DNA from: a virus | Length of the DNA stretch: 51,331 bases | Virus record (IMG/VR): IMGVR_UViG_3300032294_001446 | Span: 1 to 51,331 of that record | Reading direction: 5' to 3' (one strand) | The notes under the pieces: generated by a model | Seen by the model: the letters and a program-made list of their open reading frames with translations, nothing else | Databases searched by the model: none | What the model was told of the DNA's origin: nothing | Made by a program: the position numbers and the translations under genes | Shown: piece by piece, positions 1-51,331 of the stretch | Layout: each line of letters starts with the position of its first letter | How positions within the stretch are numbered: position 1 is the first letter of the stretch

Positions 1-331
1 CTGGTGTAACATCAAGATCTCTCACACCAAAATCCTTATAATCTTTATATCCAAGATCTTTTGTTGTTTGTGTTGTCAAATCATATTGGCGGTTTCCGTG
101 ATATGGCCCCCTATCGATAACTGGTGCAACAATTGATCTGCCAGTTTTTGGATCGGTAATTTTAACTTGACTTCCTAGTGGCAACTTTTTATGTGCAACA
201 CCACGAGTACCTGGCGTTAATTTTTGTCCAGAAGCAGTTGGATTGCCGTATAATCCAGGTCCATAAGAACTAGTTGATACTATTGCACCAAAAGGAAGTG
301 CCTCATTTATAAACTCTTTAAAAGTTTTCAC
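1..331 (-). CDS. RlpA-like double-psi beta-barrel protein with capsid-targeting N-terminus (3' end cut by window edge)
   Basis: GTG start at 331, one base after a TAATAA stop pair of the upstream gene; the C-terminus lies beyond base 1, so 110 residues are visible. Residues 1-10 (MKTFKEFINE) match the capsid-targeting peptide of T4 internal proteins (MKTYQEFIAE), including the I-x-E site cut by the gp21 protease. Residues about 17-80 look like the RlpA/double-psi barrel fold: a YG..GNPTASG stretch, AHKKLPLGS with His47, and APVIDRGPY with Asp73, the His and Asp conserved in RlpA-type lytic transglycosylases. Inference: a murein-acting or murein-binding protein packaged in the head and cleaved on maturation. 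Whether it is catalytic cannot be judged from the fragment. It lies in a late two-gene unit after the gp23 terminator. Confidence 0.72.
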   Translation of the reverse strand, partial: MKTFKEFINEALPFGAIVSTSSYGPGLYGNPTASGQKLTPGTRGVAHKKLPLGSQVKITDPKTGRSIVAPVIDRGPYHGNRQYDLTTQTTKDLGYKDYKDFGVRDLDVTP

Positions 332-334
332 TTA

Positions 335-493
335 TTAGTCCGCAATGATTAGATTGAACCATGCTTCACTCATACCTGAGATAATATTATCGGCAGACTC
401 TTTATCTTCCGCATAACCTTCACTAATTAGGTGTTCAACAACTCTTTCGTAGTTTTTATGAATTTCTTGTGATTGTCTTGGAGTTGGTTTCAT
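335..493 (-). CDS. Small conserved cyanophage protein, 52 aa
   Basis: ATG at 491-493, TAA at 335-337. The product is mostly helical in appearance (YERVVEHLISEGYAEDKESA then NIISGMSEAWFNLI). The pattern HL.SEGYA...A..I...MSE.W is one I associate with short segments of cyanophage virion-associated proteins, but I cannot give it a function. An I-S-E|G tripeptide inside it fits the gp21 cleavage consensus. It sits four bases upstream of the RlpA-like gene and is presumably co-transcribed from the TCTAAATA element at 515-522. Confidence 0.7.
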   Translation of the reverse strand: MKPTPRQSQEIHKNYERVVEHLISEGYAEDKESADNIISGMSEAWFNLIIAD

Positions 494-514
494 TGTTACT
501 ACTAGTTTTATTTT

Positions 515-522
515 TATTTAGA
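515..522 (-). promoter_or_regulatory. Putative late promoter, TCTAAATA variant
   Basis: The minus strand reads TCTAAATA 22 bases before the ATG of the 52-aa gene, directly after the gp23 terminator. It differs by one base from the TATAAATA octamer found before other late genes here. The same variant stands before the 585-aa basic protein gene at 14788-14795. Confidence 0.45.
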
Positions 523-523
523 T

Positions 524-549
524 AAAAAAAGACCCCCTTTCGGGGGTCT
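524..549 (-). terminator. Intrinsic terminator after gp23
   Basis: On the minus strand an 8-bp stem (AGACCCCC / GGGGGTCT) closes a GAAA tetraloop and is followed by a run of T. It lies 20 bases after the gp23 stop codon. This is the strongest canonical terminator in the window, fitting the end of a highly expressed capsid transcript. Confidence 0.93.
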
Positions 550-569
550 GATAGATATGTGAATCGAGA

Positions 570-1967
570 TCACATTAAATTGGTCACTTTGACTCTTCTG
601 TAGTAACGGTTTGCGTTACGATCAAGACCAGCACCGCTGATTGAGCTAGTACCCTGCGAGAATGGGTTAGCAACAATTCCATAACGAGTCTTGAAGCCGA
701 TCTTAGGCTGGAAGGTGTCCTGACCAACGGCACGTACCATCTGGAGAGGTACATATGGGCAGTAGAACAGACCAGCATCATAAGGGGAAGAACCCTTATA
801 ACCAACAACATAGTACTGGTTAGCAGATACGTTTGCAGAATAAGGATCGATATAAACACGATACTTACCTTGCAGAACACCAGCGAAGGTGTTACCAGTG
901 TCATCAACGTTGAGGTTAGCGTTGAGTGCAGGGGTGTAATCAAGAACACCTGCCATCGTGAGTGCCGAAGCAACGTCAGCGGAGCAGAGGATCATGTTAC
1001 CCTTGCCACGACGAGTTCTCTGGGCGATAGCGTTTGCGTCACGCTCGATCTGGAAGATCAGACCCTTGAACTTCTCAACCGACCAACGACCGTTGGAGTC
1101 AACGTCAAGGTCAAAAGTACCAGCAGTAGCAACGTTTGCCTGAGCACCAGACTCAGCAACGTTATAGATGGTACGGATAACTTCGCGGTTGATTTCAGCG
1201 AGGATCTCGGTGCTGAGGATGTTGGCAAGCTCAGCTTCTGCATTCAGACCGTGAATTGCCTTCAGGTCTTGTGCGAGTTCGAGCGAATACTCAGCTTTCA
1301 GAGCACGTGACTTAGCAGTAACGGTGACTTTCTCGATCGAGAATGCCATCTCGTTAAAGTGGTCACCAGTACCTTGACCAAGATTCTCTGCGTCATCGGT
1401 ACGCATACCCTGACCTACGTTGTAGGTAGTTGCGTCGCCGGTTGCAGGGAAAGTGGCGTCCAGAAGACCAGGATTGGTTCCACGTTGAGTGGTTGTACCC
1501 ATACCAACGTTACCAGCGGTGAATCCGTTGGTGAGGTTGAATCCACTGTCCTGTCCAGAGAATGCAGTATCTGCTTCGTTGAACAGTGCTTCGGTGCCGC
1601 TCATGGTATTGTAACGTGAGCGCATTGCAAAGATCAGTCCAGTAGGACCGTTCATTGGTTGAACACCAGCGAGGTCATAAGCGACCAGATTAGGCATTGA
1701 GCGTCTGATCAGAGAGATCAGAACGGGGTCGAAACCAGCAACAGGTGAAGTAGCGCCAGCTGAGAAACCAGCATTGGTGCCGCTATTAGTGTTGACAGTT
1801 GGAGACTCGGAAAGGAAAGAACGCTCTTCACGGAGTTCTCTCTCTTGGTTTTCAAGCAGGATTGCGGTTACCGCTCTACGATGTGAATCTTTGATTGGAT
1901 CAAGACCATCATAGTCGAGAATTGGTGCCCACTTCTCCTGCAGATGCTCGGCATTGAACATTTGCAT
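570..1967 (-). CDS. gp23: Major capsid protein gp23
   Basis: 465 residues, the usual length of cyanomyovirus gp23. The N-terminal propeptide carries EKWAPIL and a repeated charged stretch (ERELREERSFLSE), and residues 51-54 (FLSE) fit the (I/L)-x-E site of the prohead protease, predicting a mature protein starting at Ser55. The HK97-type capsid core follows, with the gp23 signature RRSMPNLVAYDLAGVQPMNG at about 88-107. Preceded by AGAGG ten bases before the ATG; a second in-frame ATG lies two codons later, so the start could be Met3. Codon use is visibly more GC-rich than in the tail genes, as expected for a very highly expressed gene. Last of the head cluster gp20-67-21-22-23. Confidence 0.97.
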   Translation of the reverse strand: MQMFNAEHLQEKWAPILDYDGLDPIKDSHRRAVTAILLENQERELREERSFLSESPTVNTNSGTNAGFSAGATSPVAGFDPVLISLIRRSMPNLVAYDLAGVQPMNGPTGLIFAMRSRYNTMSGTEALFNEADTAFSGQDSGFNLTNGFTAGNVGMGTTTQRGTNPGLLDATFPATGDATTYNVGQGMRTDDAENLGQGTGDHFNEMAFSIEKVTVTAKSRALKAEYSLELAQDLKAIHGLNAEAELANILSTEILAEINREVIRTIYNVAESGAQANVATAGTFDLDVDSNGRWSVEKFKGLIFQIERDANAIAQRTRRGKGNMILCSADVASALTMAGVLDYTPALNANLNVDDTGNTFAGVLQGKYRVYIDPYSANVSANQYYVVGYKGSSPYDAGLFYCPYVPLQMVRAVGQDTFQPKIGFKTRYGIVANPFSQGTSSISGAGLDRNANRYYRRVKVTNLM

Positions 1968-2012
1968 TTGATTTTTACCTCTTTTTTAAAAGTGTTGTTG
2001 TTTGATTATGAT

Positions 2013-2030
2013 CTAAAAATCACTTTTTAG
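2013..2030 (-). other. AT-only hairpin overlapping the gp22 stop codon
   Basis: A perfect 7-bp inverted repeat (CTAAAAA / TTTTTAG, 4-base loop) overlaps the end of gp22 in the gp22-gp23 interval. There is no GC stem, so termination is doubtful; an RNA processing or end-protection role ahead of the gp23 leader is possible. No TATAAATA octamer is visible in this gap. Confidence 0.35.
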
Positions 2031-3102
2031 AAGCTCTTGAAAGAGTCTCTAAGTAAGCGGCCATCATTGGAGAAATAGACTCATTGAGAGATTCTTTCTC
2101 ACTTGTGGTCACTTCTTCTGAGAGATTCTCAGTTGTGCTTCTTTGAGTACCAGTGTTTGATGGGAAATACGATTCCCTCAGCGTTACTAGCTTCTCACGA
2201 TAGTCTGCTTCACTTTCAAACTCAACATTTTCGGCAAGAGAAGCGAGTTTGTCCTTCTGAGAAAGTGCTAGACCCTCAGCGACGTCTGCAAAGATTACAT
2301 CAGCAACCGACTCGGCTAATCTTCTATTCAGAGCAACGTTTCTTTCGATTTGCTCGTTGAGTTTTTCTTCCATTTCATCAAGTTTATCTACCATGCTCTC
2401 GATAACATCATATCTATCTTCAGGGATTGTTACATAATGATCTTCAAAAAGACCTCTCATTCCTTGTAAGAATGATTCGGTCATTTCGGTCTTAAGACCG
2501 TGCTCAACTGCGAGTGCATTTTCTTGGAACCACTCATCAGCGACATATTCAAGATAAGAATCAACTCTTTCAGTTAGTTGATTCTTAATTGCATCAAGCT
2601 CTTCTACAAGAACAGCAGCATACGATTCTTGAAGAGACTCTTTGATTTCAGCAACTCTTGATTTAATTGCTGCTTCAAAGATTGTACGTGCTTTCTCTTG
2701 AAATTCTTCAGAAAGATCTTCACCTGCAAGAAGAGCATTAACATCTTCTTCAATGTTAAAATCTTCCTCTACAACTTCTTCTTCTTCCTCTTCAATTTCC
2801 TCTTCATCACCTTCTTCACCAACTTCAAAATCCTCTTCCTCTTCAGTCTCCTCTTCAATGACCTCTTCTTCTACTTCGGTCTCTTCTGCTCTTACCGCTT
2901 TCGCGTTAACAACATCTTTGACCTGAGCAAGAGTTGCACCAGGAGTTCTGAGTGCTGCTGAATCGTCGTCTGGACGATAATTATCAGGAGTAGGACCGCC
3001 GAGATCTTCAACTGGAATACCAGCCGAAGGCATTGGCTCAGCAGGTGCAGCCCCTTTGGTTACTACGTTTTCCATTTCTTGTAAATTGCTACCAACGGAC
3101 AT
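2020..3102 (-). CDS. gp22: Prohead core scaffolding protein gp22
   Basis: 360 residues, between gp21 and gp23 as in T4. A proline-rich N-terminus is followed by a long poly-glutamate tract (about residues 75-125), then a helical, coiled-coil-prone region (LVEELDAIKNQLTERVDSYL, DVIESMVDKLDEMEEKLNEQ). The C-terminus (SPMMAAYLETLSRASK) is typical of cyanophage gp22. In T4 this protein forms the prohead core, binds the shell through its C-terminus and is degraded by gp21 before packaging. It is longer than T4 gp22 (269 aa), mainly through the acidic tract. Confidence 0.93.
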   Translation of the reverse strand: MSVGSNLQEMENVVTKGAAPAEPMPSAGIPVEDLGGPTPDNYRPDDDSAALRTPGATLAQVKDVVNAKAVRAEETEVEEEVIEEETEEEEDFEVGEEGDEEEIEEEEEEVVEEDFNIEEDVNALLAGEDLSEEFQEKARTIFEAAIKSRVAEIKESLQESYAAVLVEELDAIKNQLTERVDSYLEYVADEWFQENALAVEHGLKTEMTESFLQGMRGLFEDHYVTIPEDRYDVIESMVDKLDEMEEKLNEQIERNVALNRRLAESVADVIFADVAEGLALSQKDKLASLAENVEFESEADYREKLVTLRESYFPSNTGTQRSTTENLSEEVTTSEKESLNESISPMMAAYLETLSRASKK

Positions 3103-3132
3103 TTTTGTTTAGATTCTGTGATAATCTATATT

Positions 3133-3140
3133 TATTTATA
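3133..3140 (-). promoter_or_regulatory. Late promoter TATAAATA upstream of gp22
   Basis: An exact T4-type late octamer on the minus strand, 31 bases before the gp22 ATG and just beyond the gp21 stop codon. It would give gp22 and gp23 their own late transcript, uncoupled from gp21. Confidence 0.75.
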
Positions 3141-3142
3141 AA

Positions 3143-3793
3143 TTAAAGATTTGAGAGGAAATCGTTGAATAAATTCAACTTATGCTCTTCAAGTCTTTTT
3201 TGATCTACAAGAGTATTAATTCTCTTTTGAGTTTGTTCAGCAAGTCTTTCACGAAGAATTCCACCTTCCCAAACCCACTCTTTACCTTCCATAATTCCCT
3301 GAACAAAAGCATCAGGAGCAGAAGGGTCGGCAACAATATCAGCAGCAGTTGCTAGCATAAAATCTTCACCGACAATTTTATGACCTTCATTGGTCATCTT
3401 TAATGAACCAACACCACGAGAAGAAACACCAAGACAAACTCCCTCACTAATGAGAGATTTTGCAATCTTGCCCATTGGAGTTTCTAAAAGTTGTGCCTTA
3501 CCAATAAAATTATTACCATCTTTATAAAGTTCACAAATTTTATGTGAAACTCTATCAAGATTTACAGTAGGTCCATCAGGGTGACCAAGTTCTCCAAGAG
3601 CACGACCTTTTTGAACAAATGCCTCATTATAGCGATTTACCTCTCTTTCCATGATGGCAAGAGGGTACATTCTGCCGTTTCTGTTGACTTGTTCTGCCTG
3701 TAAGAAAATACCTTTGATATAGGATTTTTTTGCAGATCCTTTACCTTCTGTAATAAATTCTACTTTTGAAATTTCTTCTGTGATGAGTTTCAT
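3143..3793 (-). CDS. gp21: Prohead core protein protease gp21
   Basis: 216 residues, close to T4 gp21 (212). The serine-protease signature is present: GELGHPDGPTVN with His71, and LGVSSRGVGS with the nucleophile at Ser124 or Ser125. The N-terminus contains FITE|G (residues 13-16), a self-cleavage site of the same (I/L)-x-E form as in its substrates. It processes gp23, the scaffold and packaged internal proteins. Starts four bases after the stop of the 88-aa gene. Confidence 0.95.
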   Translation of the reverse strand: MKLITEEISKVEFITEGKGSAKKSYIKGIFLQAEQVNRNGRMYPLAIMEREVNRYNEAFVQKGRALGELGHPDGPTVNLDRVSHKICELYKDGNNFIGKAQLLETPMGKIAKSLISEGVCLGVSSRGVGSLKMTNEGHKIVGEDFMLATAADIVADPSAPDAFVQGIMEGKEWVWEGGILRERLAEQTQKRINTLVDQKRLEEHKLNLFNDFLSNL

Positions 3794-3797
3794 TGTT

Positions 3798-4064
3798 TTA
3801 GTTTGTAAATCCTACTTTTGCGCCTTTGACCCTATTGCTATCAGCAAATACACAATGACTTGCAATCTTAACAATTTGCTCAACTGTTCCGGCAGGCATT
3901 GTGATTGAACCAATACCCGTTCCACTTTGAGTTTCAACTACTGTTACGATACGTGCAACCGTATCTGTATTCACAAGACGAACAACTGTTGCTGCACTAA
4001 AACTTGTAGCTGTTCCTGTTGTGGTTGGTAAATTTAGCTCATCTGCTAAAATTTTTGTTGTCAT
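3798..4064 (-). CDS. Conserved small head-cluster protein, 88 aa
   Basis: ATG overlaps the preceding stop codon (TAATG). The sequence is beta-rich and threonine/valine-rich (SFSAATVVRLVNTDTVARIV, GSITMPAGTVEQIVKIA). Its pattern suggests a compact beta-sandwich, perhaps a capsid-associated or decoration protein, but I recognise no named family. It lies between gp67-like and gp21, where T4 carries gp68, yet it does not look like gp68. Confidence 0.75.
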   Translation of the reverse strand: MTTKILADELNLPTTTGTATSFSAATVVRLVNTDTVARIVTVVETQSGTGIGSITMPAGTVEQIVKIASHCVFADSNRVKGAKVGFTN

Positions 4065-4243
4065 TATTCCTCTTCCTGAGTTTGTGCATCTTCATACTCA
4101 CTTTCACCAAACATTGATGAGGCAACGATTGGTTTTGCAAGTTCGATTCTTTCCGCTGCTTTTGAATAAAGAACATCGTGAATTTTGTCACGAATATCGG
4201 ATGCAGCAGCATCTGTCGCAATCAAATCGATAAGGTCTTCCAT
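4064..4243 (-). CDS. gp67-like prohead core protein, 59 aa
   Basis: ATG at 4241-4243 and TAA overlapping the next ATG by one base. The product starts MEDLIDLIATDAAASDIRDK and ends in an acidic tail (SEYEDAQTQEEE). Small size, acidity and position between gp20 and gp21 fit T4 gp67, a prohead core component. The sequence is too short to prove homology; the assignment is mainly positional. Preceded by a clear late promoter at 4269-4276. Confidence 0.72.
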   Translation of the reverse strand: MEDLIDLIATDAAASDIRDKIHDVLYSKAAERIELAKPIVASSMFGESEYEDAQTQEEE

Positions 4244-4268
4244 AAAATTAAAATATATTCCTATTCTT

Positions 4269-4276
4269 TATTTATA
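4269..4276 (-). promoter_or_regulatory. Late promoter TATAAATA upstream of the gp67-like gene
   Basis: An exact octamer on the minus strand, 26 bases before the ATG at 4243 and overlapping the last codons of gp20. It would drive the gp67-like gene, the 88-aa gene and gp21. Confidence 0.75.
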
Positions 4277-5975
4277 TCTCAGCCTTTTTGGCATCTTTTT
4301 GCATTTGAGCATCAGTTACTGCTCCCTGTGTATCTAGGTTTGGTTCAGTTGGAACTTCACCCATTCCCATGGCATCTTGACCCATTCCTGCCATACCACT
4401 ACCCTCTCCCGGTTGAGGTAATGGTGCTCCGGTAATTGGATCTATTTGAGAAGGATCTGGTAGGATACCTTTTTGAATTTCATCTTCAATTTGCTCATCA
4501 ATTTCAATAATCTCAGAATCAGTTTGGCGAAGAATTTTCTTTCTTACATATTCTGTTGAGAAATATTTTCCGATATAAGGTTCAATAGTTGCCAATGTTC
4601 CCAACCTACCATTAAGAAGTTCAGATTCTTTTAATTCTGCGAACTGATTATCGTATAAGAAGTCATATTGTATATGATCTGACATCACTTCCCAGTCTTC
4701 TGGTGAAACGATGTTTTTGAGAATCAATTGCGTTTTCAACATATCGTTAAACATTTGAGAAAATCTCTTTCTCAAACGACCCACAAACTTTGCAAATTTA
4801 AGTTCATCTCTTAAAATTTCTGATGATCTCCCAAGATTGAATCCATCACCACCGCCAGCAATTCTTGATTCTGGAACTCCAAGTGCTCTATAAAGTTTCT
4901 TTTGGAAATACTCAATATCAGCAAGTTCTCCAAGATTCTGTCCACCAGGAAGAGTTGTGATTTCAGTTCCTCTACCACCTTCTCTTCTTGGAAGCCAAAA
5001 ATCTTCCATCATAGACATGAACTTACGATCATCACGAACTTCACCAGTTCCTGCATCGTAAACTAGTTTATTACGATAACGATTCATTACCTCTTTGAGG
5101 TATTGTTCTGCTTTTACTTTTGGAAGATTACCAACATCAATATAGAAAATTCTACGCTCAGGTGCTCTCGATAATCTATAAATTACAAGAGAATCCTCAA
5201 TCATACGAAGTTGATTGAGTGCTTTGATTGCTTTATGTAGATATGAAAGTACGGTGTTTTTATTTCTATCTACAAGACCAGAAGTACAATAGACAATGGA
5301 ATCCTTTGCAATTTTTACTGCTTTACCGGAACCAGCACCAGAAACCATTCCTGTTGGATAATTTGGAGTCGGAGTGTATAGAAAATATTCTTCAAATTCT
5401 ATATTTTGTGGTAAAGAATTTTCAGTATTTTTTACATTTACTCTCGCATATGGATCTTTATTTTTCTTTTCTTGGCGGATATAACGCATCTTCATGGGAT
5501 CAATATATCTCAAATCCTGAATACCTGCCTGAGGATTTTTGAGATCAATGACTTTTAGATAATAAATTCTACCATCAATATACCAATTCCTAAAAATTTC
5601 ATGGCACTTTCTATCAAAGTCCATGATTTCTTTTAGATACTTAAATTCTTCTCTTATTTTTTTCTTTAATGTTTCGCTTGCGTTTAAATTGGAAAGTTCA
5701 ATTTCAACTGGTGAATCGTAAAGATCACTGACAAGAGCTTCATTGACAACATCTTCAATGGCACCATCACACTCTGGATGAAGGGCCATTTCTCTATATC
5801 TTTTAATTAAATCATGCTCAGTTCGATAAACTCCTTCAATATCAATATATTGACCGTAAAAACCACTAGCAATATAATTATCAAACCCGTCCTCATTGGT
5901 TTGAGGAACGGGCGATATTATTGAAGGAGATTTATTTTTATTATCGTCAATAGAAAAACCAAAAAGTTTTGCCAT
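4272..5975 (-). CDS. gp20: Portal vertex protein gp20
   Basis: 567 residues, usual for cyanophage gp20 (T4 524). Typical features: YIDIEGVYRTEHDLIKRYRE and MALHPECDGAIEDVVNEAL near the N-terminus, the ALNQLRMIEDSLVIYRLSRA stretch, FIYIDVGNLPK-like RRIFYIDVGNLPK, and GRSSEILRDELKFAKFVGRL in the C-terminal half. The dodecameric portal sits at the head vertex and docks the terminase. The C-terminus ends in a low-complexity Met/Gly/Pro tail. Follows gp19 by 31 bases. Confidence 0.97.
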   Translation of the reverse strand: MAKLFGFSIDDNKNKSPSIISPVPQTNEDGFDNYIASGFYGQYIDIEGVYRTEHDLIKRYREMALHPECDGAIEDVVNEALVSDLYDSPVEIELSNLNASETLKKKIREEFKYLKEIMDFDRKCHEIFRNWYIDGRIYYLKVIDLKNPQAGIQDLRYIDPMKMRYIRQEKKNKDPYARVNVKNTENSLPQNIEFEEYFLYTPTPNYPTGMVSGAGSGKAVKIAKDSIVYCTSGLVDRNKNTVLSYLHKAIKALNQLRMIEDSLVIYRLSRAPERRIFYIDVGNLPKVKAEQYLKEVMNRYRNKLVYDAGTGEVRDDRKFMSMMEDFWLPRREGGRGTEITTLPGGQNLGELADIEYFQKKLYRALGVPESRIAGGGDGFNLGRSSEILRDELKFAKFVGRLRKRFSQMFNDMLKTQLILKNIVSPEDWEVMSDHIQYDFLYDNQFAELKESELLNGRLGTLATIEPYIGKYFSTEYVRKKILRQTDSEIIEIDEQIEDEIQKGILPDPSQIDPITGAPLPQPGEGSGMAGMGQDAMGMGEVPTEPNLDTQGAVTDAQMQKDAKKAEI

Positions 5976-6006
5976 AGTATAATCTTTTTGCCTGTTATTC
6001 TATTAT

Positions 6007-6597
6007 TTAGTTGATGTCTTCACCACCAGCATTTGCGCCAGTGCCTCTAATTGCTTCCCACCATTGAACTTGAAGTTCTACGGTGAACTCTTCAATTCCT
6101 TGTCCATCATATGTAAGTTCAATAGGAGCAACCTGAGTTGGGAACACATCATAAAAACGATAAGATCTCAGAGCAGATCCATCACGATCGAGTTGATAAA
6201 CATAAGCATCTGCTTGATAATCTGCTGGGTTTGTTAAACCAGTGTTATCAGAAACTCTGTTGATGACATTCATCCACTTTTCAAAAGCGGAACGAATTGC
6301 AAAATCAGTGTCGTTGATAACGGTAACAGTCCAAGAATCAAACGTTCTGTCGCCTGCAATTTTTAATACTCTTCCTCTGAAAGGAACTTCAATTTGGGCA
6401 ACGTTGGATGCTGGTAAGTTTGCACCTTTTACTAAGAATCTTGATTTATCAAGAACATCGGTGCTTGGTTGTGCAGCATCTGGGAAAGTGAGGACAACCT
6501 CAAAGAGATTAGAACGAGCTCCACCACCAGTTAACTTACTCTTGAAGTCAGTAATCTTTCTTAGTGGGGGTGGATTAATTTGATTTCTAGCTGGCAT
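6007..6597 (-). CDS. gp19: Tail tube protein gp19
   Basis: 196 residues (T4 gp19 163). Contains the hallmark tube segments FKSKLTGGGARSNLFEVVLT and GRVLKIAGDRTFDSWTVTVI plus a C-terminal VELQVQWWEAIRG. Forms the hexameric-ring inner tube through which DNA passes. Lies 20 bases downstream of gp18, as in T4. Confidence 0.96.
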   Translation of the reverse strand: MPARNQINPPPLRKITDFKSKLTGGGARSNLFEVVLTFPDAAQPSTDVLDKSRFLVKGANLPASNVAQIEVPFRGRVLKIAGDRTFDSWTVTVINDTDFAIRSAFEKWMNVINRVSDNTGLTNPADYQADAYVYQLDRDGSALRSYRFYDVFPTQVAPIELTYDGQGIEEFTVELQVQWWEAIRGTGANAGGEDIN

Positions 6598-6617
6598 GAT
6601 TTTTAACCTCTAGTGAA

Positions 6618-8786
6618 TTAAACGGAACCGATTACTTCTTCAAAAGCAACACCAGTTCTGGTGGCAACGAAGGTAAGACCGATAAAGTTGATTGATCTTG
6701 CTGGTTTGATGTAAATATCAGCAACAAACTCATTTGCATCAATAACTGCTGCTGTGTTGTTTGTCTCATCACAAATGACAACATAATCAAAGATACCTCT
6801 CTTAGATTGAACATCGCGGAGGAATGGTTCAATGATATTTACAAAACTTGTTCTGGTGATTTCATCATTGAACTCGAAGAGGAAATCTTTCGCAGCAGCG
6901 GAGATAGCATCTTCAAGGTAGATAAAGAGTCTACGAACGTTAATTCTATCAAATGCCGATGACTTAGCAAAACCAGTCTTATCACCGAACAAGATAATTC
7001 CAGCACCAGGTGAGAAGATAATTGGATTAATTCTGTTGGAATACAGAATGTCTCTTTGCTTTCTTCCTGGATTGTATGCAAGTTTAACTGCATTTAAAAT
7101 TGCACCTCTTGAAGTTCCTGCTGGTGAGAACCAAGGGAACAGTTGAACATCAGTTCTTGCACAAGTACCGGCAACATCACCATTCAATGGAACATATCGG
7201 AAAGTATTATTGAAGCGGTCGTACATATACTTATAACCACTATCAAAGACACCATAGGTAGTTGATGTTATTGGAGCATAGAAACTAACAACATTATCCG
7301 TGATAGTATCAATATTATTTACAGTTACGGTTCCAACAGAAGAATCATTCAAGAATGCTTGTCTATATGGTGAGATAAAGGCAATAGAATCTTTTCTTGC
7401 CTCTGCAACAGCAATACACTTGTTGGCAAGTGCTTGTGCTTGATCTTTTGGATAATTTGCAGATCCCATTAAAATGAAATCTACTTCATACTCTTCTGTA
7501 TTTTCAAAAATTGTTAGTCCACTTACAATATCATCTAGACTGGAATAAAGTGCTCCCGATGTTACTAAATCAGTTTTGCCACCATAATTTATACCACCAG
7601 CAAGAGTGTAGGTATTTGATCCAGATCCAGCAAAAATTACATTTTGAGCATCTTGATCCCAACCAGTGTCTGTGTTGAGTTCAAACTGAGCAACACCATT
7701 TGCACTAAAACCAGTAGTTACAACACCAACTGGTTGTGAACCACCAAAGACATATTGTGAATTTGTTTCAAGATACTTTCTCCAATATGATGGACTTCCT
7801 ACGGAAAACTCACCATCTTTTGCTTTTGAAAGACTCAGGTGCTTTTCTAAGATTGTTCCAGCATTTCCAGTAACCGTTCCAAGATCATCGATTACTACGA
7901 CGTGAACTTCATCGAATCTTCCACCTCTACCAGCAGCAAATGCTGAAGTTGATGGTTTACTTGCAATTGCATCCCACTCTATGCTACCAACATTAAGAGT
8001 GATGCTTTGCTGCTCGAACCAATCTAACTCTCCGGTATATGCTCTTGATGCAAATGCTGATGATTGACCATTTGTATGAATCGCAACCGCACCAGTGTTT
8101 GGCAACGCATAAACGCCATTTTGTTGATAATCAACATTTACCATAGCGCCAGTGTCTGTTACAACTCCCACTAATTTTGTGGAAATTCTACCAGATCCTA
8201 CTTCTGTAATAACTCCCTTATAATAACCACCTAATAGTGAAGTTATTCCTATTCCAGGAAGACTTGTTCCAGCAGGAATTGCAACTGTAAATCCATAACC
8301 AACCTGAACATTAGTTGTGGTAACGCCAGTTAAAATTTGATCTGCTTTAGCATCAATAATTGCAACCTTGATTCCATTTGCCCAAGTTCCAGGATTCTTT
8401 GCAGCAAAGGTAACGTTTGTAATGGTGTTTTCATCATATCCAAGTTGGACATAATGCTCATTGCTTTTAATTTTTACGCTTGTTGCTGCACCAACAAAAG
8501 CATTTGTTAATTGAGAGTCATTTGATCTCGCAACTCTCATTGTTCCACCATAAGCAAGATATGAGGATGCTACCATCCAACTCTCATAATGCTTATCAGT
8601 AGAATATGGTTGACCAAAAGTTTGATAGAGATCATTCTCATTCTCTACAAGTTGAGGAAGATCTACTGGTCCCTTTGCGAATGGTGCAACAAGTGCCGCA
8701 ACAGAACCAGAAACTGGATCTACCCTACCAATAGTTAGATCAACCTCTCTTACTACAATTCCAGGAGATGCTAAATTTAGAGGCAT
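6618..8786 (-). CDS. gp18: Contractile tail sheath protein gp18
   Basis: 722 residues (T4 659). Starts MPLNLASPGIVVREVDLTIG, the usual sheath N-terminal strand, and ends with a conserved C-terminal domain (RINVRRLFIYLEDAISAAAK through INFIGLTFVATRTG). Central variable domains account for the extra length. A GGAG motif seven bases before the ATG and the CATAAATA element at 8821 point to independent late expression. Confidence 0.97.
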   Translation of the reverse strand: MPLNLASPGIVVREVDLTIGRVDPVSGSVAALVAPFAKGPVDLPQLVENENDLYQTFGQPYSTDKHYESWMVASSYLAYGGTMRVARSNDSQLTNAFVGAATSVKIKSNEHYVQLGYDENTITNVTFAAKNPGTWANGIKVAIIDAKADQILTGVTTTNVQVGYGFTVAIPAGTSLPGIGITSLLGGYYKGVITEVGSGRISTKLVGVVTDTGAMVNVDYQQNGVYALPNTGAVAIHTNGQSSAFASRAYTGELDWFEQQSITLNVGSIEWDAIASKPSTSAFAAGRGGRFDEVHVVVIDDLGTVTGNAGTILEKHLSLSKAKDGEFSVGSPSYWRKYLETNSQYVFGGSQPVGVVTTGFSANGVAQFELNTDTGWDQDAQNVIFAGSGSNTYTLAGGINYGGKTDLVTSGALYSSLDDIVSGLTIFENTEEYEVDFILMGSANYPKDQAQALANKCIAVAEARKDSIAFISPYRQAFLNDSSVGTVTVNNIDTITDNVVSFYAPITSTTYGVFDSGYKYMYDRFNNTFRYVPLNGDVAGTCARTDVQLFPWFSPAGTSRGAILNAVKLAYNPGRKQRDILYSNRINPIIFSPGAGIILFGDKTGFAKSSAFDRINVRRLFIYLEDAISAAAKDFLFEFNDEITRTSFVNIIEPFLRDVQSKRGIFDYVVICDETNNTAAVIDANEFVADIYIKPARSINFIGLTFVATRTGVAFEEVIGSV

Positions 8787-8820
8787 CTTTTATTCTCCGT
8801 TTCCAGAATTAACCTGAAAA

Positions 8821-8828
8821 TATTTATG
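8821..8828 (-). promoter_or_regulatory. Late promoter CATAAATA upstream of gp18
   Basis: The minus strand reads CATAAATA about 35 bases before the gp18 ATG, in an intergenic gap. One mismatch at the first base from the TATAAATA found elsewhere in the window. Confidence 0.65.
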
Positions 8829-8869
8829 AAAAAGACTACTTTCATTGGGGAAACAATCAATGAACACAC

Positions 8870-9106
8870 TTACCAGTCAGGATATTCCCACTCAACTACT
8901 TTTAAAGTACCTTTTCTATTAGATATAACTCTTTTCTTCGTACACTCTTTACACTCATAAGCGTATGCAGAAGGAAAAGCACCTCTACCTTTTCGAGTTA
9001 GGTAAAAGTCATCTATCAAACTTTTTGTTTCACCGCAAATTCTACAAGTTCTTTCTAGAAACAATAAGTGTTGAGTGTTAATCTGATCATCAATATCAAA
9101 GTCCAT
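8870..9106 (-). CDS. Small four-cysteine zinc-binding protein, 78 aa
   Basis: ATG at 9104-9106 overlaps the gp17 stop codon (TGATG), chosen over an in-frame GTG at 9121 inside gp17. Residues about 21-60 hold CRICGETKS and YECKECTKK, a CxxC...CxxC pair of the treble-clef or HNH-associated type, with a FYLTRKGR stretch between. No complete HNH catalytic His-Asn pair is visible, so a nuclease call is not supported. Translational coupling to gp17 suggests a packaging-related role, which is inference only. Confidence 0.75.
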   Translation of the reverse strand: MDFDIDDQINTQHLLFLERTCRICGETKSLIDDFYLTRKGRGAFPSAYAYECKECTKKRVISNRKGTLKVVEWEYPDW

Positions 9107-10755
9107 CAAAGATAATCCCACATATACGAACGATCTCCATATTCATCTAAGTGCCATCTATCTCCATCATTATCAACAAAACTAGTCATATCATTGATGC
9201 CATCTAAGATAAATCCAAATGGTGCCATATCTTGATCTATTTGATTTTTTTGCTCTTCATAGATTCGCTTACGAACATCATTGTCCGTCATCTCTTTGAA
9301 GTATGGTTGTGCAACTAACCAAGAGAAAATAACAAGACACATTGCCAAATCATCATTACAACCTTCTTCTGCCTCAAAGGAATTATGCTTCTGTGCAAAT
9401 GTTGTTAATTCTGATATAATGTCATAATCAACAGTCAATAATTTATCATCCTCCAACAAAGTTTTTAAGTTAGAGCATCCAAGTTTTTTAACAGCAGCAG
9501 TCATTCTCACACCAAGTTGAGATTTCTTTCCACTAAATCCAGACCCAACCAACTGTCCAGCACGACCACGCATTGCACACATTAAAACATTGTCATACTC
9601 CAAATCAAAATGTAGAATATTTGCCACCTGATCACCAATATCATTAACCTCAACTAACAACCAAGAATTATTATATCCTCTTGCCACTTCGTAAATGATA
9701 CTCGGAAACAACATTGGTTTAATTTCATTGTTTCTGTATTTTGCTACAATCTTATATGGAAAATTTGTAATATCAAAAACGACGAACGCCGAGTAATCAT
9801 TACCAAGACCACGAGCAACATCAACAGTCATTAAGTAACTGTGTTCCTCTATTGGATTCTCGTAAATATCCAATCCTGCATTTCTTTTGATTGGATCATC
9901 ATAAGATAAATTTCTTAATTTTGTTGGATTAATCAGAGTGTTGATAGATCCTAAGAATTCGCATTCAAACTCAACTTTGAACTGCTGCTCAGATGTGTTG
10001 GCAATCGTTTGCTCTTTCCAAGCAGCATCTCTACCAGGAACTTCCGACCAATGAACATCAGTAGGGATATATTCATTTCTACCCTTTTCAGAGTCGTGCC
10101 ACATACGGTAGAAGTGATTCATACCACGTGGCGTGGATACGATAATTACCTTCGTGCTCTGTCCAGAAGAAATAGTAGGATAAACAGAGGCAAAGAAGTC
10201 ATCAGCAATGTGATTCGGGATGAAAGCGAACTCGTCAAGAAAGATGACATTATAGGATCCGCCTCTGACAGCAGATGAAGAAGTAGAGTTAGATGAAATT
10301 TTTGATCCATTTTCTAATTCAAGTGATCCTTTGTTCCAGGATATAATACCCTGTTGCATCCACTTTGGCAGATTCTCATAAGCAAGTTGCAATCTTCCAA
10401 GTAGGTCTCTTGCTGTGGATGCTTTGTTTGCTAGAATAGCTATATTAACATTGTCGTTGAATACGGCATAATGTAACAAATATGAAACACAAGTTGTAGA
10501 TTTACCTGTCTGACGGGGCATCTTACAAATATTAAATCTGTTCTCGTGGAAGTTTCTTACAAGTTTCTCTTGAAATGGATACATCTCAAAAGGAACCAGA
10601 CCGTGATCCAGAGAAACAATTTTAATATAATTTTTTGCGAAATAAACGGGATCTTCTTTACACTTTAAGAACTCAATAATTTGTTCTTCTGTAAATTCAA
10701 TTTGTGTATTCGCTTTTTTTAATAGAGGATTACCTAAGTAAATATCAGCTGCCAT
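9106..10755 (-). CDS. gp17: Terminase large subunit gp17
   Basis: 549 residues (T4 610). ATPase: Walker A RQTGKST (81-87), Walker B VIFLDEFAF (about 170-178, catalytic Glu after Asp), coupling motif VSTPRG (206-211). Nuclease domain: first acidic residue in TVDVARGLGNDYSAF, then VEVNDIGDQ, then CNDDLAM near the C-terminus, forming the RNase H-like metal site. It powers DNA packaging and cuts the concatemer. Its gp16 partner is about 4 kb away instead of adjacent, because three genes are inserted between them. Confidence 0.98.
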   Translation of the reverse strand: MAADIYLGNPLLKKANTQIEFTEEQIIEFLKCKEDPVYFAKNYIKIVSLDHGLVPFEMYPFQEKLVRNFHENRFNICKMPRQTGKSTTCVSYLLHYAVFNDNVNIAILANKASTARDLLGRLQLAYENLPKWMQQGIISWNKGSLELENGSKISSNSTSSSAVRGGSYNVIFLDEFAFIPNHIADDFFASVYPTISSGQSTKVIIVSTPRGMNHFYRMWHDSEKGRNEYIPTDVHWSEVPGRDAAWKEQTIANTSEQQFKVEFECEFLGSINTLINPTKLRNLSYDDPIKRNAGLDIYENPIEEHSYLMTVDVARGLGNDYSAFVVFDITNFPYKIVAKYRNNEIKPMLFPSIIYEVARGYNNSWLLVEVNDIGDQVANILHFDLEYDNVLMCAMRGRAGQLVGSGFSGKKSQLGVRMTAAVKKLGCSNLKTLLEDDKLLTVDYDIISELTTFAQKHNSFEAEEGCNDDLAMCLVIFSWLVAQPYFKEMTDNDVRKRIYEEQKNQIDQDMAPFGFILDGINDMTSFVDNDGDRWHLDEYGDRSYMWDYL

Positions 10756-10760
10756 AAAAA

Positions 10761-12695
10761 TTACCTACTAATTTCTTCCCAGTCCATAGATGCATAAACA
10801 CTCTCACTACTAGATATTGGAGAAGCAGCAACAACAAGCGTGAGTTCAAAAGGTGTAGAAGTCAAACTATTTCTTTCCAACTGAAACTTGAAGAGTGCTT
10901 CTTTGAGAATATCAATTGATGGAGAACCTTGATTTGATGAGTTTATAAATCCACTTGCAAGTATTCTTCCTCCAGCAAAAGAAGTGCCAGTGATGTTATA
11001 ATCAACAGCACTATCAGCACCAGCACTCACCCAACTTCCACCTGTTGTAGTTCCAGATGCTCTTACCTGCCAATTATAGTTAATTCCATTACTAACTCCC
11101 ATAATAGAAAGTGCAGTCATAATGATAATCGCATCCAAAGCAGTAGTTTTTAATCTTAAACTAATTATGGGATAAAAAGTTCCAGCAACAGAAAGAGTTC
11201 TTGGTGCTGTGATTGGTGTTCCTATTGCCTGTTGTAATCCACGAAGTTCATAACCACCTTCTGAAATTACAGTAGAACAAACTTGTTTGAGTGTACTTGC
11301 ACTAGTTGTAATTCCAGTATTTGCAATCTCATATCTCAAAGGCAATGATGCTGTTGTGATATAAGTTGAAGTGATATAATTTGCGTGATGGAATGAATGG
11401 CAGTGAATAAATTTCCCATCAACTACAAAACCCAATCTAACTGTTCCAAGTCCCAACCATTCAATATCCATCCACAAAATTTGTGCTTTGGAAATATCTA
11501 ATGTGACACCAGATGGATTGAGATGCCCTGCACCAAGCATCGTATCAACATTCCAATCCGACTGTGCTACTCTTGTTATTGTTCCAGTAGATAAACTTCT
11601 TTCCGCAAAATATAAAGTGCTTCCATCAAGTTCCAGATACATTCCATTATCTGCACCAAAGTATCCTACTCTTTGACGGAGATTTGTTTTTGGTGGGTCC
11701 ATTACAAATGTATTCAATACCTGTAATGATTTTCCTGGTTGATATGAGAATACTTTTGTGGTTTCTCTAATCACAGAACATCCAGCAGTAGTTCCGACAC
11801 TAATATTAACCAAACCTTGTGCTGTTACAAATCCAACTGTTGAACCAGTACCAACAACTAAACCACTCCAAAGATTATTATCTCTATATCTGTGAGAACT
11901 ATCAAAAAGTGTAAGTGGTGTTGAAGTTCTTAAACGACCAAATGCATCAGTTGCTATTGGGGGAAATGTAACAGATGCTGATGATGTTGTAGAAATTGAT
12001 ACTGTTCCTGTGACTGGTAGTGGATTACTGGAACTTACGGGAGCACTATTGAGATTGAGTGATACTTGCCCTGTTGTTCCAATTCCCACTGTTCCTTGAA
12101 CTGTGACTGTTGAACCAATACCTGATACTGCGACTGTTGTGACTGGATTGGTTACATAAAAACTTGTATTTGAGATTGATACTGTATTAGCAATAGAAAC
12201 AGTTCCACCTACGGTTACAGAAGTAACGGGATTTAGAATATAAAAACTTGTATTTGCAATTGATACTGAACCACCAATTCCAGTTACATAGAATGAAGTA
12301 TTGGAAATTGAAACCGATGAACCAAAACCAGAAATATAAAAACTTGTATTAGATATTGCTACGGTATTCAGTAATGAAGAAATGCCAACTGGGAGATATG
12401 TAAGATTTAGATTTACTGTCCCAACACCAACTGGAAGATATGGAACAGTTAAAATGCTACTTATCCCAACTTCTGTGATGTGATTATGAACTGGATTTTC
12501 TGGAGAACTTGCAACATTCACAGTTGCTCCAATACTCACATCACCATTAATTGTAATATTTGAACTTCCAAGAGATACTGGAAATGGATTTTCAAAAGAA
12601 ACTGGACTGCCATCTTTTGTGGCAATCATAGGTACTTCAAAAAGGGTCCTTTCTTGGTTTAGAAAGTCCTGTGTATTCTTATTCCACTGTGCCAT
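10761..12695 (-). CDS. Virion structural protein with SxSNTSFY repeats, 644 aa
   Basis: Residues 1-70 resemble a virion-attachment N-terminus (NPFPVSLGSSNITINGDVSI). Residues about 112-185 contain four copies of NTSFY (near 116, 132, 148 and 176), mostly at 16-residue spacing and joined by SVSI and VTNPV strands, suggesting a beta-solenoid shaft. From about residue 250 comes DAFGRLRTSTPLTLFDSSHR, which I associate with large structural proteins of cyanophages and algal viruses, followed by a jelly-roll-like beta-rich C-terminus. Probably a fibre, tail or head-surface protein. Inserted between gp16 and gp17. Confidence 0.8.
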   Translation of the reverse strand: MAQWNKNTQDFLNQERTLFEVPMIATKDGSPVSFENPFPVSLGSSNITINGDVSIGATVNVASSPENPVHNHITEVGISSILTVPYLPVGVGTVNLNLTYLPVGISSLLNTVAISNTSFYISGFGSSVSISNTSFYVTGIGGSVSIANTSFYILNPVTSVTVGGTVSIANTVSISNTSFYVTNPVTTVAVSGIGSTVTVQGTVGIGTTGQVSLNLNSAPVSSSNPLPVTGTVSISTTSSASVTFPPIATDAFGRLRTSTPLTLFDSSHRYRDNNLWSGLVVGTGSTVGFVTAQGLVNISVGTTAGCSVIRETTKVFSYQPGKSLQVLNTFVMDPPKTNLRQRVGYFGADNGMYLELDGSTLYFAERSLSTGTITRVAQSDWNVDTMLGAGHLNPSGVTLDISKAQILWMDIEWLGLGTVRLGFVVDGKFIHCHSFHHANYITSTYITTASLPLRYEIANTGITTSASTLKQVCSTVISEGGYELRGLQQAIGTPITAPRTLSVAGTFYPIISLRLKTTALDAIIIMTALSIMGVSNGINYNWQVRASGTTTGGSWVSAGADSAVDYNITGTSFAGGRILASGFINSSNQGSPSIDILKEALFKFQLERNSLTSTPFELTLVVAASPISSSESVYASMDWEEISR

Positions 12696-12698
12696 TAA

Positions 12699-13007
12699 TC
12701 ATTCACCCCACGATAATTTTTCTGGTTGATACCTTTGTGCGTTTTTGATTCTTGAAGTATTTACCTGAGAAGGATAAACGTTATGAACAATTGCACCGGG
12801 ATATTCTCCTTGAATTTGTTCTGCCAATTCATTTTTAGGGAGCATTTTGCCTTCTACTTCTAAACGATACATCTTTCCTTCCCAAACTACATCAGCAAAG
12901 AAAGACTCGCTTGCTTCTTCTGGTTGGGAAGAACCTACGTTTAGAGTTCCGTTAAAGTCACCATTGATGGTGATACTTTCTGAAATAAATTGTTGAAAAG
13001 ATTTCAT
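12699..13007 (-). CDS. Predicted capsid-targeted internal protein, 102 aa
   Basis: The N-terminus MKSFQQFISE|S has the length and pattern of the T4 internal-protein targeting peptide (MKTYQEFIAE|A), with I-S-E at residues 8-10 as a gp21 site. After it comes ITINGDFNGTLNV, similar to the ITINGDVSIGATVNV stretch in the neighbouring 644-aa protein, and then a compact alpha/beta segment (FFADVVWEGKMYRLEVEGKM...). No enzyme family recognised. Sits between the 585-aa basic modular protein and the 644-aa structural protein, spaced by one to three bases. Confidence 0.8.
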   Translation of the reverse strand: MKSFQQFISESITINGDFNGTLNVGSSQPEEASESFFADVVWEGKMYRLEVEGKMLPKNELAEQIQGEYPGAIVHNVYPSQVNTSRIKNAQRYQPEKLSWGE

Positions 13008-13008
13008 T

Positions 13009-14766
13009 TTAGTTACAGTTCCAACGACGTAGGGCTTTGTTGATTCTGGAATCTGGATCTCTTGCAGTTTTTGTAGAAGTTAGTTTAGACTTCATACCTT
13101 TCATACGCCGACAGAAATTAGCACGACGCTTTGCTCTTTTACCCTTTGGTTTTTTTTCAGTAACTGCAGTTTGAAGTTTTGATCCAGGATTCTCACGACG
13201 ATAAGCATCAACTGCTGCTTGACTTAGACCATCAGTTTTATCTTTACGATTTACTGATTGCCAATCTTCGGAAATCTCTGTTCTCCAATCAGAATATCCT
13301 TCCTTTACACAGCGGTTGTAAGTTTTACCAAACAGTTCTTGTGTTCCTGATTTTTTGTAACCTTTCCAGCACTTTTTACCTGCCTCATCTAAAATTTCAC
13401 TTCCAATACCCTTTGATGCTTGTAATGGTTGTGGTTCAATAATATTTACAGATTCAACTTCTGTTGGGAAGAATTCATCTCTCCAATTGGAAAATTCATA
13501 TCCTTCTTTTTTAGTTTTATTTCCCCAATTTTTTGCTCCAACTTTGCGACACTTAACTAGTGCGCCAGAAGCATATGCACTTGGCCAAACATCATACCTT
13601 GCCTTTACCTTCTTATAACAAGCGTCTTTTTCTTCTACCATATCACCTTCTAGTTCATAAGAATTTTTTTGAGTTGCGTTATTAATAGCATCTCTTCTTT
13701 GCTTCATTTTATCAATCAAACCATCAGAACCAGTTGCAGGAGAATCAATTGCTTTATCAACTGCTGGTTTTGCAAACTTTTTCATAAGATATGGGATTAG
13801 TGTAGCGCCGGCACCAATAGCAACTTTGCCCCACAGTTCATCTAGTTGTTGACCTTCTGGTTCAAAATGTGCTTTTTGTAAACCAGTTTTAATTACTTGT
13901 CCACCACCATATTTGTTTGGTCCTTTTTTATCTTTATCTATAATATCCTGTAAAAGTCGATCGGGAGTTTTTCCATACTTACTGGCATCAACTTGTTCAA
14001 CAGTTACAAAATTTGCCTTTCCTTTTCTATTTGGATTTGGATCTTCTTTACGTTTTTTTGCTGCTCTTTTATTTTTTTCATCTTTGCTCATTGATGCTCT
14101 ATCGTCAGCATCACGACAGAATGGTTTTGTTTTTTGACCAGGTTGTTTAGCACAAGGTTTTCCATCATACTTACCACCTGCTTGAACCCATCCACCACCT
14201 TTAAACCAATCACGAAGAGAATAATCTTTATCTTTTGCTGATTTTCCGTCTCTTTTACCTTCTAATATTTCAACTTCTTCTTTATTCATTTCACCACTAT
14301 CTACATAATCTGCTGCTGTATCAATGTAGTCTGCTGCTTTCGTAATTTTTGATTGAACCCATGCTTCTATTTCACCCTCACCTTTCTTCATTTTTTTCTG
14401 AAGTTTTTTAGTCGCTTTCGCAATGGTCGATAATTCTGAACGAGCCATTGAATATTCATGATCCTTCGCCTCATTTGCTGGATGGGGGCGGTTTGGATCA
14501 TATTTAATTTGATTCATAGTAAGAATTGGTGCAGAATATCTGTCCCACATTGAAGGTCCATAAGAGCATTCATCCCTTTGCTCCATTTTCCTACACAACT
14601 TACAGTAACGGGTTTCGCTCATTGCTTTTTCTTCGCTAAATGGTGATTTAGATTTAGTTTCCTCACCTCTTTTTCTTTTCTTACGAGCAGCACAATGTGC
14701 TTTTTGTGAAAATCCTTTGGGATTGCCACAGTCTATTGATTTCTTGTAATCATTAGACCAACTCAT
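13009..14766 (-). CDS. Modular, highly basic virion-type protein with predicted gp21 cleavage sites, 585 aa
   Basis: A string of short Lys/Arg- and Cys-rich modules: SIDCGNPKGFSQKAHCAARK (about 10-29); a CKLC motif (55-58); MARSELSTIAKATKKLQKKM (107-126); LRDWFKGGGWVQAGGKYDGK with PNPNRKGK (184-250); CYKKVKARYDVWPSAYASG (383-401); KKCWKGYKK...YNRCVKEG (464-490); and a C-terminal FCRRMKGMKS...RRWNC. Such modules recur in cyanophages and large algal viruses under DUF names; I do not assign an accession. Tripeptides fitting the prohead protease consensus fall between modules: ILE|G (169), LDE|L (310), LDE|A (461), ISE|D (500). Inference: a precursor of DNA-associated internal peptides. Could instead be an unprocessed virion protein. 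Confidence 0.8.
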   Translation of the reverse strand: MSWSNDYKKSIDCGNPKGFSQKAHCAARKKRKRGEETKSKSPFSEEKAMSETRYCKLCRKMEQRDECSYGPSMWDRYSAPILTMNQIKYDPNRPHPANEAKDHEYSMARSELSTIAKATKKLQKKMKKGEGEIEAWVQSKITKAADYIDTAADYVDSGEMNKEEVEILEGKRDGKSAKDKDYSLRDWFKGGGWVQAGGKYDGKPCAKQPGQKTKPFCRDADDRASMSKDEKNKRAAKKRKEDPNPNRKGKANFVTVEQVDASKYGKTPDRLLQDIIDKDKKGPNKYGGGQVIKTGLQKAHFEPEGQQLDELWGKVAIGAGATLIPYLMKKFAKPAVDKAIDSPATGSDGLIDKMKQRRDAINNATQKNSYELEGDMVEEKDACYKKVKARYDVWPSAYASGALVKCRKVGAKNWGNKTKKEGYEFSNWRDEFFPTEVESVNIIEPQPLQASKGIGSEILDEAGKKCWKGYKKSGTQELFGKTYNRCVKEGYSDWRTEISEDWQSVNRKDKTDGLSQAAVDAYRRENPGSKLQTAVTEKKPKGKRAKRRANFCRRMKGMKSKLTSTKTARDPDSRINKALRRWNCN

Positions 14767-14776
14767 AAGAAAAAAT

Positions 14777-15196
14777 CTATTCTTTATTATTTAGAAAACC
14801 TTGTTTAAGTAACTTTGAAAGTTCCGAAGTTGAACCAACAAATACGGCATTATTAGTAACATTGTTAGTTGTCTTTACAGTATCTTCCTCAACATCTTTT
14901 AATTTCTTTTGTAAGTCAATCAATTTATCTGTTACATCACCTACACTCTTAATCAACTGACCAGCAACTTCATACGCTCTTGGTTGATCACTTTCTGCCG
15001 CAAGTTCCATTATTCCATTGATGGCTTCTTGACCCTTTTCTATAAGAGAATATAAATTCGCCCTTGTGTATTCATAATCTTTTTTAATATCATTATTAGA
15101 ACTATCGACTTTAATAATCGGAGTTTCTTTCTCAACATTGACTATTTCACTTTTTATATTCAGAGCATTGTCAAGGCTTTCATAGTTATTTGGCAT
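14777..15196 (-). CDS. gp16: Terminase small subunit gp16
   Basis: 139 residues (T4 164), between gp15 and the insertion that precedes gp17. The central part is helical (YTRANLYSLIEKGQEAINGI, VTDKLIDLQKKLKDVEED), as in the coiled-coil core of gp16 rings. The SDQPRAYEVAGQLIKSVGD stretch is typical of cyanophage gp16. It recognises DNA and stimulates the gp17 ATPase. Confidence 0.9.
   Translation of the reverse strand: MPNNYESLDNALNIKSEIVNVEKETPIIKVDSSNNDIKKDYEYTRANLYSLIEKGQEAINGIMELAAESDQPRAYEVAGQLIKSVGDVTDKLIDLQKKLKDVEEDTVKTTNNVTNNAVFVGSTSELSKLLKQGFLNNKE
14788..14795 (-). promoter_or_regulatory. Putative late promoter, TCTAAATA variant
   Basis: The minus strand reads TCTAAATA inside the last codons of gp16, 22 bases before the ATG of the 585-aa gene. 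Same variant and same spacing as the element at 515-522 that precedes the RlpA-like gene cluster. Confidence 0.4.
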
Positions 15197-15202
15197 AATT
15201 TA

Positions 15203-16003
15203 TTAGATATCTATTTTACGTGTTGGGCTAAATTCTTTTGAATCTCCAAAATATTCCCAGTTCTCATTAAATCCAAAATTATCATCTGGATTTGCATCAT
15301 AAGGATCCGGAGTAACTGTGTATCTTACTTCACGCTTAGCGTTAGTAACATCAGTGTTCGTATAAAGATCAACTTGTACCTTGCGAATAAGACCTTCTGA
15401 ACTTTCTGCAATTGGTCCAAACAGATAAGTTTTTGCTGTAAATGATAGAGTATATATTAAAGCTCTTCTAGTAGAAAAATCACCTTCATAATCGTCTTGA
15501 AAAGATATATTTTCAAGAACCATTGGAACATCCCTTTGCTCACCAATTGAATCAACTAAATCTATTGTTAAATTAAATCCTGGTTGAAAATATGGTAAAA
15601 TTTGCTCAACAATTTGTAAAGCATCATCATTTAATTTAGTTAAAATGTTTAATTCAAATCCAATATTGTATGGAACTGGCATAAAGACTTTTTTAATTTT
15701 TCCACCATCATCACATGCTTTAAATGATTGAGTCACACTTGCTTTTCTTGTGGGGTCATACTGAATAGAAGTCATCTCAAATGACATTCTTGGTAAAGAA
15801 ATTTGCGTTGCTTTATTTAATTCTGGTTGTTGTTGAATTCTTGCAAGAAATTTTTGTCTTGGACCATAAGCAATAGGAACTCTCATATCACTTACATTAT
15901 TGCCACTCTGATCCGAATGGCGAATATGAATTTGATTAAAAAGTGTGCCGAAAGATATAATGGTCTTTCTTATAATTTCATGATAATAATAAGTTCCTAA
16001 CAT
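15203..16003 (-). CDS. gp15: Tail sheath stabilizer and completion protein gp15
   Basis: 266 residues (T4 gp15 272). Starts MLGTYYYHEIIRKTIISFGT and includes FNQIHIRHSDQSG and RVPIAYGPRQKFLARIQQQP, the conserved gp15 segments. It caps the tail at the head-proximal end. ATG overlaps the gp14 stop codon (TAATG). Confidence 0.96.
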   Translation of the reverse strand: MLGTYYYHEIIRKTIISFGTLFNQIHIRHSDQSGNNVSDMRVPIAYGPRQKFLARIQQQPELNKATQISLPRMSFEMTSIQYDPTRKASVTQSFKACDDGGKIKKVFMPVPYNIGFELNILTKLNDDALQIVEQILPYFQPGFNLTIDLVDSIGEQRDVPMVLENISFQDDYEGDFSTRRALIYTLSFTAKTYLFGPIAESSEGLIRKVQVDLYTNTDVTNAKREVRYTVTPDPYDANPDDNFGFNENWEYFGDSKEFSPTRKIDI

Positions 16004-17451
16004 TAGTAATTACCAAATGGATTTGACTCTGAAAAATCTATAATAAGATCTGCTTCTTCTTCAATCTCGTCGTTTTGACTATATTTATCATATGTATCCA
16101 TTCTTTCAAAACCTTGAACCGTGTAAAGAGATCCAGATTTTGTTCCAATAATTGTTTCACCCGGTATAAATGTAAGTTGTGTGGCACCAATTCCAACATT
16201 AGAAATTTTAAGAATATTAGTATCTTTGTCCCAACTTTTAACTCTTGCTCTAATTTGTGATCTAGAACCTCTTATAACCTCATTAAAGAGATAAGTTCCA
16301 AATCCAGTAAGTGTTTCTGGATTTTCAATAGTTATTGTTGGTGTTGAAGTATATCCAAAACCGGGATTGGAAATATATATTGCTCTTACAACATTTGATC
16401 CACCAACTATGCCCATAGAAGCAATACCAACAGCAGTTTGTCCTACACCACTGATTGATAATTGACCAGGTGCGGAAACTGTAATAACTGGTGCGGTTCC
16501 ATATCCAACACCACCATCAGTTACAGTAAATCTAACTATACCATTGTATGTTGTTTCAATAGAACAAGTAGCGGCTGCACCAGCACCTCCACCACCAGAA
16601 ATAGTTATAATTGGTGCAACTGTGTATCCTGCACCAGCATTTGTTAAATAAATCCTTTCAACAGATCTAACGCCACCACGAACTGTTGTTATGGCAACAG
16701 CCGTAGCATTATCTCCGGATAGACCTGTTGGGGAACTACTTATAGCAACTACTGGACTTGATGTATAACCACTACCATCATTATTTAAGAAAATTTGACG
16801 AACATAACCAGAATTAACTGATCCAAGAATTGATGCGGTCGCTGTTGCTGTTCTTCCTACACCAATAAGTCTAAGCGTTGTAATGTAACCTTCTTCTTGA
16901 ACCTGAGTATCTATCTCTTCAATAGAAGTATCAATAATTTCATCTTCATATTCGAACAATTCGCATTTTAATTCATAAACATAATTTTTACCTAACTGAT
17001 AAAAAGGTTGCTCATGCTCTACAAACTTAACCTCAAAAATTCTTTGACCAAGAGGGAAATAAACCAAATCTCCTTCTCTTGGTCTAGTGCTTAAAATAAT
17101 TTCACCTTCACCACTGCCATCATCTAATGCACCTAGAAATGGTGCAATAAAATCTTCAAATCTTTCTTTTGAGATTGTGATTAATAATTCATCCCTCAAA
17201 CTCATTCCAAACTTAGTTAAAATATCTCCCGCTCCGGAATATCCATCATATGTGTTTACATATGCTTCTATTGCAAAATTATCATCAAATCTAGAACTTT
17301 GAACCTCTTCTATTATGGTTTTTCTGTTAACAAATTTTCTTGGAATATAAACAACTTCAACTCCATGCATTCTAAGATGCTCATTTACCAAATCCTGAAT
17401 AAGTCTTTGTTCGGAAGATGTTCCCTGTAAAAAGAAAGGATTAAGTGCCAT
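16003..17451 (-). CDS. gp14: Neck protein gp14 with internal GY..P beta-repeats
   Basis: 482 residues against 256 in T4. Residues 1-175 (NPFFLQGTSSEQRLIQDLVN, EVVYIPRKFV, GDLVYFPLGQRIFEVKFVEH) and about 383-482 resemble gp14. Between them, about 200-380, are four beta-repeats centred on GYTSSP (229), GYTVAP (275), GYGTAP (317) and GYTSTP (367), each in an N.G.GY...P.I.I context. The same repeat occurs in the giant gp7 and DUF4815 proteins. gp14 builds the head-tail neck with gp13. One-base overlaps join gp13, gp14 and gp15. Confidence 0.94.
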   Translation of the reverse strand: MALNPFFLQGTSSEQRLIQDLVNEHLRMHGVEVVYIPRKFVNRKTIIEEVQSSRFDDNFAIEAYVNTYDGYSGAGDILTKFGMSLRDELLITISKERFEDFIAPFLGALDDGSGEGEIILSTRPREGDLVYFPLGQRIFEVKFVEHEQPFYQLGKNYVYELKCELFEYEDEIIDTSIEEIDTQVQEEGYITTLRLIGVGRTATATASILGSVNSGYVRQIFLNNDGSGYTSSPVVAISSSPTGLSGDNATAVAITTVRGGVRSVERIYLTNAGAGYTVAPIITISGGGGAGAAATCSIETTYNGIVRFTVTDGGVGYGTAPVITVSAPGQLSISGVGQTAVGIASMGIVGGSNVVRAIYISNPGFGYTSTPTITIENPETLTGFGTYLFNEVIRGSRSQIRARVKSWDKDTNILKISNVGIGATQLTFIPGETIIGTKSGSLYTVQGFERMDTYDKYSQNDEIEEEADLIIDFSESNPFGNY

Positions 17452-18287
17452 TATCCAATAAAGTCGTATGGTGGAAGTTCATAATCCATTGACATTCTCT
17501 TAGTTATTTCATCAATTTCTCTTTCCGCATCTTCATATATTTCTCTACCATTAAATTCCAGTCCACCTGGCAATTTAACTCCCCTAAACTTGATTAAGTT
17601 TTGACCCCACTGCCTCTTAATTAATGCAGTTAAATATCTTTTTACAAAACTGTCATTATAGACTTTTGTAAAATCATTTGGATTCAAAATTCTATAACAA
17701 TCCAAAACAAGAAAGTTTCCAGCAGATTGTGCGCCCCATTCAATATCCAAATATAATCTATTTTGTCTTTTGTTAAATCTTAATTGTTTATCTGTTGTAA
17801 GTAGAAAATCAATGTCTTCTAGATATGATTTAACCATTGCATATTGTAGAAGTTCAACTGAATTAAAATAGTATAAATCATTTAAAAATAGTTGATATTT
17901 AATACTAAACATTCCACCAGAGATGGAACTAGTATCAAATTTAAATACCTTTTCAATACCGATCACAGAATCTGGAACTTGAATATAATTCGAAGACTCA
18001 TGCCAATTAAAAGATAAACCAGATGTTGATGTTGCTGTTGTTGTTGTAATTCCAGGTCCTCCTGGAGATTTTGAAGTTGCTTTACCCCTATCAATGTCAT
18101 CTTGAGTTATTTGATACTTCAAATACATTCTCTCAACACCATCAAAATGGCGCTCATTGAAGTATTGTAGGGCATCATCAACTAAATCATCTATTTGATC
18201 ATCATCGACGTTAATTTCCAGCACAGGCGCTCCTAGGCGCCTTAGACAGTAATCAATAAGTTCTTGCCTACTTGCTGGTTTTGCCAT
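17451..18287 (-). CDS. gp13: Neck protein gp13
   Basis: 278 residues (T4 309). Conserved gp13 elements: SRQELIDYCLRRLGAPVLEI, QIDDLVDDALQYFNERHFDG, and the C-terminal LIKRQWGQNLIKFRGVKLPG. Forms the neck under the portal. A short Ser/Thr-rich loop (about 70-90) is the main variable part. Confidence 0.96.
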   Translation of the reverse strand: MAKPASRQELIDYCLRRLGAPVLEINVDDDQIDDLVDDALQYFNERHFDGVERMYLKYQITQDDIDRGKATSKSPGGPGITTTTATSTSGLSFNWHESSNYIQVPDSVIGIEKVFKFDTSSISGGMFSIKYQLFLNDLYYFNSVELLQYAMVKSYLEDIDFLLTTDKQLRFNKRQNRLYLDIEWGAQSAGNFLVLDCYRILNPNDFTKVYNDSFVKRYLTALIKRQWGQNLIKFRGVKLPGGLEFNGREIYEDAEREIDEITKRMSMDYELPPYDFIG

Positions 18288-18294
18288 TTTTTCT

Positions 18295-18507
18295 TTACTC
18301 TTCAGATTCTTTGGATTTCTTCAACTCATCATATTTATTTTGAAGTTCAAGATTTGCTGCTAAAAGTTCATTTTTTTCTTGAGCAAAATCATCGGATAAA
18401 GTTTGAAGTTTTGCTTCTAACAAAACATTTTGATTTGTTAGTGTTGATAATTTTTGATTATACAAACGCACTAAAACATTAATATCAACTTCACTATCTC
18501 TTGTCAT
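18295..18507 (-). CDS. Small coiled-coil protein, 70 aa
   Basis: ATG at 18505-18507, placed between the fibre gene stop and gp13. Nearly the whole chain is heptad-like helix (INVLVRLYNQKLSTLTNQNV, then LLEAKLQTLSDDFAQEKNEL). Recurrent in cyanophages at this site. A trimeric or dimeric coiled-coil virion accessory protein, or an assembly chaperone for the adjacent fibre, are both possible; no function is established. Confidence 0.72.
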   Translation of the reverse strand: MTRDSEVDINVLVRLYNQKLSTLTNQNVLLEAKLQTLSDDFAQEKNELLAANLELQNKYDELKKSKESEE

Positions 18508-18510
18508 GAA

Positions 18511-20190
18511 TCAAAAAGTTCCCCCGTCGAGAGTTGATGTCCAATGTGGCTTATTAGTATATATGGTCGAAACAGTGGAGGGTGTTATGGAGAGATTTTG
18601 AATTGCTCCATTATTACCTTCTTTTCTGATATTATAAGTATTTGTAAATGTACCCTCAACACCAATAAGACTTACTGAAACTAATGTTCCACCGGTTTCA
18701 ACAATACCATATGCATCACTAGTATCTTGTTTGATAATATCACCAGCAGTTACTGTAATTGAAGATGGTAATGAAAGTGTAATTTTTGTGATAGCAGTTA
18801 ATACCTGCTTAGATGTGATTACTGGTGATGATGGATTATTTGTAGAAGTTTGCAGTCCATCAGAATCAAAATATACTACACCGTGAGTATTAAAATCTCC
18901 AGTTTGATAGTAGATGCCCTTAACATCAAGATATCCTCTCGTTCCAGTTACATTTCCGGGGGATGTAATTGTAGCATCTGGAATATAAGTCCACGATCTT
19001 GCTGTTGCAGCACTGCCAACATTTGTACCATCAATATAACCAAAGAATCCAGTCTTATTGTTTGCTGTGCCTACGCCAGTATTGTAGTCAAAAGCAACAC
19101 CACGATCAGTATTAGTATCAAATGCATGTGTAATTGTTAATTGTGTAGTTGTACTAATACCCGCAGTTGTGGTTCCTTGAATCGTAATAATTTTTGTGGT
19201 ACTATTATATGCTGTAATAGTCGTTATACCACTATTTGGTAATGATGCACTACCTTGAATAATATCTCCGGTATTGATACCAACTACAGAATCAATGGTG
19301 ATTGTTGAAACACCAGTTGCTACTGGCGACATAACAGTTCTAGTACTTGTTACATCACCGATAACAATTATTGGATCATTAATTGATAAAACTGTTGAGT
19401 TTACGGATGTAGTTGTTCCATCAACGTGAAGATTGCCTTTAATGACAACTGTACCATCACCACTTAATCCATCAGGATATGGATCTATGTATAGAGTATC
19501 ACCACTGCCAGGTAATGTTGATATTACATTATTTTCAATTTTAACAGAGTCAAATATTGATGCTCCACTAACGTTTATTGATCCACCAACATTAAGATTT
19601 TTTTCAATTCCAACACCACCCTCAACTACAAGAGCACCGGTGTCCTTATTGGTAGACTCAGTTACATCGCCAATATTAATTGCTACGCCATCGGCAAATG
19701 CCCAATCGGCACCTTCTATTTCAAATCTATTGTCAGTTGCTTCATCATATCTGAGTTTTACATCTTTATCATTGCCAAAACTTAGATAATTATCATCAAC
19801 AATATTAACTTCGCCAGTTCCATTTGGATCTAAAACAATATCACCATCAGTATTAGTTGATAATAATGTATTACCATCAAGACGTAAGTTATCTACGTTC
19901 CACTGGTCTACTTTTCTATTACTATCAAGAACGGCAACTATACCACCATCACTATTTCTTGTATTTGAAACACCGGCAATATTGCCTGGTTGATGCTCCA
20001 TCATGGAGGTGTAGTAATATCCACCTACTGGATTTACATTAGTTCCATCATCACCAACATAAATTCTATCTTTATATTGATTAAGACCCCCGTAACTTCC
20101 AATACCTGTTACATATGCTAATTCACCCCAATTTAGACTAGAAGGTTTGTTAGTACCTGAGGATCTTTTGATCCTAATAATACTTGCCAT
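18511..20190 (-). CDS. Tail fibre-like structural protein, 559 aa
   Basis: Starts MASIIRIKRSSGTNKPSSLN followed by WGELAYV, the standard N-terminus of cyanophage fibre-like proteins. The middle carries fibre repeats (DQWNVDNLRLDGNTL, GALVVEGGVGIEKNLNVGG, GTVVIKGNLHVDGTTT). The C-terminus ends HWTSTLDGGTF, close to the ending of the adjacent 75-aa protein (QNLDINGGNF). Probably a distal tail or baseplate fibre. No separate chaperone gene is recognised. Confidence 0.85.
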   Translation of the reverse strand: MASIIRIKRSSGTNKPSSLNWGELAYVTGIGSYGGLNQYKDRIYVGDDGTNVNPVGGYYYTSMMEHQPGNIAGVSNTRNSDGGIVAVLDSNRKVDQWNVDNLRLDGNTLLSTNTDGDIVLDPNGTGEVNIVDDNYLSFGNDKDVKLRYDEATDNRFEIEGADWAFADGVAINIGDVTESTNKDTGALVVEGGVGIEKNLNVGGSINVSGASIFDSVKIENNVISTLPGSGDTLYIDPYPDGLSGDGTVVIKGNLHVDGTTTSVNSTVLSINDPIIVIGDVTSTRTVMSPVATGVSTITIDSVVGINTGDIIQGSASLPNSGITTITAYNSTTKIITIQGTTTAGISTTTQLTITHAFDTNTDRGVAFDYNTGVGTANNKTGFFGYIDGTNVGSAATARSWTYIPDATITSPGNVTGTRGYLDVKGIYYQTGDFNTHGVVYFDSDGLQTSTNNPSSPVITSKQVLTAITKITLSLPSSITVTAGDIIKQDTSDAYGIVETGGTLVSVSLIGVEGTFTNTYNIRKEGNNGAIQNLSITPSTVSTIYTNKPHWTSTLDGGTF

Positions 20191-20418
20191 TTAGAAATTT
20201 CCCCCGTTGATGTCTAAATTCTGTGTTGCCCCTGGTGTAAGGGTTAATGTAGCGTCCCATTTTCTAGTGGCACCATTATAAACTAGAACCATACCATCAA
20301 GTAAATTTGTGGCATTAACATCACTAAGTTCAGACAAAGAAAGACCTTGAGCACCAGCAAGTGAAGATATAACTTTTACTGCGGGTTGTTGCCCTACTCT
20401 GACCTTAATTTCTGCCAT
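20191..20418 (-). CDS. Small fibre-associated structural protein, 75 aa
   Basis: Sequence pattern: KVRVGQQPAVKVISSLAG, LSELSDVNATNLLDGMVLVY, then a NGATRKWDATLTL strand and the ending QNLDINGGNF. The SELSDVN...L.DG..L.YN..T.KW pattern is common in phage fibre and baseplate tips. Directly abuts the 559-aa fibre gene and has its own late promoter at 20445-20452. Confidence 0.82.
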   Translation of the reverse strand: MAEIKVRVGQQPAVKVISSLAGAQGLSLSELSDVNATNLLDGMVLVYNGATRKWDATLTLTPGATQNLDINGGNF

Positions 20419-20444
20419 TTATAAACAGTTCAGGATCTAAAATA

Positions 20445-20452
20445 TATTTATA
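20445..20452 (-). promoter_or_regulatory. Late promoter TATAAATA for the fibre pair
   Basis: An exact late octamer on the minus strand, 27 bases before the ATG at 20418, overlapping the stop codon of the 66-aa gene. Confidence 0.75.
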
Positions 20453-20648
20453 CTTGATCAAATCCGATAGATTCAAATGAAGTACCAAAAGAAGAAATAA
20501 CTTCTTGTTGTTTAAAGTAAAGTTTTATATAAGATTTTGCAATATTTCTAAGAGTATCTACACAATCAATACTATCAATTTCAGATGCAGCTTTGAAATA
20601 TTCAAAACTCTTACTAAGATTTTCTAAATTAATTTTGTCCGGATCCAT
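20448..20648 (-). CDS. Small hypothetical protein, 66 aa
   Basis: ATG at 20646-20648, overlapping the previous gene by 20 bases. Looks helical and soluble (LENLSKSFEYFKAASEIDSI, DTLRNIAKSYIKLYFKQQEV). Not recognised. Position among tail genes suggests a tail assembly or virion role. Confidence 0.7.
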   Translation of the reverse strand: MDPDKINLENLSKSFEYFKAASEIDSIDCVDTLRNIAKSYIKLYFKQQEVISSFGTSFESIGFDQV

Positions 20649-20853
20649 TAATTAACTCCTTTAATAAAAATTTAATTTCTTCAATATCAGATTTAATCCG
20701 ATCTATTTCATTTTTTTCTTTCTGCTTTTGATCTTTCATCCTCATATAGTTATTATAAGCAGATCTATCTTTATTCAGTATAGCACCTGTGTTTCTATCC
20801 CTGAAGAGGTTATTGTAACCTTCAACAGGGATTAGGTTGTTATTATCATCCAT
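20629..20853 (-). CDS. Small conserved cyanophage protein, 74 aa
   Basis: ATG at 20851-20853, immediately after the stop codon of the 2541-aa gene; an in-frame TTG at 20868 would overlap that gene and is less likely. The N-terminal half has EGYNNLFRDRNTGAILNKDR, a short beta element seen in cyanophage small proteins, followed by a Lys/Glu-rich coiled-coil (KEKNEIDRIKSDIEEIKFLL). Function unknown. Confidence 0.75.
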   Translation of the reverse strand: MDDNNNLIPVEGYNNLFRDRNTGAILNKDRSAYNNYMRMKDQKQKEKNEIDRIKSDIEEIKFLLKELINGSGQN

Positions 20854-20854
20854 A

Positions 20855-23800
20855 TTAAGCAAGAGCAATACATCTAAAATCTTTAAGTTTTATAGGAGTT
20901 GATTCATTCGTTGATGACATTACAATTTTAATTGAAAATCCATTAAATTGATCTAGATTATTTGCAGTAAATTGATACTCTGAATAAGATAATGCATCAT
21001 TAGGTGATACAAAAGCATCTGCCCTTCCACTATTGTTATTCAAATTAATAACACGATCACCAAATCCATCACCATCAGTATCAATTAAATTATCATATCC
21101 AGGAAATGGTATATAACTTTGTGGAATGTCGCTAGAATCTGCTTTGAATAATCTGTAAAAGACTCTAAAATCTGCACTTTCCTGTCTATTTGCTGCAACA
21201 AGAACTCTCAAACTAGTTGCTGGTTGAGCAAGAGAAATTAACTGAGTCACAAATACAGATCCATGAGGATCGTTATTAATTTGATTAGATCTAGAATCGT
21301 CAACATAATTAGAAATTGGATTATTAGATCTATTTCTACCAAGAATAAAAGTAGAATTTTGAATATCCATTACTGGTGATAGATTTTCATCCTCAGTTTT
21401 GAAGTCAACTTTTAAAGTTAAAGACTTATTTGATGGTAATGTCGTCAATCTTGTAGTTTCATTAACTCTAGATGCGACTATTCTTGGTGTTGGATAATGA
21501 ACTACAGTATTCAAAGGAATGGGATCATATCCTTGATCCAGGAATGAGACTTCTGATCCACCAGCACTTGTTCCAGAAACAGTTCTAAGTTGTGCCGATG
21601 CTGATGTCCCTTTACCTGGAGTAATTATGTTAAACATTGGTTGAATAGAACTAAATTGGTGATTCTGAGAAACACTGACAGTATCTCCACCAAATCCTTT
21701 CTGAGATGCAAAATTAATCATTGAACTACCACTGGATCTATTTGTTGGACTAGATCTATCAAATTCTAAGAAATAATTATCTAAATTAGAATTTTCTAAT
21801 GTATAATATGATGAAGGTATATCATGAGTTTTATTGATTCTCATCAATGAAACACCATTTACTTCATATGGTTGTATAAATTCATCTGCACCATGTGCAG
21901 TTTTAACTGTATTGTTCAAAGATCTTCCATCAATTGAAAGAGTTCCTGCGTTGCCAGAAACTCTGGTTATATTACTATAAGATACAACCTCATTCTGTAT
22001 CAATGCATATCCACGACTTGTTGTTATTCCTTCAAATGTTGAGAATATTGTTGTATTTGCGACGGATACCACAGTATCATTTAAACCAAATGATGCGGTA
22101 AGTGTTGTTTTTTCTCTATCTGGAGAAACATTATTAACTTCAATTTTATTATTTCCTCCATGATGTGCATGGTTATACTGCTTGATTCTAAAAACATTTC
22201 CGGAGTATTCATTCGAAATAAGAGTTGACGAAGATACAGTTGCAGTGGCAGTAGTTCTTGATGATTCTGAATTGGGATTTGTATAATAAACAATAGTTGT
22301 ACTATTCGTAAAGTTTTCACCTTGAACATTAGTAAGATAAATTGAATCCGATGCTCCGCGTGTTCTAACTCCAATTCTAGCCCCACTACCGCCACCAACG
22401 CTCGTTGAGGTAATTCCTAGTATTTCACCAGTTACATATCCATTTCCTGTAGAAGTAATATTAACACCAGAAACGATAGAACCGGAGATAGTGATTGTTG
22501 CTTGAGCACCCGATCCCTTTCCACTAATTGAATATAATGGAACTGATGTGTATGTTCCATTTGAATACCCAGCTCCAACAGCAACAATACCAACAGAACC
22601 GGTTCCTGTTGCGGAAATTGGTCCACCAAGATTTTCAACAATACCAGTAATACTTGGGCTTGACCCCTCACCAATCTTAGTGCCAGGAACAACAGCAGTG
22701 TTTAAAGTTCCCGAAATTGACAATCTCAATTTCCTCGGCAAACCTTCAATTGGATTATTTACAAGGGTCTGAACATTTGTTCCACCGGGTGTAAGATCTG
22801 TATTATAAAATGTTAGAGTTCCTGATGGGACAAATTTAGCTTTATAAAGTTTAAATGTAAGATCTTGATATTGGCTAGCAGTCCAAATAGTTCCATTTTG
22901 AGATTTGAACAAACTACCACCAATATATTGTTTAGTAACGATTACATTTTGAGAATCTGGGAGATTTTGGGTCTTAACAGTTTTCTTACCCATTGTGGCA
23001 GTCCACATTTCATAAGCATCAGATGCTGGCGAAAGAATTACAATTGCATATTCTCTACCTGCTTCCAAGAATACAGGAGATGGGAAACGAATTCTAGTTG
23101 GAATTGGTTCTGGAATAGTTGGTTTGGCATATACACCCCAACTAGTGTCCATCAAAATTTCTTTCATTTTTGATCCAATGACGCCGGTATATACATTTTC
23201 TAAGAAATATCTAATATCAGCATCTGAGAATCCTTGCGATTTAGCATATGGGTAATCAACTTCATATCCAAATTGACCTGGCGTAGAACCACTTGCTGCA
23301 TCATCAAATCCAGCCATGCTCTTAACACCAAATGTTGTCTCAGCAATGTTTATTTGATCGGGATTTAATGCAACTTGTGTATAATCTTGTACAAGGAATG
23401 AAGTTGGAGTTCCAAGTTCAACCGTTCTAAGTTCTACATAAATCTTTGCTTGAGGATCTTTTGTTGCAAAATACAAATCAAACGATGTTAAGAAAACACC
23501 TTTACCATCAACGGTAAATGATTGTGCAAGAGGATCTCTATGAACTGCTTTTGTTTGGACTTGAACATCTGTTGGTTTAGTTGCTGGTGGGGGTGGATTT
23601 CTAACAGAAACTCTACTTGTCTCTTGCGTCAGAATAGTTCCAGATCCACTATATGTTCCTAGTGCTTCACTAGCAAATACCGTAGATCCTGGTAAAGGTG
23701 TAATTCCTGGTGGTACAGCAGTAACTTTTACAGTTTTTGTTCCGCTTCTGACTTTGGATAGTGGTGGTGGATTTGAATTTGGATCTCTAAAGAAGAAGTT

Positions 23801-26800
23801 TCCAATAACATCACCCCAGTTATCTGTTACTAATTCTGCTCTTGTAATTCTTGCAACAGCCCCACTAGTTTCACCAACAATAGTCGCACCATTTGTTACA
23901 TATCCATAATATTTTTCTTCATTGGCAAGAGCTCTAACTCCAATATTAATTAATTTTGATGTTGCGGAATAAGAATCTCCTGGGGCAGGTCTTGTTTTAT
24001 CATATGGATCTACACTATAAGTTTCAACAAGTACATCAGGTGCTCCTAACCCAGATCCAATATCTGGTCTGGAAGTATCGCCAAATTTATGATTTGGTTT
24101 TTGAATTCTAATGTATCCAATTTGCCTATTGCCAACAAATGAATAAACGCGAGCGTTTTCAAAAACTTGGAACGTTCCAGATTGCATTTGAATTTCACAA
24201 AGTTTTGGAATAATATCAACTTGTTGACTATCCAGATAATGATAATGTTTTGTGAATGGTCTTAATCCATTTGCTGCAAAATATACGTTTCTTGAACGCA
24301 TAAATGGATCAACATCTCCACTAATTTTCACATCTTCCACATAATTAAATTCCCTAGAAGGACCAGTTAATTTTGGTGTGTATTGAGTAGTTGTGGTAGT
24401 TGTTGTTGTAACTAAAGAACCTTTTTTAATAATTCTAGTTCCTTCAGCATTTGGGTGAGGACCATTAAATTCTGTTACATTTGTATTGACAAAAGTATTT
24501 GCCTCTTGTACCCAATTTGCTCCCGTAGATTCGGTTCTATGTTCATCTATGTAAATTGTTCTAACCCAGTTATCAGATGCTGGATCTAATACTACTCCTC
24601 CAACAAAAACAATAACGTTAAAAGGATTAACATTTTCAACATTAGTAGCATGTGGTTGATCAATCCAATCAACTTCTGTGTATGCTAATGTTAACAAATC
24701 ACCAGTTTTTTGGATATTTGGATCTAATAATTTTAAATTTTGCGTTATATCGGTTTTTGAGCGATCGATACCAGGATCTAATGCCAATTCTGCAGGAATT
24801 GACCAAAAATCAACAGGAGTAATTCCGGTTGGGTCGGATTTACTAATGTCAATAGTGGTATATCTCATGTCAGCAAGAGATTTGTCCCTGAAACTAGTAA
24901 CGACAAATCCAGATTTAAATCTATTGAGACCATTTGCATCAACAACTTCAAGAGTTTGTGCTTTAAGTTCAAGCATACTCAAACTTGTAATATCTTCTAA
25001 ATTCTCAATCCTCTGCTCAAGTTTTCCAATATCTCTCATAGTAAATCTTCTATTATCTCTCAATAAGATTTTTGGATCCTTTTGAGGATTGTAAAGATAT
25101 GCTGGATAACTAATTTGAGCCAACTCCATTGCATCATCTGCAAGAAATGGGGCACGTGGAGTGTCGCTAGATTCACCTTGAACGATTTCAACTTCACCAA
25201 GACGGTTAACTGTTACTAAATCAACTCTTGGTAAATAGTAACTATATCCAATAAATGAAGTTTCATCTGGAGAAATTGTATATCTAAAAGTGCTTTCATA
25301 AGATCTTGAATTAAATGCAAATGGTGATGCATTTGTTGTTGAAGGATCAAATTCTTGAACTCTTGGTCTAAAATCAAGAACATCGGTTGCACGAATTTGA
25401 TCAGGAATTATGGGAATATCATTCAAATATCTATCCTGAGTATACGAATTTACAGTAAATAAATCTCCACTATTTCCTGATGCTACTTTATAGTAATCAA
25501 AGATAATTAATAATTGGCGAGATGGGATAGAACTTCCCACTTTTCTTCTTATTCTAGAATAATCACAATATTGAGTTTTATGTGATTTATCTAAAGTATA
25601 ATCATTAGTTTTATTAATATAACTACCAGGAGTTATTTGTTGTATTACGGCATTAATAGATGATTCTTTGAATACAACAGTTTCTCCAACTTCAAATTTA
25701 TTTTCATTTAAAGGTACAAATTCTATTGTTGCTGCTGTCTTATTAACTATTTGTGCAGATGCTCTACTAGTTTGTCCTACTAATTGTTCACCAGTAATTG
25801 CATTAGCATCTAATGCCAATCCCGTAGCAAAAGTTAATTTATCTAAAACAGGAGTTGATGTATCTGTGGATTCATATATTGCACGAACATTAACAACATC
25901 AGGAACATTTAAAGATATTTCATTGTCTTCTACTCTAAGACCATAATACTTACTTGTAGTAAGACCAGTAGCAGATGACCCAGTTTGTGTAGAAATTCCA
26001 CTAGTCCTTGTAACTGATAGTTGTCTACTTCTTATAAATTCTTTTGATTTATTTGTAATCTGCCTTTTCTTCAGTGTAACAATGGCAGTTATATTTGACT
26101 GATTTATTCTTAGTCCTGTAAAAGTAACCGAATTTCCATTAGATCCAAGTGTAAATTTTCCTGAATTTAATTCATCTGTAGTTCCATCACTGTAGTGAAT
26201 TGAATATCTTTCGGCATCAAAAGATTCAAAAAATGCACTAGTGATTCCAGATGCGGAATCTAAAGCATCAGATGTTGTGATTATTAAAGAACCAAATGCA
26301 TTTGTTGATCTGCCAGTAATTTGTTTTGTAATTGTAAGTTCAGATTGTGATAAATCAACAGATGCAATATTTTCTTTTGGAAGAATTGTATATAATCCCG
26401 ATGAATCAAGATTTGTTATCTTTGGTTCCATCAAGGAAAATACTGAATCTGTTGTAGCTGCTGGCAATCCATTATCACAAACGGATGTAATTGCATATCC
26501 AACGGCAGCAAGAGTTAATGATGTACCATCTGCAGAAATTGCTGATATTCTATTGAAAGTTGGATCTGTATTACCACTTTCTTGATATTTTATTATCGAT
26601 TCAGTTTTAATTCCAGTTACACCAGAGAAAAATCTTCCAGGTGCTTTTGCTGTTCCTCCAGTAGTGATATTTAATTTATCTGTAATAGAAAAATTAGGTG
26701 GAGTTCTTTCATATAAAACTGCATCTGCAAAAAAGTCTGTTTGCAAAGCACTATTCAGTGCAGTCGAATCTTGATAGACTGATTTTATATCTTCCGTTGT

Positions 26801-28480
26801 GTATGCATTAAGTGCTTGAATACCAATTTTAAGTTCTGGATTTTCATTTATAATAACTTGCTCACCAACCAAAAATGTTCCAGAAGTTTGTGTCAAACTG
26901 TATGCAGAACTATTTGGTTTTGCCGCTAGGTATCCAGTAGCACCACTAGATAAACCTCTTATAATAGAAGTTAAAGGTACTTCCGTTGTAGTATATTCTC
27001 TTGCCAAATATAAAGTTGTATAAGTTTGAACATCAAATAGATACAAGTCCCAAGTTGTACTATCTCCTGCATATGCAGCATCAGATACACCGTACCAATA
27101 AACTCTTGCCTCACCAATCTTTGTTCCACCACCACCGGCAGTTCCAGGACCATCTCCCGAAGCATCTCTTCTTCTATTATAGAGTTCTATAATATTTGCT
27201 TGAGTTGTTTGAGCTCCACTTTGTGAAGCGCCAATGTTTAAATATGGAACTCCATGAACATTATTAACTTTTAAAAGACTTCCCGTTGTAAAAGGAACTA
27301 AAGCACTATCAACTGTTTTAGTTGTTCTTGGTTTTGGAGCATCAACAACTGCTCCACCGACTAAATCAATATCAAATCCTTTAACATATGCAGTTCCGGC
27401 AGATATCTTTACCGACATCAAATCATCAGATGGAATATTTCCTTGTTCTGTTTTTTCTCCTTCAAGGTATAGACCTCCATTACCAATTTCATCATTCAAT
27501 GAATTGGTAACAGATATTGTAAATGGATTTACTGCATAATTTCCAGACTCTTCAAAAGTTCTTTTTGCAAAATAATCTTTGATTATGCTGTAATCTGACT
27601 TGTTTTGTAGTTTTTTAATCTGCCCCTTATCAATCTTAACTAATTCTACAAAGTTTGTATCATTAAAATCTGTTAATTGCTTTTTGGATAATTTAACACT
27701 AATTTTTAATCTATCTGCACCAGGTGCAGCATAATTAGTAAATCCTTTTGCGTTATCATTTAAATCCGTATCATCATCAGAGGTAACAATTTCTTCGAGA
27801 ATATCAAAACCAACTCTATATGATGGTTCATTACTATACGGATCTAAAATAATTTGAGTATTAGGAACATCGAGGAAAACACCTCTAATAAAATACACTC
27901 CCTGAGAAACACCAACGGCATATCCAGTAGCAGTTGAATTGACAGAAACAAGTGTTAATACAGAATCACCACTGTTAAGTGTAGTATTTCCATAGGTAAT
28001 ATTTTCTTCTAGTATTAAAACCTCTCCGTCTAGAAATTCTATACCTTCTCCGTCATCAGCACCATCACGATATTTAACAAATAGTGTTATTTGCTCAACT
28101 CCTTCTTCTGGTGGTAAAAGATACCCTTTAATAGTACCAACAACCCCAGATGTTTGTCCTCTTACTTTTGTACCTCTTGCGGTATTTGCATTTTTAAGTG
28201 CATCAAGATAGACTGTAACATCGATCCCTAAATGATCTGAATTTACTTTAATAGTCGTAAATGCATTATCACAAGTAATTCCACCAGGAATTACCATAGA
28301 ACCCTCTTTAAAAATATGACTTCCAAAAGATTCTATTTGATTTTGTAAAATCGATTGAAGACCAGTTAATTCTCTTGCCTGAACTGGATATCCAGGTTTG
28401 AAAAGAACTCGATAATAGTTATCTGCCTTATCAAAATCATCATAATAAGGACTTACGTTGAGATTAGTCTTTTGTGGCAT
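20855..28480 (-). CDS. Giant DUF4815-type baseplate/tail protein, 2541 aa
   Basis: The N-terminus has YYDDFDKADNYYRVLFKPGY and PVQARELTGLQSILQNQIES, the recognisable start of the DUF4815 family. The chain is beta-rich throughout. In the second half it contains GYSNGTYTSVP and GNGYVTGEI repeats like those in gp14 and gp7, and late in the chain phage-tail-like adhesion segments (EYAIVILSPASDAYEMWTAT). Directly downstream of gp8, where T4 has gp9/gp10, so a host-contacting baseplate-periphery role is likely, but one-to-one orthology is not claimed. The C-terminus DFRCIALA ends one base before the next ATG. Confidence 0.9.
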   Translation of the reverse strand: MPQKTNLNVSPYYDDFDKADNYYRVLFKPGYPVQARELTGLQSILQNQIESFGSHIFKEGSMVIPGGITCDNAFTTIKVNSDHLGIDVTVYLDALKNANTARGTKVRGQTSGVVGTIKGYLLPPEEGVEQITLFVKYRDGADDGEGIEFLDGEVLILEENITYGNTTLNSGDSVLTLVSVNSTATGYAVGVSQGVYFIRGVFLDVPNTQIILDPYSNEPSYRVGFDILEEIVTSDDDTDLNDNAKGFTNYAAPGADRLKISVKLSKKQLTDFNDTNFVELVKIDKGQIKKLQNKSDYSIIKDYFAKRTFEESGNYAVNPFTISVTNSLNDEIGNGGLYLEGEKTEQGNIPSDDLMSVKISAGTAYVKGFDIDLVGGAVVDAPKPRTTKTVDSALVPFTTGSLLKVNNVHGVPYLNIGASQSGAQTTQANIIELYNRRRDASGDGPGTAGGGGTKIGEARVYWYGVSDAAYAGDSTTWDLYLFDVQTYTTLYLAREYTTTEVPLTSIIRGLSSGATGYLAAKPNSSAYSLTQTSGTFLVGEQVIINENPELKIGIQALNAYTTEDIKSVYQDSTALNSALQTDFFADAVLYERTPPNFSITDKLNITTGGTAKAPGRFFSGVTGIKTESIIKYQESGNTDPTFNRISAISADGTSLTLAAVGYAITSVCDNGLPAATTDSVFSLMEPKITNLDSSGLYTILPKENIASVDLSQSELTITKQITGRSTNAFGSLIITTSDALDSASGITSAFFESFDAERYSIHYSDGTTDELNSGKFTLGSNGNSVTFTGLRINQSNITAIVTLKKRQITNKSKEFIRSRQLSVTRTSGISTQTGSSATGLTTSKYYGLRVEDNEISLNVPDVVNVRAIYESTDTSTPVLDKLTFATGLALDANAITGEQLVGQTSRASAQIVNKTAATIEFVPLNENKFEVGETVVFKESSINAVIQQITPGSYINKTNDYTLDKSHKTQYCDYSRIRRKVGSSIPSRQLLIIFDYYKVASGNSGDLFTVNSYTQDRYLNDIPIIPDQIRATDVLDFRPRVQEFDPSTTNASPFAFNSRSYESTFRYTISPDETSFIGYSYYLPRVDLVTVNRLGEVEIVQGESSDTPRAPFLADDAMELAQISYPAYLYNPQKDPKILLRDNRRFTMRDIGKLEQRIENLEDITSLSMLELKAQTLEVVDANGLNRFKSGFVVTSFRDKSLADMRYTTIDISKSDPTGITPVDFWSIPAELALDPGIDRSKTDITQNLKLLDPNIQKTGDLLTLAYTEVDWIDQPHATNVENVNPFNVIVFVGGVVLDPASDNWVRTIYIDEHRTESTGANWVQEANTFVNTNVTEFNGPHPNAEGTRIIKKGSLVTTTTTTTTQYTPKLTGPSREFNYVEDVKISGDVDPFMRSRNVYFAANGLRPFTKHYHYLDSQQVDIIPKLCEIQMQSGTFQVFENARVYSFVGNRQIGYIRIQKPNHKFGDTSRPDIGSGLGAPDVLVETYSVDPYDKTRPAPGDSYSATSKLINIGVRALANEEKYYGYVTNGATIVGETSGAVARITRAELVTDNWGDVIGNFFFRDPNSNPPPLSKVRSGTKTVKVTAVPPGITPLPGSTVFASEALGTYSGSGTILTQETSRVSVRNPPPPATKPTDVQVQTKAVHRDPLAQSFTVDGKGVFLTSFDLYFATKDPQAKIYVELRTVELGTPTSFLVQDYTQVALNPDQINIAETTFGVKSMAGFDDAASGSTPGQFGYEVDYPYAKSQGFSDADIRYFLENVYTGVIGSKMKEILMDTSWGVYAKPTIPEPIPTRIRFPSPVFLEAGREYAIVILSPASDAYEMWTATMGKKTVKTQNLPDSQNVIVTKQYIGGSLFKSQNGTIWTASQYQDLTFKLYKAKFVPSGTLTFYNTDLTPGGTNVQTLVNNPIEGLPRKLRLSISGTLNTAVVPGTKIGEGSSPSITGIVENLGGPISATGTGSVGIVAVGAGYSNGTYTSVPLYSISGKGSGAQATITISGSIVSGVNITSTGNGYVTGEILGITSTSVGGGSGARIGVRTRGASDSIYLTNVQGENFTNSTTIVYYTNPNSESSRTTATATVSSSTLISNEYSGNVFRIKQYNHAHHGGNNKIEVNNVSPDREKTTLTASFGLNDTVVSVANTTIFSTFEGITTSRGYALIQNEVVSYSNITRVSGNAGTLSIDGRSLNNTVKTAHGADEFIQPYEVNGVSLMRINKTHDIPSSYYTLENSNLDNYFLEFDRSSPTNRSSGSSMINFASQKGFGGDTVSVSQNHQFSSIQPMFNIITPGKGTSASAQLRTVSGTSAGGSEVSFLDQGYDPIPLNTVVHYPTPRIVASRVNETTRLTTLPSNKSLTLKVDFKTEDENLSPVMDIQNSTFILGRNRSNNPISNYVDDSRSNQINNDPHGSVFVTQLISLAQPATSLRVLVAANRQESADFRVFYRLFKADSSDIPQSYIPFPGYDNLIDTDGDGFGDRVINLNNNSGRADAFVSPNDALSYSEYQFTANNLDQFNGFSIKIVMSSTNESTPIKLKDFRCIALA

Positions 28481-28483
28481 TTT

Positions 28484-30043
28484 TTAAAATTCCAGTACTA
28501 TTTTGATGTCTTCTTTTTGGCGAGAACTCCTACTAATCGTAGGTCTATTATCAAGGTAAATTATATCTCCCGATCCTTTATTTATTTCAGGAGTTGCTAA
28601 CCCAGAAGTAAAGTTAACACCCAAATTAATTAATTTTGATCCTGTTGGATTTGTTGAAATTCCAGAATAACCAGTAAATATTGAAGCAGAAAATCCTGAA
28701 GATTTTCCAATAACTTGATTAGCGGAAGATTCAAATGTATAAAGTCTACCATTTGTAGAAATGCCAACATAATCTTGTTGATCAAGTGTTGTTTGATTGT
28801 AGTATAAAGAACGATCTACAAAATATTTTAAAACTTTTGTCTCACTGTCCCAAGAAGCTACATATCCAACCGCTTTACCTGATCCACCAGAAACTATCTG
28901 CTCAATTTTTTCCCCTACCGTTGGAGTACCGGTAACAGAAGAAAATAACATTGAGTATAAACCAGTAAAAGTATTGTCAGTATATACCGTTGAGGATCCA
29001 AATGCTGTTGGATTCTTTATAATACAAACCTGAGCAAAACTAGTATCTACTGGAAAGTCTTTTGTAGAATCGTCAAATCTAGCATAAACTAAAACTTTAT
29101 CTGTTCCAAGTTCTGTGTAGATATCATAACCATGTCCCCTTGAAGGTGGAATAACAGGAACTAATTTTGCATTAGTTCCAGTAGAATTTAAATTGATTGA
29201 TCCTAAATCAACTAGACCATAACTGTAGTTTTTTCCACCTGAAGTAACAATTGTACTAGTTACTTTTCCACCCTCAACATCTACTCTTACTCTACCACCA
29301 CTTCCATCACCAAGAATATTAAATTCTTGTCCTAATCCATTTGAGTAATTTGCTCCCGCCTTTTCGATGTATACTGTTTTAATCTGATTATTGTTTACTG
29401 TAGAATCTGCTGACTCTCTAACTGCTAATATCTGCGAATCATTGGATGTTAACCAACCATTTGGAACAGTTATATACTCTGTAGAATCAAATTTAACAAT
29501 ATCGCTGGGCGAAACAGTAAAAAGATATTTCCAAATATACCCATCACCACTATCACCTGCCCTTGATGGTTCTAAATCTGTAAATGATGGTTCATCCTGA
29601 GATACATTACCTTTTGTATTTGTACCGTTAGATCCATTTTCAATACAAACATAAACTCTATAATCACTATTCATTACATAGTAATTTGCATCATATAGTC
29701 TAGATGAATTAGTTAATGGAGTTGGATTGAGAATACTATAATCATTTCTATACATTTCATATCTAGTTCCTGCTGACCAGTCTATTCTTCTAATTATTCT
29801 TCTAATATTTGCGGAAGTTATTCTCTTACCATATAAAATAGTATCACTATAATGCTCTACATATGAAAAATTATCTACTGGTGCTGGCGGATTAGTATTC
29901 CAAGTTGTAGATCTACCAAACCCAATGGCAGTTGGGTTGGGCAAACCAACTGCAATATAATATGAATTATTTGCAGATTCGACAGAATCTACAAAATTAC
30001 TAGCATTCAAAATCCTAAATTGATCAGTAACAAGTGCTGACAT
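28484..30043 (-). CDS. gp8: Baseplate wedge protein gp8
   Basis: 519 residues (T4 gp8 334). Shared with T4: YYIAVGLPNPTA..., a TILYGKRI stretch, IIRRIDWSAGTRY against the RRDWGDTRY of T4, SGDGYIWKYLFTVSPSD against GDGYVWEYLFEIPPD, and the C-terminal YLDNRPTISRSSRQKEDIKI against YMENRPPI...EEINI. The extra length is mainly a beta-rich insertion in the second half, including a GGKNYSYG element. Follows gp7 and has its own TATAAATA promoter. Confidence 0.96.
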   Translation of the reverse strand: MSALVTDQFRILNASNFVDSVESANNSYYIAVGLPNPTAIGFGRSTTWNTNPPAPVDNFSYVEHYSDTILYGKRITSANIRRIIRRIDWSAGTRYEMYRNDYSILNPTPLTNSSRLYDANYYVMNSDYRVYVCIENGSNGTNTKGNVSQDEPSFTDLEPSRAGDSGDGYIWKYLFTVSPSDIVKFDSTEYITVPNGWLTSNDSQILAVRESADSTVNNNQIKTVYIEKAGANYSNGLGQEFNILGDGSGGRVRVDVEGGKVTSTIVTSGGKNYSYGLVDLGSINLNSTGTNAKLVPVIPPSRGHGYDIYTELGTDKVLVYARFDDSTKDFPVDTSFAQVCIIKNPTAFGSSTVYTDNTFTGLYSMLFSSVTGTPTVGEKIEQIVSGGSGKAVGYVASWDSETKVLKYFVDRSLYYNQTTLDQQDYVGISTNGRLYTFESSANQVIGKSSGFSASIFTGYSGISTNPTGSKLINLGVNFTSGLATPEINKGSGDIIYLDNRPTISRSSRQKEDIKIVLEF

Positions 30044-30061
30044 TGTTAAACGTTTTTTATG

Positions 30062-30069
30062 TATTTATA
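30062..30069 (-). promoter_or_regulatory. Late promoter TATAAATA upstream of gp8
   Basis: An exact late octamer on the minus strand, 19 bases before the gp8 ATG, just beyond the end of the giant gp7 gene. Confidence 0.78.
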
Positions 30070-30077
30070 CCTTGTGT

Positions 30078-33000
30078 TTACAAGTTAGAAAGTTTTCTAA
30101 TAGCGCCACTATTTCTTAGTCCAAATGTTCTCCTTTGTATAGTGGGAAATGTTGATAATCCAGAATCAACAACTAAACCAGTAACTCCAATAGAAATCGG
30201 ATTAGATCTAGAAGAGAAATTATATAATCTACCCCAAGAAATATTTCCTAATGGTAGTGTAGTAGATCCTGTGGTCGAAATTCCAGCAACATTGCTATTA
30301 GATTTAATATTGCATATTATTTCGGCGTTTGGTCCAAAATTAATTTTCGAATTAACAATGTAAACATTATCTAAGAAACTAGTACCTATTCCAACTACAG
30401 AAGAATCTCCACTATTGACAGAGGTAACTCCATTTCCAACAGTTGTGTTATATACAAATATTGGATATCCTGGTTGCAAATCATTAGCATCTGAAGCATT
30501 TGCTCTGAAATTAATTTTTAATGCTAATGGATGCCCACCAGTGCCAGTTGTAGTGCTAATACCAGTAATAATTCCACTAAATCCTTGAACATTTGCGATT
30601 CCCGTAATTTCTTCTGTTGTTGCTGCTGGAACTTCGGCAATAAGATTTGGTGCAATTGTATATCCAAATCCTGGATTTGTAATTGTAATAGAAACAACTT
30701 TTCCACCAGAAACATTAGCAATTGCTGTTGCGGTTGTTCCAATACCAATGCCTACACCTAGACCAACTGACTCGAGTACAAATGTTCCAACACCAACCCG
30801 TGGATTGGAAATCTTAATGGGAACATTTGTAGAATAACCTAAACCAGGATTTGTAATTGTAATTGCGGATATAGTTCCTGCCGCTGAAACTGTTGCTGTA
30901 AATCCAGCAGAAATTGGATCTGATCCCTGAACAATTAATCCATCTACGGAAGTTATTGTAATGCCATAATTATTTTCCTCATAATTAAAGAACTGTGCAT
31001 TATCAACAAAAATATTTGAACTTCCAGTATTAATATCCCCGATAATCTTGGCAGTTGGATAAACAAGTGGTTCAAGAGAATCACGTGTTTTATAAATAAC
31101 ATCTCCTTTAATGTACTTGTCTATTTTTTGTTTGATCCATTCTATTGGTCGATAATTTGTTTCATTAATTCCAGTTCCAACATATAAATCAGTTTCAACA
31201 GTATCCGACCCATTAATGTCAACAATAGTTCTATCTCTATCTTGATCGGATATTGCGGGATAAAATGGATTTTTTCTAACAAATACATCATCACCAATTT
31301 TTATTGTTTCATTAACATCTATTATTGAAATATCAACTCCATTTTGACCAATGTAGAAGAAAATATCAACTTTATCCGATGATTTTGGTGCCTCAGTAAA
31401 TTCAAATGATGTTCCTCCAAAGAATCTATAAGCATAGGATGGTTCCTGTATTACTCCATTCACAAAGATTAAAAGAACAGCATCAAGGTTAATTGCTCCC
31501 GAAAGAGGATTATTTGGATCAACTTCAAAACTTAATAACTGTCCATTATAAAAAAGTGGGAATCTTGTTCTACTTCCATTTTGCAGTGTAGATATACTAT
31601 CAATATAATTCATTTCACCAAAAGACCAAGAAGAGAAGAAGTCCTGGAATGTTTCGACAACCTCAAGTTGGAACTCTTGCAATGGTTGGGTGTAATCTTT
31701 TGCAGTGACAAGACCAACAGGTTTAAATATATCACCAACTTGGAATGCGTAACCTGGTCTTGAAATTTGGAAAGACTCAACGAGAAATAGTGTTGAACCA
31801 ATTCCAACTGTTGATGGGGAAGGACCAATTTTAACATTCATTAATAGATTCGAACCAGTTGCAGTTGTTGATCCAACACCAACTCTAGAAACTCCAATAA
31901 CTGGTAGATTTTCATAAATTGGTTCCGGAATACTGATATATGGTTCCACATAACTAGAACCACCACCAACAACGGTGAATGATAATGTTCCTCCGGCACC
32001 AACAGTTGCAGTAATTGTTGCTGCAGTGCCTGTATGATTGGAATCTGTAATACCTATTGAAACAGTTCCCCTATAACCAGATCCATAATTTAAATCATAC
32101 CAAGGGAAAACAGTGCCAAATCCAATATAGGAATGAGGTAAAGTGCTAGTTCCTACATTTGCAGTAAATGAATTAGATGAAATAATATTAACAATATCAT
32201 AAGAATAATCTAATCCTCGTGATGGGAAGTAAGATACAATTCCCGCACCTGATGGGCAAGTAAATCCTAATCCAACTAATTTAATTCTATCACCACCAAC
32301 AAAACCATGATTAGTTGCTGTTGTTATTTCTATAATACCTGTTTGATTATTATACGATGCTGTACTAATTGATTGACCAGGACCTGTATGAGAGATACCT
32401 GTTATACTAGTAACAGTACCAAGTCCACTCAATACTGCTCTTACTTTTGCACCAACTAATGGAGCATATCCCAGACCAGGTGTAGAACCAAGTGAAACAA
32501 TTAGACCACCTCTTGGAAGTTGATTTTGGTTAATGTCAAAATCGGATTTAATGTAGGTTCCATCTGTTGATGTAATACCGGTAAATACAACACTAGAAAT
32601 ACCAGCAACATTATCATTTGCAAACTCATAATTATTGCCAGCATTATTAATTGTTGTTGGAGTCTGGAATACACCATTGATAAACAATATTCCATTACCA
32701 ATAGAAACTCCTGTTGTATTGATTCCCTCAACGGTCATTGTATATGTTTTTCCAATTCCAGTAAATTGGTCCGATACATCATCAAACACCATATTAGTAT
32801 CATAATTTGATCTCAGGAATGTTCTTCCTGCATATTGCGCTCTTACATAAGGAAGATTACTTGCATCTCTTCTTGCTCTGGTGTTTCCTTTTGGAGGGTC
32901 TACAAACCAAATTTCTGTCCCAACAATGTTGAAAGATCCCCTATAAACCTGAACTCTTGAACCATCATTATGTGTAGTTGCAGTGCTACCCGCAGATGCT

Positions 33001-36000
33001 CTGACAACAGAAACAGTTGGGAAAGTTGCAATTCCACTAGAATTGATGATACCAGTAATATTTCCACCAGTATTTGAACTTACTCCAACTTCAATAACCT
33101 TCATATATTCATCATCAATTTTTAATATATCTCTTGGTTGTATGGAAGAAATGCCACTAAGATTAAATGTAGCAATTCCTGCACTAATTGATCCACTATT
33201 ATATTGAAGTGAATGTGATATTGGAGTGAATGTAATTGGTTGTTGAACAATACCATCGAGAGAAATAACACTCTTGGATAGTTTTTTGTTCATCTCCAAT
33301 TCGTGAGCATTGCCAAGTCCAGCAGATGTAAATGTTACTCCAATCCCCAATGCTGCATAAGATTTTTGAGTTGCTAACTTAAATGTATCCGGAGTAAGAG
33401 CAATTGGATATACTACATTTGGTAATATATTTGTAACAATTCCGAGATAATTTGCAGTTGCGCCAATACCCATTGCACTTTGCCCGACACCAATAAATGA
33501 CGATTTTGGAGTATAAACTAATTCTTCACCCGTGTTAAAGAAGTGATTTCTGATAGTAAAGACCCCAGTTGCAAAATTGAGAGTAGCAGTGTCTGATGGA
33601 TCAAATGTTTTTTTGTAAATCGGAGTTCCTTCATGTTTTAAAGTAAAATTAACTTTATTTGCTCGCGTACCATTTATACTATCATATGATGAAAGGAATA
33701 CTGATTGAGATGATTTTCCATATGTTAATACTGATGGAGTATTTTCAAAATCGCTGTAAGTGTAAAAAACTTCGTTAAATCCTTGAATTCTTGTATTAGA
33801 ACTTGAATAATCTGGATAAAAATTGAGATAAAATTTATTCCCAATAACTTCTCCACCAAAGGTTCCAAGACCAGTTACATTATTTGCTGGGGAAAATGGA
33901 CCAGGAACAACAGTTACATTATCCGTATCACTTAATATTGAAACTTGATGAATTGCAGAACTACTTCCGGAAGAAACTCTTACTATAGATGAAACTGTTG
34001 ATATTAAACTCAAATCAAATGTTCCAACCATAACAGATGTTGTGCCAACACCAACTGTTGATTCCAATTTAACGCTTCTTTCGGATCCAGCAGGTTGACC
34101 ATTAACTAAGAATCTATAAGTTCCAATACCCGAACTAGTTGCAGCAAATCCTACGATACTTGCCCTAACATCTATAAGATTATTTTCTTCGTTCTGAACC
34201 CTGAAAGATACAATACCTGCAGTAGAATCGTATATTGCGGTTACAAGACCAATTGAAGAAGAACTATATGATTGAGTTTGCGTATCGAAATAATATTCGC
34301 TTAAATATGTGTTCGAACCATCAAAGTCCAGTGCAGCTTCGATATAATTAACTTCTTTGCTTAAATTATTTGTAACTTCAATGTTTGCGAATAATCCGTT
34401 AAAACTAGCACTTGAAAATTGAGCAAGAGTTCTTATACTATTTGCTGTACCAACACTAGAAATTCCAATAATATTGGATCCTATTAAATTAATGGATCCA
34501 AATGTATTAGTTCCAATTCCCGTTCTTGTTTCAGTTGAAGCAAAAGTTTTTTTCAAAACCTTTATGTCATGGTCTCTGGTAAATCTATTAGTTGGTGTGA
34601 ATATTAAAGTTTTTCTTCCAGAATCATCTACATTTGCGCTAAATTCTCCAAGCAATTCATTTGTATACGCACTATATTTCTCAAATAAAATAGAATCAAG
34701 TGTTGTTGTCTGTAATACCAATTCTGTTATTTGGGTGTCGTATGTATCAGGATCCACAATTTGAATCGTATATCTAACATGAGTATCAATAGTATCAATC
34801 TCTTCAATTTCTACAAAAGGATCTTCAAACCCTCTACTTGAAAATCTATCACTAATATCATCATGAATTAAAACTCTATTAGTTCTACATTCGGTATAAT
34901 CAGTTAGTTTTCTATTTTGAAGTTTTAAAAATTTGGATTGTTCTGGATTTATTCTTGTATCATAATCAACAACATTATCAAAATTATTAATAATATCTAC
35001 TCTCTTTTCCCCGAAAATATCAAGAACAGCTATACTATTTGTTGTTCCAGAAAGTCCAACAGAAGCCCTTGTTGATGATATAATACCAACATCTGCAAAA
35101 TTTTTCAATCCAGCTGGATGAATAATACTATTAACAGGTGAAACAAATTTATCCCAAGTTATTGGGCTCTTAATAGAATAAGAAAGATTTTGATAATAAT
35201 CATTATCAGGAGTAACCTGATAATCTTCACTTAATTTTCCAATGTCATTTCTCCATCCAATTTTTTGTTTAGATGAATAGTCAATTTTAAATTTAGATTT
35301 ATTTTGATTAACAGAACTTACATCCGATATTGCACCACTTACTTTTCCTTTAATCTGATCACCCTTTTTAAGTAAGTAAGACCCATTAACCTTAATATAT
35401 TCATCTCTTATAGAGGATACATATAGATCTCTCTCAACAAATCCCGTACCAGTATTAACAAACAATTGCTCGTTTAATGCAAATGCTGCTCTCTTTTTAA
35501 TTACATTAATTTCTGGATAATGTTTTTTATTAATAATAGATGCATATCCAGATTGGAAAGTTTTTGCAATTCCTGGATTTGTTGACAGACCAACACCTAG
35601 TTCATCTACAACCGCAAAAGTTAAGACTGCTGGATTGGAATTAACGTAAGACTGCACTTTGAAAAATCTGTAATCATAATTTTCAGAATTATATCCTGTT
35701 CCATTATCAATTAAATCAATACCTTCAACAAAAATTTCATCACCATCTGCAAATAATGGTGCAGTAAATCCTAAAATTGGTGTTGATAATGTACAAGTTG
35801 CAACACCAGCGATTCCAGTAACTATTGAACTAATTCCAGCTCCATTGGAATTATTAATTGCAATAATTTTATGTTGATCAGATTTTAATCCATATATTGG
35901 TGCTATTTGATTTACTTCGGAAATTGCACCACTTGGAGTAATCGCAATTAAAGAAGAACTATCAACAACTGTTTTTGTTTTATCGTTCCAAAGTAACAAA

Positions 36001-39000
36001 TCTGGTGCGGTCAAATATCTAGATCCACCTGAAACTATATCAATTACATCAATTGTATTGGAATTATCTAAGTTTATAATAGGCGAGATAAATGCTTCTG
36101 GAGTTAGAGTTTTATCAGATGGATATTCGTATCCAACATCTTTAATTCTAACATTTTTAATTCTTCCAATAGAAGTTGATACTGCTACAATATTAGCATC
36201 CTGCCCTTCTTCAGTGGTTATGTCTTTAAATTTTGGAAGTTTTTTGAAATTAAATCCTTCAGAAATAATTTTTATTTTTCCAATAGAACCATTTATTGCT
36301 GTCGAAGATTTTGTAGAATACTCTAATTTATCAGTTTGATCAGACGTATATTTTAAAACAAATGGAACTTGTGTTGGTGATATTTTGAAAGAATCTGTTG
36401 ATACTCCAAAAATACTATATGTTCCATTATATTCACTATCTACGTATTTAATTTGAGAATAATTTATAACCTCTTTATCAGCAGTACTTATGTAACCAGA
36501 TTTTTCTAGAGCATAGAAAAGTTTTGATGGAGTATTTTCTGTACATTTGATTGAAAGTGATGCGGTTCCAAATCCAACCGTACCAACTCCAACAACATTA
36601 AAGTTTCTAGAATCACCTGCACTTATAAATTCATTTTTAAATTCTACATCTTTGAAAATTTTAAGTTTATAACCATTTAGAGATGAATCGCCGAGATTAA
36701 ACTGTATAGTAGAATTTTTAACAACATTAATACTTGGATTTATAAGTGCAAAGGTGTGAATAGATGCACCAGTTCCAACAATATTTACAACTTTTTCATT
36801 CGGTGAAATAGTTTCATAAAGAGTTTCTGCAAGTCTGAATTGATTACTATTATCTTTAATTACATAGTAGGATCCAGTTTCTAATCCAGAAGCAACCTGA
36901 GTGCTGGTGTAGAAAATTTTATCTCCAGTATTATATCCATGATTTGCTATGGTAATTGTGTTAGAGGAGAGATTAATTTGCGAAGAATTAACACCTACTG
37001 GATTGACTAACATTTTCTTATCATTTTCATTAAATGTTAGTGTTAATGCTGATGTTGTTCCAACACCAACGATAACATTCGGAAGGACTGTTAATTTAAT
37101 AGAATCATTATTTAATAGACCGTGACTCTGAGCAGTGCTCACAGTAGTGACTATTCTATCAATTTGACCCGTTACTTGATTGTAGTTTGTTTTTAGTAAG
37201 TATTCAGAATTATCTGTTCCATCGCCATAAAAATATAGACCTTCACTATTTGTTGTTAATCCGACTTGTGTCACTAATCCAACATAATTTTTACCTTTAT
37301 TGATTACATAAACATCAGATGTTAATGTAAATGTATTTGGGATTTGGAATGTGTTTAATGACGTCGAATCATTGCCAACAATTAAAGAATCAACACCTCC
37401 AACATCCGATTTTGTAAAAGTAAGTCTTTGACCAGTCTTGAATGGGTGATTGGGTAAATAAATGGTTCTGTGGGGAATAGATACTGTTTCGGATGTAACA
37501 CCTACAGTAAATGTTTTATATACTGCTCCACCTGGGGTTGTTCCAAGACCAACAGAATTTTTTGCATTAAAGTAAACCAAATCATTTGGTTTGGAGTCAA
37601 ACGGTAAAATTTTTGATTTGCTGTTTATTGTAACCTTATCATTTATAACATTTAAACTACTTCCATAAGTGTGTGCAACTCCTGCACTTGCAAATCTTTT
37701 AACTTTTAAAACACCATTATTATAATCATTTAAAACCTTTACAATTTCTACACCAAGATTTGATTTAATAAGAATACTTCCGCCAATCGATACAGTTGGT
37801 CTAGTTGTAACAAAAATATCCTCAGATTTTCCACCTGGAGTAGATGAGTAGCTACTCATAGTTATAGCAAGACCAACAGTTTCTGTTGTGAACCCTACTG
37901 ATTTTGATCCAGATAAATTATTAATTGATGTTGAAAGACCACTAATTAGTACAGTATCATTATTGAGTAAATCAAATCCTGATCTATAATATGCAGAAAC
38001 AGACTGATTTGTATCAGGTACAAAAACGCATGAAGTATAAGTTTCTAAGGATGTTTCAATCTTAGTAATGTTTTTTCCTATAAGTTCAGAAATTTCAGCT
38101 CTAAGACCTGTTCCTTCTGTACCCTCCTCATCAAAATTTACAGACTCTCCAATTCTATAACCTGTTCCACCATCGATTATATCAATGCTATTAACACTAC
38201 CAGACTTAACAGATTCTATGACTGATACCTGAGGTAATATTTCATAAGGTTCAACTAAGAAATCATAATTTGCATATTCATCATTAAGTTTATATGGTAA
38301 GGTGTTTCTAATAAGGTTTGAACTATTAAAATCAAAACTTTGATTTAAGTAAGAATTTTCCTCAATAAAAGAAAATCTGAATGTATTTCCAATAAAATAA
38401 GGATAAAGAGGTTCAAGTTTATTGGAAGTAACGCTTCTAGTTACACTAGCAAAATACGCATATACACCATTTGGGAATTCTGGTGTTTTGCAAAATCTAC
38501 CATTATGCCTATCAAGGTCTCCATTTCCAGTATATTCAAAGTCTTCAATAAAAAATCCAGAAGTAAATGATGGTCTATTTGAAATATTTCCTGCATTTAA
38601 TGAATAACTCGGATTCAAAAGTCTGACACCAGACTGAATGTCATTTGGATTTGAATATCCATAAGGCCCATAAATTGGACTTCCATCATATGCCCATCCA
38701 ATAATTGGGGAGTGAGAAATTCCATTATCAAAATAATTACTTGCCAAATCCTCCGAATATCCATATATTCCATAAACAAGAGAATCATCAGTAAGATTTT
38801 TATTGAGACTTGAAAATATTTTTGTATTTAAAGTTCTTGAATAAATTGCATATCTTTCGGCATCATTAACTGTTAGATCTCTAACACTAGTATCAAATAT
38901 TGCGCCAGAACCTCTTGGTTTTACTCTAATGACTGTATTAGATCCATCATATCCAATACCAGAATTAATGACAATAACATCAATAATCTTTCCATCATTG

Positions 39001-42000
39001 ATTACTGGTCTAAGTATCGCACCAGTACCATTTCCTTCTGCAATAATTTCTGGAATTGAATAGTACTCTGATCCAGTGCTTAAAACTTGAACATCAATTA
39101 TTCTACCATTTGAAACAATGGGATTTAATTGTGCATTTTTTCCATTTTTAACAGTAATTAATGGTTTTTTATGTAAGTTTAAAGTATTTGAACCATATTC
39201 AGTGCCATTTTCATATAAGTATGAACCTACAATTTCGCCAGTAACAATCGGAGTAAATGTAAAACTACCCGTAAATGTAGATCCATAAGATACATTTGCT
39301 GTAACTTGAATAGGAGGATATTCAAAAATATGATATCCAGATCCAGTAGAATTAATATTTACAACCTTATCTCTAACAAGATCGGTAGTTACCGTAGACC
39401 CAACTCCAACATCAATTAATTTAAATGTGTTAGAATCAATAGTTTTTATTGAATAACTGGATGTTGTTGATAAACCAGAAATTTCCGTTTCCGTTGAAGA
39501 ATAGACAACAACATCACCAGTTTTAAAACCATGATTCTTAAAAGTAATAGTATTGTAATCTGTAGAAATTCCAGATGTTTTAACTCTTAGTTTTCTATAT
39601 TGATATCCAGATCCACCTTCTAAAACCTTTACATTTCTAATGGTTTTCTTAGATAATGTTCTAAACTTATGGATGCCAGAAAATGAAGTAGAGGTTGAAA
39701 ACCCAATTGTGTTAATGCCAGACAAATAATCAGATTCTGTATTAAAAAGTTTAATTGTCCTGGTATTTACAAATTTAGCAATATATTCATCACCACTTAC
39801 TAATGTACCAGTTGGGGTATTTGATACGTCACCAAAAGTTCCAACCAATAAGGGATTATTTCCATTTTGATTATAAATTATTCTCTCCCCATCAGCAAAA
39901 TTATGAAAAGTTTGGAATGTGATAGTTTCATCAGTTAAATCTATACCACCTCCAATTGTAAGTGCTCTGCTATCAAATTGAACTTCTCTAAATCTTTCTC
40001 CTATAATTGGTTCTAAAATACAACCAGATCCATTACCACCAGTTAAAGTAATTGAAATGACAGTATCAACGTCAAAGTCCTGTGGATCGACATAAACCGA
40101 TTTTACACTTCCAATAATAATTGGATCAACAAGAGCAGTAACTCCTGTTCCAGTCGTTGAACCAGAAGAAATTATAATTCTTGGTGGATTAATAACATCA
40201 TAGTCTTTACCAGAATTTAATACATTAAATTCTTTAATTGGACCATAATAAATCTTATCCAATGATTCTGGACAAGAAATTTCTACGCCATCAATCAAAA
40301 GACCAATTCCACCTATTACATTATTGATTGACCTTCTTAGAGATGTTCCATAATTTGATGTAATTTTTTCTATTGGAAATTTTCTTAAAATTTTATTTGG
40401 TGAAATATTTCTATTCTCATGTCTTTTTAGTGTAAAAATATGAGTTCCGGAAGTTGGTCGTTCTCCAAATTTGACATATTCCGATCCACTAAGAAGTGAT
40501 TTTGATGCATATAATCTTATACCATTAGTCCCGACTAATCTTACATAATATTCAAATCCAGATATTAAACCAGAAAGTGGGTTACTGGATGTATATACAA
40601 CAATATCACCATCAATAAATCTTACATTTGATGGAAATCTAATGATCGAATATGCCTGAGCAACATTATCATAATCATCAAGATAAGTTGATGATCCATC
40701 AGGTATACTAGATTCTACAATTTGATCATTAATCTGATATGATGGTAGGGAGTTTGATGCTACATATCCTTCCTTATCTAGATTGTTATAAACGTTTAAT
40801 GTATTTGAAATATAATTGTTATTTCCCAGTAAAAGAGGGACATTTGCACTTGTTGCCTTTTTTATTTTTCTTCTAATATCATAAGACTGGGTTGAGATTG
40901 GTAAAAATCCAGAAATATTACTTAGAATAACTTGATTTAATGCAGTATTGATACTAGTAACCACTGCATTTGCGGAAGCAATATTATTGCTGTATGCATA
41001 TAAAATATCAACGATGTCACCTTCTTTTAGGGTAGACTTATCAATGATACTCAATAAAGTAAAGGTTGATCCAGAAATATTCGATACTTGATATCTAGTG
41101 CTTGTATTATAAATCCAAGAATTTGCAAATACTTCTTTGTAAGTTTTATCACCAGATGTGGGATTGTTAATAATCTCTCCAAGATTTTTAACTCTTATTT
41201 CTTCGCCTTCATCAATAAGAGAAACATTTCCTACTTCTTCAAACTCAGAAATAACTCCTGTTATACGTAAGTCAACTCTTTTTGATAAATCGCCATTTTC
41301 ATATCCAAAAATAGTTTCATTTGATCTAATATCAGATGCAATTGATATTGAATTAGTAATTCCGGTACATCCAAAAAATTGATTAATACTTTTTGAAGTA
41401 TATTCAATAATATTATCTCCCGATATCAGTGTACCAGTTTGCCCAAATCCAATAGTAGAATCAACAGAAATAATTGAAGATCCAACAGAAACAAATTCTA
41501 AAACTTTTGTTTTACCAGGAATTGTAAAAATGCCTTCAATCAAATCTCTATCATTATAACCAACAAATAAACCTAATTGATAGTATGTTTCATTATTTTT
41601 TGTAAAAATTTCAACCTCAGATACTGATGCATTAGTTTTTGTATCAGTTGATTTAAATATGGTCTGCCCTTCTAAGTTTAACGGATTACCTGAAATATTT
41701 TTAGTTACAATAACTTCTCTTCTGATATAATCGGCAGATGATGGTTTAATTAATCTTCCTTCAAGATCTAGAACATTTGCACCTACACCATATAAAACCT
41801 TGAAGAGAATTTTTACAGACTCTTCAATACCTTTGGATTGATAAAAATCTCTTGCATGTTTAATAAAATTTCCTACATCAAGGTCAGAAACAAAATCATA
41901 ATTTTCTAAACCTGGTGTAAAGGTATATTTTAATTTTTTATAAAATTCTTGTAAGAATAATACACTTAAATTAGTTACAGTTGAAGTTCTATTATGACTT

Positions 42001-42461
42001 GCTGCCGTAGTTTTTGAGAAGGTTAAGCTTTGTTTATTGACATTTGTATCAAATTCGGAAATAGCAATATTGTTATAATTAGTAATTCCACTGAATCCAC
42101 GTACACAACCGGTAAAAGTATTTGTTGTAATGCCAGTATATGTAATAATTTCATCATCTATTTTTAATAATCCATATTCAGATGGAAAACCCTTTGTGGA
42201 AGTAACAGTAACAATTCCAGCAGAGGATGATACATCATATACTAATGATGTTTGACCAGTAACAACTTCTGGAACTAAATTATCAAGTTTCAAATATTGA
42301 TCTAAGTTTTCAGCAATATCTACAGTTCCACCCTGAAATTCTTGGGAAATATAGTACTGTTTAAAAAATTCAGTCGCCTTTGGAAAATCCGAAACTATAA
42401 ATTCTGGAAGTTGACTTTCAATAATTCTATTGATTTGTACTCTCTTCTCAAAATCTGACAT
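30078..42461 (-). CDS. gp7: Giant gp7-like baseplate wedge protein, 4127 aa
   Basis: Four times the length of T4 gp7 (1032). Orthology is shown by residues near 205-225, where HARDFYQSKGIEESVKILFK followed by VLYG matches YDFYSTKGIEASYKFLFKVLY of T4 gp7, and by position between gp6 and gp8. The N-terminus is typical of cyanophages (QLPEFIVSDFPKATEFFKQY). The rest is a very long beta-rich chain with repeated lipocalin-like or Ig-like units, for example HGFKTGDVVVYSS / YNTGDKIFYTSTQVASGL / FNTGEELVYTP repeats and GFGYTIAPNLI-type repeats near the C-terminus. No frameshift is apparent over 12.4 kb. A wedge initiator with large surface extensions. Confidence 0.93.
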   Translation of the reverse strand: MSDFEKRVQINRIIESQLPEFIVSDFPKATEFFKQYYISQEFQGGTVDIAENLDQYLKLDNLVPEVVTGQTSLVYDVSSSAGIVTVTSTKGFPSEYGLLKIDDEIITYTGITTNTFTGCVRGFSGITNYNNIAISEFDTNVNKQSLTFSKTTAASHNRTSTVTNLSVLFLQEFYKKLKYTFTPGLENYDFVSDLDVGNFIKHARDFYQSKGIEESVKILFKVLYGVGANVLDLEGRLIKPSSADYIRREVIVTKNISGNPLNLEGQTIFKSTDTKTNASVSEVEIFTKNNETYYQLGLFVGYNDRDLIEGIFTIPGKTKVLEFVSVGSSIISVDSTIGFGQTGTLISGDNIIEYTSKSINQFFGCTGITNSISIASDIRSNETIFGYENGDLSKRVDLRITGVISEFEEVGNVSLIDEGEEIRVKNLGEIINNPTSGDKTYKEVFANSWIYNTSTRYQVSNISGSTFTLLSIIDKSTLKEGDIVDILYAYSNNIASANAVVTSINTALNQVILSNISGFLPISTQSYDIRRKIKKATSANVPLLLGNNNYISNTLNVYNNLDKEGYVASNSLPSYQINDQIVESSIPDGSSTYLDDYDNVAQAYSIIRFPSNVRFIDGDIVVYTSSNPLSGLISGFEYYVRLVGTNGIRLYASKSLLSGSEYVKFGERPTSGTHIFTLKRHENRNISPNKILRKFPIEKITSNYGTSLRRSINNVIGGIGLLIDGVEISCPESLDKIYYGPIKEFNVLNSGKDYDVINPPRIIISSGSTTGTGVTALVDPIIIGSVKSVYVDPQDFDVDTVISITLTGGNGSGCILEPIIGERFREVQFDSRALTIGGGIDLTDETITFQTFHNFADGERIIYNQNGNNPLLVGTFGDVSNTPTGTLVSGDEYIAKFVNTRTIKLFNTESDYLSGINTIGFSTSTSFSGIHKFRTLSKKTIRNVKVLEGGSGYQYRKLRVKTSGISTDYNTITFKNHGFKTGDVVVYSSTETEISGLSTTSSYSIKTIDSNTFKLIDVGVGSTVTTDLVRDKVVNINSTGSGYHIFEYPPIQVTANVSYGSTFTGSFTFTPIVTGEIVGSYLYENGTEYGSNTLNLHKKPLITVKNGKNAQLNPIVSNGRIIDVQVLSTGSEYYSIPEIIAEGNGTGAILRPVINDGKIIDVIVINSGIGYDGSNTVIRVKPRGSGAIFDTSVRDLTVNDAERYAIYSRTLNTKIFSSLNKNLTDDSLVYGIYGYSEDLASNYFDNGISHSPIIGWAYDGSPIYGPYGYSNPNDIQSGVRLLNPSYSLNAGNISNRPSFTSGFFIEDFEYTGNGDLDRHNGRFCKTPEFPNGVYAYFASVTRSVTSNKLEPLYPYFIGNTFRFSFIEENSYLNQSFDFNSSNLIRNTLPYKLNDEYANYDFLVEPYEILPQVSVIESVKSGSVNSIDIIDGGTGYRIGESVNFDEEGTEGTGLRAEISELIGKNITKIETSLETYTSCVFVPDTNQSVSAYYRSGFDLLNNDTVLISGLSTSINNLSGSKSVGFTTETVGLAITMSSYSSTPGGKSEDIFVTTRPTVSIGGSILIKSNLGVEIVKVLNDYNNGVLKVKRFASAGVAHTYGSSLNVINDKVTINSKSKILPFDSKPNDLVYFNAKNSVGLGTTPGGAVYKTFTVGVTSETVSIPHRTIYLPNHPFKTGQRLTFTKSDVGGVDSLIVGNDSTSLNTFQIPNTFTLTSDVYVINKGKNYVGLVTQVGLTTNSEGLYFYGDGTDNSEYLLKTNYNQVTGQIDRIVTTVSTAQSHGLLNNDSIKLTVLPNVIVGVGTTSALTLTFNENDKKMLVNPVGVNSSQINLSSNTITIANHGYNTGDKIFYTSTQVASGLETGSYYVIKDNSNQFRLAETLYETISPNEKVVNIVGTGASIHTFALINPSINVVKNSTIQFNLGDSSLNGYKLKIFKDVEFKNEFISAGDSRNFNVVGVGTVGFGTASLSIKCTENTPSKLFYALEKSGYISTADKEVINYSQIKYVDSEYNGTYSIFGVSTDSFKISPTQVPFVLKYTSDQTDKLEYSTKSSTAINGSIGKIKIISEGFNFKKLPKFKDITTEEGQDANIVAVSTSIGRIKNVRIKDVGYEYPSDKTLTPEAFISPIINLDNSNTIDVIDIVSGGSRYLTAPDLLLWNDKTKTVVDSSSLIAITPSGAISEVNQIAPIYGLKSDQHKIIAINNSNGAGISSIVTGIAGVATCTLSTPILGFTAPLFADGDEIFVEGIDLIDNGTGYNSENYDYRFFKVQSYVNSNPAVLTFAVVDELGVGLSTNPGIAKTFQSGYASIINKKHYPEINVIKKRAAFALNEQLFVNTGTGFVERDLYVSSIRDEYIKVNGSYLLKKGDQIKGKVSGAISDVSSVNQNKSKFKIDYSSKQKIGWRNDIGKLSEDYQVTPDNDYYQNLSYSIKSPITWDKFVSPVNSIIHPAGLKNFADVGIISSTRASVGLSGTTNSIAVLDIFGEKRVDIINNFDNVVDYDTRINPEQSKFLKLQNRKLTDYTECRTNRVLIHDDISDRFSSRGFEDPFVEIEEIDTIDTHVRYTIQIVDPDTYDTQITELVLQTTTLDSILFEKYSAYTNELLGEFSANVDDSGRKTLIFTPTNRFTRDHDIKVLKKTFASTETRTGIGTNTFGSINLIGSNIIGISSVGTANSIRTLAQFSSASFNGLFANIEVTNNLSKEVNYIEAALDFDGSNTYLSEYYFDTQTQSYSSSSIGLVTAIYDSTAGIVSFRVQNEENNLIDVRASIVGFAATSSGIGTYRFLVNGQPAGSERSVKLESTVGVGTTSVMVGTFDLSLISTVSSIVRVSSGSSSAIHQVSILSDTDNVTVVPGPFSPANNVTGLGTFGGEVIGNKFYLNFYPDYSSSNTRIQGFNEVFYTYSDFENTPSVLTYGKSSQSVFLSSYDSINGTRANKVNFTLKHEGTPIYKKTFDPSDTATLNFATGVFTIRNHFFNTGEELVYTPKSSFIGVGQSAMGIGATANYLGIVTNILPNVVYPIALTPDTFKLATQKSYAALGIGVTFTSAGLGNAHELEMNKKLSKSVISLDGIVQQPITFTPISHSLQYNSGSISAGIATFNLSGISSIQPRDILKIDDEYMKVIEVGVSSNTGGNITGIINSSGIATFPTVSVVRASAGSTATTHNDGSRVQVYRGSFNIVGTEIWFVDPPKGNTRARRDASNLPYVRAQYAGRTFLRSNYDTNMVFDDVSDQFTGIGKTYTMTVEGINTTGVSIGNGILFINGVFQTPTTINNAGNNYEFANDNVAGISSVVFTGITSTDGTYIKSDFDINQNQLPRGGLIVSLGSTPGLGYAPLVGAKVRAVLSGLGTVTSITGISHTGPGQSISTASYNNQTGIIEITTATNHGFVGGDRIKLVGLGFTCPSGAGIVSYFPSRGLDYSYDIVNIISSNSFTANVGTSTLPHSYIGFGTVFPWYDLNYGSGYRGTVSIGITDSNHTGTAATITATVGAGGTLSFTVVGGGSSYVEPYISIPEPIYENLPVIGVSRVGVGSTTATGSNLLMNVKIGPSPSTVGIGSTLFLVESFQISRPGYAFQVGDIFKPVGLVTAKDYTQPLQEFQLEVVETFQDFFSSWSFGEMNYIDSISTLQNGSRTRFPLFYNGQLLSFEVDPNNPLSGAINLDAVLLIFVNGVIQEPSYAYRFFGGTSFEFTEAPKSSDKVDIFFYIGQNGVDISIIDVNETIKIGDDVFVRKNPFYPAISDQDRDRTIVDINGSDTVETDLYVGTGINETNYRPIEWIKQKIDKYIKGDVIYKTRDSLEPLVYPTAKIIGDINTGSSNIFVDNAQFFNYEENNYGITITSVDGLIVQGSDPISAGFTATVSAAGTISAITITNPGLGYSTNVPIKISNPRVGVGTFVLESVGLGVGIGIGTTATAIANVSGGKVVSITITNPGFGYTIAPNLIAEVPAATTEEITGIANVQGFSGIITGISTTTGTGGHPLALKINFRANASDANDLQPGYPIFVYNTTVGNGVTSVNSGDSSVVGIGTSFLDNVYIVNSKINFGPNAEIICNIKSNSNVAGISTTGSTTLPLGNISWGRLYNFSSRSNPISIGVTGLVVDSGLSTFPTIQRRTFGLRNSGAIRKLSNL

Positions 42462-42464
42462 ATT

Positions 42465-44390
42465 TTATTTCCTCTCGATGTCTCCGTTAGAATAGCTTGA
42501 AGTATAGTAGTCTCTTGTAAAAGTAACTCCGGAAATATCTTCTCCAGAAGCAATAACATCTCTAATCATATTTATCTCACTATTCGAAATGTCAAAACTT
42601 AAATACAAATCTTTCAATCCAACAACATCATTGGAATCTGGAAATGCCTGAACTTCAATAATTTCATTATCTGCGACAGTTGACGTAATATTAATCGTGT
42701 TAACAATAATTTCACCAGTTGTATAATTAACAGTGCCAATAGATTTTAAAACAACTGTATTTTGACCTTTTTCTGTCTGTCTAATAACTGCCAGATCACC
42801 TTTTCCACTATCATCTAATTTTCCACTTATATCTTTTTTTGGAACATCTGTGAAATAAACAATATCATCAGAACCTTGAACTTTAAATCCTGTACTCTTA
42901 ATATTAAATCCTTCTGGATTAATGTGGAAACGATTTCCAAAGCATAACTCGTATTGTGCAAATTGATTAACGAGAACTTTCATATCCCTTCTAATTCTAA
43001 CCTTAGTAATATTAGAAGTAATTGAATTATCAACCCTATCAATTAATTGAACGACCTTACTATACTTAAATCTACCGCCAAAGCGATTCATTTCTACGTT
43101 TTTAGAATATTCCGTTAATGCTGAGGTAATAGATGTTTTTAAATTATTTACATCAGAAACCTGATTTGTATTATAATAAACTGATGAATCTATCTCAACA
43201 TACAGAATTTTAAGATCAATTATTTGTTGATTAATTCCAGCAATTGAATATTGCTTTAACCTGTTTAAAATATTTTGCTTATCAAAATCAGAAACATATG
43301 TTCCATTTTTTGGTTTAATACTAATCTGAACTTTACCATATTGTGGTGGCACTAAATCTTCCCCTCCCACCACAGAAACGGATTCTGTATTTGGATATAT
43401 TGATTGTATAATTGCCTCATAATCACGAGAAGTCACTGCCCTGTATTGTGCCGAATAAAGTCTTGGAGCAAAATATTTGACAGATGCTATTGGTTCAATT
43501 TCTCCACCATTTGAAGATTTTTCAATTGTATTGACTGTAATCGTTCCTGATGGAATTACACGAATATTAGAAGCATCTACAAAATTTCCTTGAAAATCAA
43601 ATACGGATGCACCATTACCCCTTTCACCATCGGTCACAATATATTTTGCGGTAATGACTGAATTATTTTCAAGTTTCTTACCAAAATATCCATCTCCAAA
43701 AAGAAGTTCATATTTCTCATCTTGAACTTCTTGAACCAAATAAATTTCAGAATTCTTGTTTAATCGTAGAATATTATCTACTTTATAATATTCTCTTCCT
43801 ATTCCAGTATCATTAATGCCTTTCACATAAACAACAAGATTTGCAATATCGATATTTGGGTTATCAAGAATAAATCTTTGATCCTGAGAGTTATCGACCG
43901 TCCACTGTTTTGTTAATAAATTTCCTTGATAAATGTATACTGGAGCAGTAGAAGATCCAAATTTTGCTACTCCATTTTTTACCGTAGTAGTAATATCTTC
44001 GGAAATTGAAAATCTATATGATGTATTATCATACGATCCTACACACACCAGACCCGCTTGTAGAGTTAGAAAGGGACTTGCGGTAGTGGTAGGTACTTCG
44101 AATGTAATTGCTGCCTTAGAGGCGGTTTTAGATCGTGGTACGTAACCAATATTTCTTGCTAGTGAAACAACATTCTCCCTTAAAGTTGCCGAATCTAGGA
44201 AGGATTCATTAACAACCATATTGGAGTTAAATGCTGTAATATAAGTATTATATGCGAGAGTATCAATTAAGACAGAAAAATTAGATCCTTCAAAATCAAA
44301 ATCCGTGAAATTTGAATTTGCGCGAAGGTAATCTTTAATCTGTGTTTTAATCTGATCGAAATCTAGATTTGTAAATTGTGTAAAAGGCAT
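42465..44390 (-). CDS. gp6: Baseplate wedge protein gp6
   Basis: 641 residues (T4 660). N-terminal FTNLDFDQIKTQIKDYLRAN and FSVLIDTLAYNTYITAFNSN are diagnostic of gp6, as is VVSLARNIGYVPRSK. Forms the inner iris of the baseplate with gp7, gp25 and gp53. Placed one base after gp25. Confidence 0.97.
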   Translation of the reverse strand: MPFTQFTNLDFDQIKTQIKDYLRANSNFTDFDFEGSNFSVLIDTLAYNTYITAFNSNMVVNESFLDSATLRENVVSLARNIGYVPRSKTASKAAITFEVPTTTASPFLTLQAGLVCVGSYDNTSYRFSISEDITTTVKNGVAKFGSSTAPVYIYQGNLLTKQWTVDNSQDQRFILDNPNIDIANLVVYVKGINDTGIGREYYKVDNILRLNKNSEIYLVQEVQDEKYELLFGDGYFGKKLENNSVITAKYIVTDGERGNGASVFDFQGNFVDASNIRVIPSGTITVNTIEKSSNGGEIEPIASVKYFAPRLYSAQYRAVTSRDYEAIIQSIYPNTESVSVVGGEDLVPPQYGKVQISIKPKNGTYVSDFDKQNILNRLKQYSIAGINQQIIDLKILYVEIDSSVYYNTNQVSDVNNLKTSITSALTEYSKNVEMNRFGGRFKYSKVVQLIDRVDNSITSNITKVRIRRDMKVLVNQFAQYELCFGNRFHINPEGFNIKSTGFKVQGSDDIVYFTDVPKKDISGKLDDSGKGDLAVIRQTEKGQNTVVLKSIGTVNYTTGEIIVNTINITSTVADNEIIEVQAFPDSNDVVGLKDLYLSFDISNSEINMIRDVIASGEDISGVTFTRDYYTSSYSNGDIERK

Positions 44391-44391
44391 T

Positions 44392-44793
44392 TTATCTTGT
44401 TGCCTCTAGTAAGAATGAAAATTGTTGTGTTGGGAAATCTTGCCCAATTATATCAAATATAATAGTCACTTCGAATTCATTATTATCTGGTCTTGGTTCA
44501 ACTTCAACTTGAACATTATCAACTCTATTCTCAAAATTATTAATTGTTGTTTTAATTTGATCTTCAATTACCGAAGCAGATCCGTAATCGACAAATTCAA
44601 ATAAACTTCTACGAACATCAGTTCCCAACAGTGAATTAAAAAATCTTTCTGTTGGGATTGTTTCTACTAAATTGCGGACAGATCTAGAAATCGCCCTCTC
44701 ATTAATCAAGACAGGAAGATCTTTTGTCACCGGATGTGGTTCAAAAGAAAAACTAATATCCTTAAAAGATCTGGATATTCGTGTGACTGCCAT
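44392..44793 (-). CDS. gp25: Baseplate wedge protein gp25
   Basis: 133 residues, equal to T4 gp25 (132). Contains RSVRNLVETIPTERFFNSLL and GTDVRRSLFE, the gp25 core signature with the EPR-like motif (VEVEPRPDN). It initiates sheath assembly. First gene of the gp25-gp6-gp7 late unit, preceded by a TATAAATA element. Confidence 0.97.
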   Translation of the reverse strand: MAVTRISRSFKDISFSFEPHPVTKDLPVLINERAISRSVRNLVETIPTERFFNSLLGTDVRRSLFEFVDYGSASVIEDQIKTTINNFENRVDNVQVEVEPRPDNNEFEVTIIFDIIGQDFPTQQFSFLLEATR

Positions 44794-44814
44794 TGATGAA
44801 TAGATTTTCTTGAT

Positions 44815-44822
44815 TATTTATA
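44815..44822 (-). promoter_or_regulatory. Late promoter TATAAATA upstream of gp25
   Basis: An exact late octamer on the minus strand, 22 bases before the gp25 ATG. It would drive gp25, gp6 and gp7. Confidence 0.8.
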
Positions 44823-44823
44823 C

Positions 44824-45063
44824 CTAGTGCCAGGAAGATCCATAGTTTGGTTCAGTCCCATAATCCCAATCATCGTAGTCTTCGTCATTGCGAATTTTTT
44901 CATGTAATTCAGTTTGTTTTTTAAGGTCATGACGTGGTGCAGAGTCGTTCATTACCTCTTGAATCACTCTTTTTGGTTGTTCACTGTAATCAGTTACAAG
45001 TTTTGTGGTCCCCCAAACCTCATACATGTAATTTGAATCTCTATCGACTGGTAAATTAGACAT
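44824..45063 (-). CDS. Small acidic hypothetical protein, 79 aa
   Basis: ATG at 45061-45063 with AGGAG six bases upstream. Sequence is hydrophilic, with an acidic tyrosine-rich tail (NDEDYDDWDYGTEPNYGSSW). Conserved-looking but not recognised. The leader has a hairpin adjoining the ribosome binding site (45072-45093). Confidence 0.75.
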   Translation of the reverse strand: MSNLPVDRDSNYMYEVWGTTKLVTDYSEQPKRVIQEVMNDSAPRHDLKKQTELHEKIRNDEDYDDWDYGTEPNYGSSWH

Positions 45064-45071
45064 TTTAGCTC

Positions 45072-45093
45072 CTGTTTTAAACGAATAAAACAG
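45072..45093 (-). promoter_or_regulatory. Leader hairpin adjoining the ribosome binding site of the 79-aa gene
   Basis: An 8-bp perfect stem (CTGTTTTA / TAAAACAG, loop TTCGTT). The last three bases of the 3' arm are part of CAGGAG, the ribosome binding site, so folding would partly mask it. Could modulate translation or stabilise the RNA 5' end. Confidence 0.4.
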
Positions 45094-45103
45094 AACTTTT
45101 ATA

Positions 45104-45123
45104 AAGGAGGTTGCTATCTCCTT
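45104..45123 (-). terminator. Weak stem-loop after speD
   Basis: A 6-bp stem (AAGGAG / CTCCTT, 8-base loop), eight bases after the speD stop codon and followed by TATAAAAG. Without a real T tract it is at best a partial terminator. The TATAAAAG itself resembles a degenerate late promoter. Confidence 0.35.
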
Positions 45124-45131
45124 ATGTCTAT

Positions 45132-45458
45132 TTAACGATCGACTTCACGCAGCGAATAAGAGTCTGAATTAAGGTATTTGAGTATTTCTAGGGCGATTAA
45201 TTTGGGATTTCCTTCACCACAAGTGTACACATCTACCGCTAAACACCCATTTTCAGGCCAAGTATGGCAGGAAACATGACTTTCTGCAAGTGCAATCACG
45301 ACTGTACATCCTTGTGGTATGAAACAGTGTGAAAAGACGTTCAAGACGGTCATTTTCGCACGTTCAATACCATTTAACATTGCATTTTGAAGCGATTGCA
45401 CATCATTAATCGCTTCAAAATTAACATCATACACCTCTAAGAGCAGGTGCTTACCCAT
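45132..45458 (-). CDS. speD: S-adenosylmethionine decarboxylase proenzyme SpeD (auxiliary metabolic gene)
   Basis: 108 residues from the ATG at 45456-45458; an in-frame TTG five codons earlier (45473) is an alternative start. Family features: MGKHLLLEVYD at the N-terminus, self-cleavage site E59|S60 in ALAESHVSCHTWPENG generating the pyruvoyl group, His65, and Cys80 in VYTCGEGNPK. These fall at the Ser63/His68/Cys83 spacing of the bacterial class 1B enzyme. It makes decarboxylated AdoMet for spermidine synthesis and is a known cyanophage host-like gene. Lies downstream of the 196-aa gene without an obvious ribosome binding site. Confidence 0.95.
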   Translation of the reverse strand: MGKHLLLEVYDVNFEAINDVQSLQNAMLNGIERAKMTVLNVFSHCFIPQGCTVVIALAESHVSCHTWPENGCLAVDVYTCGEGNPKLIALEILKYLNSDSYSLREVDR

Positions 45459-45496
45459 TGAATATTTTTTCAACTCAGGATTTTGTAAAAATTTAT

Positions 45497-46087
45497 TTAT
45501 TTGATGTAAAAACCTTTGCGAAGATAGTCTTGATCTTTGATAAAGGTCATATTTTCCTTCTTCTCATCATCCCAAACGGGTATCGCAACTGAATTTCCAT
45601 AACGAAAGTCAGGATTGCGTCGAAAATGAACTTCGATTAACTTATCAGCGATAAATTCACAGTTAATCCAGGCATAATCTCCCTTTAAATTTTTTAAAAT
45701 CTCAGGAAAATCAACCTTTTGATCTATTTTTTCCCATTTTTGCCACTTATAATAAGGATCAGAAGAGTCCTTTGTACCTAAAACAACTAATTCTGATTCT
45801 TGATGATGAAAATCGACACTCAGATGCTCACCTTTGAAGATCTCACACCAAAATTCGGCAGGGTGTATGTGGTCTGTGTGCTTTTCAATCCATTCATTAC
45901 GAGCAAAACGCCCCATTCCAAGTAAATTAAAGGACGGGCGCACAATATAAAAGTCGGGTCTGGGAACAGTAGTCCCAACTGGACCACATGTATATCCCAA
46001 AACCCGACTTAGAAACAGTTTATTATAAACCCAAAGGTCCGATGGATGTATATAATTCCATTCATCGTTACCATTTAGGTTATACAT
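45497..46087 (-). CDS. Conserved cyanophage hypothetical protein, 196 aa
   Basis: ATG overlaps the stop codon of the 50-aa gene (TAATG). A compact soluble protein rich in Trp, Tyr and Phe, with HPSDLWVYNKLFLSRVLGYT, IVRPSFNLLGMGRFARNEWI, DHIHPAEFWCEIFKGEHLSV and a C-terminal YLRKGFYIK. The RPSFNLLGMG and PAEFWCEIF..G.H pattern suggests a globular enzyme-like fold, but I cannot name a family. Co-transcribed with the glycosyltransferase and speD. Confidence 0.82.
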   Translation of the reverse strand: MYNLNGNDEWNYIHPSDLWVYNKLFLSRVLGYTCGPVGTTVPRPDFYIVRPSFNLLGMGRFARNEWIEKHTDHIHPAEFWCEIFKGEHLSVDFHHQESELVVLGTKDSSDPYYKWQKWEKIDQKVDFPEILKNLKGDYAWINCEFIADKLIEVHFRRNPDFRYGNSVAIPVWDDEKKENMTFIKDQDYLRKGFYIK

Positions 46088-46239
46088 TAACCTTTACCTT
46101 GTCCCCTATATTTTTTACGAGCCCCATTGCGAGAAGACGCTGCATACTTAGTTCCACCTCCATCGCCTTGGCGAGACTTCTTAGGAGGACCTGGAATATA
46201 AGACGTGCGCTTGTTGAGACCACCAGTTGCTTTTGCCAT
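46087..46239 (-). CDS. Small basic protein, 50 aa
   Basis: ATG at 46237-46239. Almost wholly Lys/Arg/Gly/Ser, with SYIPGPPKKSRQGDGGGTKY and ending NGARKKYRGQGKG; probably disordered and nucleic-acid binding. Overlaps the next ATG by one base. A similar short basic protein is common in cyanophages; no function known. Confidence 0.78.
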   Translation of the reverse strand: MAKATGGLNKRTSYIPGPPKKSRQGDGGGTKYAASSRNGARKKYRGQGKG

Positions 46240-46242
46240 TGT

Positions 46243-46407
46243 TTAATTCTCCAAATAAATTTCAGTTTCAAGTTCGCTTGGATTTGGAGAACCTGTCTGA
46301 TAGAACTGTTGAGACAGATCCTCCATAGTATCGAAGTATTCTTCCTCTGTAAGATTCTGAAAAATTTTACGACCCTTACAGAGAATATTATACCGCTCTT
46401 GTGTCAT
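46243..46407 (-). CDS. Small hypothetical protein, 54 aa
   Basis: Start taken at ATG 46405-46407, one base after the glycosyltransferase stop codon; a longer reading would lie inside that gene. Sequence MTQERYNILCKGRKIFQNLT then EEEYFDTMEDLSQQFYQTGS. Looks helical; not recognised. Confidence 0.75.
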   Translation of the reverse strand: MTQERYNILCKGRKIFQNLTEEEYFDTMEDLSQQFYQTGSPNPSELETEIYLEN

Positions 46408-46408
46408 C

Positions 46409-47164
46409 TTAGATAATTCGTGACTTCTCGTGACCAACGCGAATGCGAGGATCACACCAAATTTCAAATCCTGCTTCTTTTGCATCCAAACAGAAGGATA
46501 CGTCTTCTCCACACATATCTTGTACTTCACCAGATTCAAAGATTTGCATCTTCGGAGCAAACCAAGGATACTTCATCTCTTCGTGTTCAAAGACACCGTT
46601 CTTGATGAGTACCCAACCAAATCCAGTATAGTCAACTGTAAATGGTTTGCGACGCTTCTGAATACTTTCACCAGTTTCATGATTCATCACTCCACCATTG
46701 CCTCTGAAATCATCTTCATCGAGCCAGTGTGCCACAGAGGTTGTTTGACCATCTTCGGTCATATACCACCCAGCGGCAATGTCTTTATCCATCAGAACCA
46801 ATTGCCAGAACTTTTCACTGTTAAAAACGATATCAGAGTCAATCCACAGTTGCCAGTCATATTTTAGTTTACCATCCCAGGGTTTCTGATCAGGACCACG
46901 TAGAACATTTGCACCCAGACACTTACAACGTGCAAAGTTCACCATCGAACTATAATCTTGTGAGATCTGAATACTTGCACCTGCTTGTACTAGATCAAAA
47001 CAGAGTTGAACAAAATTTTTCAGATATGTATAAGAAACACCACGACCTGGAAGACAAAAAACAATTGTCTTTCCTCGTACCATTTCTCTTGCCTTATCGT
47101 AGTCCCATTCGGGTTCTTTTGCGACTACTGGCGATTTTGCTTTTACAGTAAATCCTTTTGTCAT
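46409..47164 (-). CDS. GT-A fold glycosyltransferase (family 2-like)
   Basis: 251 residues from ATG 47162-47164; an in-frame TTG six codons earlier lies near the predicted transcription start and is less likely. TIVFCLPGRGVSYTYLKNFV forms the first Rossmann-like strand-loop, YDWQLWIDSDIVFN holds the DxD metal/nucleotide-sugar motif, and MCGEDVSFCLDAKEAGFEIW is the usual E-D acceptor-side motif of such enzymes. It likely transfers a sugar to a phage or host surface component or to DNA; the acceptor cannot be read from sequence. Driven by the TTGACA/TATGAT promoter. Confidence 0.88.
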   Translation of the reverse strand: MTKGFTVKAKSPVVAKEPEWDYDKAREMVRGKTIVFCLPGRGVSYTYLKNFVQLCFDLVQAGASIQISQDYSSMVNFARCKCLGANVLRGPDQKPWDGKLKYDWQLWIDSDIVFNSEKFWQLVLMDKDIAAGWYMTEDGQTTSVAHWLDEDDFRGNGGVMNHETGESIQKRRKPFTVDYTGFGWVLIKNGVFEHEEMKYPWFAPKMQIFESGEVQDMCGEDVSFCLDAKEAGFEIWCDPRIRVGHEKSRII

Positions 47165-47186
47165 AACTTGATTAATTTTCAATCAT

Positions 47187-47215
47187 ATCATACAGTATTA
47201 TGTAGCGGTTGTCAA
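47187..47215 (-). promoter_or_regulatory. Sigma70-type promoter for the glycosyltransferase-speD operon
   Basis: On the minus strand TTGACA (47215-47210), a 17-base spacer, then TATGAT (47192-47187). It is the best consensus promoter in the window and uses host sigma rather than the late octamer. The -35 overlaps the TGA of the upstream 52-aa gene. The predicted start is about 15 bases before the ATG at 47164, giving a very short leader. Confidence 0.75.
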
Positions 47216-47370
47216 TCGATGACTTCCTGATAATGGAGATCCTCTATTGAATAATCAGTCTTCATTAAACCAACCATATTTTTAAGAGTACTCCAAGTTA
47301 TATCAAATTCCTTTTCATCAACTGCTTGAAATAAACATCGATCCTTAGCATAAATGTCATATTTTTTCAT
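47212..47370 (-). CDS. Small hypothetical protein, 52 aa
   Basis: ATG at 47368-47370 overlaps the preceding stop codon (ATGA), so it is probably translationally coupled to the AbrB-like gene. Sequence MKKYDIYAKDRCLFQAVDEK then EFDITWSTLKNMVGLMKTDY. A short alpha/beta protein seen in cyanophages; no known function. Confidence 0.8.
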   Translation of the reverse strand: MKKYDIYAKDRCLFQAVDEKEFDITWSTLKNMVGLMKTDYSIEDLHYQEVID

Positions 47371-47540
47371 TCAGATACCTCTGAAAGAATAATGTCCTTA
47401 CCGTCTAGATTAAACAGTATTTCAGTGTCTTCATACCACCCAAGTTCATTCACCATCCATTCTGGTAGTTTAATTGAATACTCACCTGTGATTGTATCAA
47501 CCTCTATGGGGCGCTTTTCCTCTCCGGATTTTTTTCTCAT
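47367..47540 (-). CDS. AbrB/SpoVT-like swapped-hairpin protein, 57 aa
   Basis: ATG at 47538-47540. The core ITGEYSIKLPEWMVNELGWY followed by EDTEILFNLDGKDIILSE has the pattern of the AbrB/MazE swapped-hairpin fold (strand, turn, L.P...., G...G, strand). Such proteins bind DNA as dimers, so a phage transcription regulator is the best guess. Overlaps the next gene by four bases. First gene of this AT-rich unit. Confidence 0.8.
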   Translation of the reverse strand: MRKKSGEEKRPIEVDTITGEYSIKLPEWMVNELGWYEDTEILFNLDGKDIILSEVSE

Positions 47541-47805
47541 TCTGTGGATTATATTTTTGAATTATATAGCAAACCTTACAATTGTATTTTATATCTCCGG
47601 AATTTTTTGTATTTGGGGGTATGGGGGTTTATGAATTTGAAATGCCTTTATGATTTATCGCGCTTTCGTAACACTTTGTAGACTTAGGGATCCATTGCGA
47701 TTTATAACGCCGCCCCCCATCACGCGCCGCGCCCGACCCCCCGCACCCGGCGGGGGACCTGCGTCTGCACGAACGCACCCATAAGGGCGCCGCGCCCCGC
47801 AGGGG
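47541..47805. other. Intergenic AT-to-GC junction with a promoter and GC hairpins
   Basis: No convincing gene in 265 bases. On the minus strand a TATAAT (47566-47561) in TGCTATATAAT context lies before the AbrB-like gene, without a good -35. Composition changes abruptly near 47640-47700: the left side is AT-rich, the right side almost pure G/C. After the stop codon at 47806 the minus strand has a short CCCC-TGC-GGGG hairpin and, nearer 47740, a CCCCCGC / GCGGGGG hairpin. A TTATAAATC (minus strand, near 47700) resembles a degenerate late octamer. Confidence 0.5.
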
Positions 47806-47976
47806 TCAGTCGCGGTCGCTGATGTTCCACCGACCCCATCCGCCGTTGGCGTGGGCGTCGCGGGTTTCGATCGCCTGCATCCGCTGCGTCAGAGTGTACT
47901 TACCCCAGAGAGTGAGGTCGGTGCTCTGATAGCAGTCTTCCCAGATGCGGTTGGCGGTTTCGAGGGTCATGGTCAT
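47806..47976 (-). CDS. Small array gene 1, 56 aa, hypothetical
   Basis: Start set at ATG 47974-47976, directly behind the conserved leader (CACCCGAACCGACC), rather than the longer open frame that runs through the promoter. A second ATG follows two codons later. Sequence MTMTLETANRIWEDCYQSTD then LTLWGKYTLTQRMQAIETRD. Not recognised. Last gene of the GC-rich array before the AT-rich part. Confidence 0.68.
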   Translation of the reverse strand: MTMTLETANRIWEDCYQSTDLTLWGKYTLTQRMQAIETRDAHANGGWGRWNISDRD

Positions 47977-48052
47977 GGTCGGTTCGGGTGTTGAACTGAG
48001 ATCAGTATAGCAGGTCGGGGGCAGGTTGACGCCCACCCCCACGAACAGGTCA
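47974..48052 (-). promoter_or_regulatory. Array unit R1: hairpin + extended -10 + leader
   Basis: Runs from the TGA of the 64-aa gene to the ATG of the 56-aa gene. Hairpin 48017-48040 with 9-bp stem (two G.U pairs) and loop CGTCAA, the reverse complement of the loop in R2-R7. The -10 is TGCTATACT (hexamer 48009-48004), the best in the family. Confidence 0.78.
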
Positions 48053-48244
48053 GTCAAAGCACGGTGCTTTGACGGTGTGAGCACAAGACTCAGAATACTG
48101 TCCAGCGATGATGGCAGTAGGCACGCCCCAGTGAACGTATTGAGAAGGGCGACCGTCAGCATTCTTAGCATTATCAGCGGCAGAGATCCACACGGTCTGG
48201 CGGTCAGCGATGCGGGTTGCCTGAGAGAGGGGGAAGCGGGTCAT
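48050..48244 (-). CDS. Small array gene 2, 64 aa, hypothetical
   Basis: ATG at 48242-48244 behind the conserved leader. Sequence TRFPLSQATRIADRQTVWIS...YVHWGVPTAIIAGQYSESCA ending KAPCFD. Soluble, not recognised; the internal part resembles a short beta-sheet domain. Its last codons contain a 21-base palindrome (48053-48073). Stop codon belongs to the R1 unit. Confidence 0.7.
   Translation of the reverse strand: MTRFPLSQATRIADRQTVWISAADNAKNADGRPSQYVHWGVPTAIIAGQYSESCAHTVKAPCFD
48053..48073. repeat. 21-base perfect palindrome at the end of array gene 2
   Basis: GTCAAAGCAC, one central base, then GTGCTTTGAC: ten-base perfect arms. It sits inside the last codons, adjoining the R1 hairpin. Could be an operator, a recombination site or an RNA hairpin before the stop codon. 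Confidence 0.6.
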
Positions 48245-48316
48245 GGTCGGTTCGGGTGTGAACTGGAATCAGTGTAGCAGGTCGGGGGCAGGCGTCAACC
48301 TGCCCCGTAGGGTTCA
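48242..48316 (-). promoter_or_regulatory. Array unit R2: hairpin + extended -10 + leader
   Basis: 75 bases from TGA to ATG. Hairpin 48285-48306: GGGGCAGG stem, loop TTGACG, then CCTGCCCC. The loop hexamer is spaced 16 bases from TACACT (48276-48271, in TGCTACACT context). Leader CAGTTCACACCCGAACC precedes the ATG. Confidence 0.85.
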
Positions 48317-48580
48317 GATCCTCTCCAGATCACCGTGCTGCAGAGCACGGTGGAGCAGGCGGCCCCAGGAGGTTGCCTCCCGTGCCTCAGGATCCTGCAG
48401 CAGGTCAGTCCAGCGAGCAGCAGCGCCGTCATCCTCAAAGGCGAAACGGTATTCGGTGCTGCTGCTGCTGTAGGTTACCAGCAGGTCGAATGTGCCCTGC
48501 AGGTCACCTGGCACGATCGCCAGATGGGAGATGGCGCTGCTGTTCACAGAAGCGGCGGCGATGGCGGTTGCGGTAGTCAT
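48314..48580 (-). CDS. Small array gene 3, KTSC-like domain, 88 aa
   Basis: ATG at 48578-48580 behind the leader. Residues about 12-85 follow the KTSC pattern: VNSSAISHLAIVPGD, then LLVTYSSSSTEYRFAFEDDG, then an aromatic RWTDLL helix and the terminal TSWGRLLHRALQHGDLERI (compare the S.G..FN..IR ending of KTSC domains). KTSC domains occur in many small phage proteins and are of unsettled function. The call is moderate because the lysine of the KTSC motif is not visible. Confidence 0.65.
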   Translation of the reverse strand: MTTATAIAAASVNSSAISHLAIVPGDLQGTFDLLVTYSSSSTEYRFAFEDDGAAARWTDLLQDPEAREATSWGRLLHRALQHGDLERI

Positions 48581-48652
48581 GGTCGGTTCGGGTGTGAACT
48601 GGAATCAGTGTAGCAGGTCGGGGGCAGGCGTCAACCTGCCCCGTAGGGTTCA
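48578..48652 (-). promoter_or_regulatory. Array unit R3: hairpin + extended -10 + leader
   Basis: 75 bases from TGA to ATG and the same sequence as R2. Hairpin 48621-48642 with TTGACG loop; TACACT at 48612-48607. Confidence 0.85.
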
Positions 48653-48862
48653 GGGTGTGGGATCGTATCCGTCGATGATCTCATTAACCGCAGCAGTCGG
48701 GGTCATACCCTCTAGGAAGCGATCCAACAGAGCATCCAGCGCCCATCCGTGGTCAGCGGACCCCATGATCCGCTCAACGTAGTCATCCTCACAGATCATG
48801 CCGTAGGCAGCATCCCAGAAGGTGCAAAAGTCTTGGGAGTCGAAGCAGTTGTCGGTGGTCAT
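48650..48862 (-). CDS. Small array gene 4, acidic, 70 aa
   Basis: ATG at 48860-48862 behind the leader. Sequence MTTDNCFDSQDFCTFWDAAY, ICEDDYVERIMGSADHGWAL then a helix ending GMTPTAAVNEIIDGYDPTP. Strongly acidic, helical, not recognised. An acidic small early protein is compatible with a host-takeover or DNA-mimic role, but nothing proves it. Confidence 0.7.
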   Translation of the reverse strand: MTTDNCFDSQDFCTFWDAAYGMICEDDYVERIMGSADHGWALDALLDRFLEGMTPTAAVNEIIDGYDPTP

Positions 48863-48934
48863 GGTCGGTTCAGGTGTGAACTGGAATCAGTGTAGCAGGT
48901 CGGGGGCAGGCGTCAACCTGCCCCGTAGGGGTCA
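48860..48934 (-). promoter_or_regulatory. Array unit R4: hairpin + extended -10 + leader
   Basis: 75 bases. Hairpin 48903-48924 with TTGACG loop; TACACT at 48894-48889. The leader has one change (CACCTGAACC instead of CACCCGAACC). Confidence 0.85.
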
Positions 48935-49123
48935 GTATCCCAACCAGGTCAACAGTTCGCCCGCGTCGACCCCATAGATTCCCCAATGGTCAGCGGTGCC
49001 GTACTCCTGCAGGAACTCATTGATGCTGCCGTGGAGGTCGGCAGCATACAGGGCGTCGTCATAGGTGACGCATCCGTTGTCATCGGCAATGGTCAACAGT
49101 TGATCGGCGAAGGTCTCAGGCAT
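48932..49123 (-). CDS. Small array gene 5, acidic, 63 aa
   Basis: ATG at 49121-49123; the leader has one extra base before it. Sequence MPETFADQLLTIADDNGCVT, YDDALYAADLHGSINEFLQE, ending GVDAGELLTWLGY. Acidic and helical like array gene 4 but not clearly homologous. Not recognised. Confidence 0.7.
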   Translation of the reverse strand: MPETFADQLLTIADDNGCVTYDDALYAADLHGSINEFLQEYGTADHWGIYGVDAGELLTWLGY

Positions 49124-49196
49124 CGGTCGGTTCGGGTGTGAACTGGAATCAGTGTAGCAGGTCGGGGGCAGGCGTCAACCTGCCCCGTAGGGTTCA
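49121..49196 (-). promoter_or_regulatory. Array unit R5: hairpin + extended -10 + leader
   Basis: 76 bases. Hairpin 49165-49186 with TTGACG loop; TACACT at 49156-49151. The leader ends CCGAACCGACCG before the ATG. Confidence 0.85.
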
Positions 49197-49400
49197 GATC
49201 TGCTCTGTCATCTGCTGGCGGATCATGGTGCGGATGGTGAAAGCGCTGTCGCGGATGCGGCGGCAGGAGTCGGGGATCATGTCGTTCTCACCGTTGCGAG
49301 CAGCAGTCTCCAGTTCACCCCAGCGGATGCCTGCGTCGATCAGGGCGTGGCAGATCTCATCAGCGATGGCAGGGGTCACGGTCAGGGTCAGGGTGGTCAT
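49194..49400 (-). CDS. Small array gene 6, helical, 68 aa
   Basis: ATG at 49398-49400 behind a slightly shortened leader. Sequence TLTLTVTPAIADEICHALID then AGIRWGELETAARNGENDMI and an Arg-rich helix RRIRDSAFTIRTMIRQQMTE. Not recognised; looks like a small helical bundle. Confidence 0.7.
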   Translation of the reverse strand: MTTLTLTVTPAIADEICHALIDAGIRWGELETAARNGENDMIPDSCRRIRDSAFTIRTMIRQQMTEQI

Positions 49401-49470
49401 CGGGTTCGGGTGTGAACTGGAATCAGTGTAGCAGGTCGGGGGCAGGCGTCAACCTGCCCCGTAGGGGTCA
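49398..49470 (-). promoter_or_regulatory. Array unit R6: hairpin + extended -10 + leader
   Basis: 73 bases. Hairpin 49439-49460 with TTGACG loop; TACACT at 49430-49425. The leader is intact to CCCGAACC, then diverges. Confidence 0.85.
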
Positions 49471-49620
49471 GCAAAAGTGCCCCTTCAGAGCAGTCTGAAC
49501 CTCCGCCCAGTCTTTGCAGCGGATGGGAGGATGAACGTCGCTCCAGATGACAAATCCGCTGCGCTTACGGTGGGTGCCCACTTCAGTGATCTGAACCGAG
49601 TGCTTGAGGGTGGTTGCCAT
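49468..49620 (-). CDS. Small array gene 7, 50 aa
   Basis: ATG at 49618-49620 and TGA at 49468-49470, both placed by the flanking repeats. Sequence MATTLKHSVQITEVGTHRKR then SGFVIWSDVHPPIRCKDWAE and the ending VQTALKGHFC. Beta-strand rich, basic; not recognised. A longer open frame in another phase overlaps it and is rejected. Confidence 0.68.
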   Translation of the reverse strand: MATTLKHSVQITEVGTHRKRSGFVIWSDVHPPIRCKDWAEVQTALKGHFC

Positions 49621-49689
49621 GGGGTGGGGGTGTGAACTGGAATCAGTGTAGCAGGTCGGGGGCAGGCGTCAACCTGCCCCGTAGGGTCA
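49618..49689 (-). promoter_or_regulatory. Array unit R7: hairpin + extended -10 + leader
   Basis: 72 bases. Hairpin 49659-49680 with TTGACG loop; TACACT at 49650-49645. The leader is conserved only through CAGTTCACACC; the rest is C-rich and different. Confidence 0.85.
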
Positions 49690-49911
49690 AACGGCAACCC
49701 AGTAAGATTTGCCGTCGCGTTCCTGTTGCTCCGCCATGATAAAGGCACCGCTGCTGGAGCATCCGCGCCAACCCTGGACCTGGTAGTAACAGTCCTCCAG
49801 GGTGTCAGCATAGGCAACGGTGCTGGCGATCTTACCGCCCCTCACGAACGCCACCGCGAACGGATAGCGGGTGGGGGAGAGGATCGTCTGCAGGGGGGTG
49901 GGATCGGTCAT
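49687..49911 (-). CDS. Small array gene 8, 74 aa
   Basis: ATG at 49909-49911 behind the leader. Sequence MTDPTPLQTILSPTRYPFAV, AFVRGGKIASTVAYADTLED, CYYQVQGWRGCSSSGAFIMA, ending KSYWVAV. A compact beta-alpha-beta protein; not recognised. Three Cys are present without a CxxC pair. Confidence 0.7.
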   Translation of the reverse strand: MTDPTPLQTILSPTRYPFAVAFVRGGKIASTVAYADTLEDCYYQVQGWRGCSSSGAFIMAEQQERDGKSYWVAV

Positions 49912-49952
49912 GGTCGGTTCGGGGTGTGAACTGATAAAACTATAGCAGATCA
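49909..49952 (-). promoter_or_regulatory. Array unit R8: -10 and leader without hairpin
   Basis: Only 44 bases from TGA to ATG. TGCTATAGT gives the extended -10 (hexamer 49944-49939), followed by CAGTTCACACC and CGAACCGACC. No hairpin and no TTGACG at the usual place; the -35 region would fall in the upstream gene. Confidence 0.7.
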
Positions 49953-50138
49953 GCGAACGTCCTGAAGGGCGGTTGCCTTGGTGCTCTGATGAACCGATCG
50001 GGAACCAGCACCAGTCCGAACGCGAGAGGAACCACCCTTAATCCGTGATGCCCAACGATTGGCGCTAGCACCATGGGCAACGGGCAGGCGGGTGACCTTG
50101 AATTGGATGCCGTCAACGGTGATAGAAGTCTGGGTCAT
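49950..50138 (-). CDS. Small array gene 9, basic, 62 aa
   Basis: Start set at ATG 50136-50138 behind the leader; the longer open frame crosses the promoter. Sequence MTQTSITVDGIQFKVTRLPV, AHGASANRWASRIKGGSSRV, RTGAGSRSVHQSTKATALQD. Highly basic Ser/Arg/Gly-rich second half, probably nucleic-acid binding or disordered. Not recognised. Confidence 0.68.
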   Translation of the reverse strand: MTQTSITVDGIQFKVTRLPVAHGASANRWASRIKGGSSRVRTGAGSRSVHQSTKATALQDVR

Positions 50139-50214
50139 GGTCGGTTCGGGTGTTGAACTGAGATCACTGTAGGGGCAAAAGGGAAGGGTCTCCCCCTCCG
50201 TTGTGACACTGTCA
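50136..50214 (-). promoter_or_regulatory. Array unit R9: different terminator + -10 + leader
   Basis: -10-like TACAGT at 50171-50166, then CAGTTCAACACCCGAACC to the ATG. Upstream is an unrelated stem-loop at 50182-50199 (GGAGGGG, GAGA loop, CCCTTCC, then CTTTTG), a better intrinsic terminator than the R2-R7 hairpin. Confidence 0.72.
50182..50199 (-). terminator. GAGA-loop terminator in unit R9
   Basis: 7-bp stem with one G.U pair, GNRA-type GAGA loop and four T shortly after, 13 bases past the stop codon at 50212. It ends the 49-aa gene transcript. Confidence 0.6.
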
Positions 50215-50361
50215 GAACTGGACCTGATCAGCAGTCGGGGCGCTGATCTCAGTATAATGCTCGGCAGCATTCTCCTGATCGGCGATAGAGTCGAGAATGC
50301 TCAACAGTTCGGCACCATTGTCACCGCGACGGAGAAGAGAAATGGCGAAATCAGCAGACAT
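50212..50361 (-). CDS. Small conserved-looking protein, 49 aa
   Basis: ATG at 50359-50361, TGA at 50212-50214. Sequence MSADFAISLLRRGDNGAELL then SILDSIADQENAAEHYTEIS. The S..F.I.LLR.G..G..LL.ILD.I pattern recurs in short cyanobacterial and cyanophage proteins, function unknown. Unlike its neighbours it lacks the CAGTTCACACC leader and has a 53-base leader behind a perfect TATAAT. Confidence 0.72.
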   Translation of the reverse strand: MSADFAISLLRRGDNGAELLSILDSIADQENAAEHYTEISAPTADQVQF

Positions 50362-50414
50362 TGTAGAAAAAACTAAAAGGTTTGGTAGAAGTCTTTAAGG
50401 GCGCTCCCGTTTCC

Positions 50415-50420
50415 ATTATA
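50415..50420 (-). promoter_or_regulatory. TATAAT -10 element for the 49-aa gene
   Basis: A perfect -10 hexamer (minus strand, 50420-50415) just after the stop codon of the repeat-protein gene. No good -35 is seen 16-18 bases upstream, so activation or a degenerate -35 would be needed. Confidence 0.45.
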
Positions 50421-50425
50421 TTAGA

Positions 50426-50656
50426 TTAGGCAGCAATCGGTTCAGGAATCAGGCGCAAAATGTCATCCTCCCAACGATAAAAGTTCAGAATTTCGTTCTC
50501 GTCATGAATGTTAATCTCGTCACGAATCTCGTCATGAATGTTAATCTCGTCACGAATCTCGTCATGAATGTTAATCTCGTCACGAATCTCGTCACGAATC
50601 TCGTCACGAATCTCGTCACGAATGTTAATCTCGTCACGAATCTCGAATGCCTTCAT
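50426..50656 (-). CDS. EIRD/EINIHD tandem-repeat protein, 76 aa
   Basis: ATG at 50654-50656 behind a leader with CAGTTCACACC. Residues about 5-53 consist of EIRD units (4 aa) and EINIHD units (6 aa), giving a 10-aa super-period repeated three times, encoded by near-identical DNA. A unique C-terminus follows (NEILNFYRWEDDILRLIPEP). Alternating acidic, hydrophobic and basic residues suggest a charged helix or solenoid. Not recognised. Repeat number is expected to vary among relatives. Confidence 0.7.
   Translation of the reverse strand: MKAFEIRDEINIRDEIRDEIRDEIRDEINIHDEIRDEINIHDEIRDEINIHDENEILNFYRWEDDILRLIPEPIAA
50501..50614 (-). repeat. 30-bp and 12-bp in-frame tandem repeats
   Basis: Three 30-bp units (50501-50530, 50531-50560, 50561-50590), the first two identical and the third differing only slightly, followed by 12-bp units GTCACGAATCTC (plus strand) at 50591-50602 and 50603-50614, then more degenerate copies. 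All lengths are multiples of three and keep the frame. Confidence 0.88.
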
Positions 50657-50697
50657 GATTTGTTCGTGGTGTGAACTGAAGTCAGTATAGAGGGTCA
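50654..50697 (-). promoter_or_regulatory. Array unit R10: -10 and leader without hairpin
   Basis: 44 bases from TGA to ATG. TATACT at 50689-50684, then GACTTCAGTTCACACCACGA before the start codon region. No hairpin, no TTGACG. Confidence 0.7.
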
Positions 50698-50832
50698 GAC
50701 AGTCAGGGTGGTGGAGGGTTGCGCCACTGGTTCAGGTGTCACAAGGTAGTGAGTGATCCAGGCGGCAGAGACCCCTGATACCATCATCGCCAGCAGGGTG
50801 GCAATGATCTGGTGCATGGTAGTGTCGCTCAT
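50695..50832 (-). CDS. Small single-span membrane protein, 45 aa
   Basis: Start chosen at ATG 50830-50832, which overlaps the preceding stop codon (ATGA); an upstream reading would run through the previous gene. One membrane segment, IIATLLAMMVSGVSAAWI, near the N-terminus, then a Pro/Thr-rich tail TPEPVAQPSTTLTV. Coupled to another small membrane protein. A lysis or membrane-modifying role is possible but not shown. Confidence 0.68.
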   Translation of the reverse strand: MSDTTMHQIIATLLAMMVSGVSAAWITHYLVTPEPVAQPSTTLTV

Positions 50833-50996
50833 TGTGAGATCAGGTCGGCGGCAGTGTAAAGGGCACCTGCTGTCACGGTGCGGACGGGGCGGATCGGTTC
50901 CCAGAGCAACCACAACAGCAGCGCAGCAACGGTCAAGCGGAGCATGGTAGCGCGGTGGAACTCAGGGGAACGGGAGCGGGTCAGAAAGCGCATCAT
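50829..50996 (-). CDS. Small membrane protein with basic N-terminus, 55 aa
   Basis: Start ATG ATG at 50996 overlaps the preceding stop codon (ATGA). MMRFLTRSRSPEFHRAT is basic, followed by the hydrophobic segment MLRLTVAALLLWLLW, then a soluble tail RPVRTVTAGALYTAADLISQ. An internal ATG at 50943-50945 would give a 38-aa form starting at the membrane segment. Inside-positive topology predicted. Not recognised. Confidence 0.62.
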   Translation of the reverse strand: MMRFLTRSRSPEFHRATMLRLTVAALLLWLLWEPIRPVRTVTAGALYTAADLISQ

Positions 50997-51154
50997 CGCT
51001 CAAGTTGTGCCAGGGAAGACGGAGCGATGTGAGAAGGAGAACCGCAGGAGAGATAGAAGTCTACCATGCGGTCTGCCTCTTCTTTAGTTGTGAACCACTG
51101 GGAGCGCCACTCACAGGAGTTGTAAGGGGTCTGATAGCGAACTTCGAAGCGCAT
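50993..51154 (-). CDS. Small soluble protein, 53 aa
   Basis: Start at ATG 51152-51154 behind the CAGTTCACACC leader; the longer open frame crosses the promoter. Sequence MRFEVRYQTPYNSCEWRSQW then FTTKEEADRMVDFYLSCGSP. A short beta-hairpin plus helix resembling small phage proteins with a W.T.EEA pattern; no family assigned. First of three genes joined by ATGA overlaps. Confidence 0.7.
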   Translation of the reverse strand: MRFEVRYQTPYNSCEWRSQWFTTKEEADRMVDFYLSCGSPSHIAPSSLAQLER

Positions 51155-51227
51155 GGTGTTCAGGTGTGAACTGAGAGAATTGTAGTCGGTCAGAGGGGGC
51201 AGGATGCCCCCCGCTTGTGCCAGTTTA
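51152..51227 (-). promoter_or_regulatory. Array unit R11: different hairpin + -10 + leader
   Basis: From the TAA of the edge gene to the ATG at 51154. Hairpin 51195-51211 (7-bp GGGGGCA / TGCCCCC, 3-base loop) then TACAAT (51184-51179) and CTCAGTTCACACCTGAAC. The loop does not contain TTGACG. Confidence 0.7.
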
Positions 51228-51331
51228 GAAGTCGAACACGTCGCCGTTGATCTCAGCACGGTTGATCTCAGGATCGGTCCACATCACACCGTCAGGAGTT
51301 TGGATGCTGCCGTGATCATAAAGACCCTCTA
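51225..51331 (-). CDS. Partial small protein at the right edge
   Basis: TAA at 51225-51227; the 5' end lies beyond the window. The visible C-terminus reads GLYDHGSIQTPDGVMWTDPE then INRAEINGDVFDF. Acidic, not recognised. Its stop codon borders unit R11, as for the other array genes. Confidence 0.6.
   Translation of the reverse strand, partial: EGLYDHGSIQTPDGVMWTDPEINRAEINGDVFDF

Follow-up and report, generated by a model that had tools for sequence, protein, structure and literature searches.

The window, i.e. the whole 51,331-nucleotide stretch of viral DNA analysed here, carries an array of small genes on its minus strand, upstream of the baseplate wedge gene 25. gp25 and gp6 matched the profiles phrog_261 and phrog_219, and the best gp6 relatives are cyanomyoviruses. 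Judged by gp25 and gp6, the source phage is assigned to the T4-like cyanophages. With a GC content of 52-60%, the array forms an island; the rest of the genome is mostly 28-41% GC. A motif search of the window located eleven small-gene junctions, all on the minus strand, at which TAnnnT-N5-CAGTTCA(A)CACC is followed by ATG. The features are as follows.

51155-51226, minus strand: most upstream unit of the array; CTGGCACA box, GC hairpin GGGGGCA-TCC-TGCCCCC, -10 TACAAT (51179-51184), leader CAGTTCACACC
50993-51154, minus strand: cassette gene, 53 aa, family F7; next come two small ORFs that have no units, at 50829-50996 and 50695-50832
50657-50694, minus strand: short unit without hairpin; -10 TATACT (50684-50689), leader CAGTTCACACC
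50426-50656, minus strand: cassette gene, 76 aa, family F8, with in-frame tandem repeats
50139-50211, minus strand: unit with imperfect hairpin GGAGGGGGAGACCCTTCC; GTGTCACAA box, -10 TACAGT (50166-50171), leader CAGTTCAACACC
49950-50138, minus strand: cassette gene, 62 aa, family F10
49912-49949, minus strand: short unit without hairpin; -10 TATAGT (49939-49944), leader CAGTTCACACC
49687-49911, minus strand: cassette gene, 74 aa, family F19
49621-49686, minus strand: unit R7; hairpin GGGGCAGG(TTGACG)CCTGCCCC with the -35 in its loop, -10 TACACT, leader
49468-49620, minus strand: cassette gene, 50 aa, family F119; missing between F19 and F2 in the related locus L110
49401-49467, minus strand: unit R6
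49194-49400, minus strand: cassette gene, 68 aa, family F120; also missing between F19 and F2 in L110
49124-49193, minus strand: unit R5
48932-49123, minus strand: cassette gene, 63 aa, family F2; 97% nucleotide identity to the L110 copy
48863-48931, minus strand: unit R4
48650-48862, minus strand: cassette gene, 70 aa, family F53; 99% nucleotide identity to the copy in the related locus L125, where the neighbours differ
48581-48649, minus strand: unit R3
48314-48580, minus strand: cassette gene, 88 aa, family F66; weak match to phrog_4357
48245-48313, minus strand: unit R2
48050-48244, minus strand: cassette gene, 64 aa, family F1; recurs close to the gp25-side end of arrays, that of S-PM2 included
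47977-48049, minus strand: unit R1; variant hairpin TGGGGGTGGG-CGTCAA-CCTGCCCCCG, -10 TATACT (48004-48009), leader CAGTTCAACACC
47806-47976, minus strand: last cassette gene, 56 aa, family F32
44392-44793, minus strand: baseplate wedge gene 25, the conserved neighbour that defines the position of the locus

The stop-to-start blocks of R2-R7 are near-identical. Excluding the stop codon, they measure 66-70 nt (73 nt for R1); the 72-76 bases given for R2-R7 in an earlier, sequence-only reading of this DNA should be corrected accordingly. The same reading had described almost identical blocks between unrelated genes, and this holds: the R2-R7 units are 90-100% identical, whereas alignment of the intervening genes gives 46-63%, as for unrelated sequences. 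The 27-mer GGGGCAGGTTGACGCCTGCCCCCGACC has exactly six copies in the window, compared to none for its reversed control. With one mismatch or fewer, CAGTTCACACC matches ten sites (0.71 expected; no shuffle reached ten); nine are unit leaders and one, at 49311 on the plus strand, is not part of a unit, while both CAGTTCAACACC units are missed by this pattern. The hairpin had been credited to seven junctions. It is present at R1-R7, but also at 51155-51226, where the GC hairpin is a different one, and at 50139-50211, where it is imperfect; thus, only two of the eleven units lack a stem-loop. The claim that every gene is a self-contained cassette does not hold, as several array genes (at 50695-50996 and 50212-50361) lack a unit. 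Rfam and tRNA searches of the window returned no matches.

Units of this kind recur in hundreds of viral loci. The search for the block in relatives that the sequence-only reading had proposed yielded 547 distinct units in 363 viral loci, which were collected by motif match, so that these counts are no measure of prevalence; the reversed-motif control gave five. 522 of the 547 units precede an ATG that opens an ORF of 35 aa or more. Units are also present in the isolate genomes S-PM2 and S-SRM01, and in all nine records with gp25 the array was found upstream of gene 25, in the same orientation. The unit motif is phage-specific. In 194 cyanobacterial genomes it shows no enrichment (17 matches versus 11 for the control), and a host origin of the promoter was rejected on this ground; PF23907 is rare in cyanobacterial genomes. 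Among the matches listed, those of the genome-contig motif scan appeared to be mostly chance hits.

Hairpin-bearing joints combine a stem-loop and a sigma-70 early-type promoter, as judged by sequence, in one intergenic unit. A sigma-70 scan gave a strong site at each of the six R2-R7 units, namely TTGACG-16-TACACT with an extended -10 (TG); eight sites were found in the region, compared to 1.1 expected. In R2-R7 the -35 (TTGACG) is located inside the hairpin loop. The leader had been reported at eleven junctions, fixed just before the ATG. It is indeed present at all eleven; however, it is anchored to the -10, which it follows at a fixed distance of 5 nt, and not to the ATG, from which it is 19-22 nt away in the window. 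Among 146 CAGTTCA-ATG sites, from loci collected without requiring a -10, 72 have a -10-like hexamer exactly 5 nt away, and all other spacings total five. TTGAC peaks at positions -24 to -22 relative to the -10. The leader is not universal, since, of 40 junctions that share the hairpin core, only 16 carry CAGTTC; other phages carry other leaders. Shine-Dalgarno motifs (GGAG or GAGG) are present in only 1.5% of the leaders. A mini-hairpin at the 5' end of the leader, GUUC...GAAC, was also considered. GAAC occurs in 27% of the leaders and in 6.6% of shuffled ones, yet it is missing from most, including those of S-PM2, and the mini-hairpin was rejected as a general mechanism.

The hairpin was detected in 79% of 111 nonredundant long junctions and in 6% of shuffled sequences. 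Because MAFFT alignment of the joints misplaced the arms, covariation was tested by arm swapping. When arms were exchanged between units, the score dropped from 19.5 to 13.4 (real versus chimeric arms, p = 1.7e-18). Compensatory changes maintain the hairpin, as exemplified by GGGGCAGG/CCTGCCCC to GGGGCACC/GGTGCCCC. It is optional, as 54 of 166 nonredundant direct junctions, about a third, are short and hairpin-less. Only 2% of the hairpins are followed by at least four T in the next 6 nt, and no terminator-like sites were found at the units in the window. One conserved box, (C/G)TGKCMCA, is located mostly 2 or 5 nt past the stop codon; it is present in 44 of the 111 hairpin joints, none of the 54 short joints and 1.4% of shuffled sequences.

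The comparison set comprises 792 units and 121 protein families; its 225 directly adjacent pairs correspond to 159 family pairs. Gene families recur in varying order between arrays. For instance, the DUF7249 family F0 occurs in 17 pairs with 11 different successors. L110 has the order F19-unit-F2, and two F2-family genes in tandem; the window has F19-unit-F119-unit-F120-unit-F2. Alignment of the two showed that homology to each flank starts or stops inside a unit, the switch point falling within the shared unit of ~60 nt. In comparisons with both L110 and L125, gene indels and exchanges have their breakpoints at units. Although orthologous genes are 95-99% identical, their units are only 87-93% identical, and diagnostic bases common to six window units are absent from all four L110 units. 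Judging from these alignments, cassettes are swapped, gained and lost at the joints. The cyanophage origin, cassette shuffling and PeSL-like composite joint proposed earlier are all supported by the comparative data, relatives differing by whole cassettes; as that proposal anticipated, relatives that share genes also have related sequences between them.

The cassette genes have a median length of 65 aa. None of the array genes in the window was matched to a known function, and 65 cassette representatives, searched against Pfam, PHROGs and PADLOC, belong mostly to unknown families. One ArdA-like anti-restriction cassette, family F20, recurs in relatives, including S-PM2; it is the one family bearing on the host-takeover role that the sequence-only reading had suggested. 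The array probably holds a varying assortment of early host-interaction genes.

Taken together, the region is probably a hypervariable island of single-gene cassettes with PeSL-like joints, at a fixed place a few kb upstream of gene 25 in T4-like (Kyanoviridae-type) cyanophages. Each joint runs from the stop codon through a GC hairpin 7-13 nt on and a -10 ~10 nt past the hairpin to a putative transcript start A-G-U-U-C-A, 7 nt after the -10, and a short, A/C-rich leader without Shine-Dalgarno up to the ATG. Unmodified host sigma-70 RNA polymerase would read each joint as an early promoter, and the hairpin would end or insulate the upstream message or protect its 3' end. The patterns suggest that near-identical joints provide short homologies for phage recombination, which may both shuffle cassettes and homogenise the joints within a genome. 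The likely benefit is that early host-interaction and counter-defence genes can be replaced rapidly.

The joints could instead be kept alike by selection for one strong expression signal (promoter, leader and hairpin), with turnover by illegitimate recombination and insertions merely surviving at joints. Conservation of hairpin and -10 between phages with unrelated flanking genes suits this explanation, as does the separation of exchanged genes by short hairpin-less joints. However, expression alone would not call for identity over 27 bases, spacer included, nor does it account for homology switches within the ~60 nt unit or for the concerted pattern, in which bases of the window units are missing from every L110 unit despite 95-99% identical flanking genes; we consider it rather unlikely. 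Recent tandem duplication of one gene with its joint, followed by divergence of the genes, could draw on the two tandem F2-family genes of L110. It is contradicted for R2-R7, whose genes fall in different families and resemble each other no more than unrelated ones between joints of 90-100% identity, and is very improbable. Near-identical short inverted repeats recurring within one contig might also indicate MITE-like mobile elements or an assembly artefact. The probability of these is negligible, and both were ruled out: all analysed joints lie between stop and ATG in one orientation, and matching arrays occupy the same locus in independent metagenomes and in the finished S-PM2 and S-SRM01 genomes.

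Regarding the hairpin itself, it is quite possible, though we lean slightly the other way, that instead of a terminator it is a structure that protects or processes RNA 3' ends, or an element acting as DNA, with overlapping or polycistronic messages. The absent U-tract agrees with this, and the (C/G)TGKCMCA box, confined to hairpin joints in the comparison above, could suit a processing site. To our knowledge, the box is part of no known terminator type. On the other hand, its position, right behind the stop codon and close ahead of the next promoter, would suit a terminator or insulator; little is known about cyanobacterial terminators, and the absent U-tract is not decisive.

The cyanophage units presumably differ in sequence from the T4 PeSL elements. 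A phage blastn search with one unit returned no match in T4-type coliphages or vibriophages, which is weak evidence with a 66-base query; that query matched S-PM2 at a loose E-value, and blastn of the whole array against phages gave no match at 1e-5. PeSLs (promoter-early stem-loops) of T4-type phages (Arbiol 2010; Comeau 2014), as described in PMC4503421 and PMC3950731, are likewise stem-loop and early-promoter composites amid small early genes of a variable T4-like region, in near-identical copies at which cassettes are gained, lost and exchanged. Different from PeSLs as described there, the cyanophage units have the -35 in the hairpin loop (R2-R7), no U-tract, the transcript-start AGTTCA at fixed -10 spacing, one fixed locus upstream of gene 25, and cyanophages as hosts of the element. 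The motifs of the haloarchaeal myovirus HGTV-1, compared by their description in PMC3950731 only, have an archaeal TATA-box-type promoter. The units probably work like PeSL cassettes, as a cyanophage variant with a conserved transcript-start sequence and a fixed locus. A further-reaching proposal is that AGTTCA, as an invariant transcript start at fixed -10 spacing, is a dedicated signal, recognised by host polymerase, by a phage factor or by the machinery of RNA decay, hence a distinct early-promoter class, and that the island is a general cyanophage anti-defence platform, integron-like in its gene-capture role and driven by phage homologous recombination; we hold this to be unlikely.

Like the window, S-PM2 (Nodensvirus) has TAnnnT-N5-CAGTTCA units, seven in number, in an array at 22.07-24.8 kb, upstream of gene 25 as in other arrays. 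The hairpin of its first unit, GGGAGCAGG-TTGACG-CCTGCTCCC, resembles those of the window, whereas the leader in this array is CAGTTCAAACGA or CAGTTCAACCGA instead of CAGTTCACACC. Its families F37, F20, F13, F0, F18, F12 and F1 recur in other arrays, F1 also in the window. PMC4503421 describes the S-PM2 ORFanage as without the high PeSL density of other T4-likes; its consulted part contains no mention of this array, and we found no report of a cyanophage PeSL-type variant in the S-PM2 literature consulted.

The cyanophage literature (PMC4503421) treats the gain and loss of the many orphan small genes of cyanophages as an open question. With a fixed island and recognisable joints, such genes can be found by their joints, missed annotation can be repaired, and cassette swaps can be read against hosts. 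Recurrent cassettes include at least one ArdA-like anti-restriction gene, so its orphan neighbours are good counter-defence candidates. PeSL-type shuffling is testable in the isolate S-PM2, for which public strand-specific RNA-seq of infections already exists as E-MTAB-5840, cited in PMC5931967. In the S-PM2 annotation, several array ORFs are missed or misplaced.

The window, a 51,331-base fragment from IMG/VR, carries the array within a GC-rich island: GC content is 52–60% at 48–51 kb (1-kb bins) and 28–41% in nearly all other bins, with 44% in the bin at the array end and a high value (50%) also in the 1–2 kb bin. The baseplate wedge proteins gp25 and gp6 are encoded 3' of the array, pointing to a T4-like cyanophage; the best relatives of the window gp6 are those of P-SSM2/P-SSM5 (69%) and the freshwater Synechococcus phage S-SRM01 (63%). 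At each of the 11 junctions, TAnnnT is followed after exactly 5 bases by the leader CAGTTCA(A)CACC, and the ATG lies 19–22 bases past the C. The units R2–R7 share one layout: stop codon, CCCTAC, GGGGCAGG-TTGACG-CCTGCCCC, CGACCTGC, TACACT, GATTC and CAGTTCACACC. The hairpin loop TTGACG is the −35 element, separated by a 16-base spacer from the extended −10, and a sigma-70 scan recovered all six units. The sequence-only reading had assigned a common hairpin to seven units; the six of R2–R7 are alike, whereas that of R1 is a variant. The main features are as follows.

51,226 down to 47,806, minus strand: the array
51,155–51,226, minus strand: first unit, GC hairpin of another kind
50,139–50,211, minus strand: unit with an imperfect hairpin
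about 51212–51221 and 50200–50208: the stop-proximal box (C/G)TGKCMCA
two short joints, 38 bases each: without hairpin

With at most one mismatch, the leader matches 10 times in the window, nine of them at units (0.71 expected); the hairpin 27-mer occurs in six copies on a single strand, and its reversed control in none. As had been claimed, genes between near-identical joints are unrelated at DNA level, with identities of 46–63% compared to 90–100% for the joints.

Relatives were gathered by pattern scans of IMG/VR and phage records, giving 363 viral loci (3.25 Mb). These contain 547 distinct units (TAnnnT-N5-CAGTTCA[AC]) against five for the reversed motif, and 522 units are followed by an ATG that begins a reading frame of 35 aa or more; as the loci were chosen by motif, the counts establish the unit as real and gene-linked but say nothing about its frequency. 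S-PM2 has seven units with an ORF after each, S-SRM01 has two, and diverged units are present in S-RSM4, S-WAM2 and S-RIM32. In all nine records having gp25, the units lie upstream of it on the same strand.

S-PM2: units 22.07–24.6 kb, gp25 26.9 kb
S-SRM01: units 89.3–90.3 kb, gp25 95.9 kb
G003: units 69.5–76.9 kb, gp25 79.4 kb
G005: units 38.9–37.3 kb, gp25 34.1 kb, minus strand
G008, G009, G010, G011 and G012: units likewise upstream of gp25, same strand

Across 194 cyanobacterial genomes the motif shows no enrichment (17 matches, 11 in the control). A 3.9-kb contig assigned to a Rhodobacteraceae MAG (RGAJ01000223.1) has three unit-like sites with hairpins; it resembles cyanophage DNA that ended up in a bacterial MAG during binning.

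The leader had been described as fixed just before the ATG, which does not hold. In loci found by the leader alone, with no −10 imposed, 72 sites have a −10-like hexamer exactly 5 bases from the leader and five have one at another distance, while the leader-to-ATG distance varies, mostly from 16 to 25. Because the −10 spacing is fixed and the ATG spacing variable, the leader is anchored to the predicted transcription start rather than the start codon, and the A of CAGTTC would be +1. Past CAGTTC the leaders are 83% A or C, and they lack a Shine-Dalgarno sequence. With the hairpin core as bait, CAGTTC was present in just 16 of 40 joints, the others repeating CAAGCAACCGCAACCG, CAGAGCAAACCGCAC or ACACGTTCACACC; judged from these joints, hairpin core and leader can therefore combine separately, and leader classes vary among phages. 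In joints of four loci (L135, L136, L125 and L155) this hairpin core is accompanied by another repeated leader, TACCATTAGCAAGCAACCGCAACCGATCCGATG, of which L135 has three copies.

Joint lengths are bimodal, the stop-to-minus-10 distance being about 35–55 or 3–23 bases. A strong hairpin is present in 79% of 111 nonredundant long joints (6% after shuffling) and in none of 54 nonredundant short joints; it starts mostly 7–13 bases past the stop and ends mostly 8–12 before the −10. In chimeric joints, combining the 5' half of one with the 3' half of another, the hairpin score drops from 19.5 to 13.4 (p = 1.7e-18). The arms thus co-vary, as in the pairs GGGGCAGG/CCTGCCCC, GGGGCACC/GGTGCCCC and GGGAGCAGG/CCTGCTCCC, which indicates that the hairpin structure is under selection. 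A U-tract after the hairpin is absent (only 2% have at least four T in six), so a role as transcription terminator is only plausible. The box (C/G)TGKCMCA lies between stop and hairpin in 44 of the 111 long joints (1.4% of shuffles), mostly 2 or 5 nt past the stop codon, and in none of the hairpin-less short joints.

The genes that follow 792 units group into 121 families, and 225 distinct directly adjacent pairs represent 159 family pairs. Family F0 (DUF7249) is succeeded by 11 families in 17 pairs, F14 by seven in nine and F2 by eight in 20. Gene orders at three loci are compared below.

Window: F19-F119-F120-F2-F53-F66-F1-F32
L110: F19-F2-F2-F1-F32
L125: F19, then F53-F66

Whole cassettes differ between the window and L110. 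In the base-level alignment, F19 homology spans the hairpin and −10 and stops in the leader, and F2 homology starts at the hairpin; as aligned, this is an exact cassette difference with both homology switches inside a joint. Orthologous genes are 95–99% identical, yet joints only 87–93%; R2–R7 share TTGACG/TACACT, and the four L110 hairpin-core joints have TTGACC/TATACT. Homogenisation of the joints inside each genome would produce this pattern.

Comparison of these loci establishes the joint anatomy, hairpin selection, fixed spacing, fixed locus and cassette exchange at joints. Each joint would be used as an early promoter by the unmodified host polymerase with sigma-70, which fits the lack of alt, modA, modB, motA and asi homologues in cyanomyoviruses (PMC2984593). 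The hairpin may insulate or protect the upstream message, and identical joints could be used by phage recombination. The suggested resemblance to promoter-early stem-loops (PeSLs) is borne out by the stem-loop/promoter composite with cassette exchange at joints, as seen in relatives. Such composite joints mediating shuffling are already known in T4-type phages, and comparable ones were proposed for haloarchaeal HGTV-1 (PMC3950731). The array joints appear to work like PeSLs and share those defining features that sequence comparison could address, while termination at the conserved hairpin, which lacks a U-tract, is only plausible; they are best regarded as a variant of PeSL-type joints. The S-PM2 ORFanage was judged to be without dense PeSLs, and the sections consulted of the paper making this judgement do not mention the 22.07–24.8 kb array (PMC4503421).

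Profile matches of the window cassette genes were uninformative. In relatives, F0 is DUF7249, F17 is GP88, and F20, in the S-PM2 array, resembles the anti-restriction protein ArdA (phrog_36653, E 8e-56); scans of 65 representatives otherwise gave mostly uncharacterised families. An AAA_5/CbbQ-like match (porphyrin-biosynthesis type) among these representatives probably belongs to F34. At L411 (6481–7618) a unit precedes a 370-aa F34 gene, so the promoter-leader is not limited to tiny genes. In the window F8 gene (76 aa), in-frame tandem repeats at 50483–50645 encode a repetitive RDEINIHDEI-like stretch; the representative homologue from another phage has no such repeats.

The AJ630128/NC_006820 annotation of S-PM2 omits or wrongly places several cassette ORFs that have units and homologues.

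AJ630128.1 21803–22027, 22097–22264, 23503–23718, 23789–24058 and 24129–24299: misannotated cassette ORFs

Two annotated minus-strand genes, at 21656–21928 and 23768–23974, lie opposite an F14-like ORF and the F0 gene, respectively, and other frames are annotated elsewhere. The deletion-mutant record LN828717 adds one missing cassette ORF (12555–12722).
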